Part shown: piece after piece, positions 1 through 64,000 of the stretch
How the letters are laid out: the number at the start of each line of letters is the position of its first letter
How positions within the stretch are numbered: the stretch's first letter is position 1
Assembly (NCBI GenBank): GCA_001599915.1
Contig: BCIG01000011.1
Coordinates: forward strand, 124,001 to 188,000
Direction: 5' to 3'
Length of the DNA stretch: 64,000 nucleotides
DNA from: Symbiotaphrina buchneri
Taxonomy: Eukaryota > Ascomycota > Symbiotaphrinales > Symbiotaphrinaceae
The notes under the pieces: generated by a model
What the model was told of the DNA's origin: nothing
What the model saw: only the letters and a program-made list of their open reading frames with translations
Databases searched by the model: none
Position numbers and translations under genes: made by a program

Positions 1-635
1 CACCCCGTACGGCAGCCAGGCCCGTTTCGGGAGGTACCACGTACTCGTAGCTACTCTGCATGCGCGGCAGTCGATAAATGATTATTGGCACCTGGATCAA
101 CCTTGCGCGTTCATTTTATCCAGTTGATATCTTCTACCCACACCCCAATCGACCCTTGCACCGCGCATAAGGGTTAATGATCCCTTGGTCTTTCTTTTTA
201 CGCAGTACAACTCGCTCACATCGCTATCGGTCTCCTTTTCCAAAAGTCAATCCAGCGAATTGAAAGGGCTCAGCCATCCTGTCAGACTGTGCAGGTGATC
301 TTGCGTTATTGACTAGAACCCTGCTCCTCACAATCCTTGCCCGGACTTGTTCAATCCATCCAGCCATTCCTTTTGGACGGAAATCCTGTCAGTGACAGCT
401 TCCGATTCCTTGAAATCACTCGTCACCACTCTATCTGGTTGCAGCCGACCGTCCGTTTCGTTCGGAAGTCTTCTGAGATCACCATGAACACCAGTGATGC
501 CCGAAGGTCATGACGACTCGCCCTGACGAGGTAATTACGGAATGATCGACCAATAAGGAGAAGAACTGCGTCAAGCATCCATGTGCAGGGGTCCACTCGC
601 TCGTCCTCTGTCTTTTGTTGCTGGTCCTGATTCTG
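1..635. other. upstream region of the DUF1765 gene, no gene seen
   Basis: No credible coding region is visible. The ATG at 484 meets a stop after nine codons. This stretch probably holds the promoter and 5' leader of the gene that starts near 636. A short upstream coding exon cannot be excluded. Confidence 0.4.
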
Positions 636-3600
636 ATGGAAGACCCTGTTGCCTTCGCGGAGCAATCGAGTCCGTCCATCACCGCAAAACGGAACACTTT
701 TGTTGTGGGTGACGATGACTTGCCCAACGGCTCTCTCTCGGATATACCCCGTTCCGCAAGCCACACATACCTTCCCTTGGTAAACGAACAGGAGCCTTCA
801 TACCTCACTATCAAGCGCACCTTCTCAGACAATGTTCTAGTTCACTCGGCAAGCCAAACAAAACTCCATGAGCCAAAACATGATGTGCAGGTAACGGCGG
901 CAGATGGATATCGGCATTGGCCGGGGGAGGCTACACGGCCCAGAACATTCTCCAAGGGTTCAAGATTGATGATCTCTAAGCTCATACCCTTCTCAAATCA
1001 TGAAAAAGAACCTCCACAGGTGTCGGATTCTCTCGGGCAAGACAAAGTTCGTCCCACTGTCAAATCTCGTTCCGTCTCAGGGTCGATCTCCTACCTGAGG
1101 CGGAAATCCTGGGTTTCCAGTTCTAGGTCACCCTCCCCCAGCAGAACTGGTGAACGAGAGGATGAACGAAGCACGGAAAGTTCGGTGCTATCGCGCAAAT
1201 CAATTCTGCGGAGGAGAAAGTCTGAGAAGAACATTCAGGAATCTTTAAGATCAGCCCGTGGCTCGAGCTCTGCTTCTCCCAGCGTCCTCCGGACTGCGAT
1301 TCCCTCGCATGAAATTGACGAGGTGATAATGCAGACCGCCTTGGAGATCCAACAGGGCCAAAGTGCGCCAACCAAGGCTTCAGATGAAGTCCTCCGCCCT
1401 CCAAGGGGAAACAGTTCCCTGATAGGAGCGATACCGCCAATGCCAAAGCCTGCGTCGAGTGAACGCCTCCAAGCTTTTGCTGTAGATGTCCCTCGAAAGA
1501 AAGATGAACTTTGGAACGCTTTCAGGAACTTGGACGGGGCTTACCAGAAGTATGAACGACCCCGTCACATGTGATAAAGCATCCAATCTAACTTTCCTTA
1601 TACAGATTCGAATCGAAGGCCAGTGCACTCAAGGCTAACGTAGTGCGTGCATCCCTGTTGCCATTCCTGCGGGAGTATTCGCAGCATGAGCCTACAAGAC
1701 CACTCAGACCCGAAGACGTGGATCGGAGGGTTATGATATTGAACAAATGGTGGATCGGACTACTAGAGATGCTGAACGGTAAGCACAACCAGATGATCTC
1801 AGGTACGGATAGGCCCGCTTTGCTAGAAGGCATGTTGGGCATAATGGTCCGGCCTGAGTGGAGACTACCCCTCACCGGATTTGCTTCCCTCCGTGACCGA
1901 TCCTCGGCGCCTAGTTTGAGTTCTTGCTCTTCGACCTCTTTGGACTCGGCTGCATCTGACTTTCTGATCGATTCCGTATATCATAATGTGCGTAACATGT
2001 TCGTACGAAACCTCCTGGCTCAGCTTGCGTTCGTGGTGGATAGGATGTCCCTGAGGAATGCTCCTGCAAGTCTGGTAGCGTTTGGTGGAAAGGCCATTGC
2101 GTGGGCATTTTTCTTCTGTCCTGGGATTGCCGACCTGCTTGTGCGCCTGTGGCGGACTCCGAAAGAGACGCTTCGACGCGCCGTGGCCGCTCTTGATTCT
2201 ACTGCGGAGAACCTGCGAGACCCTCGGCCGGTGGACATAGTGTTTAATTTCCCGCAGTGCATGCATTCTCTGGCCTTTCAATCAATTGCCTCAACGGTCA
2301 GGAGTCTAAGGAAGCGTCCTTCAGCACCCTTATCCGTGTCTTCCATAGCTTGGGACGGACCTTGGATCGGTCGATGGTCAGGCCACGACAGCGACCTTTT
2401 CTTTGTATTTGTGAAAAATTTCTATACGTTGGCGGCAGATTTCACTCCGGCTGACGTTTCTAAAAGGACGCTTGTGTACGTCCCTGGGCTTGTCATTATC
2501 AATGCTCAAATTCTGAGAATCATGGATGCTACTATACATAAGCAATTCGGCCTCATTGCTGCAGAGGAGGATGCAATGCCTACAACGCCTACGTTCGATA
2601 ATATACTCCTCACCGGTGCAGATGCCTCCGCATCGACTCTCCCCTTGCCATCCGGTAAGGTCACAAGGTTCATGGCCGAGCATCGTCTTATAATGCTTCT
2701 ACGGGACTTCCTCGCCGAAAGATTCTCGGCCTCCATTGGGACAAAAGAGATCTTTGCAGAAGTCTTCAGCGGTCTGCTCAGCGCGGCTTCTTTGAGGGTT
2801 TCGATCTTCGATTACAACGCGTGCTCCACCCTATGCGACTTTTGGGAGGAAGCAGTTACAATATTGTCTCGTTTCTGTGTACTCAGCCCGGGGTCTCAAG
2901 CGGTTGTCGACTGGGAATTCTGGATCACCGTTTGTAAACACATGCTCGAAAGCCGGAACACGATGACAGAGATACGCCTTTTTACGCTATTGTATAGCAC
3001 GTGGGGTCTGATCTCATTAGACGAGTCCAGGAAAGAGGAGCTGTGTCTGCATTGGCTTCTTCAGGAAGATTTTTTCGTTACTTACTTTGCGCATTGGTGC
3101 CCCATGGTCAGGGCGTACTTTATGCGACTGATATGTTGGCGCCTGGCAAGGTATGACGGTCACGCGTCAAATTTGGATCTGTGAGTGACTCCATATGACT
3201 CCATATGGGCGATACGTTCGCTGACTTCTCAAAGACGGATCTACGAAACTCTCTTCTGCCGCTTAAAAGTCATGTGGACGCGCTTCCTTTACTTGCAACG
3301 GAAAGCCACACGAGAAAATAGACTAGCCCACTCGACCGCCCCTTGTCTCCCCGCTCCTGGACGCCGCCTTGTCATTGTCCGTACAGACGGTGATGGTGGC
3401 TCTGGTGGTGTATTTATGTCGCTCGATGGTAACATCATCTCTTCAACGTCTCAGACGCTACGACCTCTAACGAATCCTCCTATGTCTTTACCTCCGGAAC
3501 GTCGTGGCAATACTAGGTCTCCAGTTCCTGCCCACTCATCGAAGCAGCAGATGCAACAGCTTCCTGGAAAGAAGCGGTGGGGTGTATTTCGTAACATCAT

Positions 3601-4057
3601 ATCTTTAACAAGTCCTGGGGAGGAGACAGACGCTGAGGAATTGAGCGATGGCCGATCCCATCATAGCCCAGAACAACAGGTTGAAGACTGTGACTCGCAG
3701 AATGAAGGGCTTGATGCGTATCGCCCTTATTGTCAATACTCCTTCCGCTTCTCGCTTGAATGGGTGGATCGATCCGCGAGGGCAGGGAAAGAGAAAAGGA
3801 TTTTTCCTCCGCGCTTGCCGAAGGCCTCTCAAGCGTATCTGCAAGCCCAAAGGCCTGCTGGGGTTCCCATATCCAATGCCTGTGCCGCCGACCAGTTGCC
3901 TTCAGATACATACATCGGCAGGGCCCTTGCAGAATGGGCGGCTGTCGTTGACGAGCATCAGAATTTTGTGGATAGGAGGAAAAGTGAAGGCGTCCCAGGG
4001 GACCGGTGGGTAGAGATACCGATGTTAGGTGTCGAGACTGCTCGCAAGCCATGCTGA
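636..4057 (+). CDS. DUF1765 (UPF0592-like) fungal protein
   Basis: Three exons, 636-1549, 1606-3180 and 3235-4057, give 1103 residues. The introns are 56 and 54 bp with GTATGA and GTGAGT donors. The N-terminal 300 residues are Ser/Arg-rich and look disordered. Exon 2 opens with the KASALKANVVR block and continues with RPEDVDRR and ILNKWW, which I recognise from DUF1765 proteins. The join of exons 2 and 3 restores the conserved ARYDG...L..RIYETL..RLK..W segment, which favours the donor at 3181 over an in-frame one at 3151. The C-terminal 250 residues are low complexity, then a short conserved tail. No biochemical role is established for the family as far as I know. The ATG at 636 is the first in frame, but an upstream exon is possible. 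Confidence 0.85.
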
Positions 4058-4315
4058 GCCGCTCGAAACCATTAGGGATGAGATGCATATGAGCGACTGC
4101 ATTGTTTGTTGTTCTTGGAAATTTCCTGCTCATATGGGTTCATTTATATCTCTTCAGACCGTCGGTGTTTGCAGGCGGATTGGTACATGATCTCGGGATT
4201 TCATGAATGCAAGTCAAAGTACGAGCTTGTCACCAAGGTGTTAATTGGTATACCGTATGATCTTGGGATCATCAAACCTGCACCAAACAAAGGTGTAGGT
4301 ATAACTATGGCGTGA

Positions 4316-7195
4316 TATATATCCAAATCGTTTATATGGACTTATCATGGATATGGTGGTATTTGTTAGATTGTTATTTAGGAGGTCATGCTAGAAATCA
4401 ACAGACTTGCAAACGGTATGGTATAACCAGCAAATATGTATATCATATCTACCAGATCACCAGATTATCAGATTGATAAGATGGAAAATCTACTTTGAAA
4501 TTACCAATTTTGAAAGAGCAAAAACTACAGGAACAGATTTACACACTATACTACACCGTAAAACCCAAAGTTTACAGTAAATATGGTATCAAATCTTGGC
4601 ATTTATTCTATACATTTTCAACTTCAAATATCAAGGAAACCTTTCTGAAAAAGTGAAAACCCAGGCTAACAAGTAGTATAGTATCTACCCTTAGTTATAA
4701 ATATGATATACCAGCACTGAATATAGTCTGGTACCAACTTCTGGTACTACTAGTACTTAGTCATGATATCATATTCTACCAGTGTTAAATATAGTATATA
4801 TCAGATCTATTAGATTAGACTTGTTGTTGATATAATGTAGTATGGTATTTTGACTATATAAGTTTAACTGTCAAGAAACTTAATTCAGGCTTGTTGTTGA
4901 TATAGTATATACTACTGAATACGAATATACTATACTGATGTTAAATGTGGTCTGGTACCAAATTTTGGTACCAGTGGTACTTAGTCATGATACCATATTC
5001 TACCGGTGTTAAATATGGTATATACCAGATCACCAGATTAAAAAGATAAGATAAGAATTTTTTTAGAATTACCGTTTTTAAAAGGGTATGGAACTAGCAC
5101 TCATAAGTTCCATGACTATATTTATAGTAACAAACTATATCTAATCAGGTTTAATGCATAAGGTGGTTTATATTAATATGTATTAGCTTGTATTGGTTTG
5201 TATTAGTATGTTTTACTATTTGTTAGTGTTTATAAATACAAGGTAAACTAGGTAGAAAGAGATAGGTCAGTTAGAATACAATCATATTTTATATTTTTTG
5301 AACTTTAACCAAGTTGTTGTCCCAAGTTGTTGTCCCAAGTTGTTGTCCCAAGTTGTTTTAACACTTCCAGCTTGTTACTATCCTATAGTTTCTGGCCACT
5401 GTAGAATCTAGGGTTATGGTTACAGTTAGAAAATGATAATATCTCAATTATTCCTAATTGGATTTTAAATTTCAAAAGGGATATTACTTAGCAAATAATT
5501 TGTTATACAACTATGTTTTTCTTATATTAAAGGGTTAATTATTCACCAGGATAAAATTAGGTTTCGTTTAAAGTTGTTTTAGTAATCATTTAGTAATCAT
5601 TTAATAATCCAGTTCAGCAGTATACAATGAATACTTAATGGTAGTATTTGTATTTATAACTAGTGGTATCTGGTATCAAGGATCTAAACTATTATATATA
5701 GGTAAGTTTCTTGGTAGACAAGCTTAAACGTTGTGAAAAGGTATAATAGCAGAAGGAATACAGCTTGGAGCGGTGTAAATGTAGAAGCAGGTGTAAATGC
5801 TGATTGAATTGCTTGCTATCTACCTGGGGGTTTTATGCCTCTTTTATAGACATGAATAGGAGATAATTTTTACAGCTGGAATGTTTTAGCATGCTTGGTA
5901 ATCTGTTGATTACCAATGCTTTGTAATGCTTACAAATGCTTGGTCATTTGCTGATTACAAAGCATATTGAATGTCTAGAAACTTCCAGGAATTTCTATAG
6001 GCTTCTAGAAACTTCTATGGGCTTCCATGGGTTTCCATGGACTTCTGGCTTTTTGTCATGCTCTATATTCATGCCCTACTGTGGTTTCTAGAGCTTTCCA
6101 GGATAGTAGTGCTTGTTATCGCTTACTATTTTAACAAACATCAAAATACCATATTATACTATATCAACAACAAGTCTAGTTGGTTAAAATACAATTATTT
6201 TTTATACAATCTTATATTCTAACTAAACTATTATTTCGAGTCTTTTTAACACTTTTAACTTGTTGTTATCTTATAGTTTCTGGTCATTATAGAAACTAGG
6301 GTTAGGGTTACAGTTAGAAAATGATAATATTCTGACTATTCCTAATTAAATTTTAAATTTTAAAATTTTAAAAATGGTATTATTTAATAATGGTATTATT
6401 TGATAATGAATTTGTTATATAAAAATGTTTTTATTATTTTAAACGGTTAATTATTTAAATTTATTAAGATTAAATTAGGTTTTATTTAAAGCTATTTAAC
6501 AATTACTTAGTAGATCTATACTTAGTAAACAGTTAATAATATAGATAGATAATATATGATAATATAGAAATAAAAGTATTGATTAGATTGTTTAAGTCCT
6601 TAAACCAGGTTATAAAACCAGGTATCTACATATTAAAAACCTATAGTTGGTATATAGAGATATAGGTAGCTGTCTCTCTATGTGATCCATAACTTATGTT
6701 TTAACAAACTGATACCTGTACAGGTTTTAATCTTAATATTTTAATATTTCTCCTAGAACTATACTGGTATAACGTATAGGAATAAAAATAAAACTTGATT
6801 AATATAACCAGTTCCTTTTTCTCTTTGTTTACTATATTTAACCTTTTTTAAAGCCCTTTAAAACCTGTTTTAAAGGTAAAAACTAGTATCTATCTATTAT
6901 ATAACCAGGTTTTTTACATCTAATATAGGAAACTATAGTTTATATTATTATAAGAAAAATTCTAATATTAAACTCTTTTTAACGTATATATTATTCTTTT
7001 TTATTAATATAATTCTTATTCTTTTAACTGTTATACCTTTTGTAACTAACCAGATCTGTACAGGCTTGTTGTTAGTATGGTTTGGTTTGGGTTTTAACCT
7101 TCTTAAACCTAATTATTAAGACCTGTAGGTTGGTATGGTTTTTCAAAATTTTTTTATCAAAAACCACTGGTTTTTAAATTAACTTTAAAACAATC
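4316..7195. repeat. AT-rich island with RIP-like diverged duplications
   Basis: About 2.9 kb of very AT-rich DNA begins soon after the DUF1765 gene and ends sharply near 7196, where ordinary GC content returns. No long reading frame has protein-like content. At least two segments occur twice inside it and differ mainly by C/T and G/A exchanges: about 4713-4807 with 4932-5032, and about 5365-5600 with 6245-6510. TTGTTGATAT-type words recur several times. This fits repeats inactivated by RIP followed by decay. The original element family cannot be named from what is left. Confidence 0.75.
5311..5357. repeat. 13-bp tandem repeat, about 3.6 copies
   Basis: The unit AAGTTGTTGTCCC is repeated without change at 5311, 5324 and 5337, with a partial fourth copy from 5350. 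It lies inside the AT island. Perfect identity suggests it arose, or was kept uniform by slippage, after the surrounding decay. Confidence 0.85.
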
Positions 7196-8056
7196 TTCAC
7201 GTCCCGCGACAGTCAAACGTGATGATTGCCATACATTCTTGAAGGGGGGAAACGCAGCAATATCTGCAGTGAATTAAGAACTCCTTGCCGGATGAATGCG
7301 GCACAGGAACAGTGCGCAAGCGGATGGGGGAGCATGAAGCATGTCAAGGGATGCTTGCGGACGGAAGGCGCGCCCCTGTGACCTGCGAGAATGGCGGGAG
7401 CCGCATAAGCATAAATTCTAAGCAGCAAACTGCATGCACCTTGCTCGGTCTCGCGCTCAAGACTGTTTCGGTTTATTGGCTGAGACAATTTCTATATAAG
7501 ATGAGGCTACCTCTCGCCGCGGCCAAGTCGGCCTGTAGGGACTTTGCGCTGCTGCCAGGAACTCTGGCGTCCATTCCCGCAGAGATGAGAAGGCCGCCCT
7601 GGCTGGAGATCGACCTGCAAGAGCTGAGGAGCGTAACTGAGAAGGATCATGGTCCCAAGGAGCCCTTTCCGTTTTCAGGCAAGAGGAAGCCAACTCCGTC
7701 CCATTTGGATGCATTCCCCCCTACAAAAGGCATTTTAGACCTTGATGGTAATGCATGCAAACGGTAGCGGGTGCCAAATATCACAACCTAAACGCCTTTC
7801 CAACATAGGCCGGTGTCTGGTGGAGCAGCCTCCTTGCTTTCCCATGTTGCCTGATTGGCGCCGAGACTGACTTTACGCTCCACCGAGGCCGAGTAGCTTG
7901 AGTTAAGGGATTTGAGAAGTGGTGGTTCTCTCTAATATCAATGCCGCTTTTGCACCCTTGCTTGGCACACTGGAAGCTCGCTGGAGCAGCAGCGCACTCG
8001 TCCAACGGGTAGGTGATGGAGTACCCAAGTAATCCGGTAGACCGAGGAGGAAGCAT

Positions 8057-8473
8057 TCATAGAAGCAAGGGGCCTGCCTTCGCTGGAGGTTCCATCATCG
8101 CGCGAAGGTAAATGAATCCAGGAGCACGTATGCAGCGGTCATTCCCTATCGTTGCCTCTGAGATCATTGTTTGTTTGGTAGTCATGAGACTTCGAAGCAG
8201 TGTTCGCAATGCAGTGATAGATTTCTTCGGAAAGACCTCATTTATGACAATGAGTGTTATGATCTGTTCGATGTGTAGAGAACCTAGTCCGTGTAAGGTC
8301 ACTTTGATGGCTGCTGCAGGCGGTGTTACCTTTGGTGTCGGCGTAGTGCGGGCGCAAGGTACGCCGAATACCGATATCAACAATGATGAGAAGATTTCCA
8401 TGATATCGACATTTGCGCCCGAAGGAATTTTTAGTTCGGCATTCTCGGTGTAGATATGGATTTGTGAGGCCAT
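8057..8473 (-). CDS. doubtful 138-codon reading frame
   Basis: An ATG-started frame of 138 codons. Its composition is acceptable but no motif is recognised, and the opposite strand is open over almost the same interval (8112-8453), so this may be chance. It could be a remnant of a transferred or decayed gene. I would not annotate it as functional without transcript or homology support. Confidence 0.15.
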   Translation of the reverse strand: MASQIHIYTENAELKIPSGANVDIMEIFSSLLISVFGVPCARTTPTPKVTPPAAAIKVTLHGLGSLHIEQIITLIVINEVFPKKSITALRTLLRSLMTTKQTMISEATIGNDRCIRAPGFIYLRAMMEPPAKAGPLLL

Positions 8474-10974
8474 TCCAGATGCTTTGAAGTAGAGATATTT
8501 GAGATTTGATTTTTTTTTAATAGTGTCTTATGTGAAATTGTCCGATTGTAATATTTATCGCATAGGAATCATATCGAAAATTGATGTTGAGTGGAACCAG
8601 CAAAATAGAAAATTACGGATTCTCTGTCACGACACTCCCCTGGAAGCCAAAACACTCCAAGATGCGCCTGAGATTAGGTACGGGTAGTAGAATAGCACAA
8701 CTGGATGTTTAAGCTCGAAATCGTTTGAATTGAGACTCTCATTCAACAATATAATTCTTTTCGACATTTGTACAAAGTCGTTGAAATGTCTATGTTTTGT
8801 AAATATGGTAACCAAGAGTAGCAATTCTTTATTAGATGCTTGGCGTGCACCAATAATCCATCAAAAATACGTGAATGACAGTAATGTAAAGTAAAGTAGT
8901 GCAGTATTTACCGTTTATGGTACTTTTCACATGAATAGAGAAGTTTCTCAGCATCTCTTGAATTCATTGTTCATCGACCCTACATCGACCACACAACAAG
9001 TCATGGAGACCGCGGTGATGGCCTGGAATTGCCATCAACAATATACAAGCATGATGATCCTATCTCAGACAGAGTCCGTCCCAACACTGGGAGGTGTACG
9101 GTAGTCAGAGTGGCCCAAAATCCGTGGAGCACCGCCAAATCCCAAGACATGCCGGCCTCTTGCAGTGCCAGACAGTACCGAGCGGGCCGTCGCGATGGTC
9201 CGAGCCCCCTAGGAGAAAGAGCAAATGCGCCAAACTTCAAGTTAATAATAATGATAGTGGAGTGATCAAACTACCAGCCGCTATACGGATACGAATACCT
9301 AATCCATATCCGGCGTCACAATTGCAGGAGAGATGGAGCTTCACAGCAACCCGGAGAAACCCAGCTCGCCAGTATCTGCCAAACCGGGAGATCGCGGAAT
9401 ACAGCAGGGCTACGAGGGCAGCCATCGTCATCATCCGCACCGCGCCCCGTTGCGCATTGAATAGCTTACAGCCAAAAGGGAGTGAGTTGTTAGCGGGGGT
9501 TTGTTCAGAGTATTCGGGATACCCGGTAGTCCAACTTCGTACACTTGATGGGTGGAGTTCGCTATTTTTGGTTCAAATCGTCTCAAGTCAGTTGAGTCAG
9601 GATGCCAAGCAAGTAAGCAGGCCATTGCGTGGTCAAAGCACGAAGCTCGACCGTCCGCTCCTCCTCGTCCAATATCCACCAGGCACACCAGGCATGTGGC
9701 GATGCCACTGTTGACTCGATCAAGGCCTTCGGTTACCCAAGAGATACAGCAAAGGGGTTGGAGCGCAAGAATAGCGCCCCCATGGAATGTCTGCCCAGTG
9801 CCACAGCGGATTAGTTACGTGTGGTGGGCTACGTCCGCGGGAGCATGGCCCGCGCCTGTTGGGTTGACATCTCCCCGCAATGATGTGCAGAGTCAACAGA
9901 GCTTGCTGCTTGACACCTTCCGGATACGAGGATTTATCGATGACATGCACGAGGCAAAAATCATAAAATTATGTGCAAGTCTCCGCCCGTGCTTGGAATG
10001 TAAGCGTGGGATTTGAGAGATCAGAATGGTGAAGCTGATTGTGTGCTCTTCCTTAGGAATCAAGCTGCCTTGACAACGATCATTAAACTGCCGCTATCAC
10101 TAATTTCCTTCACCCGCTGGGCCTAGGATGGACTCATTTGCGAATTCGAAGATGCACCAGCCACAGCTTTAGCAGACAATGGGTGGGCATGTAAACAATC
10201 AGCTGCATGAGGGAAAGCGATCGACAGCTTGTCTACTAGATCCGGGGATGCCAAAAGGACGCCGACATCAGCTAAAAGGAACGTATACTAGAAACAGAAA
10301 TGCGTTAGCCTGGTATGGAACTAGATTGAGGGTGCGTACAGGAGCCTTCGCCGGGAGCGGACCGTTAGCTGACCAAATGGTGTTCCTGCAGAAGCGTATG
10401 GGTCTCTGGGCGGGACTGAGGAGGGGTTACAGGGACGATGAGTTTGGAATTATCCAAGGCTGGGGCATGAAAGAATCGCGATGGGGTCTAAGTCAAGATG
10501 GGATCTAGTCCACGTTGCAAGAGAGCAGCTCGCGTCGATGGCGTGGCCCTGCGCCGTTAGTTCATTCCCGAAATGGACGGTGATGGTCAGGCAGGATATC
10601 GCTACATTCTTCAAGAGTTAACGCATTTACTCCTACCTTGCTCTCTCAGCGATAGCACCGTTCGCAGCAGGAAAGGATCCAAGAGGCTTTCCGATTCCAA
10701 GTTAGGCGGGCATTAAGGAAAGGCTTAGCGCTTTAGTTAGGCCGTCCGTCCTAACTCCCCTTGCTTGTCTCAGGGCAACCGCACCAAGACACCATTCCAG
10801 CGACGCGGTTGCGATATCATCACGAAAGGTATTCAACCATCGACGAAAACGGCGACAGAGAAATTAGCGGCAAGGATGGATGTTTACTCTACCTACAAGA
10901 TGACCGGCGCGACGACCAAATTTATTTACCATTCCTCGGACTTAGCTTTGACAGAGATCAATTTTCCCAGGGGT

Positions 10975-10981
10975 TATAAAG
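10975..10981 (+). promoter_or_regulatory. TATA box of the secreted two-domain protein gene
   Basis: TATAAAG lies 158 bp upstream of the ATG at 11133. A C/T-rich leader follows, as in highly expressed fungal genes. Confidence 0.5.
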
Positions 10982-11132
10982 ACGCACCCACTCTGCCCAG
11001 CCGTTCACAGGGCCTTTTCTTGAAGCAGTTCAACTCACTTACATTCGTTTGCTTTCCTTCCATCAGACTTTTGTCTACGGTGTTTGGCAATACATTCGTT
11101 TAATCTACCCTCAGCCAATACAACAAGCAAAT

Positions 11133-12561
11133 ATGGTTGGAAAAGGCTACAAGGTTGCGGCCGTCGCCACTCTCGCGGCTGCTGCACAGGCACAGGACTA
11201 CTGCCCTGCCGCAACCTCAGGAGCAGGAGCGGTGTCTCAAGTCATCATCACGACCAACGTTGTCTACAACCCAATCGTGATCAACGAGTACTTCAACGAG
11301 AACACTGTGATCAACGTGGGTGGTATCACGATCAACATCAACAATGCCCCCACCTCGGTCAGCACGACGATCACGGCCACCAGCACAGTGACCGTTACCT
11401 CGACGATCACACCCACAATGTATGTCGCATGTCGCATGGAACCTAGCATGATTGATTAACTAACACGTACATAGTACACCTGGCACAACTGACATCCTCC
11501 TTGCGGTTACCGCTGCTGGCTTTGAGAAGCGTCAAACCGATGACACACAGTACGTTGCCTCCGGCGGTACCATCACCACGGACTGCTCTGCTGCCTCCCG
11601 CTTCTCGCTCCAGAATGGCGAGCTCCTCACCTCAGCTGGTGCCGTCTCCACCGAGAACGGAACTGCGTACGCTCCATTCGCTCCTGGCACTGGTTCCATC
11701 ATGACCACATTCGCCGTTAACGGCGATGTTCTCTCGTGGACGAACGCTGCTTTCACGAACGGTGTTGCCACGTTCTACTTGGACCCCATCGGAGTGGTCG
11801 ACTCGGTCTTCATTGAGCCGCCCCCAACTGGCTTCACGCAGATCTCGCTCATCGCTGTCCCTGCGGCGGCCTGCCAGAGTGGCTCGAACTCTCCGACCAC
11901 TGCGGCTCCCACCACCAGCACCACTGCATCAGCCTCAACCAACGGTACCACCACTACTACCGCCTCGGCGACCGCCACTGCCACTGAGGGCATCATCTTG
12001 GCTGCGAATGCCGCGAACGGCAAGCGTCAACTGAACGGTGGTTCCTTCCTTGCCCTTGATGGTACCCTGGTCAGCGCTTGCGGCTCTGCTGCCCAGTTCA
12101 TGGTTGAGCCTGATGGATCGCTTGAGGAGCTGACCACCGGCTACTTCGTGTCTGTTGATGCTTCTGCTGCCTATGAGCCATTCGTCGCTGAGGCCACGAA
12201 CGGCTCCATCACCACGGGATTCAGCACGTCTACTGGCACTCTGACATTCTCCAACTCTGCCTTCACCAACGGCGAGGCCAGCTTCTGCTTGTCCGCTTCG
12301 CTTGGCTTGGTTGAGATTGTCCTGACCACCGGCCCCAGCGACTGCACGGCCTTGACCTTTGCTCCTATCCCAGTCAGCTTCTGCACTGGCAACTCCACCA
12401 GCTCGAGCACCAGCTCCAGCGCCACCACCACTCCTCCCACCACCGCCTCGTCCAGCTCCACCAGCAGTGCTTCTTCCAGCACCGCTACCGGCAACATCAC
12501 CACCGCCGGTGCGGGCTCTTTCGCTCGTCGCTCTAGCTTCGAGGCCCGCAAGTGGCAATAG
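11133..12561 (+). CDS. secreted two-domain Ser/Thr-rich protein (DUF7908-like)
   Basis: Exons 11133-11419 and 11475-12561 give 457 residues. The 55-bp intron has a GTATGT donor and an ACTAAC branch. The N-terminus is a signal peptide ending near AAAAQA. A Val/Thr-rich segment follows, then two related domains of about 115 residues. Each has an early Cys, a phrase of the type F.l..G.L, and ends in Cys; each is preceded by a Lys-Arg-Gln that fits Kex2 cleavage (FEKRQ, GKRQ). The domains are joined by a Thr/Ser-rich linker, and a similar tail follows. No hydrophobic GPI tail is visible, so a soluble or wall-associated protein is likely. The pattern resembles the fungal DUF7908 family, recalled from memory. 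Function is unknown. Confidence 0.8.
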
Positions 12562-15378
12562 ATGCACTCCACATTTCCTTCATTCGCCCTTGGCTTCTTG
12601 AGGGATTTCTTCGGCGCATGGCTGGCTCTCGGTGGGCCTTGCATTACTTGACAAACCTTCTGTCTTCACAGCACACAGGCTTCGCCGTTTAGAACCTGGG
12701 TACTGGACTTGGCTACGAATATCTTTATGCGATAATTACTTCTAATACAAAGTTATTTTACTTCTAATATGTGTCCTTCACCTAAATCCTCATTTCAGTA
12801 GAAACCGTTGTCCTGTGATGGTGTATTGTAGCGCAACCTCCCACAGCTCTTCACTCTCTATCCAGGTCGATCCTCGCTGTGGGGAGATTTTCCCGCCCCC
12901 AATTCCCCCCGAGCTGTCGTTAAGCTGTCGTTGACTCTAGCACAACTTCTATTTTGGGCACATCTGATGTTTTCGCCGGACATGGCTAGCTCCCCAGAGA
13001 CTCTCCTGACGATCGAGGATGACCATCCCACCTCATCTTTCAGTCAGGCAACCTACAAAGTCAAAATCGTCTCAACATCCCCACCGGCGCCGCCTACGCC
13101 CTACTGTTCTCCGCAAACGGCGAATGTCTCACTATCATATACGAGTTCTTCTGCTACCTTCTACCATCAGGTACCCAGCCGGGTAATTTCTCATCTCCTC
13201 AGATGCGCGGTTGAGAAGGTGGAAGTGGGAGACGGTAGCCGATGACAGCCAAACGTGCCGAGTTCTGCCTGAAGCTCCACAACCATAACCCCACCGTCTG
13301 ATCCTCTGATCTGCGCGCGGCCACTACCTTGTTCGAGTAGGGGCGAGCATGGACACCCGCCAGGGCCGTTACACAGGCGCTCTTTCTGCACAGACTCCCG
13401 ACTCGTACCTGGATGCTGCGCTCGCCCGTGCATGATCGGTAGTGCATTTACGACTGTGAGAGTTTTGCTGACCTTGCACAGCCACAGTTCAGAGCGTTGT
13501 GAGTACCGTACCTTACAGCCAGCCATACGGAGTAAGTAATCGCAGACCTGTTGGCACACTGGACAGCCATACTGTGTCAATTAAGAAAATTCATCCAGCG
13601 AGCTTTTGCCATACAAGCCGTGAACCACATACTCTTTCTTTGTGATATGAATAATTGTTCACAATTGAACATTGATCTACGTGCATCACTCAGAGGTGAG
13701 GCTCCCTTGGCGAGGGGAGCAAAAGTAGCAAACAAACTGTGAGGTGTGCGCGGCCCGATGGGTACGGTGTCCTTGTCGTACCACTCACGTAACCTCCGTG
13801 TCCCAACTGCCATCTCCGGTTCCCTGCTTCCCAGTCACACCACGTCTCTCCAGGGACGCTAGGCCAATGGGTCCACGCGTCTATCTGCTCTTTGCTCCAT
13901 TTCCAGATTTGGAGATGCATTTGGCGCGTGTTGGACTTGCTGTGGGCAGTTGTTTCGAAGAGTTTCTGTGGATGGCAGCACGGGCGGGCCTGAACTGAGA
14001 GCGTGCGCACCGAGGTCAGGGAGTGGGGAACAGAAGCCGATCCGGTCCTGTCCCCGATGCAATGAACAGCATCAAGCTGAGTTACTTCCGTGCTTACCGT
14101 GGCTGATGTGCTAATGCTTCTCGCGGCCCGCATGAGGGATAAGTCCAAGGAACGAACCTTCTCCCACAGGCCATTCTTCACGGACCGCTCCTAGGCGACA
14201 TTGTGCCTCATTAACGATCCATTAGCGATACCCCACTGTTCCAATGTGTTGGCGAGAAGAAAGAAATTGGTTGCTCATGCTTTTGCGGCCATTGAGGCAT
14301 GTTCGGCATGTTAGAGGCTCTGAGCGTGGTTGAGACATGCGCTCGCCGAAACACTCCACGGGCACTATCCAAGAGAATGCTATGGTCTTATGCCATGAAG
14401 CTGGCCCGCCGGCACTAACAGTGTCTGCGCTCATGGCGGTCTCACTTGTGAAATTTCTGATCTGGATCTAATTGGGTGGGCTGGCAAGTAATGCTACTTG
14501 CTGGCCTCTCAACCTTCTGGAATGGTGCCTGTCAGAGCAAACGAGGTGTTTGCCATGCATTCGGGATCGATAATTAAACTTCCAAATTAACCATGCGATC
14601 TTTCTGTTGATTGCATGAATGCGCAGTAGACCAAGCAACTGCAATCCTGCGCGGGACGGTTTGTGGTGTTCCACCAGTTACAGTGTCTCAGTTCTCTTCG
14701 TTGGAATGACTTTACTTGCTTTCGTATAGTCTCTTACTAGCATCCTGGAGAAGATTGATTGCTGCATTCCGTTTTCCAGCCGGTGCGAAAATCATCTGGT
14801 TGCTCTAGCACTCCGTCATTTCGTTGCATGCTTGCTTAAAATATCGCTGCTTGCGGCTGGTGCGAGGATTGCTCTAATGGCTTGGTCCATTCCTCTACAG
14901 GTTGGATCCCATACTGAATCCTCTCCGGATATGAGATGGTCGCCAGGACGCTAAGTGATGTCCTTGCCGGCATCATACTAGGTCGGTCGGTTTAGAGTTG
15001 GTCCACTCTACCCCTTGCGTACCAAACCAGTTCGTCCCATACTGCTCGCAACACATTTGTTTTGGCACACGGCTTTCATTGCGACTATTCCATTTCCGTT
15101 TGTTTTGTTATTCATTCTATGAATCTCATTTCGCTGAGATTATACCGGTTCCCAGAGGGGAATTTGGTCCATCATCTCAATGCGGTATATAACTGTCTCC
15201 CCCAAGCACCCAGAAGTCTTCTTTCCTCACCACTGCACAGTCAAACATCTCAGTCGTCGACGCTTTTGTCTTCTCGTTTCATCCAGTCACTCGTTAAATA
15301 CATCGACTCGACCACTCACCGCATTACTATAATCTCTCGAGATCTATCTCTACCTCTTCTCCACATCAAACAATCAAA
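12562..15378. other. intergenic region, no gene seen
   Basis: About 2.8 kb between two cell-surface protein genes. It has short overlapping frames on both strands but no domain, splice-consistent gene or repeat family that I recognise. Such a long promoter region is common upstream of regulated fungal wall-protein genes. Confidence 0.5.
15186..15192 (+). promoter_or_regulatory. TATA box of the GPI-type protein gene
   Basis: TATATAA lies about 190 bp upstream of the ATG at 15379. The sequence between is rich in TC and CACC tracts, typical of strong fungal 5' leaders. Confidence 0.5.
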
Positions 15379-16065
15379 ATGAGAGCCTCCGTCGCCGTAC
15401 TCTTCGCCGCTTTCGCTGGCGCTTATGCCCAGGTCGCCGTCACTGGTGATGTTGGTTCGGACAACACTGACAGCAATGTCAACGCCAACCAGCAGATCGC
15501 GAACGGCAGTGGCAACGTCCAGGTGAACAACCAGGTCATCAACGGCGCTGCTGCCTCAGCGGCTAGCTACAACACCACCAGCTGCATCTCGAGCATCCCT
15601 ACCATCACCGGTGGCACCGTCACCAGCACAATCACTTCAACATACTGCCCTGTGTGCTCCAGCGCCTCTGCCAACGGTCTGTTCACAACCGTCTACACAA
15701 CCGTCTACGAGTCTGTCTGCCCGACTGGTGTTGTCCCCGTCACATACACCATCACTGAGACCTGCCCTGGCACCTGCACGTCCAGCACTGCTGCTCCTAC
15801 CGGCTTCACATCCGCGGTCACAGTCTGCACTGCTTGCGGTCCTACCCCTATCACCACAACTATCACATACGCTGCCAGCACCGGCGCCGCCTCCAAGACT
15901 GGCTCGAACTTGAGCACCGCGACCCTCACCGTCGTCCCTGCTGGCACCGGCGCTGCAACAACAGCGACATCCGTCCCCTTCACTGGTGCCGGTTCCGTGA
16001 ACTCGCTCGACCTGTTCCTCGGCGCCGTCGGCTTCGTGTTCGCTGGTGGCATGATGTGGCTATAG
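15379..16065 (+). CDS. probable GPI-anchored cell-surface protein
   Basis: One exon, 228 residues. The signal peptide is residues 1 to about 17 (cut after AYA). The mature part is small, Ser/Thr-rich and contains paired cysteines in a repeating style (CISS, CPVC, CPTG, CPGTC, CTAC) with many Val-Thr dipeptides. The last 20 residues are hydrophobic (LDLFLGAVGFVFAGGMMWL), preceded by small residues that would suit a GPI omega site. The ATG context AATCAAAATG is a good fungal start. Probably bound to membrane and wall. It shares a Thr-rich style with the protein at 11133 but no clear common domain. Specific function is unknown. Confidence 0.85.
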   Translation: MRASVAVLFAAFAGAYAQVAVTGDVGSDNTDSNVNANQQIANGSGNVQVNNQVINGAAASAASYNTTSCISSIPTITGGTVTSTITSTYCPVCSSASANGLFTTVYTTVYESVCPTGVVPVTYTITETCPGTCTSSTAAPTGFTSAVTVCTACGPTPITTTITYAASTGAASKTGSNLSTATLTVVPAGTGAATTATSVPFTGAGSVNSLDLFLGAVGFVFAGGMMWL

Positions 16066-16706
16066 AAGCCTTGACGCCTGGTCATGAGGAGGGGTTGTTA
16101 GAAAGAAGGGATGGTGTCCTTGGCCTCGTGTTGCCCTGGTCGCCAGCATTTGTCTTGTAACTTCTTCATCCCGCACCTGTTCAGAGGTTTGCTCTTTCAT
16201 CGACGGGGTTTCAAGGTCACCGGGCTGGATCGTTCGGGCTTAGGATGGCTGGCGCCTTCTTTCATTTCATGGTACACTTCTTGGATACGGGTTTAATATC
16301 TTAATGGACACCTGGCATTAAAACATCTACTTGATCAACTTCAACTTGTCCCACTTGCTCTTGTGATTGTAGTAATACTGCCTCGCGTATTGGCCCTGAT
16401 CTTTGATCGTCCTTTAGTAGATTTGCTCTCGGTTCCCCAGAATGGCTCCATCCCTTGCTTGAGTCGCGTGCTATGTTGCTTCCAAGGCCGTTGCAGCTAC
16501 TCGTGACCTTTCGATCTAGAAGAATTTGCAACACTTCCTCGCCTTTTTCAACGCTACGGATAGAGATTCAACACGGAGTAGAGTCGGTCAATGACGATCA
16601 TGGTTCTTAGATAGACTATACTTGCAACCCTTCCCTCGATGGATTACCATTACATACACCTATAGACTGCGTTCTCCTTGATCCTGTGCTCGTTAGTAAT
16701 ACTTGC

Positions 16707-18149
16707 TTATTTATTCTTCCCCTCCAACCTCTTCAATCCCTCCCTCGCACCCTCTACCCCCTCCGCAAACCCCATCGCGCGACTCAAGCTCTCCGCCTCC
16801 GCATACCTCTTCCGCGCCTCAGCAAGGTCACCCGCCATCTCCGCAAACTCGCCGAGATTGTGCGTCGCGACCGCGCAACCCACGTCGCATTCTTCCGTGC
16901 GTTCCGGCGGTTGGATCTTCGCGGCCACGGCGAGCGACTTCAGCGCCCAGGCGCGGGCGTTGGAGATGAGCTGCTGCCGGGACGGCGGTGTGATGCCGGT
17001 CGGTGAGAGGGTGGAGGATGTGGAGCTGGAGGGAGAAGAGTCCGAAGAAGAGAAGAAAGAAGCGGGTGGTGATTGTTGCGCGAGGCTGATGGCGAGGTTG
17101 TTCATGAGGATGACGGAGTGGCAGGATGCTGATGGGTTGAGGGAGAGTGCCTGGAGGTAGAGGGGTGCGGCGAGGTAGTGCTTAGATGCTGCTTCGTATT
17201 TGTCTGCGAGGGCTGTAGGCGTCCGCAATTAGCAAGATACCCCTGAATGCCCTGAGAATATATGTCAAATAAACACTTACCTTCCAGCGCTCCTCCAGTC
17301 TCTTCATTGGACATCCACTCGCCCTCCCCTTCCTTCACGCCTTCCTCCGCTCTCCGCTTCTGTTCCTTCAAGATCGTCTCTACCGCCCACACCAGCCTCT
17401 CCTCGGCCGTCTCCGGCTCCTTAACCAGGTCGTACAACTCCCCCAGTTTGACGCTGATTCCCACCGTCTTCGCTAGCACCCTGGTCCGTTGTCCTTTGTC
17501 TTTCAGGAGCGGCGCCTTCTCCTCCAACCATCTGAGGTTATCCGTCCTCACAATCTCTAACACCCGGATAGCCCTGGGGTAGAATTGCAATTTCTCCAGA
17601 AACGCCGCCAGCTGTATCTTTATGCCAATTACCTCGTCGCTGAAAGGATCCATGCCGATCTCGTCGGCAATCCGTATAGCTTCATGATAATTCTTGACGG
17701 CTTCCTGAGCGTCCTCTTTCACATTTGAGTAGTACAGTGCTCGGCGGAGCCGCTTAGCTACAGCCTCTGGGAATGTATGGAGTGTAGAGCCAACGTATTT
17801 ATTGTAGATGTAGGTTTGGTATCCAAGGAAGCCGCATATGGCGAGGATGCTGCAGAGGAGAAGTTAGCGAAATGTGAACATGCGCAAGGAGGCAGATGGA
17901 CAAGACCCACGTTACGCCTGCCAAGGTCAGTGTAAATGGATTCGTCCTATAAGCATCCTCAATGGCCTGCCTGGGCGTCAATATTCGTGCTGTGCGCCGG
18001 GACGGTGTCCATGGTTGGCGGCGGAGTTGTCCTGGAGTTGTAGGGGTGATGTTAGGCCTAGGGCGAGCCTGGATCTGTGTTACTATGCGCCGAGCACAGC
18101 ATCTCGATGTGACTGCAGGCCCTATTCGATGGACCTGTCTGCTGAACAT
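16707..18149 (-). CDS. Mgr3-like mitochondrial TPR protein
   Basis: Exons 18149-17911, 17849-17281 and 17212-16707 give 437 residues. The N-terminus is Arg-rich and suits a mitochondrial presequence. A membrane segment (LTLAGVTILAICGFLGY) is formed across intron 1. The rest is helical with tetratricopeptide-like units (AVKNYHEAIRIADEIG, APLYLQALSLNP, CAVATHNLGEFAEMAGD). In yeast, Mgr3 is an inner-membrane adaptor that feeds substrates to the i-AAA protease Yme1; length and layout fit that family. Intron 1 uses GTGGGT. The gene is divergent from the SRAP gene, with 209 bp between the two start codons. Assignment to Mgr3 rests on layout recalled from memory. Confidence 0.75.
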
Positions 18150-18358
18150 AGTAGTGGTTGTTAATTTCAAGCGCAAAGCTCGAGGCCCTGTTCTGTTACT
18201 TTGCGGAGGTGCTGAGCTTCTCCGCTAGCATATGCAGAGTGACGTGATACGCGACCTGCGGAGAGCAACCCCCCCAACAGCTCCAGGCTTCAATAAGGCT
18301 CAGCCCACAGCTTCAGAGCTATAGCTTGAGTGTGAAAGCCTTCGCAACTGCCCGCAGG
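18150..18358. promoter_or_regulatory. shared divergent promoter region
   Basis: Only 209 bp separate the start codons of the Mgr3-like gene (minus) and the SRAP gene (plus), so both promoters must lie here or overlap the 5' coding ends. No TATA box is obvious. Confidence 0.5.
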
Positions 18359-19816
18359 ATGTGTGGTAGGTATGCACTGTCGCTGGTACGTGTTTATATT
18401 CCAAACATACCCACAATTGCCCACACTGATACGACGCAGCGTCCGTCCGAAGTCCGGGCACAGTTCGAGAGCTCGGGCATGCATGTCGATGAAGCTCCAG
18501 ATGACGACGACACCCGACCAAGCTACAATGTTGCGCCGGGCTATTATGAGCTAGTTTATAGGGCAGACGTCCCGGACTACGGTGCCGGCGGACGACAGCA
18601 TAACGAAGGAGAGCACACAGAGGAAGGTCAAGAAGGGACCACCGGCGCGCAGGACGGACAGGTCACCCATGACGAAGAAGACAGATCCAAGCAGACGCAG
18701 TACAAGCTGCAGGCAATGAAATGGGGTAATACCTAGCAATCAGAATTTCCATTGCGCCAACTGGTCGGACTGACGGACGGGCATACAGGGCTGATCCCTT
18801 TCTGGACCAAGCGGAAGCCGGACTATGGCTCGATGCTCAGGACTATCAACTGCCGCGACGACTCACTTGCAGCCGGTGGAGGCATGTGGAACACAATGAA
18901 GCAGAGAAAGAGGTGCATCGTCGTCTGTCAAGGTTTCTACGAATGGCTGAAGAAGGACGGCGGCAAGGAGAGATTGCCATACTATATTCGGCGTAAGGAT
19001 GGCCAACTCATGTGCTTTGCCGGACTATGGGACGTCTGCAAATACGAAGGTAAGTTTTGAGTATCCTCAAACGATGCTATACGTGACCAGATACTGACGT
19101 ACAGACGCACAGGTGAAGAAGAAAAGCAGTACACGTACACCATAATTACTACAGACGCCAATGATCAAATAAAATTCCTTCACAACCGCATGCCCGTCAT
19201 CTTTGACAACGGCTCGGAGGCGATCCGTACCTGGCTGGATCCAGCTCGCTCAACATGGAGCAAGGAATTGCAGAGCTTGCTGAAGCCCTATCAAGGCGAG
19301 CTGGAAATCTACCCTGTCTCGAAAGACGTGAATAAGGTCGGGAACAATTCTGCCAGCTTCATTATTCCGCTCGACAGCAAGGAGAATAAGAGCAACATCG
19401 CGAACTTCTTCGCCAATGCTCAGGGCGCGGCGAAGAGCAAGGCAGGAAAGCAGGAAATCAAGAAAGAGCAGAAAGACGTGGAGGAGAATGATGGCAAGGT
19501 CGAGCACAACAAAGGAGAGGTTCGACAAACAATGAACAAGGATACAACGGAAGACAATGCCCCCTTACCCGGTGGGAAAGCCGCTTCTCCTAGAGGCAAG
19601 ACGGGCATAAAACGAGAACACGAAGACGAGGAGGCAGAAGAAAAGCCCGCGAAAGCGATGAAGATGGAAGAGGTCAAATCACCGCCAGAGGCTCCGTCAG
19701 GTAGGAAGACCCGGAGTGCGACAAGCAACAGTAAGAGCGCCAAACCAAGCCCGAAGAAGAAGACAGCTACTGCCGGCGATGGAAGTCAGAGGATCACCAA
19801 CTTCTTCAACAAGTGA
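18359..19816 (+). CDS. SRAP domain protein (HMCES/YedK family)
   Basis: Exons 18359-18385, 18440-18725, 18789-19049 and 19113-19816 give 425 residues. The first exon is only 27 nt and codes MCGRYALSL; Cys2 is the residue that crosslinks to abasic sites once the Met is removed. Further family signatures are SYNVAP, KWGLIPFW (built across intron 2), GFYEW and HNRMPVI, whose His is catalytic in the family. The protein shields abasic sites in single-stranded DNA by forming a DNA-protein crosslink. The last 150 residues are a Lys/Glu-rich fungal extension with NLS-like clusters and a C-terminal RITNFFNK that resembles a PCNA-binding motif; a second similar site is SNIANFF. Confidence 0.9.
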
Positions 19817-21970
19817 ATTATCCTGACGATGCTGCTCTTTCTGCGATAGGTCTCTTTTCCACGTTGATACCCACATTAATGGCGTTGGCAGCAGAGCGGT
19901 GTCAAGGGTCTCGGTTGGGCTGCGATGTCGGATTTCTTCGCCGTGGAGCCCTCCAATGAAGCGTGTGACCCTGTCAGTTGTAGATACAAATAATGACCAT
20001 TTACTTGCCGTCATCCTTGGTTAGGAGTGATTGCGGGGCAACATGTCTCAGTCCGTGTGCAGAAAATATTGGGATAGGGGACGGAAACAATGTGATTCAT
20101 GGCCGTACTCGCATTCAAGACTTATTACCCCAGCTTCGATTCGTAGAGCTGCCCAGTCATGACAGCAAAGAGTTATCTTTTCAAACATGAGACTGCATCG
20201 GAGCGGATTCCGACGGTCGGGCCAATGCCGAGGGAGTGACTCGGCATGCATCCGAATCGTAAACGGCTGGGATCTGCGAACCCGTGACAGCCTTATCATG
20301 CGCATGGAAATGAGACGTTCTTTTATATCAGGCTCCAATCACTCAACTTCAGGGTTATGGCTCCAGAAAAAGCTGATACTGTGGTTTCAATTAGAGTTCC
20401 GGGCGAGAAGCCGTGGGCGACAATCTAAAAGGCACGAGAGTGGGGGACTCGACAGGCATCTGGCTATCTATCCGACAGGGATCAGGTGTGGAATCTTGTT
20501 CCTGTTGATTTAGAGCTTTGATATTGGATGCGATAAGCTTTCGGGTGTCTACAAGCGCTGATATACTCCGTAGAAAGGACCGTATAATCTGCAAACCAAG
20601 TTTTTGGACGATGCAGACGGGCCCTAATTTCTCCAAATAGCGGTCAATCAGCATGCGCAGATGCCCCGTTGATATTGAAGCACAGCCCTCACTCCAGAGA
20701 TTATAAGGGGTTGTGGCGGTTGTGATCCAACTGTCAATTATTTGGTGATTACTATGCGCAGTATCTGCATGGATACAAAGCTCCAATACCAAGTCCTCCA
20801 CCTCATTTTGAGGACCATACAGGATGTTACACAGTCCTTTGGTGTAGAAGACGGTCATCTTTCAACATCTAGCAGGCTAGTGACCAAAGAGGCAATCGGT
20901 GGAGCGTTGATTTGGTCCCATGTGGACTCAACAGGGGAAACGCAGCAGAGTGATCGGCCGAGTCTGACACGCTTTGGAGCAGTTGGAGCAAACCAAATGG
21001 ACAGGGATAGGCCTTAAGGGGAAGGCGGGTGCGAAGTGGACGCGTGATTGAGTTTGGCTTGGTTTGCATGTATGCATGCATACATGCATGCAGTAAGAAG
21101 CTTTCAGTACTCATACTACTGTGATTGCGTTTGAGTGGCTGTGATTAAGAACCGGGACATAAATTATTATTGCAGGAAGGACGCAAGCCCACTTCAGCCA
21201 GCCTTGGGCTTTCCTCGGCGCAGCTTAAGATTGGGAAGATGAGGTAGGACTCATCAATCGACGATGAGGTTGTTATCAGCGTGGTAGTTGTGAAGATAGA
21301 GTCCCTAACATAGGATGGATTACATACGGGTTTGTGATCATCTCTTCGTGGATCGATGTGGCTTAACTGGGCTGGAGGGAAGCACCTGCGTGCAAATTGG
21401 ATGTGTGCACACTTTGCCGTGGTCTTGTCCTCATGCGGCCTAAGGCGAAACGTTTTGGGTAGTTCCCGCAAACGGTCGTTCCTTCATGCACCACAGCACC
21501 CACCCCCGGTACCCCCAGCATCCCAGCAAGATACCTTACCCTTGCCCTTACGAGCACCTTTTACGAAGTACTTGCGGACGGAGAACGTCGTAGACCGTCT
21601 AGCCGTTTCCCTCCGCAGCTCTCACTCATCCATCCCCGCTGCTGCTGCTGCTCCGCTCTTCCCCAAAACATGCTCGCCCTGCCTTGGACCCTTGCATCGC
21701 CTCGGGGAATTTTCCGATTGACAGCTTTGCTTTGACATTCTTAAGAATTATATCTTTTGCTATTCACCCAAGATGTGATCCCTTCACCAAGGTTGGCAGG
21801 TGCTTGCCCCCACCTTGTACAACTCGACCACAATTACAAATATCAACTTCGAAGCTTGTTCCTGACTTCGGCGACACCGTGCGCAACCCCCGGACCCCGT
21901 TAAAACAGCTCCAGCCCTTCTCCAAATATCCTGCTTCCCTGATGAGCAAATTGCGACTGCGCTGGCAACC
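19817..21970. other. intergenic region with one doubtful reading frame
   Basis: About 2.15 kb. Apart from a possible minus-strand frame at 20391-20858, nothing gene-like is visible. The last 500 bp are C/T-rich and probably hold the promoter and leader of the isochorismatase/AlkB fusion gene. Confidence 0.45.
20391..20858 (-). CDS. hypothetical 155-residue protein, doubtful
   Basis: An ATG-started frame of 155 codons with a balanced, helical-looking composition (for example MLIDRYLEKLGPVCIVQKLG). No domain is recognised and no TATA box or intron supports it. It could be a fragment of the C-terminal part of a larger, decayed gene. Confidence 0.25.
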   Translation of the reverse strand: MTVFYTKGLCNILYGPQNEVEDLVLELCIHADTAHSNHQIIDSWITTATTPYNLWSEGCASISTGHLRMLIDRYLEKLGPVCIVQKLGLQIIRSFLRSISALVDTRKLIASNIKALNQQEQDSTPDPCRIDSQMPVESPTLVPFRLSPTASRPEL

Positions 21971-24144
21971 ATGTTCAAGATCCCGGATAACATTCCGCTC
22001 CTGACCACTCGCCAGGCCCTCATCGTGCTCGACCTACACTTCGACGGCCCCGAGCCGAGAGAGGAGTATGTCAATAATATCAAGACACTGATTCCGGTAT
22101 TCCGGTCGTCTGGGGATGTCGTGTGGGCATCTGACTGGAACCACCAGCGGAGAAGAAGCGGCGGGGAGGGGAGCGGTTCAGAGTCGGATTCTTCGGAAGA
22201 AGAGACACAACGGCCACAACGTGTCAAGGACAAGGATAAGGATGGGAGAGCTTCTAAGAGAACGAAGGAGGACAGTGGGATAGGGAACACCCCTCCCGCA
22301 TCGCCCCGAGACAGAAGATTTCCGGCAAGCAGGCAGGCGGAGGATCTGTTAAGGCGTACAAAGGACAGGCATGCTGCTGAAGGATATGGCGTTTCATCAA
22401 ACGAATCCTCAGATGTAGAAGGCTTTCAAGGGCTAAGCACAGTGCCTAATGCTGGCCGGCAACAACATTTCAACAATAACCATCCACTTGCCAATATACC
22501 ACTGAAGTCATTCCAGGACAGGACCAAAGATCGAGTCATTGATAAAACCACTGAGTCTGCGTTCAAGAACCCTCGCCTCATTATGCAACTTCGGAGCTCT
22601 CTAGTCACTGAACTTTTCCTATGCGGAACATCGACCTACACCTCCGTCTATGCGACAGCTCTAGACGCCGCCCAACACGGCTTTTCAATTACCATATTAA
22701 CCGACTGCATAGGGTACAAGGACGAAAGGAAGCATGTGCAAATGTTGAAGCAGATGCAAGACTACCTTGCGGCCGAGATCATGACTAGCAGGGAGCTCAT
22801 CGAGGAGATTGCAGGAGAACAGAAAGAAGACCTGGCAAACAAGTTATCGGAAAGCCATGGCAGGAAAAGAATGGCTGATGGTGACTTGGAGACTGGAATT
22901 GAAGGTATGATGCTCAAGAGTGCGATAACGCCATTATGGATGATAATAATTCTTCAGATGGTCGTACAAAACGGGTCTCCCCGCCGAGAGCGCGCAGACC
23001 TTCAGACGAGCACGGCTCACAAAGCGGGCAAGTGACTTCCCAGGGCAAACTTCGCGTACGGAAGAAGACCGAACGACCTCCAGAGCGGCCGCCGAGTGTT
23101 CGCTCACCGCCCTCCAGTAGTGGAACATCAATACCTTCAATGAAACATACCCACCCTGAGAGCAATCCTCACAACTCTACGATATCAGACGCTACTACAT
23201 GGGGAGCTGGCGACAGTCGAATCATCCATGACCTGCTACCGACGTCCGAAAGTGCGACAGCCTTTGACAAACTACGATCAGAGATCAAGTGGCACACTAT
23301 GCACCACCGCGGTGGACCTGTACCACGTTTAGTAGCCTCCCAAGGTGCCATAATCTCTGAAGATGGCTCAATACCAATATATCGGCATCCAGCAGACGAA
23401 GTTCCTCCCTTACTTTCGTTCACGCCCACTGTGGATAAGATACGACAGATAGCCGAAAACGCTCTCCGGCGAGAAGGCCTGAGTAAGGGCCCTCTGAATC
23501 ACGTTTTAATCCAGCTGTACCGCACTGGAGAGGATGCCATCTCCGAGCATGCGGACAAGTGGCTCGATATAAAGCGTGGTAGCAGCGTGGTCAATGTCAG
23601 CATAGGCGCAAAGCGCACTATGATCCTGCGTAAAAAGAAGTCCGCGGCGGCGAAGGATCATGCATCAACCTCATCTGCATCCACCCTATGGGGCATTCTG
23701 AAAGACATGGAAGATCAGCTTCACCGCGAGGTCCAGAGGATTCCTCTGCCGCATAACTCGATGTTCATCCTTGGCGAATCCACAAACCGCCGATGGCTGC
23801 ACGGTATCAGGCCAGACAGGCGGCCGGCTGAACTAAAGACGCCCGAAGAGCTTGCATATGGTGGGGAGCGCATCTCGCTGACGTTTCGGTGTATTGAGAC
23901 GTTCACCACGGCCGATGGCTCGAAAATCTGGGGTCAAGGTGCCAAAGCCAAGAGCAGGGATGAGGCACGTGTGCTGGAAAATCCCTGTGGGTGTCGCTCT
24001 GAGAGGGAGGCGATGCTTGCGGCATTCGGCAAGGAAAACCATGAGTCTGATCTCGACTGGGAGGAGATATATGGTGATGGGTTCGACGTGGTCAATTTTG
24101 AGACGTCGGCCGACCCAGGGCTCGGTCCAGGCGCCAAGAGGTAG
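21971..24144 (+). CDS. isochorismatase-like / AlkB-like 2OG-Fe(II) oxygenase fusion
   Basis: Exons 21971-22904 and 22958-24144 give 706 residues; the 53-bp intron has a GTATGA donor. Residues 1-290 form an isochorismatase-like fold: ALIVLDLHFD supplies the first Asp, IDKTTESAF the Lys, and CGTSTYTSVYATALDA covers the nucleophile loop, where Ser stands in the usual Cys position. A charged linker follows. Residues about 410-630 form an AlkB-type domain with HxD at 509/511 (SEHADKW), a distal His at about 593 (RRWLHGIR) and an R-x5-R (RISLTFR) at about 616/622, so the iron and 2-oxoglutarate ligands are complete. AlkB-type enzymes remove alkyl groups from nucleic acid. A Cys-containing tail (NPCGCRSE) follows. 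The ATG at 21971 has an ACC context. Confidence 0.85.
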
Positions 24145-24283
24145 GATTGCCCGACTTGGTCAATCAAATAATGGGATGGCGTTCAAAGTGGATGGGTCCA
24201 GCTTTTTGTGGTGCTGGCTGGTGAGCGTGCGGTTCTTGATTGATACCATCAGTTCTCTTCTTGTATTATCGTCGTTTCTATAA

Positions 24284-24303
24284 CCCCCTACCGCGGTAGG
24301 GGG
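24284..24303. repeat. 20-bp perfect palindrome
   Basis: Five C, then TACCGCGGTA, then five G: a perfect 20-bp inverted repeat centred on CCGCGG. It lies 140 bp after the stop of the AlkB-like fusion gene. In RNA it would form a short strong hairpin in the 3' end region. Confidence 0.6.
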
Positions 24304-24927
24304 CCATCTGCATAGTAGGATATCTGCACTTTGCGAGCATCTTCTGGAGTCTTACACTATATCAAGTGAAATCTTTTGATCTCCGGTTCCTTGCTTGCAA
24401 ACGCTTTTCGTGGCTTTAGTGGAGGATTCTCAGAATGCTGCTGTTCCCTTGCTATGCAATACCTCTTACCTACTTTAGGGTCAAACGTCTCCATGACTAA
24501 TGTCAATTCCCTCACCATCCGTCTGCATTCACGCGGAATGACTCCAATAGCGCCTCTGGGCGGCATGAGTCAACCCAGTTTGCTGTTTGCTTTGTCAAGC
24601 TGCGTCTTTACTGCATTGATTTGTTTGCTGAAATGCGGGGTTCCGGAGTGAAGTGCAATTCATCCTGGAATTTCTACATTTCTCTATGACTCACTTCGTC
24701 CGGCTGGTCTATATAAACCGCCCTTAGGCCCTGGGTTTCGTTCATTTTTCTCTTGCACTGCACAGTATATTGCCTTTGGCTCTGTATATTACTTCTATAT
24801 ACCTTTTTCCCGCCTTTCCGCGTTGACGTCGAGTTTTCGACGAGGAGCTTGGGTCACCGACGAAGCCATCTTGGCTGCTCTGGCGACGGTGCCACACCCC
24901 AACATATACATCGCCCACCAAAGGCTC

Positions 24928-24935
24928 TATATAAG
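24928..24935 (+). promoter_or_regulatory. TATA box, candidate promoter of the BTB-like locus
   Basis: TATATAAG about 330 bp upstream of the ATG at 25267. A second one, TATATAAA, is at 24710-24717. These suggest the locus was once, or still is, transcribed. Confidence 0.35.
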
Positions 24936-25266
24936 GGGTTGCTTTATATGACTTGCTAGTCCTTCTTTTTCCATTTTCCCTTTTCTGGTCGGTGACCTTG
25001 CCTGCTTTCAGCGGCATGATATGCTCAGCAAGGTTCATTCTTATTCCCTGACCCGTTATCATGCATGATTGTGCAGGACAATAGTCTGAAGTTACTTCTA
25101 ACCTATTGCGAAGTTGGTGCGGGAATCATGGTACCTCTCTCTCCTACTTCAGTCGACACCCACTCCACTGCTCCATTTTCCTCAACTCTGAGCTGGTCAG
25201 GTTTGTAACTCCTATTCGCACTCCCAAGTCAATACTGATGCGTCCATCAGACAGTCCTTGACCACC

Positions 25267-26078
25267 ATGAGTCGTGAGTTTGACCTCGCATCCGAGGCGT
25301 CTGGAGCCTTGTGGGAAAGCGAGGCGGGCATCGATTTCATCGTTTCGTAAGTTCTTCTGTTCACATCTTCCAGTCAGATTCAGTTACTGATCCTTTTTTA
25401 ATGTACAGGTCTCTCCATGCACCGACAGTCACAATCCTTGTGGGATTAAATGAGAAACCTTTTCACCTTCCCTGAGAGCTTCTTATGTCCGCATCCGACT
25501 ATTTTAAAGCAGCATTCACATATGAGTTCCTTGAATCCAGGACTGGTATCTTGCGGTTACGACATATGGATCCTAGAGCATTTGGTGTCTTTGCCTACTA
25601 CATGTTCCAGTCTGGAACTCAGATCAACCATTTGTTCACATATGTAGAAGTGGACGATGACTCAGGTGACTACAAGTACTCAGTTCATACACTTGGCTTA
25701 GATGCATCCTTTACCGATATAGATGACGTCGAATTCATGACACAAGTCTATGTTCTCGGTGATTATCTTTGTGTCGACTGACTGTCAAGACCATATGCAT
25801 GGGTTTTATATAGCTACATTGCAGAACGCCTTCGAACCTTGGAAATCATACCTGTTCGAATCAGGTTGATCTTTTCGGTCCGTAGAGCAAAGAAAGTCGA
25901 CAACGGTCACTTACAAGATTCTGCAATCCAGTTTATTGCTTGTGTTCACTTCATGGCCTATCATGACTACGAAAACTCGCCTTGGTCTGGTTACTGGGGT
26001 GAAGATGTGGCAATGCTGTTGCAAGAACTACATCAGATAAAGATTGACTTTGGAAGTTTTGCGCCGTGTTATGAATAA
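25267..26078 (+). pseudogene. BTB/POZ-like gene, apparently broken
   Basis: An ATG at 25267 opens exon 1 (25267-25346). A GTAAGT...TACAG intron follows, and exon 2 starts at 25409. Exon 2 reads VTILVGLNEKPFHLP, then a TGA at 25473, then ELLMSASDYFKAAF and YEFLESRTGILRL in the same frame, which is the core of a BTB/POZ fold (protein-protein interaction domain). The stop replaces a position where many BTB proteins have a basic residue before the LL..S.YF block, so CGA to TGA is likely. A further in-frame stop at 25779 separates GDYLCVD from a conserved-looking helical part that ends near 26078 (HFMAYHDYENSPWSGYW). Unrecognised introns could rescue parts of it, but one simple gene model does not work. 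Confidence 0.55.
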
Positions 26079-27206
26079 AGATGCAGTAAGTTTGGCTTCG
26101 ATGCAGATCCTACTGACTTCCGCCGTTCTTGTATGAACTGCGTCTTCCGCGGTTACCCCCGTCTGTGCACTTTCTTTGGTATGTGTACGCATCTTTGCAT
26201 AGGCAATATTGATGTATACTGACTCTATTCAACGTTTAGTTTCCGAACCCGAAGACCCCAAGGCTAAGGAATCCATCCATCTGAGGAATATCCAGAATTC
26301 AAGTGGCACCAGAGCTGGACCAGGACCGCGCAGGCAATGTCTGGATCAAAGATAGCAATAAGCTGCTGATCGGTACGGCGAGCGAGGATTCTTTGATCGC
26401 GATTGATTATACACCCTATCGTTGTTCACCAGGCAGATTTATCAACTGTCATGGCAGGGTCTGTTTCAATCTCTTATAACGGCTATACGACTCCTGATGT
26501 TCAATAGAACCAACAACCCAATGGACCAGTACGCAGAACTTCAACAGATACCTGGTCTAGATCGAGACAATACAGGAAACATATGGGTTACAGATTCGAA
26601 TAAGTTACTCATTGGTACTACCAATGAAGGGAAGTGGGTCTATGCCTATAACAAGGGTAGTCAGTGACACTACGCCTTGCTTGATGATGGTGATGCCATA
26701 AAGCTTGGCGATGTTTATCTCTTTGAAAAGTATGGGCTCCTTATCAAAGATAATTGGTGTGTGACAGGAGAGAACAATGATAAGACATGGCGACAACATG
26801 TCATAGGGAAGATCAAAAAATGTTTTGAAGAGGCAGGGAGGCAACTCCCAAGCAAAAGGAGTCCTCAGAAGGAACAAACCCCGATAGCTGATGTATACGA
26901 AGCGGCGTTGGGTCAAGCCTTTGGCTTGTTGGTATCGACGCAACAAGCACTGGAAACGATTGGAAACGGCAAGGAAATAGATGGAGAGCGCGTTGCCGCC
27001 AAGGCGACGGACCTGGCTGATCGCCTGGGTGGTGCCATTACTGCAATCGAACGCCATAAGGAGTGAGGCGAAGAAGGCGAGAGGAATCGCGCTGGATAAC
27101 ATCCTTCAGGAACAGACTCCAAGATGTTGAAACAGGTCCAGGACGCCCCAGGAACGTAAGCCCTTCAAAACTCCTAGATACAGCGTTTTACCGCGTTTAC
27201 TCATAG
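26079..27206 (+). pseudogene. unrecognised protein fragments with a duplicated motif
   Basis: This stretch continues from the BTB-like piece. It contains DFRRSCMNCVFRGYPRLC near 26120. Two related peptides follow, DQDRAGNVWIKDSNKLLIGT near 26320 and DRDNTGNIWVTDSNKLLIGT near 26550, then LLDDGDAIKLGDVYLF near 26680, which loosely resembles the end of an FHA fold. A helical segment runs to 27066. A plausible intron (GTAAGC to CATAG) is at 27157-27206. Stops interrupt any single reading frame. I cannot tell whether this is one multi-exon gene or the remains of several. Confidence 0.4.
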
Positions 27207-27386
27207 TGTTCTGAAACATCCGTAGGCATTGACGTCTCTACAACTGATGTTCCACGTTTACTTCTTCCCAGTATTGACTATACTCGGACCGGCAATGACA
27301 TTGAACGGTTCATTTATACCATCACCAAGTATATCAAGGGTAAAATAAGCGCAACGAATCCCGATGATTCTGCCCCGTCATTTGAT

Positions 27387-27953
27387 ATGGTCAAGAGTGG
27401 ATCATCATATCTCAGAAGTGGACTACAGTTTAAATATCCGTCATTTCGCCTCACTCCCCATGAACGGAACCGTATCGATAATGTTGAAGATAGTTCTCAA
27501 GAAAAGAAGCAAGCACAGGGAATGAGGACAAAGCTTGATGATGACAGGACAGGAAGCACTGGAAACAACATCCTTTCCAGACCAGGGCCATTCACTCAAC
27601 TTTCAGCAGATCAGATCGACTTCTCAAAACCTCTTCCCATTTTCCAGACTTCGATCTTCAAGATGGTTCGGCAAAGCTGGACTCGACCGGAGGAGCTCCT
27701 TCTTATACATCTTAAGACAACCCAAAACCTCTCGTGGCCAGTTATTACCAGCCGGCACTTCCCTCATCGATCGACTGCAAGCTTGCAGCTGAAGTGGGCT
27801 AGAATGGTTCGAGAGGGCCTCCACACCTTTGCTCCTGCCCCCGCTCCAGCTGGAGGGCCATCTACCAACATTCCGATTCCTCATGGTCCTAGCACAGTTG
27901 CAGCACCTCTCGGAGTTGCAGGCCCTAGCACCGCTTCAGGACTAACTCCATGA
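27387..27953 (+). CDS. Myb/SANT-like protein, copy A1
   Basis: An open frame of 188 codons from the ATG at 27387. The Myb-like domain starts at the inner MVRQSW (27663) and shows three Trp at 18- and 19-residue spacing (QSW, LSWP, LKWA), the classic single Myb repeat for DNA binding. After the domain a Pro/Ala/Ser-rich stretch ends early, without the acidic and helical tail present in copies B and C, so this copy looks truncated. The frame is open upstream to the splice site at 27206, so it may be the 3' part of a longer gene. The inner ATG with AAG context matches the starts of copies B and C. Confidence 0.5.
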   Translation: MVKSGSSYLRSGLQFKYPSFRLTPHERNRIDNVEDSSQEKKQAQGMRTKLDDDRTGSTGNNILSRPGPFTQLSADQIDFSKPLPIFQTSIFKMVRQSWTRPEELLLIHLKTTQNLSWPVITSRHFPHRSTASLQLKWARMVREGLHTFAPAPAPAGGPSTNIPIPHGPSTVAAPLGVAGPSTASGLTP

Positions 27954-28034
27954 TGGAGCGTCCGGCAGGAAACATCTGGGATAATGGCCGTGCTCCTGCT
28001 CGTTTGAAAGCCAGGGAGATGGGGGATGCTATCG

Positions 28035-28390
28035 ATCTGCTTCGGACACGGGCTGGGGACGGCAGACAGGACGGCCTCTACACCTTCCTACCGGCACCCG
28101 CTACAGCAGGACAAAGCACCGGCAGCATAACTCAAGTTCCGGGGTTTCAGACGCCTGCTGGACCCGCTACAGCGTCCAGTATGAGAGCAACACTCGCCGG
28201 GGGGACAAGTCAGCAACAGCCACTAGACGGCGATGACGAAACGCCGCTTCTGCGAGATGTGGTTACTGTGCATCTATGGGAGGCTAAAAAGTTACTTAGC
28301 TCGACGGAGAGGATGTCTACTGCAATTAATAACGTCAGCCAACCTCCTCAAAACGTTGGTAGATCTATCCATGCTCATGCCACATGAAGG
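28035..28390 (+). pseudogene. Myb/SANT-like remnant, copy A2 (C-terminal half)
   Basis: This stretch starts around QDGLYTFLPAPATAGQ and continues with GGTSQQQP, DGDDETPLLRDVVTVHLWEA and AINNVSQPPQN. It matches the C-terminal half of copy C almost word for word (QDGLHTFLPAPATG, GGTSQQQP, DVVTVHLWEA, AINNVQQQ). The DNA-binding half is missing or scrambled. It sits directly after copy A1, so two family members are juxtaposed here. No intact product is expected. Confidence 0.55.
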
Positions 28391-28456
28391 AGGCGACGAA
28401 GTTATGTCTATCGCAATCGATACGCAGGGCAAGGACAAAAAGCCGAAGCTTGAGAG

Positions 28457-28642
28457 GTGGGTATCTCGGTGCTCGACATGGGAGACCTCTCACAGGTCGC
28501 ATTGGGCGTCGACGGTGAAGGGTTGTACCGTCTCATTCGTACCACGTATGTTCGTCTCATCGAATCACTAGGTTACCTCTAAATATGAATCAACCGAAAC
28601 AGCACCGTGTACGAGTACGAAAATGACGGACGCGTCGCGGCG
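28457..28642 (+). pseudogene. protein-like fragment ending at a splice donor
   Basis: The frame from 28457 reads VGISVLDMGDLSQVALGVDG and LYRLIRTTYVRLIESLGYL before a stop near 28580. A further piece, STVYEYENDGRVAA, ends exactly at a GTAAGT donor at 28643. The text looks like real protein and real splicing, but no family is recognised and no full gene can be built. It is probably a remnant of the same locus as the fragments at 26-27 kb. Confidence 0.3.
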
Positions 28643-28977
28643 TAAGTTTATCACTGATATGAATATACTAGGTACGGACTTCATTGAAATATGAAGTGGA
28701 TTTACGTCTATCCTTTATAGTAGAATGATGATATTCGTAGACAGATAGCATGCAAAAAGGGCAACCTCGGCTTGTAGCGCCCGAGCACTGTAACCCGGTT
28801 GTAGAGATTAAGTCGACAAAGTTCTGCCAATGTTGTCCAAGAAGACCCTATACGGGGTACTGCTCCTGCGCTGATTCCATGTACCACAAAGGGCGTCCTA
28901 GCAGCATGCCGAGCGTTACTAAAAGCTTCAAGGGGCACGTTCATTCAGGGGCTTAAGGGGCTGTTGCTGTTGGGGTT

Positions 28978-30390
28978 GCGCTACGGTTAAACAATTTTCC
29001 GGTGTTTTTGACGACAAGAAATCAGTCTCGAGGCAGCAAACTAAAAGACGACTACAAGTCACAAAAGCAGTAAGTCACTACGCATGGCATTGTCTGCACA
29101 ATTAAACATGTTTGAAAGAGTGTGGTATTTTTATTTGTAAATCCGAATTTTGTGTGGACCCTATTTCCCTATGGTATCATTTGAAAGAAAGAAAAATAAG
29201 ACTCCAATCACCCGTGCGTATGATCCGTCCCTTTCCTTGCTCTGATGTCCTGCCATTTGCCAAATTCCCTTTTTCCTGTCAAAATGATCCAATTCCACCG
29301 AGCAGTCTGTAGAGACGCGCATCTCTTATTTATCCTTGTGGAATGACTCCAGTGCTGGAAGCAAGGTCATCCAAGGAAGCTTGGAAGGTATAAGCAGCAT
29401 CATTTAGCTGCCCATTTCTCCTTGCCAGGTTCCTGCAAGAAGCGATTAGAACTTGAACTGGGGCAGGGAGGCTGCTCACATCGACTGAGGCGTCAATATC
29501 TGCCACTTGATGCTGGACATTGTTCATGCCAGCGGACGCCCCTGCTGCCGCGTTCATGAGCTTCTCGGCTTCCCAAACATGGGCGATGATGGTATCATCG
29601 AGAAGCGGGTCATCATCATCGTCATCGATGTTGACAGGAGGTTGAGGCTGAATTGGCCCAGTAGCGGGTCCAGTAACAGGCGCTTGAATACCAGGGACTT
29701 GTGGGATGGCGGGCGCAGTTGATCCTTGAACTGGAACGGGAGCTGGAAGTGGAACGAAGGTGTGGAGACCTTCGCGAACCATGCGAGCCCATTTCAGTTG
29801 CAGGCTTGCAGTCGTACGAGTCGGAAAATGCTGACTGCAGATGAGCGGCCAGGAAAGGTTTTGCGTGGTCTTGAGCTGAATCAAGAGTAGCTCTTCGGGT
29901 CGGGTCCAATGTTGGCGAACCATCTTGGCTGAATCGAAGTTGTAAAGGTGCAAAGATTTTCTAACAAGTACCTGACTTGTTTGAAAGCTTTGAAATCGTT
30001 TTGTCGCCGAATCGATCGAAGACAAACTGATATTCCTAAAAGTGTGTGCTGCGAGAAGAATCGAATCTCTGGCGGCAGAAAACACTCAATATATACAAGC
30101 CGAAACAGCTGCTGGACAGCTTCAGGACATGTCTGATATGCCATGAAGCCTTTGATGTTGAACAGAGAATAAGTATGGCACGTTCTGTTGGAATAGCTGG
30201 TGGACAACTTCAGGACATACCTCCTTTGTTCAGTCTTCTGCAGTGGGCAGAAAACAAGTATACCGCACTCTCATTGTTCAGTATATACTCGCGATTGCAT
30301 CTGTATGAGCTGCCTGCAACCACTATAGATTTCACCCTTCCGTATATCTTCCATCTTGGACAAGACCTCTCCGGACCGCCGTTTCCCAAG
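28978..30390. repeat. tandem segmental duplication, unit 1
   Basis: This unit carries the copy B Myb-like gene with both flanks. Its 3' flank (28978-29160: TTTTTGACGA, GGCAGCAAA, AAAAGACGACTACAA, ACATGT) and 5' flank (30100-30390: AGGACATACCT, TATATAC, GCATCTGTATGAGCTGC, GACCTCTCC) are matched in the same order and direction by unit 2. The DNA identity is far from complete, so the duplication is old. Confidence 0.7.
29330..29923 (-). CDS. Myb/SANT-like protein, copy B
   Basis: Single exon, 197 residues. The start ATG at 29923 (CCAAGATGGT) is chosen because it matches copies A and C; the frame is open upstream without an earlier ATG. The N-terminal Myb-like repeat has Trp at 18/19 spacing (MVRQHW, LSWP, LKWA). 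A Pro-rich linker, an acidic run of six Asp and a helical C-terminus (HVWEAEKLM, VDVSSLPAPVQVLI, NGQLNDA, ASLDD) follow. Probably a nuclear DNA-binding factor, target unknown. Unlike copy C it has no intron. It lies in a segmental duplication with copy C, same strand. No known named family beyond Myb/SANT. Confidence 0.6.
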   Translation of the reverse strand: MVRQHWTRPEELLLIQLKTTQNLSWPLICSQHFPTRTTASLQLKWARMVREGLHTFVPLPAPVPVQGSTAPAIPQVPGIQAPVTGPATGPIQPQPPVNIDDDDDDPLLDDTIIAHVWEAEKLMNAAAGASAGMNNVQHQVADIDASVDVSSLPAPVQVLIASCRNLARRNGQLNDAAYTFQASLDDLASSTGVIPQG

Positions 30391-30793
30391 GAACCGTTGT
30401 GACTCCGCCCAGCAAGCTTTTCTTGCAAAATACATATATAATCGATAATAAAGACTGAATGACATCTTGCTAAATTTTATTTAGCATCTCCCTCAGTTGT
30501 AGTTTGGCGTTATCCGGAGCAAGCCTAAGCGGTGAAGTCTCCCAGCGGGTTTGACAGAGGAAGGACCATGCATCCCGCCTGCGGAACGAAAATCCAGCCG
30601 CAGCCAACACAAGGGCCCAGTCAGGTTCAGTTCCTACCAGCAAGAGATTGTTTTTTGACAACAATTAGGTAGCTCTCCTATCGTCTTTTGTTGCGGTTCT
30701 TTGTTCTCTGGACTTTGGCACTGCGCTCTTGGACTGGTCCCCTTTGTTGTTTCCCTGCGCACTTGTAGTGCAGGAGAGACTAGGCCTTCACTT

Positions 30794-32045
30794 TCGCTAC
30801 AGTTAAATACCTTAATCTTTCGGTCTTTTTGACGATGATGGATGACAGTCTCGACTAAGGCAGCAAAGTAAAAGACGACTACAACTCACAAGAGTATTAA
30901 GTCAAAAGGCGGCATTGCCTGTGCAATAAAACATGTCCAAGAGAGGATGTAGTTTTGTTTTTAAGTCCCGCGTCCAAAAATCCTTCCTTGACAACCTTCG
31001 TCCACCTCATCTCAAAGCCTTTATCGGTATCCGTGCCTTTCTCCTCCTATCCATCCTCCTGTAGTTGCATGATAGCCTCTGTACTGGTGCAGGGATCGTC
31101 TAAGGAAGCAGAGAATGGGTGTCCAGCATCTCTCAATTGTCCATTGCTTCTTATCATGCGTCTGTATCCAAGGATCAGAGCCTGGACCGAAATAGGAAGG
31201 CTATTGATGTCAACCGAGGTGTCAACGTTTTCAAGTTGTTGCTGGACGTTATTGATTGCCATGGACGTCCTATCCGACAAGCTGATTAGCTTTCTAGCCT
31301 CCCACAGATGTACCGTAACCACATCTCGTACAAGCGACGCTTCGTCGTCGCCATCTGGTGGCTGCTGTTGACTTGTTCCCCCAGCTGTACTTGGGCCGGT
31401 GAGTGTCGCTCCTATACTGGGAGCTGTAACTGGACCAGCAGGCGCCTGAACCCCATGAGCTTGAATTATGCTCCCGGTCGTTTGTCCTGTTGCAGGTGCC
31501 GGTAAAAACGTGTGGAGGCCGTCCTGGACCATACGGGCCCATTTGAGCTGTAAGCTCGCAACCGTGCGGGTTGGGAAATGCTACAAACATGTCAGTATGG
31601 ATTTGGAGGAAGGGAAGGAAGATCACTTACTAGACTGCTAATCTGAGGCCAAGATAGGCTCGTCGTCGTCCTGAGCTGCATCAATAGCAGCTCCTCTGCT
31701 CTGGTCCAGCTCTGCCGAACCATCTTGGCTGGGTTGATGTTGGAAAGATGCAGAAATATGTGACAGGTCAAGGTAACCTGCTTTGAAAGATGTAAGCAGT
31801 GAATGCCGTCGATCGAGTGAAAGGCAAGCGGGTTAATCGTAAATCGATGCCTGTGAAAAAACTCGGATCTCTTGCGGTAGAAACCAGTCGATACAACGTC
31901 AGGACATACCTTCTTTGCTCAGGCCTCTGCGATGGACAGAGGAGCAGGCAGATTGCACTCCGCTTGTCCCGTATATACCTCGAATGCATCTGTATAAGCT
32001 GCTTGTAACCATTGCGATCTCATCTTGGGAATGGACCTCTCCAGA
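30794..32045. repeat. tandem segmental duplication, unit 2
   Basis: Counterpart of 28978-30390, carrying copy C and homologous flanks on both sides, about 1.8 kb further on in direct orientation. The DNA between the units (about 30391-30793) has no gene I can support beyond a 64-codon minus-strand frame at 30470-30664. Confidence 0.7.
31047..31723 (-). CDS. Myb/SANT-like protein, copy C
   Basis: Exons 31723-31631 and 31580-31047 give 208 residues. The 50-bp intron has a GTAAGT donor and a TTTGTAG acceptor and falls inside the Myb-like repeat, between SSL and HFPTRT. Trp spacing is as in the sister copies (RQSW, LSWP, LKWA). The linker is Thr/Gly/Pro-rich, then QQQPPDGDDEASLVRDV, a WEARKL helix and DTSVDINSLPISVQALI. 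It appears to be the most complete copy. A TATATAC box about 250 bp upstream (near 31970-31980) is shared with copy B's flank. Function is unknown; nuclear DNA binding is inferred from the domain only. Confidence 0.65.
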
Positions 32046-34463
32046 TCTCTTTTTGAAATAAAGAGACCTCCTCAGAAAATATATCTAATCCAATTAGTAG
32101 CTGGATTATACCTCTCAAAGAGCAGCTTACACTATGAATATCATTCTTGGATCTTCAACCGCTTGATCTCAACAGATAGACATCCTATAGATTGCCAAGA
32201 AAGCTGCATCCAAAGCCTTACAGGGGTTTCCAGGTAGAAATCCATTGCAGCGTTCATGCCCCTTTGTTCTATACTTACTTTGCTGCTCCTGCTCAGGGTT
32301 TCCCTGGGTCAATAAGATGCGATATATACCGATGGAAAGGAAATTGTGACGAGGAAAGAAGATATATGAAAGGCAACAACAGCTAATAAGTCCATAAAAT
32401 TCATGATTACGCCAGGCTGCAAGGCAGAAAGGAGAAAAGGTCTGAGGCTATGTAGGAGATTTCTTTATGCGCATGTCTTCCCTTGTGCATTGATTGCGCC
32501 TTTATTTAACAAACCTCCTTGGTAGGTTTCACTCTTACATTCATGTCTGACGGCATTATTTTCTCTGGTCAAATGCCGGCTTCCTGCCTATGTGGGACAC
32601 AGTTCAAATCTCTGCAGGGCGTCAAACACAGTGGAAACATGTCACTGTGGGAACAGACCATCACATGAAAAAGCTGTATTGTGAAACATTCCCAAGCGGG
32701 TACAAACAGCATATGATGTGACCACCCTCTAGTATGCACACTCCTGAATGAGTCAAAGGAGCCTTTGAGACATTATTTTTGAACAAAGAAAAATGCATCA
32801 TTTTCAATCTCACCCTAGTACACCGTGAAGATTGCGCAGCGAACTCCAGCAATCGCTCCTGGCCGATCTCCAAGCCCGAGAAACTCCTTTGACCCGTTCA
32901 TTCAATATCGGTATAAAAGTCTGCGACCTCCTCAACTGTGCCCTGATCAACAGATGAGCTACCTACCAGGACTCTTTTGGATTGACCAAGTATATAGATC
33001 TTGCGTTATAGATCTGAAGAGATGGCATCCAATATTTAGGGACATCGGAAACGCTGCAAAACAGCTCCACCTGCATTATTTGAGACACATGGTATGTTTG
33101 CGAGAGGTGCGGTAGTGACAGCCTCAGGAAATAGAGCTCTTCCCCCTCGGGAACGCTCCTCAGCCGTTTTGCTCAGAGCGTGTAGAACCAAAGGTAACTA
33201 ACAGTTGCCAGACACCTACCCAGTTATCCATGATTTGCTGGCGGAATGCATGGCTATTGAGGAAAGAACTGCCATCTGTGCGCGGGACCGTTTGACAGCC
33301 ATCCGATGGTTTGTAAGAGGGAGTCATTTGCACTTCCAGTCATGTCCAGATGTATCCAGCCAATAAAAAGTCTGCCTTTGTGGATATACAGTTTTAGAAC
33401 TAGCCACCAAACATGTACAATGCTGATACTCAATGCTAGGTTTGCAAGGTTAGGATTTATCTGACGTGCAAGATCTGTCCTGCTTGCTTGGCGTGGGCCC
33501 AGTTTTGCCAAGCCCGGCGCTCAGGGGCTTCAGGGGTAAGGTAGCCGATCCCCAACATCATGGCACACCTCGCACCTGAAGGAGATCTCCTCGCGCTGCA
33601 CAAATTGTGAACAGGAACACAAAAATTTTTGAGTACCCTTTGTTCCTTTGTTGCAGTCATAGATTGCGATTGGGTTTGAGCATTGAATTGTTTCTTTGTG
33701 ATGGGTATTGAGACCATTGCACCTTGAGGGCCCGCGCCTGTGGCCAAGGTCGAGAAAGAGTGCAACATCCATAACGACAAGGAACAAAGCAGTCTAGCAT
33801 AGATTCAAGACAATACCTCACAATAATAGACACCTCAGGTAATTGATCTGACATAAACGGTGGGAGTACATTGTTCAGAGAATGTCCCGAGCGGTAGAGA
33901 GACGGTGCAACACGTGTAACTAGGGGGAGCGGGAACTACCAAGTGCCGTAATAGAGGGAGCAGGTTGCAATTTTTCGAGGTGCAGGGCTGAGCAGAGGGA
34001 GCTAGTAACTAGTACAAGGCCAGAGGGGAGTGAATGACTTACGCTGACTTACTTGATACCGATGGTAGAAGGCCCCTCCTCCGCTTTGTTCTCTTGTCAT
34101 CTTTCGATTGCTTGCTTCTTATCATCCTTGGCCTTTGGTGTTTGACAGAGCCTTCGCCGTTCTGAGCTCTAATTCAGTGATGAACAATCCTTGAAGTTTC
34201 TGGAATGAGCTTCGCTGTTGAGGTTTCAGGGTCTCGTATGTGGGTCTGCTGCAATTCCAATGTGGTATTATCAAACTAAAAGGATGGATCAAACTCGTTG
34301 ATAGCTCTGGCGAGATGCTAATACCACTTTGTAGACCACACTATCCCTAAGCATCCTTACAACAATAGCACATGGATTTCTTCTTCGCACTGATGAGATG
34401 AGGCCGAACCTGTCAAGAGCGCTGAGAAACCTACACCTCTAAAAGCTGTGGAGCAGGCCCACC
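32046..34463. other. intergenic region without a recognised gene
   Basis: About 2.4 kb. Short frames on the minus strand near 33457-33787 (85-107 codons in two overlapping frames) have no motif and no supporting signals. No repeats or RNA genes were recognised. Confidence 0.45.
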
Positions 34464-34820
34464 TCAGTGGCGCAATGGCTGTCCTTGTTCCGCCGGTATA
34501 TCCTCTTGGAAGAACTGCTCAAACCTCGGCCGAAACCTCTTCCACGCATCTTCCCAGTTATCTTCAATGCACTTAAGAGCTTTGACAGACTCCAGAAGAT
34601 CCAAAACCTTTCGGCTCATGCCATCCTTCTCCTGATCTCTGCCCACTTCGCGATATTTGTCCTGGAGGTCTTTGAAGTGGGTTTGGAGCGAGTGAGAGGC
34701 GCCGGAAAGTTCCCAATAGGTTTTAGTGAGCATCTGCATCGAGATTTTCAGCCGTTCGAGATCCTGTTGTATCCTTTCCAGCGTATGAGTCAACGGCAAT
34801 TGGTACACCGGCTTAGGCAT
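34464..34820 (-). CDS. hypothetical 118-residue coiled-coil protein
   Basis: A single-exon frame from the ATG at 34820 (GAAGAAGATGCC context). The protein is almost entirely helical with heptad-like spacing (LERIQQDLERLKISMQMLT, LQTHFKDLQDKYREVG, VLDLLESVKALKCIEDNW), so a coiled coil is likely. No signal peptide or membrane segment. A clean TATA box 91 bp upstream supports a real transcript. No family is recognised; it could be lineage-specific. Confidence 0.5.
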   Translation of the reverse strand: MPKPVYQLPLTHTLERIQQDLERLKISMQMLTKTYWELSGASHSLQTHFKDLQDKYREVGRDQEKDGMSRKVLDLLESVKALKCIEDNWEDAWKRFRPRFEQFFQEDIPAEQGQPLRH

Positions 34821-34910
34821 CTTCTTCCTCTTAGGATACGGTTGAGTATTGTATGGTATAAGCTGCGGATATCAGCAGCAGAGCTGCAGGCCATCTATCT
34901 CTTGTCAGAC

Positions 34911-34920
34911 TCTTATATAG
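34911..34920 (-). promoter_or_regulatory. TATA box of the coiled-coil protein gene
   Basis: CTATATAAGA on the minus strand, 91 bp before the ATG at 34820. This is the best positional support for that gene. Confidence 0.5.
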
Positions 34921-36077
34921 TCCCCGCCGAAGAGCCAAACGGAGAGATTGACTCAGCACAAGTTTGCTTGGAGAATGCTATACATATCCCTCCACCTAGC
35001 AAGCAATCTCCGTAGTCACACACCATGGGAGCGAGTTTGATTCTTGAGGAACGCAGGAGCTCAAGGTAACTCAGGTGCCAGTTACAGAGACTGACGGAGT
35101 TTGTATTCACTGACTCCAGTGGTTTCACCTGCCTCTGTGAAGTCAGAACACGATAGTGTTGGCCACTGCAAGCAGATTTGCTGACTTTATTCTCAAAGAA
35201 ACCAGGTAATTGATGTAGGGAGCCGTCAACCAACGCGATCTCCATTCATTCAGGATGGACAGAGATCTCGGGACAGGATTAAGGGAAAAGTCAATGGCCG
35301 GGACAAAGGAAATGGAAGGTCGAAACCTCCATTTGCATAGGATAGGGGCAAAGGTCGAGGGGACGACTGAATGACAACCAGGTTCCGTCAAAGAATCTCG
35401 AAGAAGAAATAATATCATGGAAGAGCAGCATCACAAGAATGATAGGGGATAAAAGTGACGAGCAATGAATCTTTAGTGCTACTGAGTCTCATATGGTAGC
35501 AATCGCTGATGAAGCGCGCAGCCGCGTTACGTGAGGCGACGACTGGGGATATAAAATCGCCTGCAAACTTTCTTTCCTCGTCCCATCTCCGACACCTACC
35601 ATCAATCTCCTCACTCACTCACGCAGGGCAACTGCACACCGGAAACTCATCCTTCGGTTACCAGCTGCGCGGGTTCCTGCATTCCTCTGACTTGTAAGTT
35701 TCCTGCTTTCCTTACTCAGGCTCTGTTGGACCTGCCGTCCGGGTTTCACCATCCTTGCTCTCTTGTCCTCACCTTGTTGTTTACACTCGTCACCTACCTC
35801 ACGCACAAACTTCCGCCCACCAAGTACTTCATGACAACCTGGACATCTTCCATCTTCCCTACCAACTACATGAAATTCGATACTTGGGCATTAGCTTGAC
35901 GCGCTCTACGCGTCATTTCCCCACAATTACACTGCACACTCCTTTCTCAAGCAGAGCCGCCACGGATGCTCCGAGACATAGCTTGGTGTACTCACTCTGA
36001 CTTCAGGAAGTGCTGCCTCGTACTCGTCTGCAACTTACGACCGGGCTTTTGCCGAACATCTTCATCCGCGATCCACC
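34921..36077. other. intergenic region and 5' leader of the zinc-knuckle gene
   Basis: No coding gene is seen. The last 550 bp are C/T-rich and contain a GTAAGT-like donor near 35695 and several CAG acceptors, so a 5' UTR intron ahead of the ATG at 36078 is plausible. Confidence 0.4.
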
Positions 36078-38016
36078 ATGGCTGGTAAGTTTGAACTGAA
36101 CTGAGACGGTGCTGTATACACTATTAATGAGTATTATTTCGGCAGACGAATGGAACGATAACGATGCCGGCTGGAATGATGACAGTGGAGCCAAAGACGA
36201 GTGGAATGATGGCGGCGATGCTTCGGGCGCGAATCACGAGTCAAAGCATGCGAACGACGCAGGGGATGGTGGTTGTCGCAAGTAAGTACCACACGAGTTG
36301 TGAGTGCTCACCTTTTGCTAACACTATATAGTTGCGGTCATGAGGGTCACTTCGCTCGTGATTGCCCGGAACCCAAGAAGATGGGCGAGTGCTTCAACTG
36401 TGGAGAGCTAGGGTATGTGCAAAACGGCCACAGTAAGAGCAGGCAGTCACTGACGTTCAGTAGACATAGCAAGGCAGACTGTCCGAAGCCTCGCGCCCCC
36501 CGAGGACCTTGCCGTGTGTGCAATGAAGAAGGGCACTTCGCTGCGGACTGTCCTAAGAAAGAACCCGATATCTGCAAGCTCTGCAAGCAAGAGGGTAGGT
36601 GGTCCGGAAGTATGAGTTGTTCCTCCAGCCATGACTGACACAACATACCAGGTCATAAGGCTAAGGACTGCAAGAATCCTCGCCACATGGACAAGTCGAA
36701 GATTCCTGATGCTAGCCCCGAGGATGCATGGGAGGCATTGAAGAAGGCAGACGGTGAACGCGATCTTGACGATATCAAAGAGGTAAGTGTACCAATGACG
36801 TCGGTGGACCTTTGCTGACGGACAGCAGGCACTCGCCGTGTACACCAAAGCCGTTGATGCTACTTATCCTGAGTTGGAGAGTGCTTTCCGTGCCAACGAC
36901 TTCAACTTGTATCTCATCGCTCTTGTGGGTGGTAGCACATGCTGAGATGGAGAAGCTTGCTAATTGTCGAGTACAGGAGCGGGAGGTCCTGCCAACCCAG
37001 ACCATTGTTGACCCTAAAGGAAAGGTTGACTGCAAATATGTTGTTGGCTATTACTTTTCCGACAAGCCCAAGCGTGCGAAAGCAGCGGAGAGCTGGCCCA
37101 GTTCAGCGGAGGAGAACATGGAACGTCTCGCAGATGCGGGGATCGTCATGGATCGCGGTGTGCCAAAGTGTGACAATTGCGGAGGTAACGCTTGTTTGCC
37201 TATGGATGGTGATAGACCACTGACAAAGCAATAGAGATGGGCCACGTCGCGAAGTTCTGCACGGAAGAAAAGCGTGAAATCGAACGCGTCGAAGTAAAGT
37301 GCTTCAACTGTGGAGAACTTGGGCACCGCCCTCGCGATTGCCCCAACGAGCGTTTCGATCCCAACCTGTGCCGCAACTGCAAGTAAGCAACCCTATATCT
37401 CAGGAGTCAACAGACAAGAGCTAATAGCATGCAGGCAACCCGGCCACAACTCCAAGGAATGCCCTGAGCCGCGTTCAGCCGAAGGTGTCGAGTGCCGTAA
37501 GTGCGGTGAGAGTAAGTCCACCAACCACGAGATCGATATCCCCATGGCATTTCTAACGAGCACAACAGCTGGCCACTTCTCCAGAGACTGTCCCACTGGT
37601 GGCGGTGGAGGGGGTCGTGCTTGCCACAACTGTGGTCAAGAAGGGCACATGTCCAAGGAGTGTACCCAGCCCCCCAAGTGCCGCAACTGTGATGAGGTTG
37701 GGCATAACAGCCGCGAGTGTCCGAAGCCTACCGACTGGAGCCGTGTCAAGTGTAAGAACTGTGGCGAGAGTAAGTTATCCCACTTGTCGGCTTGCTTGCA
37801 ATGAGATAGCTGAAACTCTGTGCAGTGGGCCACACCATTAGGCGTTGCCCCACCGCTCCGAAGGAAGAGGAGGTTACGAACGCAGGTGGAGGCGATGACG
37901 GCTGGGGAACCGGGGGCGCTGGCAATACTGCTGGGAATGCCCACGACAACGCTGGTGGTGCTGGCGGACAATCCTCGTGGGTTGGTGACGATGACACCGG
38001 CGGCGCTGCCTGGTAA
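36078..38016 (+). CDS. eleven-CCHC zinc-knuckle protein (Gis2/Byr3/CNBP-like)
   Basis: Eleven exons: 36078-36084, 36146-36281, 36332-36412, 36464-36594, 36652-36782, 36829-36924, 36977-37184, 37235-37382, 37435-37511, 37569-37769 and 37826-38016, giving 468 residues. After an Asp/Asn/Trp-rich N-terminus come four C-X2-C-X4-H-X4-C knuckles, then a helical spacer of about 120 residues (exons 5-7), then seven more knuckles, ending in a Gly/Asn/Asp-rich tail with a final Trp. Such proteins bind single-stranded nucleic acid and act in mRNA translation or decay. Gis2-type proteins usually have about seven knuckles, so this one is enlarged. Seven of the ten introns fall inside knuckles. Exon 1 is 7 nt of coding sequence. 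Exon 6 has a tandem acceptor (CAGCAG at 36823-36828). Confidence 0.85.
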
Positions 38017-39812
38017 GCTTCCGAGTAAACCAGACAAGCAGACCATGCCTCGCTCTCGGGCATATGGTCGGTAAAGCCAGGTTTGTTCACGGTTCACTGG
38101 TGGGTTCTATCGACGCGTCGCAAGCTGTTTGCTTCCGACGACTACACAGAAGACGTTCATGGCGATACGATATGCATGGGATTCGGTAACATGCGCGATA
38201 GTGTTGCAAAGGCCAATGAAAAAGTTCTTCAGAATTGCTGCCCTTTGGACCATTGGGAGCTTGTAACCATAGCGCAGCTATGTTTATCTGCCATGTAGCC
38301 TGTAGACCTAAGAATATCATCCCCGATCAAGGCCAACAATGGTTTCCAACTCCTGGGAATAACAGTAAGCTATCACAATAAGCAACGTCGGATGGTAGCA
38401 ATCCGCACTCGCAGGGATTTCTTGCGTTTCTGATTTCTCCCATGAATCCACTTCCCCAGCCTCGGTCTCCAGTTATCTACAAACTGAATACCTTCTAACT
38501 TGGTCGTGTAGAGGCTCTCCTCGTGGTTTGACAATCTCGATGCTCGACGGTTCGGACATGGTCTGGCGTGGCCGGGTTACCCCTTTGGGAATACCGCTGG
38601 CGCACCTTTCCGCCTGTACGTGGTACTTTTTCGGCTGTCGCACCGCTCGCACCGCACCTTTCCCTTAACCTCCACTCATACATCTTCGGGACATGAGTAC
38701 GGGTACACCTTAAGGTTACGCTTGACGCGTTGGTGTTCGGACAGATGACAAGCCGGTTCCCAGTCCGTGGCTTAGCCGGTGGCATCGGATCATCATGTCA
38801 GCCCTACAAGCGAGTGTGGCATGGTTGCCAAATCCTCGGGCGGTCACGCGAGCTTAGACGGACGGAACTTTCTATCCGAGCAGAATGTTTGCGCAACCCA
38901 TGTGATATCTCATGCTTTTAAGGAAGCTGCATGTCTTGGTGTCCTTATGGGGTTCGGACTTTATGGAAGCAACCTGCAATGACATCATCAAGATGGTTGT
39001 CCAGATTATGGGGTCTGTGGAGCCTGCAGCAGAATGGGACTGAGGGGAAAGGGATCCACCTTCAGGTCGAACCCCACTGTACTGCGACCCTTACCAGTCT
39101 TATTCCCTGTCATCTCGATGCAAGCACGCGATAATTATGTGAGACTCCGCATTTATTTCGGAGATCGCAGTCATGTGATGATTACGATGGGGAGTCTACA
39201 GTTTTCACGCTTTGCAGATGCGCATGCAATCTGATGACTCGTCGGTTTGCCAGAAAAGGACATCCGGCCGCGGCAACGGTCATAGAGGATGTTCCTCTTC
39301 CGAGGCCCCAGCCGTTGGCGACATTCCCTCCCCACGCTAAGCTTGATCCGCGTCGCCATCTGGAAAATTGGGATCCATCCGCACCGGTTTAATTGGCTGG
39401 AAATCCATCAAGCTTGGACCATCATCAACCGGTCCACTCGGTCAATGCGGAGGTGAGCACTGGGCAGGGGACTCCTCCGTATGGGGGATCGATCAGCGCG
39501 CTTCTTGCTCCATCGCCCCCCTGGCAGACGCAGCATAGTGCCCCATGGCACGGAAAAAGTGGCCCACCAAAACGGAGGGGAAGGTGGGTCCAGGATTGTT
39601 TTTGTAACATTAAGAATATAAAGGCCTGTCAGATCCCCGGACTCGGGATGACAATGCACTTGGTCTCTCCCCTAGCAGTCAGGCTACAGGGATAATTCAT
39701 TGGATTTGGAGAATCAGCAAGCCGGCCAACGAGACAGGACCTCGAGGCTGAGACGCTTTTCTTAGAAAAAGAGACGGAAAGAAGAACCACTCTGCTTGAT
39801 ACCCCTATTATC
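38017..39812. other. intergenic region, no gene seen
   Basis: About 1.8 kb between the zinc-knuckle gene and the transporter. Only short frames without motifs. The last 200 bp hold a TATA box at 39617 for the transporter. Confidence 0.5.
39617..39623 (+). promoter_or_regulatory. TATA box of the sugar transporter gene
   Basis: TATAAAG 196 bp upstream of the ATG at 39813. Confidence 0.45.
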
Positions 39813-41694
39813 ATGTTTTCTTCACGTTATTTCGGCCTTCGCGGCCATAAGTTGAATGTTGCTGTTGGCTTCATCGCTGGTCTCGATTTTCTGTATGTTC
39901 CTCAAAGCACGCATAACCAGACACTCTTTTGCTGATACGGCGTATAGACTCTTCGGTTATGACCAGGGTGTCATGGGCGGTCTGTTGACCTTACCGTCAT
40001 TTTTGGCCGTCTTTCCAGAACTGGACACATCGGTGGGGACTCCAGCAGAGCAGAACCACCGGTCTACTATACAAGGTACTTCAGCCGCTAACCTGGTATG
40101 ATTCGACCATCACTGACTCCTACAGGCGTTTCCGTGTCTGCATACAATGTTGGATGCTTTTGCGGCGCCGTCATCTGTATCTGGCTGGGAGACATTCTGG
40201 GTCGACGGAAGACCATCTTCTTCGGCTCGGCGATCATGGTCGTCGGTGCCGCTCTTCAATGCTCCGCTTTCAGTCTTCCTCACTTTATCGTTGGTCGAAT
40301 TATCACCGGCATCGGAAATGGATTGAACACGTCCACCGTCCCGACCTGGCAATCTGAATGTTCGAGATCTCACCACAGAGGCATGCTCGTTATGATGGAA
40401 GGTGCCTTGATCACCGGCGGTATCTGTATCTCGTACTGGTTGGACTTCGGCTTTTCCTTCCTGGACCCGAATCCAGTAGCGTGGAGGTTCCCCATCGCAT
40501 TCCAGATTATCTTTGCCCTCTTCATTCTGGCAACCATCCTTGAGCTCCCAGAATCTCCTCGATGGTTGATCCTTAAGGGTAAAGAAGACGAAGCTTTGTC
40601 AGTCCTCAGTGCTCTCAACGATGTGCCTCAAGACGACCATGTCCTTCAGACGGAGTTCCTCGCAATCAAGGATACTGTCTTGGACATGAAAGACGTTGGT
40701 TTCCGTGACCTATTCACCATGGACGAGAACAGAAACTTCCACAGAGTCGTCTTAGGCTACGTCAACCAGGTATTCCAGCAGATCTCTGGTATTAACCTCA
40801 TGTAAGGATCTCCCGCTCTTTCACCGTGCTATTCACGATGTGTATTCACCGAGCTATTCACGATGTGTATTGGACGAAATACTAACAGATTACAGTACAT
40901 ACTACGCCGCTACGATCTATCAGAATGAGATTGGTCTGTCCGGCTTCATCTCTCGCATCCTTGCGGCCGCCAACGGCACTGAATACTTCATCGCTTCCTG
41001 GTTCGCGGTCTTTACTGTGGAGAAGATTGGACGTCGAAAGCTCATGCTGTTCGGTGCCGTGGGCATGTCTGCCTCCATGGTCATCCTGGCTATCATGACG
41101 GAGATCGGCGGGAGCAAATGCGGTATTGTTGCAGCGACCTTCCTGTTCATCTTCAACACGTTCTTCGCGGTTGGCTGGCTTGGTATGACGTGGTTGTATC
41201 CAGCCGAGATCGTGCCGCTCAAGATTCGTGCTCCATCGAATGCTCTCTCTACCTCGGCAAATTGGGGTGAGTCCTTCTCCTACTCTTGATTGATTGTCAT
41301 GTACTGACCAGTTACAGCTTTCAACTTCATGGTGGTCATGATAACTCCCGTCTCCTTCTCGTCCATCAAATGGAAAACATACGTCATATTCGCTGTTATT
41401 AACGCCTTCATCGTACCGGTGGTCTACTTCTTCTACCCTGAGACTCGCGGCCGGTCTCTGGAGGAGATGGATCATATCTTCCACAAGACCACCGGCTGGT
41501 TCGATGTTGTCAAGGTTGCGAATGACGAGCCACGGTGGTTCGATGACAAGGGCAACCCGCTGGTTGACTACGAGCAGACAGAAGAGCATGTCATGAGGAC
41601 TCACCGCATCTCATCCGAGGCTGAGAAACCGCAGCATCAGGATGTGGTGGATACTGGAAAACGTCATGGGAATCCAGGCTCGCTGAATGTATAG
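39813..41694 (+). CDS. MFS sugar transporter
   Basis: Exons 39813-39892, 39948-40075, 40126-40801, 40896-41266 and 41318-41694 give 543 residues. The family marks appear in order: FGYDQGVMGG in helix 1, GDILGRRKT after helix 2, a GRIITGIGNG segment, PESPRWL before the central loop, QQISGINLITYYA in helix 7 (joined across intron 3), VEKIGRRKL, and PETRGRSLEEMD after helix 12. These identify a 12-helix plasma-membrane hexose/polyol transporter of the fungal sugar porter family (proton symport or facilitated). Substrate cannot be told from sequence. Introns are 50-94 bp; intron 3 contains an 18-bp direct repeat (GAGCTATTCACGATGTGT-like) near 40830-40870. Confidence 0.92.
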
Positions 41695-41948
41695 GATGGA
41701 TATCTTTTATGATTGGAAAGGTGAAAATGTTGGAAAGAAACGTTGGTCATGCAATCGATGCTCATTGATGCATCTTGGTTTGGCATATAGACGCATCGTC
41801 AGGGGCGGATCCTGCAATCTAGAGGTTGCCGCAACAGAGATATACCAAATATGGCTGTGGAGTTGGAATGCAATGCTCTATACAAAAGGTCCTTTAAATT
41901 AGTGATTATTGATCTGTGAGATACGTTGTCCCGGCCGGTGACTGAAAT

Positions 41949-42424
41949 CTTCCCCAAGGTAATCAGTAATGGCACGCCACTTTTTTGGTTACCACACGCC
42001 CCTCTTATCTATTTGCAATCTCATCTATCTGCATCGTATCAAATCTATCCGTATATCTCATCTATCTACATTGTATCGTATCTATCTGTCCGTATATCAG
42101 CATCGTAGCCTATCCGTATCGTATCTCATCTATCCAGTTAATCTTCATGATGGATAGATCGATCAACCAATAACCTGATGAAGAATAACATATGTCAGAT
42201 CCATCCGTATATCGGTATCGTATCTTATCAAATCATATCTGTCTGGTTTATCTCCGTGATGGATAGACCGATTAATCGATCAATCGGTCAAGGCCGCCAT
42301 CTTATACCTGTTGAAATAACTATCCGCATATCAAAGTGGGATTAGTTGTCCTTTGCTTTCTGTATGAGAGGGGCGTGCAGTTACCAAATACAGGGGCGTG
42401 CCATTACCGATTACCCTTCCCCAA
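41949..42424. mobile_element. MITE-like element with 9-bp target duplication (Mutator-type candidate)
   Basis: The 9-bp word CTTCCCCAA occurs at 41949-41957 and again at 42416-42424. Between them, 41958-42415 (458 bp) begins with GGTAATCAGTAATGGCACGC and ends with its near-perfect inverse. The terminal inverted repeats span about 50 bp at roughly 85% identity with one indel, and each holds two GCACGCC words. The inside is AT-rich with no coding potential: runs of TATCTGTATC-like words and two related blocks around 42120-42170 and 42225-42275 (TCATGATGGATAGATCGAT, TCCGTGATGGATAGACCGAT). A 9-bp duplication and long inverted repeats suit non-autonomous Mutator-like DNA transposons. It sits between the transporter and Med1 genes. 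Confidence 0.85.
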
Positions 42425-42680
42425 TTGGCGGCTGGCTGGTGACGGTCCCTGAACCCCTGAACGCGGTTGCTGCCGCTCAACGCGGAAAAAGGTATTTCCG
42501 TAAGAAACAATTCCCCAGAGCTTCAACCTCGAGCGCGCACAAGGACGACCATTGAGACCTGGCTACCAACGCACCAACACCGCTACGCAGGATATTCGCA
42601 TCGCCGAGTATCCATCTACCGAATGTCTAGAATCTAGAAAGCTGCCCCCTCCGAGTGCGAAGCTCCTCTACCCTCGCATC

Positions 42681-45018
42681 ATGGCGACGCCTACGCCATC
42701 CGCGTCCAAACATCCCGCGGGGCACCAGGCGGCCATGACGCCCAATTCCTTCGCAAACCACCTGGCCGCCGTCTCCCCTCTCCCAGTCAGCGGTGGCCGG
42801 TCGCAGAGATCTCACAAGTCTCCTCTGAACGCCAGTTCCATCCCGCCATTCAACCACCCCTCTACGGCCAGCAACCCTTTGACCTTCGACTCGCCTTCCG
42901 CGGCAGCTACGCTTGGGCTCAATCTGGGAAACATGGCGACTCCCGCACGTGGCACGACGCCAGCAGCTCTGGGTGGTGCGCCGTTGACGAATGTTAGAGG
43001 CGACGATGAGGAGAGGAGGAGGAGGCTCGAGACTATACTGGCATTGCTGAAGGACAGGCCGGGCAGGGTCAGCGAAGAGGGAGTGGAGAGGCTGGCGAAG
43101 AGGATTGGTGGGCTGGATTGTTACTGGGATACGACTGACCCTGGTGTACGAGTGCTGAGCATTGCTGGAACCGTCGGGACGTTTTTGGTGGATGTGAGTT
43201 GACCGGCGTAATTCGCTTTCTGCCTCGCTCTTGAAAGCAGGTTTGCTAATTGCTACACAGGTTGAATTCCACTCGAACGTAGTCGAACGTGTAACCCTTT
43301 CCTATTCCAGCTCCAAAGAAGCCATCACTGAATCTGCACCGGACGGTTCAAGCATATTGCAAAGGGATCTGACGCCGCGAGAAGGCCAATATGGTCTCAG
43401 CACAACACTGAACGCCTTTGCTGACAATTTGAAGAGGTTGGAAAAGCTGGATAAGCTAAGCACATCGGAGATGAACTGCTTTGAAGCTGTGTCAGGGGTC
43501 TATAGCAGCCTGCGGAAGATCTTCGAACACGAGAAGACCAAGGCGAGGGAGAGTAAAGGCGATGGACCAGGAACGCGCGAGGAATCGATTGAGGAAGAAG
43601 TAATGTGCAAAAGGAGTGGTAGACCCAGGATGAATGCTGGACGAAGGGTTGGACTGAGCCTTCAATATTGGGCTGAGAAACGGCGGGTATTGCAGCTCAA
43701 AGGCAGAGGCGCCGCGAGCACAAGTTCAACAGGTGCCCACGATGCCCCCGCAGAAGGCGATGAACGCAAAATATGGTCTGCAGTTATCGAATGTGAATCC
43801 TCTCCAGCTGAGCTGTACCCGTCCATCCGAATCACGGATGAGTGGGTATCCTCACCCGTCGAAGTCGAAAAGGCACCAGACAATCAGGAGCCCCAGGACA
43901 ACCCGTTCGGACCATCTCCTTCTCATATCAATTGGCTAGAGCCGCCATCCACCTTCCTGCAGAACAGAAATTCTCAAGGCGATGCCATGGCGGTCGACAA
44001 CAGCGGCGCTCCTCAGATAGGCACAAAGCTGCCTGACGTGCGCTTCGTGGCGCGACTTGAACCCGCCGTCGTTGTACCGCTGCAGATAGCCTACAACATC
44101 TACAACTCCGTCGGTATAACTATCCCGCAGGAGACTCTCCGGCCTTATACTTTCGACGGTCTGGTGCTGCCACCGGAAGGAGAGCAGACTCCCCTCGCAC
44201 AGGGTGAGACTCGAGAAATCAGGCGGGAGAAGGGCGTGGTCGTCCTAGGTGAGGATGGACAGCCGATGGAGAAGATGCTGCAGTTCAGCTTGTACGCACA
44301 GAAGCAGGACTATGGGCGTATCGTGGAGGAGATCCCGTTTGCACATCCCAGACAGATTGTCGGATTGCTGCCTGTAAGTGCTTCACTCGTTCCCCGAGTA
44401 TCTTACATCCTACTCGCCTCAATTGGACGCCACGACAGTACCAAAGACCTCCTAGCTGACTTACTCCAGATTCTCCGGCAATATGCCTTTCTCTCGCACC
44501 TCCTTCAAGGCACCTTCCTTCCCTCCTCCAATCCTTCACACAACACAGCCGCCCACACCAACAGTTCATCCGGATCACCGAAAACGCCTACATCATCCTT
44601 CACCTCGACCTCCACCAGCACCTCTCTCGCCGACTTCTTCGCGACGCCCGTCCCCTCCAACCCCTCTATCTCCGTCTCCCTTACCACGCTCCCCGTCCCA
44701 CGCCTGACCCTCATCTTCCCCCTGGCCGCATCAACCCCCGGCACCGAAACGGCGGACGGCAGCCCCGCGGCCGCGCGGCTGGCGCACCTCACGCTGGAGA
44801 TCGGACCGGATGCAGCCGTGAGAGTCGTCGAGCAGGATATCGTGCCTGCTGGGACAGCGGAGCAGGAGGAGGCGCAAGCGCAAGCCCAAGAACCGGCTGG
44901 GGAAGAGCGGAAGGCAGGGAAGAGCTTAACGTTGGAGGATATGGCGAGAGCGTTGGAGGTATGTGAGGATCTGGGTGTGTTTGTGGAGTGGATCTCTCGG
45001 AGGATTCCTGGGCGGTAG
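42681..45018 (+). CDS. MED1: Mediator complex subunit 1 (fungal Med1)
   Basis: Exons 42681-43193, 43261-44373 and 44470-45018 give 724 residues. After a Ser/Pro-rich N-terminus come LETILALLKDRPGRVSEEGV, RLAKRIGGLDCYWD and SIAGTVGTFLVDVEF, the Med1 N-terminal pattern, then DLTPREGQYGLSTTLNAFADNL-type sequence and the block PFAHPRQIVGLLPILRQYAF, which forms when the 96-nt second intron (GTAAGT to TCCAG) is removed. Med1 sits in the Mediator middle module, linking activators to RNA polymerase II in the nucleus. The C-terminus is Ala/Glu-rich and then ends in a helix (LEDMARALEVCEDLGVFVEW). The 96-nt intron has no stop in frame. Convergent with the calponin gene. Confidence 0.85.
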
Positions 45019-45399
45019 GAGCGTGTTTCCATGCAGACATTGCTGTTTGAAGAGGAAACCGGAGTTTGCATTTGGGGCGCTTCAAAAGGGGGTTGCGATG
45101 CTCTTGGATGCAGGGCGTTTCGGAAGCATAGGATATCATATAAGGCGGCTCCAAGGGGCCCGCTAGGGAACCGTTGCATGCATAGCCATCTAGCTGGTGC
45201 TAATACTAATGGTGTTGAGGGTCCACATACGTGTGAGGGTGTGCGCAACCATAGGGGGGTAAAAATTATGAAACAAAAAAAGACAATACTGAACGCTCAC
45301 GCTGGTCCTCCATCAAGCAAATACCAACACGACTCCCCCAATCCATGGACCCCATCTTCCCTTCTCGGCATAAGGGCATCCCAGACCGCGGCTGACATC

Positions 45400-47445
45400 T
45401 CATCTGGGCGGCCTCGGTCCAATAATCTGCCTGCGCCCTCCAAAATTGACGCCTCTGCTGCCTTTATTCTGGCTATCGCCGCCAATGTATCCATACTGAT
45501 TGACATCCCAGCTCTCTCCGGGCCCCACACCCTCGCCCTCGACCTTCGCTCCGCCGCCCGCGTTCTTGAGCCGCTCCTGATCCGCCTCCCACTCGCGCTG
45601 CCGCTCACGCTCGCGCTCCATTTCCTTCTCGAGCAGCGAACTGCTCGCCCAGCCTCCTGCGCGGGTCTTGGTCTGCGCTGCTTCGCGGCGGGCGTCTTCG
45701 CCGGCGCGCTCGGCTGCGGATGTGAGACCCAGCTCGGAGGTGGCGAAGTTGGTTCGCGGAGGCGTCGCGGGTGGTGCAGGATTGGAAGCTAGGAAGCGCT
45801 CGGTGCGGGATGTGTAAGGCGACATGGAGGTGGGTGGCTTATAGGTTGCTGGATCGGGGAGGGGGCGAGAGGGGAGAGGGCGCGCCGAAGGAGGGGAGGT
45901 GTTGTGTGTGGCCCACTCCTGCTGGAGATACGCGCGCTCGTCGTCTTCCCAAGCTTGATCGTCGGTGGCGGTTGGTTTGGCTGCTGCCCGGTTCCCAGCG
46001 CCAGGAGCATCGGTGAGGACTGGACCTGGACTGGTTGCACCACGTGATGGTAGTTCAGGGACGGAGCGGATTCCGGCGCCAGTAGCTCGAGTAGGAATCG
46101 TGGCTGGTGGTGGAATTGAGCCTTGGCTAGGAGTCGACGATTGGCTGTTCTGGCGCTCCAGCAGATACCGTTGTTCGCGCTCTTTGGCTTCTTGTAGTTG
46201 CTGCTCCAGCTGGCGGATGCGCTCACGCTCTCCTTCGTGCTCGAGATCCTCAGCACTAGTATCCCGAGACAGATAGGAGCTCAGAAACTGGCCATTCAAC
46301 CTCGTATCAGCCCCACGACTTTTGGACTGCCGCTCTTTTTGCAGGCGAGCCTGAGCCTCTTTCTCCTCTCTTTCACGCTTCTCTTCTTCCTCCCTCCAGA
46401 GCCGTTCCTCTTCCTGCCAACGCCTCTTCTCCTCATCCGCTTCCTGTTTCTCCTTTTCTCGTAGTCGGCGGGTCTCCTCTTCCAATCTCCTCTCCTCATC
46501 GGCACGCATCCGTTCCTCCTCGGCTTCGCGCTCCGCTCGCCTTCTATGCTCCGCTTCCTCTTCCTGTTTCCGCAGTCGCTCCTTTTCAGCTTCCTCCTCC
46601 TTTCGACGTCTTTCCTTCTCTGCCAAGCTTGGAACGGCTGGCGCAGGGCTTGTGATCTGCCTTCTCGCGCCGAAGCTGACACCCTGATTCCCTTGACTTG
46701 CTCCACCCATGTAGCCATATTGGTGAATATTCCATGCCGGAGCAGTAGTCATCTCGTCAGTCTTCTTACTCCAGCTACTAATCGGACCTTTGGGTGAGTG
46801 GAGCCCGCTCGTTGGCCTCACTGGACTTGCAACGTCGCTACGTGTGGGACTGATCGGTCTTCCCGTACTACCCTGACTTGCACCGCTAACTCCTCTCGCG
46901 CGCCCATATCCACCATTGCTAGCTCCAGTAGACTGCGGACTCGTTGTTGTTCGACCCTTTGGCCCAATTGGCCTCCTGAACCTGGATGGCTGCACGGCAT
47001 GCGCAACGCGACTGAAGGCGCCCAAGCATGTAAGAACTTGCGCCGGGTCCTTTGCTTCGTATAGATCCACTGTGAGAAAGACATCATGTGGAGGAAGAGA
47101 AAGAGGCGGGTTCTGAATAGCATGGAGAAAATGGGAAATGTTCTCCATCTGGACGAAGGGCATAGCAGATTGCTTGTATTTGACGCCGGGTGGGGGTAAT
47201 GCGAGGTTTACCAGTCTGCGGATTTGATGGATATTAGCAATGCCCCACCAGGCACGTCAGATAGAAGAGCAAACATACTTGCAGAGAGCAACACCGTCTT
47301 TCAAAGCTTCCAACAAGTCTCCAGAAGGCAGATTCTCCCCCAGAACCTCTTCGATCCAGTCCCGCACCTCCTTAGCTGCTTGCGGAGTGTATCTGGACAG
47401 GCGCATATTGCGCAAGTCTTTGTCTAATGAAGATACAGAAGCCAT
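45400..47445 (-). CDS. Scp1/transgelin-like calponin-homology protein, enlarged
   Basis: Exons 47445-47279 and 47215-45400 give 660 residues. Residues about 20-130 form a single calponin-homology domain (EVRDWIEEVLGE, LKDGVALCKLVN across the intron, FVQMENISHFL, DVFLTVDLYEAKD). Two calponin-type repeats are visible: WNIHQYGYMGGASQGNQG near residue 217 and WDVNQYGYIGGDSQNKGS at the C-terminus. Between them lies a Glu/Arg-rich coiled coil of about 110 residues and a Pro-rich stretch. Yeast Scp1 (about 200 residues) bundles and stabilises actin in cortical patches. This protein has the same ends with a large insertion. Divergent from the NDUFAF2-like gene. Confidence 0.85.
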
Positions 47446-47875
47446 GTTGCTGCCTTTATTGATTCCTCACTTTCCCGAGACTTGTTGATGGACTGTACTG
47501 TATGGCCGTCGGAGATACCGCGGGGTCTGGCGGGGGGGGCGTACTTCAATAGGTCGGTTTAGCTCCAATGGACTTTAAGAAACGGAGGAAATTCAGGGTA
47601 CATACAGAATGTACAAAGAAGGTGATCTATCCCGGAGACATGTCACTGCAATTGAGGCTCCTGTGACAGGAGATAAACGTAGAGGCCGGAAGATTAAAGG
47701 AAGAATGTTGTTGTCGCGAACCGGGGGGAACCTTGGGCCCGTTTCCCTACGAAGCACAGCCACGAGCAGCGAGTGTACGTCAGCCAACATGTGGCTAGTG
47801 AAGCACCAAAGCTCCGAAATTCCAATGCTCGCATCATTGCACCGGATGATGCTCCTATAACAGCACAACTCAGTC
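47446..47875. promoter_or_regulatory. divergent promoter region
   Basis: 430 bp between the starts of the calponin gene (minus) and the NDUFAF2-like gene (plus). No TATA box is obvious; a run of eight G lies near 47531. Confidence 0.4.
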
Positions 47876-48577
47876 ATGTCTTCAAAACCGTTAGGCCCCA
47901 TCAAACGGTTATGGTATAGATGGAAGATGCTTCGCCTGCCCTGGCGGAAGCATTTCCTTGTTGGTAAGTTCTCCTCTCCTTGAAAGCTTTGAGTTATGCA
48001 TGAGTTTCAAATGCGCCATTCTGGTATTACGTGAATGGATGAAAGAGTAACCTTTTTCATAGGCACCGACCTGCAAGGAAATACATTCTGGGAGTTCCGG
48101 GAGACACTCGCATCGCAACGGTTTCGACGCATTGTGCGGTACTCGAGCAATCCCAATACTCACTACGCTGACGTCAAAATCTCCCCGCAATGGCACCAGT
48201 GGTTACGATACGTGCGGTATGAGGCGCCCACAATACAAGAGCAGCAGATGGACGTGCAACGGCTCTCGCAGATACAGCAGCTAGCCATGCTGGCTGATCA
48301 AAGATGGAACACTAAGCCAAGGGTGCTAGAGGCGCCAGAGGCGGCCAGGCAGAGGGCTGAAGTGGAACAGGATGAAGCGGCGAATCTGGGAACAAGAGGG
48401 GAGAGCCCTGGGGAAGGAGTCAAACATGCCGTGGAGAGTCCATCAGAGCAGCTGGAGCGCAGACACCGGGAGAAAAAGAATCCGTGGCGGGAAGAAATTG
48501 ATAGAAAGGTCAAAGGTGCTGGTGAAACGTATCAGCCCGAGAGTTGGAACCCCGGTGCGGCTAAGAGGCGAAAATAG
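47876..48577 (+). CDS. NDUFAF2-like complex I assembly factor (NDUFA12 family)
   Basis: Exons 47876-47963 and 48063-48577 give 200 residues. The N-terminus has IKRLWYRWKMLRLPWRKHFL, then VGTDLQGNTFWEF, RFRRIVRYS and WHQWLRYVRYEAPT, the NDUFA12/NDUFAF2 signature. The long charged C-terminal tail without the usual NDUFA12 ending favours the assembly factor (mimitin type), which helps build NADH dehydrogenase in the mitochondrial inner membrane. The intron is 99 bp with a GTAAGT donor. Convergent with the ORMDL gene. Confidence 0.85.
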
Positions 48578-48800
48578 TCCCTTCAGGAAGGGCCAAAGCA
48601 TATGTAATTGTACGGTCACGACGATCACGAACTGCACATGGAGATAGGAGTAGGATGGATCCTTGAATAGCACAGCGCGGTATCTGACATCCAAGAACTT
48701 TCCGAAAACTCCAGCTCCGGCCTTTTTGGTTCCCCTGATATTCAGAAACGCTGTGAAGGCCCACCGCTACCTGCTGACACGATGTAAAGCACGAACGCCA

Positions 48801-49491
48801 TCACTCATCCGGAGGATCAGAGAACAACCCCACGCGCAGCCGGTGAACCTGACCAATACCAGTTAGTTGGGACACAGGATAGGTGAATGCAGCCCAAGAC
48901 TTACCGAAGGCAACTTGGGAATCACAACAGCTAGAGTCGCCAGGAAGTTGATCATGAAATAGGTGAGGTCGTAGTGGGTGTAGTGGGTGCTCAGAAGGAA
49001 TAGAATGACTGGTACACTAAGCAGGAACTTCTTTGTAGGCGTGTACTGATCCCCGTTGTCGATCTGTTCCCACATGTTGAGGTTGTCATATGCGCCGGAG
49101 TTGAACTCGAAAGGAACGCCGCGGACCCAGTGAAACATGACGTATGAGCCAACCATGTAGGTGATATTGGTGAGCGTCCAGGAAGTTTCTTGGGAGACAC
49201 CCGGAATGATGTCGTAGAAGATCTTGAGGCCGAGGATGATCACAAAGTGTATGGTCCAAGCGCCTTATGCCCGAACACATGTCAGCGTCTCTATCTGGAC
49301 AAGCCGCCAGGCTCAAGGCAGAGAAACGTAGGGCACGAGTCTTAGTAGGAAAACTCACCTTTAGCATTGACCCAATTTGCATTCAAATTAGGAAGGGCAG
49401 ACTGATCGCTCAGTTGCTCGATCGACTCGGGAGGCTCCTTGTAGATGATACTACTGGAGCGTCGCCTCCTCCCCGACTTGCCTTCACTCAT
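48801..49491 (-). CDS. ORMDL/Orm family ER protein
   Basis: Exons 49491-49359, 49263-48905 and 48848-48801 give 179 residues. NLNANWVNAKGAWTIHFVII marks the start of the conserved core, followed by YDIIPG, SWTLTNITYMVGSYVMFHW, GVPFEF, DNLNMWEQID and FLLSVPVILFLLSTHYTHYD. Orm proteins restrain serine palmitoyltransferase in the ER and so set sphingolipid output. The N-terminal 30 residues are Arg/Ser-rich (GKSGRRRRSSS) like the phosphorylated N-terminus of yeast Orms, so regulation by phosphorylation is likely. The last exon codes only 15 residues. All introns have standard GT-AG ends. Confidence 0.92.
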
Positions 49492-50711
49492 CCTTCTGTA
49501 ACTAGAAGGTCGATCGGTTGAAGGTTTGTCGGTGTCCTTCGAGAAGGTGGTGGTACGGGGAAGGAGGAGTGGAGACAGCTTGGCGGTATTTGGATGTAAT
49601 GCGTGATGCTTCCAGGAGCTCGTTGAGAGCTTGAGGAGCTGACCGGATGCAATCCAGCGCAGCAAAAGGGTGCGATAAGGAGGACCCGAGCTGAGGGAGC
49701 ACTGCACCAATGGTAGGCTGCCAAACTTCCGTCAGCAGTAGCTACTTCCGACGGACGGCAAAAGGGACTGTCGCAACAAAGCAAGTAATAGGGTGTACAA
49801 CGGCAGGTGTAACAGTCGGGCGTGCACATGCAGACTTACTGTTTGTCGTGAGATGGTTGGAGAAGTCCACGTCAGTCAGGAGGAAGAGTGAGAAACGAGA
49901 GTGGTTATAAACGATGGTGGGCGGGCTATGATGTCGTCGCCGAGACAATAACGAACGGCTTATGGGAACGACTTGGAAAACCTAGCGGTGGTTGCTGTGG
50001 CCTCATGCGATGCAATGCGGGACGATGGCCGATGTAAGGACAAGATAAGTTGGACAGACAATGTTATAGGAAGGGATGGTGATAGGTAAAGTGATAATGT
50101 GCTGTTGTTATGAATTATGACTATCAAGGATGTCGGTTTGTACATGTACAGGCAAAGGGAGAAACTGGCGTTTGGTTGGGGGGCTCCTTAGCTCCAGTGG
50201 GCCAGGGCTCTTCTCTTTCAGGTTCGGTTTGAGACAAGACTGTCTGGCGCCTTGGCCCATTTGCCCTTTTTTTGCGGGAAACCGTGTTCCAAAAACAGCA
50301 CGCCCCACAACTAAAGGGCATTGGCCACATCTTCGTCGCTACCGTATTCGTACAGGGGAATCTCCGTAGCTTCATAGTCACCCAGGTCGTAAACAATATT
50401 GAGTTGATACTGACAGTGTCACCCATCGGGACCTCAATGTTAGATGATTTCCCGATTTCAAAGCATCACAACTTCACTCCTATCCATGACTTCTGTACTT
50501 CTTGCTCCCCCATGACGCGCAATCTTAGGGACTTATGCACTGCACGTGCCATATTTCGCTTCGGAGGCGGTCGGCACTCGAGATTGTCACGGCAAACTCC
50601 GTGTGAGCAGATAGCCAAAATATATTTCACGTAATGCTTCATCTTTACTCGTAGGCAATGGATTGACTACCTGAGGACGCTTCCCTTGTCGCGCATTCTT
50701 CCCGGCGCATT
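49492..50711. other. divergent intergenic region, no gene seen
   Basis: 1.2 kb between the starts of the ORMDL and Air1/2-like genes. The frames found here are short and overlap on both strands. It probably holds long 5' leaders, possibly with introns, for one or both genes. Confidence 0.45.
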
Positions 50712-53358
50712 ATGCAGAGCGAGGCCGGTGACCTCGACTCGCGCACAGCTTCTTTCACTGGCAAGCGTTCTAATAACGCCTCGCCCGCGCCTAGCATGCC
50801 TCGAAGGGGCAAGGGCAGCAAGAGGAAAGCAGGAGCTGTGGGAGCTCGAGAAGTCCCGGACTTTGTACCAGCCGGGGGAAGCTTCAGCGCCACTGCTGAT
50901 GTCTTAACGGGTATGGAAACAGACAGCTCCAGCGATGGGGCTGCTGAATCGCGCCCAAACATGCCTCAAGAGAGCTCCGAAGAAGGCGAGATTCACGACT
51001 CGCCAGACGCGAACATGGAAGGATCCGAAGAGGAGGAAGGCGGTGTCAAGCTGCAGAAGAGTATCCCGCCTCCAATGGCAACCCCCGCTACTGCTCCGTC
51101 CATCAACTGGAATGCAGGTGCAAGATCCAAGATACGTACATCACTCGGTGGGGGCTTATCGAAGACGAAGATCATATCTCGCGGTGCCAACCTACCACGA
51201 CAAGATCTACAAGGAGTAGAGGGTCCATTAGATGGCGATGTCTCCATGAAACCCCCAACCAACGACTCGCCTTATCTAGGAATTTCTCAGGGAGCATCAG
51301 ACAAGCAACTCGACCGTGAAGAGCAGCTGAAGCGAATCTTGGCCATGGAAGCTTCGGGAGAAATTGACTCAGCAGCCTCTAAGGTCCTACAAGATAACAT
51401 TCTATTGGAAGGCAGGGTAGAGGCTGTCGTTAGCGATAACGAAGACGGAGGGATCCTGATCAACGTTGAAGGATCTCCAGGAGGCATGATCGCTCCAGTT
51501 GCATCGGCCTATGATGGAGAAGCGGGGGAACAGCCGGCCAAAGCAGCAGGCCATGACCCCATGGATACGTCAGGTCCAGGCCCGGACCGTGCCTCTCCGA
51601 CCTTCGAAGGAAGAAAAGTCCATCTGAGCAACCTTCACCCTGACACCACGAAAGACCACATGAAGAGTTTTCTTGGAGGGTATTCATTGTGAGTGAGATT
51701 CATGTCCCAACAAACTCGACGGGCAGGATATTGGAGTGTTGCCGGCTAACATGTGGGACAGCGAATCAATGACGACGCCAGAAGCATCAGGAAAATCTAG
51801 CCGTTCGTTTCATAGTGCATATGTCACGGCATCGACCCCAGCTGAGGCAGCCAGGGTCGTAGCACAACTGAACGGCAAGAAGATGTTGAAGAGAAGAGTG
51901 ACGGTGAAGATCTCCGATGACTCACAACCGCAATTCGAACCGGCAAACCAGCCTGTGGATGCTCTGCCCAAGGCCACAGTGGAGCCGAGACAGGAGCAAC
52001 AAGAGGCAATTGAGCCCGTTGACGACGGTGTAGACGACCCTATGCTTACACACTATGCTCAAGCCAATCCTCCGAATGCAAGCCTTGCTACTGGAGTATG
52101 TCAGAGTGGAGAAGCAGCTCCGGTCATCAAAGATTTAACAAAGACCGCATCGGCTCCGATGACCGTCGTAACATCGATCAAAGTGAAAGATCTAGACTCA
52201 CTGCAGAAATCCTTGCAGAAGAGATACTTTGGTATGGTCAAGATGGCCGCTGCTCATCCAGCGAACATGTTACAGCCCGTCAATGTCGACGACCCTGAAT
52301 CCATTCCTAACTGCCCTGTCTGTGCGGGTCAGGGGCATCTCGCCGATACATGCCCTTTGTCAACGGTCAGCTTCTTTCCCCCATTCCTAAATTCCTCTAA
52401 TTATCGACAGTGTCAGCACTGCCACACCGAAGGGCACCGCTCGGATGCGTGTCCTACAGTACGAAAATGCCGACGCTGTTTTGAACCAGGCCACGACATT
52501 ACCGCATGCCCCTATAAGCTTGCACCTGCTATTGATGAGATACCCTGTGAACTTTGCGGAGAGACGGGCCACGATGACTCCGCTTGCTCTGAGCTGTGGA
52601 GTACATTCGATTTTCGCGCACCAAACCTTCTCACGACGAAGAACCTGATAATCAACTGCTATGTATGCAGTGCAGACACCCACTATGGTGCAGATTGCCC
52701 GCTCCGTACTTCAAAGAAGCCTCCGAAGAGTGGACGAGCTACATGGTCAAAGGAAGCTATTGAACGCTATCTTGACCCCACTATTAAGCGGCCCAATGCT
52801 TTCGCTCCGAAAGGCTTCTCCATCAAAGGCCGTTCGACTCGGGAGCCTGTCGTCATTGACAGTGAGGATGACGATCCTTCTGCATTCTACCGCTCCAAAG
52901 TGCAGAAACCACAGCCTCGGGGCCACATCCGCTTCGGTGGTAACTCCAATGGGCAGCAGCGAAGAGACAACGGTTGGACTTCCATCAACGAGCTCGGAGG
53001 CACCAGCGACGGCCGTTACCAAGACCGTGGTTGGCAGCCTGTTGACAGCTATTCCAGCGCGCAAGGGGGCCGCTACCGCGAGCGTGACGATGATCGTCAC
53101 TATGTGCCTGACCGCCGCCGATCCCGCTCACGCTCACCACCACCTATACCCGTTCCTTATTCTCGCCAGGGGCGTAGAGGCGGTGGGGACAGGTCGCAGC
53201 CACCCCTTCCAAACGAGCCAGTTCCGCCGCCCTCCAGAACGGGGGTTGTGCGAGGCAGTAACAGAGCCCGGGGCCGTCGTGGTGGTTCGGGTGGTGGGCA
53301 GAGTTATCGACCTATGCCTAGCGCGGCGAAGAATGCATGGTCAAAACATCGAACTTGA
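50712..53358 (+). CDS. Air1/Air2-like five-zinc-knuckle protein with RRM-like segment
   Basis: Exons 50712-51688, 51762-52365 and 52411-53358 give 842 residues. The second intron (45 nt, GTCAGC to GACAG) is a multiple of three without a stop, so an 857-residue form is possible. Residues about 305-385 look like a degenerate RRM (KVHLSNLHPDTT, SRSFHSAYVT, LKRRVTVKIS). Five CCHC knuckles follow: CPVCAGQGHLADTC, CQHCHTEGHRSDAC, CRRCFEPGHDITAC, CELCGETGHDDSAC and CYVCSADTHYGADC. Five knuckles in a row is the plan of Air1/Air2, the RNA-binding part of the TRAMP polyadenylation complex that sends nuclear RNA to the exosome. The tail is Arg/Gly-rich, with SRSRSP. The RRM-like part is not typical of yeast Air proteins. 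Confidence 0.75.
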
Positions 53359-54343
53359 GCATGTGTGCGTGCGAGAGAAGCCAACGAAGATTTGCTGACG
53401 CATTCTGTATTAATGGTGAAAACTAGCTGGGCGTGCTTGACGAATAATGAGAGATGATATATTGTCTAATGTCCTCTTTGCAGTCCTCGACTCGATCCCC
53501 ACGGAGCACCATTCTTCGAGGGACCTGTACCCCTGGACGGTCGCAGAAACAGCCTTTTGCAGGGCGTTGGCAAGATAGCTACGGTGGAAGTGTTGGGGAC
53601 AAGGAACTCAGACATAGTACAGAGAGCTTTGCGCGATGTGGTCAGGAGGTTGGAGAGCGAGGTGTCCGAGTTGAAGGCCAGTTCGGGGGATTTAACAGTC
53701 CTTCCCGAGCCGCTCATCCACTTCAACATGTCTATGGCCTGGAGTCTGTCCGCAGACGGTCATGCTGTCACATGTCGTTGTCTGACCGGTGCAAGCCATC
53801 CGGACGGTCAACTATGGTGTGCTACATAGTTGCACTGGAATTTGCTTCAGACTTGGAGAAGACGTGGACAGCGAGACATCCCCTGGATACCTTCAAAAGA
53901 GGGACGTAGAATGAACAGTGAGGGAGGCGTCTATGTACATCACGACCTCCCATGAGGGCGGTGCACAAGCCCTCCGTAGAAAACCTTGCCCATCTATCAT
54001 TGAAAGATGAGCATCCAGGGGCTTAGAAATACGGACACAAAACCTAATTTTCTGAGTCTGAGAAAAGATGAACTTCAAGTTCAAGGATAATCTAGAAGAC
54101 ACAGCGTTTATAATCACCTGCTCAAGGCATAAATGAATATGCGCATCGTATCTTTCTACCCGCTACGTACACGGAAGTAAAGAGGAGTGATCCGGGGAAC
54201 AAGCCCCAATGTACACTGTCTTGGCACTTGTCTCAGAACAAAAAAAAAGGTAGAACCTCTCTCTCCACCCAGGCATGACGCATGAGATGGCAAGGCAGTC
54301 TCTGAACAGGCAAAAAAGGTGCAAAAAGAAAGATCTTGATATT
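53359..54343. other. intergenic region with one doubtful fragment
   Basis: About 1 kb after the Air-like gene. A plus-strand stretch 53500-53829 has protein-like text (VGKIATVEVLGTRNSDIVQ, VVRRLESEVSELKASSGD) but no start or splice model fits, and its strand partners are also open. It could be a small gene or a decayed piece. Confidence 0.3.
54323..54327 (-). terminator. RNA polymerase III terminator of the tRNA gene
   Basis: TTTTT on the minus strand, 16 nt after the tRNA 3' end. Confidence 0.6.
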
Positions 54344-54457
54344 GGGGACGCCGGGAATCGAACCCAGGTCGGAACGGAACTAGATGTCCTTGAACTCGTG
54401 TACGAGTCCGTTGTGAACGAACCACAACGTTACGTGCTACCACTACACCACGTCCCC
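54344..54457 (-). tRNA. intron-containing tRNA, probably tRNA-His(GUG)
   Basis: Minus strand. The acceptor strands GGGGACG and CGTCCCC pair fully. The D arm is GTGT-AGTGGTA-GCAC, the T arm CTGGG-TTCGATT-CCCGG, and the discriminator is A. The total is 114 nt, about 44 more than a normal tRNA, so an intron (about 54421-54378) is inferred after position 37. With standard spacing the loop reads TT-GTG-G, anticodon GUG, and the 3' strand CGTTC pairs with the 5' stem except for the outermost pair. CGTTGTG can also pair with CACAACG inside the intron, as expected for tRNA introns that mask the anticodon. The anticodon call is less sure than the tRNA call. Confidence 0.75.
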
Positions 54458-54996
54458 TTAGTTCGAGTGAATGTGGGTTTTTCATTTTATGAACCTTGCC
54501 GGCTTTTTCAGCCAATCAGGAGGCAGAACGGGTCGCTTCTGCTTAAAGAGGCATAGTTCAGAATGGGACCCCTTCTGATCCGGCAAATCAGTGCGAGGCT
54601 GCTGTCTCTCCTGTTTGAGGGAAGATGATATTGAGAGAGGACGAGCACTCCAAGGCAACAGTTTTGCAAAAATTTCTTCGTCTCATATTCTTCTTACTCC
54701 AAATGTCGCCCATGAAAGCGTTGGAAGGTCACAAGGAGACTTCCCTGGCCTGACTCGGTACTTCCCCCGCCCACAGCTTTGGAAGGGGTCTCTGCAGCAC
54801 GTGAGAGGGCGATTAAGCTTAAGCCTAAAATAGGACCACTTAAGTCTTCATCAAAAGTCATGGCGGTACGGAGTACAGATGCTCAGTTCAACAGCCGACT
54901 ACGCGGTCCATTTATGACGCCCATTTGTTACGTGAACTGGACTCCCCCACGCGCCTCCAGCATCAGCCTTCCTTCAATAATGGCTAATGCGCCAAC
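54458..54996. other. intergenic region before the 573-residue protein gene
   Basis: No gene or repeat recognised. It probably contains the tRNA 5' flank and the promoter of the gene at 54997. Confidence 0.4.
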
Positions 54997-56775
54997 ATGA
55001 TCCCCTTCAGCTCGCCAGCGTCCTTCCATACAGCCAACGGCATGTCTGGTCCCTCGAGTCCCCTATCCGATGCTCCACTGACCTCACCGCCTGAACCTCA
55101 ATCCGAACCCCTGCCCCAATACCGCTCCGTCAAGACTCTCCCCTACGAACTGCGGCAACACTGTCTGATATACTTCGAAGAAGAGCTGTGTACGCTGCTC
55201 CTTTCCTCTTGGCTGGTCTGAGGCAAGCACTGACGCGTCACTCCAGATGTCCAAGCCCTCCAATTCCTGCACGAGCTGGTCACCGCCGGGACGCAGAGCT
55301 CGCGGCCCGCGTTCGTTCCTCCGCCTACACACCTTGCGCTGGCCGCAACGCTCTCGGTCCACCCATCCCTAACAACGCGCGCCTCTTCAGCCGAGCGCAG
55401 GCATGCCTCAGTCACAGCCCTCAAGCTACTAAGGATGGTCAACAAGCTCCTTGGCCCGATTAATGCCGACCTCGATACCGCTTTCACATTCAAATCGTCT
55501 TCCATTGGGCGGAGGGGAGGCTTCCGGCGGCGGACGGACGGAGAGCCGTCACCTGAGCGGATCCGGAGCTTTGATTCGGACGTCATCTCTTCTCCGCTGG
55601 CGACGACAAATAGCTTGTGGGCCCAGGCGGAGGATTTCTGGCATGTCGTTGGCTGGGCATTTAATTGCTCCGTGGTGTGGAAGAAGCGATTGGACTACTG
55701 GAAGCTGTGGCTTGAGTTCATGCTGGAGGTGTTAGAAGATGACTGGGCATATCGGGAGGGCTTGCAGCAAGAGTCTGGACCGGATGGGACCAAGGAGGAG
55801 CATCCGCTCTCCCGATCCCTCATCGTCAAGTACCTAACCGCTGAATTCAATCGCAATGGTCCCAGGCGGGTAGTCCGCGCCATCTTCGCCAATGGCGGTG
55901 ATCAGAGTATGAAAGAGTTTCCCGAAGTGTGGAAAAACGAGACGAGAGAGCGAAAAGACAAATCAAAGCAGCTGCAACCGCTGAGAAGTCTCAATATCGA
56001 AGAAAACCAATACGGCGACTACGCCTCCGCCGACGAGGACCTGACGCCTCCAGCATCACCCAAATCCCAAGACTCGGCCGAAGACGAGAACACAGCCTCC
56101 TCAACCGACGTGTCAGCCTCGCTAGGCGGCATGGAATCGCTCCAGCTCCGTCAACGACTAATGTCGCTCCTTTCCAAAGTCGCCAACGCGCTGCCCCGGG
56201 AAACCTTCACCGACCTACACTCGCTGTACACACTATACAGCGGCGCCCTTCTCGCGCTACCACTACCCACCTTCGCGATGTTCGTCTCTCCCGTGACACT
56301 ACCGCACTTCGAGCCCGAGGCGCGCAACAGCCTGACCCAGCTGATGCTGCGCACCCTGCTCTCGGCGGATGCGCCGCTGCCGCCGGCCGCGGAGGGCGAT
56401 GCGCTCACTCAGGAGACGCTCGAGCGCTGCTTCTTGCCGTATGCGGCCGGCGGGATGGGTGTGGCGGAGAATGCGCGCGTGAGTCTGCTCGTCGAGGCGC
56501 TGTTCAGGCTCTTGGTGATGCACGGCGATGCGGGGGTGTGGGAGACGGCGGCGCTGGGAGAGGCGGTCGAGGAGGGGATTAAGGCGAGGGAGAGAAAGTC
56601 GAGGGATGGGCGGAAGAGGAAGAGGGGTCGGGGTGGTGGAGAGGAAGTGAAGGGTGATGACGAGGAGGATATGTTCTACCTGAAACAAAGCGCGGAGAGG
56701 TTGAGGGTTCTGGTGAAGCTTGTGACGCTGAGGAGTGAGCGAACGCAGGCGCAAGCGACAGTGTACGAGTCATGA
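54997..56775 (+). CDS. uncharacterised 573-residue protein
   Basis: Exons 54997-55189 and 55247-56775. The 57-bp intron (GTACGC donor, CTCCAG acceptor) joins LIYFEEELY to VQALQFLHELV. After a Pro/Ser-rich N-terminus the first 330 residues are helical and Trp-rich (WAQAEDFWHVVGWAFNCSV, RLDYWKLWLEFMLEVLEDDW). A charged, Ser/Pro-rich linker follows, then a second helical part (LPRETFTDLHSLYTLYSGAL) and a basic cluster GRKRKRGRGGG that would serve as a nuclear signal, with an acidic/helical end. It looks like a conserved nuclear helical-repeat protein. I cannot name the family. Convergent with the U1-C gene, 161 bp apart. Confidence 0.75.
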
Positions 56776-56936
56776 GATACGAAGCGATGCCTCTTGTTCA
56801 TGTGGAATGCTTATAATTTGCGATCTATGATGACCCGCCTAAGTAACAAAAGACCTTTTGAGACTCCAAATTGCGACACACAGTGACCCATTACGCCATG
56901 CCCTCGGAATGCACAACATCAACTGTCCAAACCCGG

Positions 56937-57921
56937 CTACCTCGCACCCGGTGGTGGTGCCACTGCGCCCCCAGCTGGACTCTGGCTCTGCCCAGGCATG
57001 GGCATTGGCATAGGAGGCGGGCCACCAGGGAACCCAGCGGGGCCACCGTTCTGCGCACCTGGGCTCATGTTCATCGGCATCTGACCTGGAGGCGGGAGAG
57101 CGGGGAAGCCAGCCGGAGGCGGGAACTGGAAGTTTGGCGGCAGACCGCCTGGTGGTGGGAATGGCACGCCGCCGGGAAGTGGTGGAGGCGCACCGTTGGC
57201 ACCCGGAGGCGGGAAGGGAAATGGCATACCGCGACCGCCGGGGACTGTGGATGCAGATGTTAGGGACGTTCGTTATCGGTTTGAAGCTGAGGGGACTCAC
57301 GAGGTGGGAGGCCACCTGGGGGTGGCACGCCGCCGGGGACGTTGAATGGTGGTGGGATAGAACCGGGACGTCCTGTCATTATGGTCAGCTGCGGAAAGAG
57401 TATATCTTGCAAGGGGAATGAATGCGTACCAGGAAAGCCGAAAGGTGGTGGAGGGAAGCCCGGACCACCGAGGCCAGGGGGTTGTGCTAGCATTGGGTTT
57501 GCGCCCGCCTGGCCTTCCGCCGCATATGAATTCGTGATGGAGTCGATGACCGACTGTGCCTTCTCATGGCCAATCTCTGTAGATCTCTAATCAGCGCTCT
57601 GTCTCGTCTCTCATGCTGATCACAACAGCATCTCTCCAGGAGCCTCCTTTCCATTCTTTGGGTGTCGGGGTGTCTCACGCTGATAGTAGTCGACCACGTT
57701 CCGCAGATGATTCCTTCCGCTGTTATGTGCTTTCCGCACGCTCATCGAGTCGTGTGTGAGGTACACATCGCAGTAGTCGCCTGCGCTGGTAAGCTTGCTG
57801 TCTCTGGGGATATCGGGGGGAGCTGCGTCCAGCTGAGGGCAAGAAGAGAGACATACAGAAGAGTGCACTGATTGTTAGCTGCGCGCACACAAACTTGGGG
57901 GGAGTACTTATATTTCGGCAT
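56937..57921 (-). CDS. U1 snRNP protein C
   Basis: Exons 57921-57891, 57780-57679, 57576-57430, 57372-57301 and 57244-56937 give 219 residues. The matrin-type C2H2 finger reads [10 protein letters not shown], then [11 protein letters not shown], with the spacing C-X2-C-X14-H-X5-H of U1-C. The first Cys codon is split by intron 1 (T, then GC), which fixes the donor at GTGTGC (57890) and gives the N-terminus [10 protein letters not shown], longer than usual. [20 protein letters not shown] follows, across intron 2. The rest is Pro/Gly/Met-rich. U1-C stabilises U1 snRNP pairing with 5' splice sites in the nucleus. A nearer donor (GTACTC at 57907) would shift the frame or lose the Cys. Confidence 0.85.
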
Positions 57922-58298
57922 CTTCGCGATTTCCTTGGGTGCAGACCGAGCAGCTGTTCTTGATGGAGATTATTGTCGCGACTGGCTGGTACTAAAACAG
58001 TCGGAGAGGTCGAACGCGGAGGAAATTCAAGATCACGTGACTACCACCAGCCTCCACCAATAGGAAACGCACGTTCTTGGCAGTAACTCAGGGGGGATTA
58101 CTCCGTAGCATGGAGAACTTGGGCTGTTGATTGCATGCATGTTGTCATTGCTCAATATCTGTCAAATCCAAAGACTTGTCCTATCTTACACTTATCACTC
58201 TGCTTCCGCCACACATTAGGCTCCGCGCATTGCGAAATGCCATACTCATAATCAATGAGCCATGCCGCCTGACATGAAACCTATTTCATGGTCCAATA
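57922..58298. other. short intergenic region
   Basis: 377 bp between the start of U1-C and the end of the Osh3-like gene, both on the minus strand. It must hold the U1-C promoter and the Osh3-like 3' end. Nothing else is seen. Confidence 0.5.
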
Positions 58299-61200
58299 CT
58301 AGTGGTCAAAGATGATAGGCGCCCCCTCCCAAGCTCCCGCAGCCCGCCTCTCCCAATATGAGCCTTTTCCGCTTTTAAGCTTCCATACCTCTTGCTCATC
58401 TGCAGCGCTATATCCTTCGATCCTTTCGAACCATCGAGGTGTCCATACATCTCCTCTAGCTTCCATCTGCTTTCGCCTGTCCCTCTGAGCCTCTTCCAGC
58501 TTCTGTTTGATCTCCTCAGCAATATCCAGGTCGCCTTCTTCGGCTGCGCGCTGGTCAGGCCTCAGCCTACTGTCTGTAGGTGGCAGGTGAGATTGCTCAA
58601 TAGGTGTGATCTCATTGAGCGAAGCAGCAAATGTGGTCAGGCCGTACCGCTTCGACGCATCCGGGACCAGTCCTCCCACTTTCCAAATGGTCTTGGTCTC
58701 GTTGCCATTGGACGTCAGTGTCAACTGTGTCGTCCATTTGCCTGACAGGCCGAGCGGAAGCTCTTGACCTTGAGCATCGTAGGCTTGAACAACCACATCC
58801 TCACTGCGTCCTGAAAACATGCCTTTAGACTTGAAACTTATGACCGCCTTCTCGCCCGTAGTCTCGTTGACAACCGTCATGTTACCGACGGGTTCCACGT
58901 ATTTCTCCCCAGCAATCATGTTCCTTAAGAAAGATGTCGCTTGGGCCCAGCTGTAACAGTCTCTGGTCGAATGTAGCCTAACGCGAGTGCGACCGTCTGT
59001 GTTCAATTCGAGTGACTTCCCCCAGAACTTTTGGACAGGCATTGGCGATTGAGAATAGCTCCACTCCTTCGAGTCTGCTTGACTTGCGATTCGCACAGGC
59101 CGATGGGTGACTTTCTCGGCGACAAAACGAAAGCCCATATCTTCTCTGACAAGTTCATAGGTTTCGCCCAGCATTGGGTTGAAAGGTTTCCTGATGGATC
59201 GTTCTTTGACCCTGCTGCTCGACAATGGTGACACTGCAAAGGCGGCAATGTACAGCAAACGTTCCCCGCTACGAGCATCCGCATGGACAGCCGCATCCAA
59301 CAACGAAGCATATTCTAGATTTTCGGCCACCCGTTGCAGACCGGATATTGGTTCATTGGACGAAACAGGCATTGAGATAGTGGTCAGGTCTTTCCCGACA
59401 TTTTTCCGAAAGAAGCTGATCAAGCTCGGCGGCATAGCTGCAGCGGGTGGTATTTGAGTTCTCCTCTTGACAATGTCCAATGGAAGAGGGGCGAGTGATT
59501 TTGGTTTTGGGGGGAAAACGGTCGCCCTGTCCTGGTCCGTGCTAAGCTTCCTGCTGAAGCTTTCCCTACCATCAACATCACTCGAACCAGAATCGTTGTC
59601 GTCCAGCGTGGAAGCTTCCTCATATGGCTGGTCGTCGCTGTCACGTCTCATAGTAAGTAGCCCCGACAGCGCTGGGCCAGTATCTGCGTCGAAGAATTCC
59701 TGAGAAGCAGTGGAGTCAAAGCTACGCCGGGGTGCAGTAGCACCTGGGGACGGCAACCGACGACGTTTGCTTTCAGCAAGCAGAGCAGAAAAGTCTGCTA
59801 CAACGGAGTCAAGATCACGTAACAGGGACAGGTAATGCCGATGCGCCTCATCTTCATTTGGCAGAGGCGTTTGAGGTTTTCTAACTTTCTCGGGTGGCCC
59901 CATGGTACTGTATCGAGGTGAAGGCAGAGGAGGTGTCGGAGGGATCGCAAGTGAAGTGGAAACGCTTCTGGGAAGGCCGGCTGGATTCATAGGGGGGTTG
60001 CTAGGACTCCTCTTCCAGAAGGACTTCCGCCTCGCCCGGTTACCTTCCCCTAGAGTATCCGGATTTGACGTTTCGATGGGACTAGATTCGTTGCTTGGAG
60101 GACTGATCCCCAGTCCAGCGCCAGATGGTAGGTACTTCGGATCCGTGTCTTGGGCTAATCGACGTACTGTATCCCTTGTTCCCGATATTCGGCCTACCAG
60201 CGCTTCTACTCGAGCCCACTCTCTCTCTTCCTCATGGTTGACATGGTTAGTGGGCGGCGCGGTGATGTGAAGCCTCGGTTTAGGTGGACCCGCAGTGCCA
60301 TCTACCGCAGCCCGTGATGCTTTTTCCAAAGCCTCCGCCCAAGCTTCGAAATCCTTCTCGTTGTTCGCCCGTAAATGCCAGACTTCTGCTCCGGAGTCAA
60401 TAGAAATCTCTCTCGTGGCTTCATCCGCAGCAATCGCAGCCAGAGCTAGAGGTATTGAACCGCGAAGCGCCGATGAAGATCGGTTGTAATAGTAGGATAA
60501 TGTGGAAGTGCTGAAGTCCAACGAGAAAAAACGTCGCGCATAACCTTGGTGCCTCTTTCTACGACGCTTTTGCAAGACGCCGGTAAAAAGGTCAGATGAA
60601 ACGGCATGAGACGGGCGCCTCACATTTTGAGGCGCGGATACCTTCTCGCCGCCAAGCGGCTGGAAGGATTCCGTGGACACTGATGCAATTGGACGGAGAG
60701 CTGGACTTCTCCTACTCCCCACACTACTGGTGCTTCCCACCGTCGCTGCTTGAAAATGATGTATTTGATGGTTCGACTGAGGGGGACTGTTGGTGGGGTA
60801 CGTCAATACGACCACAGTGGCCGTTTTTGAGACGGTTTTAGAAAAGGTATTGTCGAACACCAAGCCGTACATGCCGCCGTCGTTGTCTGGGACATCATAT
60901 TTGCCCATGGACACCTTCTCCGCTTCCAAGTTCCCAATGTTCAATTTCTCCACTAGCCCAATGGCTCTCAGCCTCTCAGTTGCATTGGACGAGTCCTTGC
61001 GCGAAACCGAGACACGCCGCGATCCGGAACCAGCGGAGGCAGCTGAAGGGGGTTCGGAAGATTCGAAGGTAGAGGATTGGGGGAGATTAGGCGTCAAGCC
61101 ATTCTGGTGCCCAGGGTGTTTGAAGATGGCGAAATTAATAGACTTTTTGTGAGGCTGGATGCTCCACGAAATGGTATGGCCTCCCTGAACATCCACCCAG

Positions 61201-61308
61201 CGGATGAGGTAGGACTACAGCGCGGAATTAGCCCCCGGCTGATCGAAAACGGACGTGGAAACGGATACTGACTTTGCTATGGATCTCCAACTTTTCCATG
61301 CCGGCCAT
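58299..61308 (-). CDS. Osh3-like oxysterol-binding protein (GOLD-PH-FFAT-ORD)
   Basis: Exons 61308-61273 and 61214-58299 give 983 residues. The N-terminus MAGMEKLEIHSKSYLIRWVD and ISWSIQPHKKSINFAIFKHP start a GOLD-like domain as in Osh3, ending near YGLVFDNTFSK. A PH domain spans about 220-313 (GVLQKRRRKRHQGYARRFF to WAEALEKA). A FFAT-like motif EFFDADT lies near 518, for binding VAP proteins on the ER. The lipid-transfer ORD spans about 600-945 with KPFNPMLGETYE. The usual EQVSHHPP fingerprint reads EKVTHRPV here. Such proteins work at ER-plasma membrane contacts, carrying lipid against PI4P. The first exon codes just 12 residues. Confidence 0.9.
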
Positions 61309-62532
61309 TGCGGCGCGCCTGCTGGCTGGCGAAAGTGGTGGAGTTGAAGGAGTGAAGGTGCGGCTGGCGACACGGTTTCAGGGATTGTTGGTTGGGTGAG
61401 GCATGTTGGAGCCTTCTAAGGAGTAAACAAGGAGAGGATAGAAAGAAAGGGAAGGTCGACCGTGGCGCGTTGACAGGTGACAGCCGTCAGGGAACATAAC
61501 ATGGTGATGAATGCATTTTTGTGTTGCCCTTGGAATTCAAAGTCAAAGTCGAGGATCTGTGACCTGGCAGGCTGACCAAGGAAACTGGGGAGGTAAGTTG
61601 ATGCCGCTCCACTCAGCTGACGAGGACAACGCCCACAAGGTTTACAGTGGTACGAAAGTAAGGGTTGGTAACACCGATGGAGCCGTGTCCAACTGGCCAG
61701 TGTGTCCAGTGTGTCCAAGCTTTCTTGTCAGGTTGGACCCGTTGGAGAAGAGCGAACTAGTCCGTTTGCGCTCAAGTCTCCCTAAGGTACCCCTTTGGCA
61801 CTCCTGAGCGCGTCTGTCTGACTGTATCTCAGCTCAGGTTTCAGCCTCACCTCCAACGACGACATTAAGGTATTCTTGGGTGTGTTTGAATTGGCGATAT
61901 GAAGGCCGTCAAGATTTATAGGTGACCCGCTTAACTGATCGCTAAAAACAGTCTTTTGACCGACCCTCTTATGAATAATAAACACGTCGTTGGTTGTCTC
62001 GTTCGAGTCATTTCTCCACCAGTGACTTACCTTAGTCAACTGCGGTGCTGCATGTCTATTCCTCGTTGGTCATCCGGACCTTCGTGTTCCGCCTTCATGT
62101 ATTTCCCACTTGCTGGTAAGGTGTGCAAGCCTTCTAAGATATACGAATTACTCCAGCAATCTCCACCGCAGATCTAGATCCTTCGGCATGCAGTCGCTCC
62201 ACAATCCAATTCCTTCCAATGGAAGCTCTGTCCATTTCTTTCAAGCTTTCTTCCCATTTCAGCCTGATGTACATCCTAGCTGCAACATGCCCGGCGGCAT
62301 TGCACAACCACGATCCCATGACTGGCAACTTCGAGCCGGGATAGCAAGAGCCGTTATGCACTCCGGCCCCCCCGCACGCTCGAGTGCAAAAACTGCGACA
62401 AACTATTCCCTGCGGGTTGAAAGTCTTTGGTGGGGATCTCTGTTTATAAGATACAGAAACCATGCCCCGCATGAATGCATTGATTTTCCTTCACCTGCTC
62501 TCTAAGAAGAGACCCCATCCCCATCCTTCATC
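61309..62532. other. intergenic region, no gene seen
   Basis: 1.2 kb between the starts of the Osh3-like (minus) and esterase (plus) genes. No gene or repeat is recognised. Near the right end there is a TATA-like box at 62444 and a GTGGGG word (62430-62435) that would fit the short CreA site. Confidence 0.45.
62444..62450 (+). promoter_or_regulatory. TATA-like box of the secreted esterase gene
   Basis: TTATAAG, 83 bp before the ATG at 62533. GTGGGG about 10 bp upstream could bind the carbon repressor CreA, as expected for a plant-wall enzyme; a 6-bp match alone is weak. Confidence 0.35.
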
Positions 62533-63749
62533 ATGCGATCTCAAATGTTCCTGTTGCTCTCATTTCTGCTGACACAAACAAACTTTGCTCTGCCGTCCCC
62601 ATGGGGCCCCGCTCCTTCCCCATGCCGTGGCCCGTGCTGGACGGGCTGGCGAAACATCAAGTACATGTTTGCTTTGTACGTTTCTGGCGCCATTGAAACC
62701 TCAATCTGCACTGTGATTGACCTCGGGTCAGCGGTGATTCTTACACTACCACCGGCTTCAATGATACCATGACCCAACCAAGCCCTGGGAATCCTCTCGG
62801 AAACCCTCCCTACTGGTACGCCCAGCACAGCAGCAGTGTCAACATGACTGATAGTACTGATTTGATATCAGGGGCTACACAGCATCCAAGTATGCAAGGA
62901 GAGCTCCTTCATGAGACAACGGCTAAGGATTCCACAGTGGGCCCAACTGGGTAGACTACCTGACTACGACCTACAACGACTCCCTGATCCTGACCTACAA
63001 CCTTGCCTACGGGGGCGCCACAGTAGACTCTTCCCTCGTGGCCCAGTATCTCCCGACAGTTCTCGATCTGAAGCAACAGATCCAAGACGAGTTCCTCCCC
63101 ATCTACGGCTCAAAACCGGCCTTTGCACCCTGGGCATCAAGCGACACGCTATTCGCCATCTTCATCGGCATCAACGACGTCGGCAACTCCTACAGCCAGC
63201 GCAACGCCTCTCTGAACGGCGACATCTTCGCGGTCTACAGCGGTCTCGTGGACCAGCTGTATGCCTTCGGAGCAAGGAACTTCCTCTTCCTCAATGTGCC
63301 GCCGGTGAACCGTGCTCCCCTGACGACCGCTCAGGGGCCAGCGGCCGAGCAGCTGGAGGCAGCGAATATCGCGGATTTCAACGCTCGTGTCTCGTTCCTT
63401 GCGAACAACCTATCTCGTACCTATCGCGATACGACGGTGTTCCAGTTCGATACGCATGCCATCTTTGAGCAGGTGCTGGACTGGCCCGGAAGTCACTGGC
63501 AGACGGCGTTGTACAGAAACACGACTGCATATTGCGAGGCTTATGAGAAGTGAGTACTCCTTTTTTCTCAATAATAGCATCATACGGACTAATCCATTTC
63601 CTAGTGGGACACCGGCCCCTGACTCCTTCAATTCCACCTGCCGAATCCCCGTAAACGAGTACTTCTGGCTCAACTCATTGCATCCCACTTATCCTATGCA
63701 CGAAGCTATGGCAGACGCCATTGCTTGGGAGTTACGCCTCGGCTTCTGA
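62533..63749 (+). CDS. secreted SGNH esterase, CE16 type
   Basis: Exons 62533-62675, 62732-62815, 62872-62889, 62938-63549 and 63605-63749 give 333 residues. A signal peptide covers residues 1 to about 19. FGDSYTTTGF (catalytic Ser near 51, joined across intron 1) is block I of GDSL/SGNH hydrolases; GPNWVDYL, a YGGATVD block, IFIGINDVGN (Asn) and NSLHPTYPMH (Asp/His region, here His) complete the set. CE16 enzymes remove acetyl groups from xylo-oligosaccharides and act outside the cell. Exon 3 has only 18 nt (GYTAS plus split codons). N-glycosylation sites (NAS, NLS, NTT, NST) fit secretion. Introns 48-56 bp. Confidence 0.88.
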
Positions 63750-64000
63750 CATCGAAGCCGTCATGTGTTGGATCACCGAGTTGCCTGACGCAAGTGCTTG
63801 TAAGATGGTGTCCGCGAAGACGGACTTAAGCTGCAGACGATACGCACTCATGAACTGCACGCAGACTAGGACGATTCCGCTGTACAGTTATCTCTTGAAG
63901 GTCTGAGTACTGCTCTAGAAACGGATAGCTTATAAACAAGCGCACTTGCGACAATCTGTTAATAACCGCAGCAGAAATGCTTCATTCCCGAAAGTCGTTA

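Follow-up and report, generated by a model that had tools for sequence, protein, structure and literature searches.

A dispersed MITE family with 9-bp target duplications and a probably Mutator-like mode of movement in Symbiotaphrina buchneri

A 458-bp sequence upstream of the Med1 gene of Symbiotaphrina buchneri is one copy of a dispersed MITE family whose members are bordered by 9-bp target-site duplications; the family is a new one of a known kind. We interpret the element, with good confidence, as a nonautonomous cut-and-paste copy that was mobilized in trans; the transposase was most likely a Mutator-type (MULE) enzyme. Throughout, "the window" refers to the whole stretch of 64,000 nucleotides that was analyzed.

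Boundaries and parts of the element upstream of Med1

The element occupies positions 41958 to 42415 of the window on the forward strand and belongs to the long-form subfamily described below. Reading the sequence on either side of it gives the same target-site duplication, CTTCCCCAA, at 41949 to 41957 on the left and at 42416 to 42424 on the right (both forward strand), which confirms the flanking repeat reported in an initial annotation of this DNA. When the two flanks of this copy were joined and searched against the genome, they matched their own locus only, as two segments interrupted where the element lies, indicating that the boundary of the repeat coincides with the position of the duplication.

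The initial annotation described well-matched inverted ends of ~50 bp. Alignment recovered ends of ~52 bp that are indeed inverted copies, but their identity is ~85%, with 7 mismatches and a single gap in 52 alignment columns; a repeat listing puts the arms at 34 nt (82%) and 25 nt (84%). Three to four of these end differences are family-wide, and the consensus ends agree at 49/52 and 48/52. The left terminal inverted repeat (41958 to 42008, forward strand) comprises a 7-bp tip and two tandem units, one of the GGTAATGGCACGCC type (here AGTAATGGCACGCC) and one reading GGTTACCACACGCC, and the right one (42364 to 42415, reverse strand) likewise comprises a tip and two units. Paired GCACGCC words had also been noted in both ends. 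The word is present in each, twice on the right with a spacing of 23 bp, but its partner on the left, 22 bp away, is the nonidentical ACACGCC. As inverted repeats must, the ends pair when the copy is folded as single-stranded DNA (-57.8 kcal/mol; z of -4.95 against 100 shuffles). Between them lies a noncoding interior (42009 to 42363, forward strand) that is rich in TATC/GATA and contains an internal duplication, made up of a 55-nt pair spaced 109 bp and a 31-nt pair spaced 115 bp. Open reading frames touching the copy are at most 69 amino acids long, and Rfam returned no match at the gathering score for this copy.

Dispersed copies, target duplications, and end variants

Searched at the DNA level with the whole element, the 23.4-Mb genome (82 contigs) yielded 114 matching pieces; the best of the other copies had 93% identity. 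The 21-base end pattern GGTAATCRGTAATGGCACGCC had 74 genome matches at ≤2 mismatches, while its reversed control had none. These matches form 49 distance groups on 24 contigs, or 48 after two copy ends on contig C13 are joined. The family therefore comprises at least 48 end-defined loci on 24 contigs, together with at least 7 loci that were recovered by the whole-element search only and have no end match nearby at ≤2 mismatches; one of these 7, L025, shows both ends at looser matching.

Both ends could be located in 40 copies. For L025, L029, and L066, one end was set by hand by reading past small changes in the tip, after which L029 has an exact duplication and the other two have none. Apart from the copy in the window, the two-ended copies (39) are 164 to 594 bp long, bar one of 1,138 bp that carries a nested insert. 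The 9-bp duplication is exact in 18 of the 40, has one mismatch in 9, and has two or more in 13, three of which have just two. At this length, duplications with ≤1 mismatch flank 27/40 copies (26/39 without L029), compared with 0/1,560 mispaired flanks in which the left flank of one copy was set against the right flank of another. When exact duplications in register with the ends were counted by length, there were 18 at 9 bp, 1 at 10 bp, and none at 6, 7, 8, 11, or 12 bp. The excess over the control pairs identifies the element as a MITE with a 9-bp target duplication, as had been proposed, and the recommended genome search for other copies of its ends also bore the proposal out, with different 9-bp duplications at many sites. 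The refuting case named in the annotation began with an absence of other copies of the ends, which these counts contradict. Members of the family have the following features by which MITEs are recognized, being short and noncoding, having terminal inverted repeats, carrying duplications of fixed length at different sites, and occurring as dispersed copies. That the element is instead a chance inverted repeat or unique sequence has a probability of virtually nil, since both the end matches, absent from the reversed control, and the duplications, absent from the control pairs, speak against it and no point in its favor was found. Searches of the literature on lichen MITEs and on fungal and ascomycete Mutator-type MITEs turned up no description of the family, and four 15-base words of its ends were absent from the literature full texts searched. 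Exact matches of the ends numbered zero in viral contigs and zero in prokaryote genome contigs, a result that says little about fungi.

The insertion sites have a preferred composition. Among the 27 left duplications with ≤1 mismatch, position 2 is T/A in 26 and position 8 is A/T in 27, and the middle of the duplication is mixed. Counted on both strands, the A/T preference spans W-WT-N5-AW-W, a profile that is symmetric by construction because both strands were counted. It suggests that the target may be captured symmetrically, by a transposase dimer.

The consensus end is made up of two tandem units ~23 bp apart, preceded by a 7-bp tip, GGTAATC. The outer unit is GGTAATGGCACGCCCC on both consensus ends, and the inner unit is GGTTACCACACGCCCC on the left and GGTAACTGCACGCCCC on the right. 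One end clearly carries a single unit (≤1 error) in 5 of the 40 copies (L016, L017, L022, L067, and L083); other ends labeled as single-unit have at least 2 errors each and were left uncounted, L002 being plainly two-unit. All of the five except L083 carry duplications with ≤1 mismatch, and L016 and L017, which are each other's nearest copies at 94.7%, share the same shortened end and have different duplications. The simplest reading of these sequences is that copies with a shortened end would still be able to move; less simply, slippage may have occurred repeatedly between the tandem units once the copies had inserted. Such end-deletion variants hint at which parts of the end are needed for movement.

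Mode of movement and the search for a transposase

In the mechanism that we propose, a transposase would have bound in trans the composite ends of the element, that is, the 7-bp tip and the two tandem GCACGCCCC-containing units, and would have excised the element and inserted it at a 9-bp staggered cut; gap repair by the host would then have produced the CTTCCCCAA duplication. The enzyme class, the binding to the tandem units, and the movement in trans are what we infer here. A Mutator-type origin, raised in the initial annotation, is plausible from the anatomy of the copies (9-bp duplications and composite ends), but no transposase with the MITE ends was found. MULEs are described as making 8- to 10-bp duplications, a range that includes the 9 bp seen here, and as typically but not universally having ends of >100 bp, a length that the ~52-bp ends do not reach; 2 of 14 Aedes families have ends of <60 bp, and subterminal tandem repeats occur in 10 of 12 long-ended families of Aedes aegypti (PMC5225508). 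Hop and Mutyl, both MULEs of fungi, have target duplications of 9 bp (PMC5014426). Membership in the MULE superfamily is likely, and it stays unproven because no partner transposase was found. Given ends of ~52 bp and no transposase found with the same ends, we name the family Mutator-like for its mode of action, without classing it as a proven MULE.

Transposase profiles were searched in six frames with introns ignored. PF10551 and PF21056 gave one genome match only, to the same degenerate relic on contig C18. PF00872 had no match in the genome, nor did PF12762 (DDE_Tnp_IS1595, Merlin-type), a search that a lost partner would escape, and PF05699 (hAT) had a single genome match, below the cut-off. 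The C18 relic is a degenerate MULE-type element of 2.9 kb (L062, 3675 to 6597; C18:404174-407096) with inverted ends GGRGTGCCAGTATTCTG. Its read-through matches PF21056 and PF10551, there are three stops in the matched stretch, and it lies between 31-nt inverted arms unlike the MITE ends. In the genome, the 17-base end GGRGTGCCAGTATTCTG (≤1 mismatch) occurs at that element only. We rejected the relic as the partner of the MITE on account of its different arms and of an end pattern confined to one element; at an E value of 0.001, its read-through had no homologue among 4,864 candidates. The relic is AT-rich over most of its length (0.34 to 0.42 GC), has TTGTAT at both edges, and includes a weak FAR1-like stretch that falls below the cut-off.

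The 1,138-bp copy on C13 was also rejected, as a longer autonomous form, because a nested 817-bp insert accounts for its length. This insert (L063, 2033 to 2849; C13:704532-705348) is AT-rich, and its own CCTTAGGGG inverted ends, with TA on both sides, mark it as a nested insertion. Its end pattern (≤2 mismatches) has two further genome matches only, on two other contigs.

The one-ended loci L065, L069, L070, L073, L074, L075, L077, and L081 match the MITE consensus beyond their end, L075 over only ~92 bp, and L008, L019, L021, and L028 do likewise; those on C12, at C20:41879, and at C7:687620 were left out of this comparison. None of the loci examined combines MITE ends with a coding interior, and the Mutator-type transposase gene with the same ends that the initial annotation recommended looking for was not found in the assembly (82 contigs). 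The partner may have been lost, or it may be unassembled. With no encoding partner and no near-identical copies found, the family looks inactive in this assembly.

Mobilization by a transposase of another class, such as hAT or Merlin, or by one beyond the models searched, is unlikely, although the failure to find a same-ended partner in the assembly would fit it and a 9-bp duplication does not by itself single out MULEs. Duplications are 8 to 9 bp long for Merlin elements and mostly 8 bp for hAT elements. Here the exact duplications are 9 bp with none at 8 bp, which together with the below-cut-off match does not fit hAT, and a genome with no PF12762 match does not fit Merlin; the composite tandem-unit ends, moreover, resemble those described for MULE and Mutator/foldback elements. 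We hold it very unlikely that the family represents an orphan transposon group of early-branching Pezizomycotina, characterized by the palindromic W-WT-N5-AW-W target with its A/T edges and by composite ends of two units, and served by a transposase other than a standard MULE, whose GATA-rich interior would spread transcription factor sites next to genes like Med1.

Mutator-like movement in trans, our preferred reading, can be set beside several known systems. The target of mimp elements and of Impala is TA. The mimp MITEs of Fusarium oxysporum resemble the present family in being short, noncoding, fungal, and located upstream of genes, but they are 200 to 220 bp long, and their ends, of ~27 bp, are similar to the Tc1/mariner element Impala (PMC3599309). 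Hop of F. oxysporum and Mutyl of Yarrowia lipolytica share the 9-bp duplication, terminal inverted repeats, and a fungal host with the family, whereas both encode a transposase; the ends of Hop are perfect over 99 bp, and Mutyl is 7,413 bp long with imperfect 22-bp ends (PMC5014426). Muta1, a MULE of Aedes aegypti, and its nonautonomous derivatives likewise have 8- to 9-bp duplications and a terminal motif followed by subterminal tandem repeats, the number of which varies among the derivatives; Muta1 has nine 12-bp repeats in its 145-bp ends, shows no apparent preference among targets, and has a known autonomous partner (PMC5225508). The MITE, in contrast, has two units ~23 bp apart, an A/T-edged target, and no partner found. 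The Tm1 Mutator/Foldback family of root-knot nematodes is similar in its 7-bp outer motif with tandem repeats, its MITE-like members, and its duplications, which are most commonly 9 bp, but it differs in sequence, in its asymmetric tips, and in having a known member with a putative transposase, and no clear target consensus is reported for it (PMC3169594).

Divergence, the Med1 neighborhood, and the host

A tree of 39 copies, from which the nested C13 copy was left out, comprises a long form (mostly ~410 to 495 bp), a short form (mostly ~290 to 370 bp), and some strongly diverged copies. The copy in the window groups with the long form, and its nearest relative among the 39 compared, on C46, has 94.5% identity; the best pair among the 39 reaches 94.8%. 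An intact duplication and well-matched ends had been read as signs of recent insertion, a suggestion that these data do not support. The tip length of the window copy is 0.03 substitutions per site, and at that divergence a 9-bp duplication has a chance of ~0.58 of being mismatch free, so that an intact one is no proof of recency; nor is the nearest copy near-identical. RIP (repeat-induced point mutation) was considered as the source of the divergence; the C-to-T excess at CpA/CpG is only mild (per site, CpA 0.090, CpG 0.086, CpC 0.032, and CpT 0.061 in 16 long-form copies and CpA 0.044, CpG 0.052, CpC 0.030, and CpT 0.035 in 11 short-form copies). The diverged copies L072 (1054 to 1529), L076 (1661 to 2250), and L078 (1345 to 1938) have interior stretches that match neither subfamily consensus and could contain what is left of an older form, or else inserts nested within them.

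The Med1 gene lies outside the element, at 42681 to 45018 on the forward strand. Its ATG at 42681 follows the right duplication (ending at 42424) at a distance of 257 bp, in agreement with the figure first given. Pfam PF10744 (Med1) matches two downstream ORF pieces (42552 to 43202 and 43231 to 45018; E values of 5.4e-8 and 1.7e-94), which are presumably separated by an intron. Upstream of the element is a sugar transporter gene, recognized by a Pfam match. Insertion points were compared with random positions in the window for 38 copies, the short loci L082 and L083 having been dropped. They fall inside a stop-to-stop frame of ≥150 amino acids in 6/38 copies versus 55% of random positions; for a location no more than 300 bp from such a frame, the figures are 25/38 and 77%. 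The comparison is rough, since 7/38 have no such frame in the ~1.5 kb of flank fetched. Insertions avoid long frames, and nearness to one is ordinary, so that the proximity from which a possible effect on the Med1 promoter was first suggested is not unusual; the second comparison thus gives no enrichment near genes. Most simply, the insertion upstream of Med1 is a neutral intergenic one.

The copy in the window contains 24 GATA words (both strands) and 6 WGATAR words; elsewhere in the window, a length of 458 bp has 3.3 and 0.8, respectively. These counts, and the position of the right duplication 257 bp from the Med1 ATG, would fit an element kept as a regulatory module, its many GATA/TATC words acting as sites for GATA-type transcription factors and changing the expression of Med1. 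We nonetheless regard such a role as extremely unlikely, in view of the lack of gene-proximal enrichment (25/38 versus 77%). Moreover, most members of the family are rich in GATA (from 3 to 36 words in each of 40 copies), a property that is therefore not specific to Med1. Across the interior at 42009 to 42363, the density of GATA words is ~7 times that in the rest of the window.

The family leaves the understanding of MITEs unchanged; it puts on record clear 9-bp duplications for a MITE family of a fungus whose nearest named Med1 relatives come from little-studied lineages (Pycnora, Candelina, Thelocarpon, Sarea, and Trichoglossum). One study brought several of the classes concerned together in a broad Lichinomycetes, and another partly undid this union (PMC12238968). 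Among the best 7,995 candidates by shared words, the best-scoring named Med1 homologues, at 39 to 44% identity, are those of Pycnora, Candelina, Thelocarpon, Sarea, Trichoglossum, Xylona, and Geoglossum, and further homologues reach 49 to 52% over ~60% of the query.
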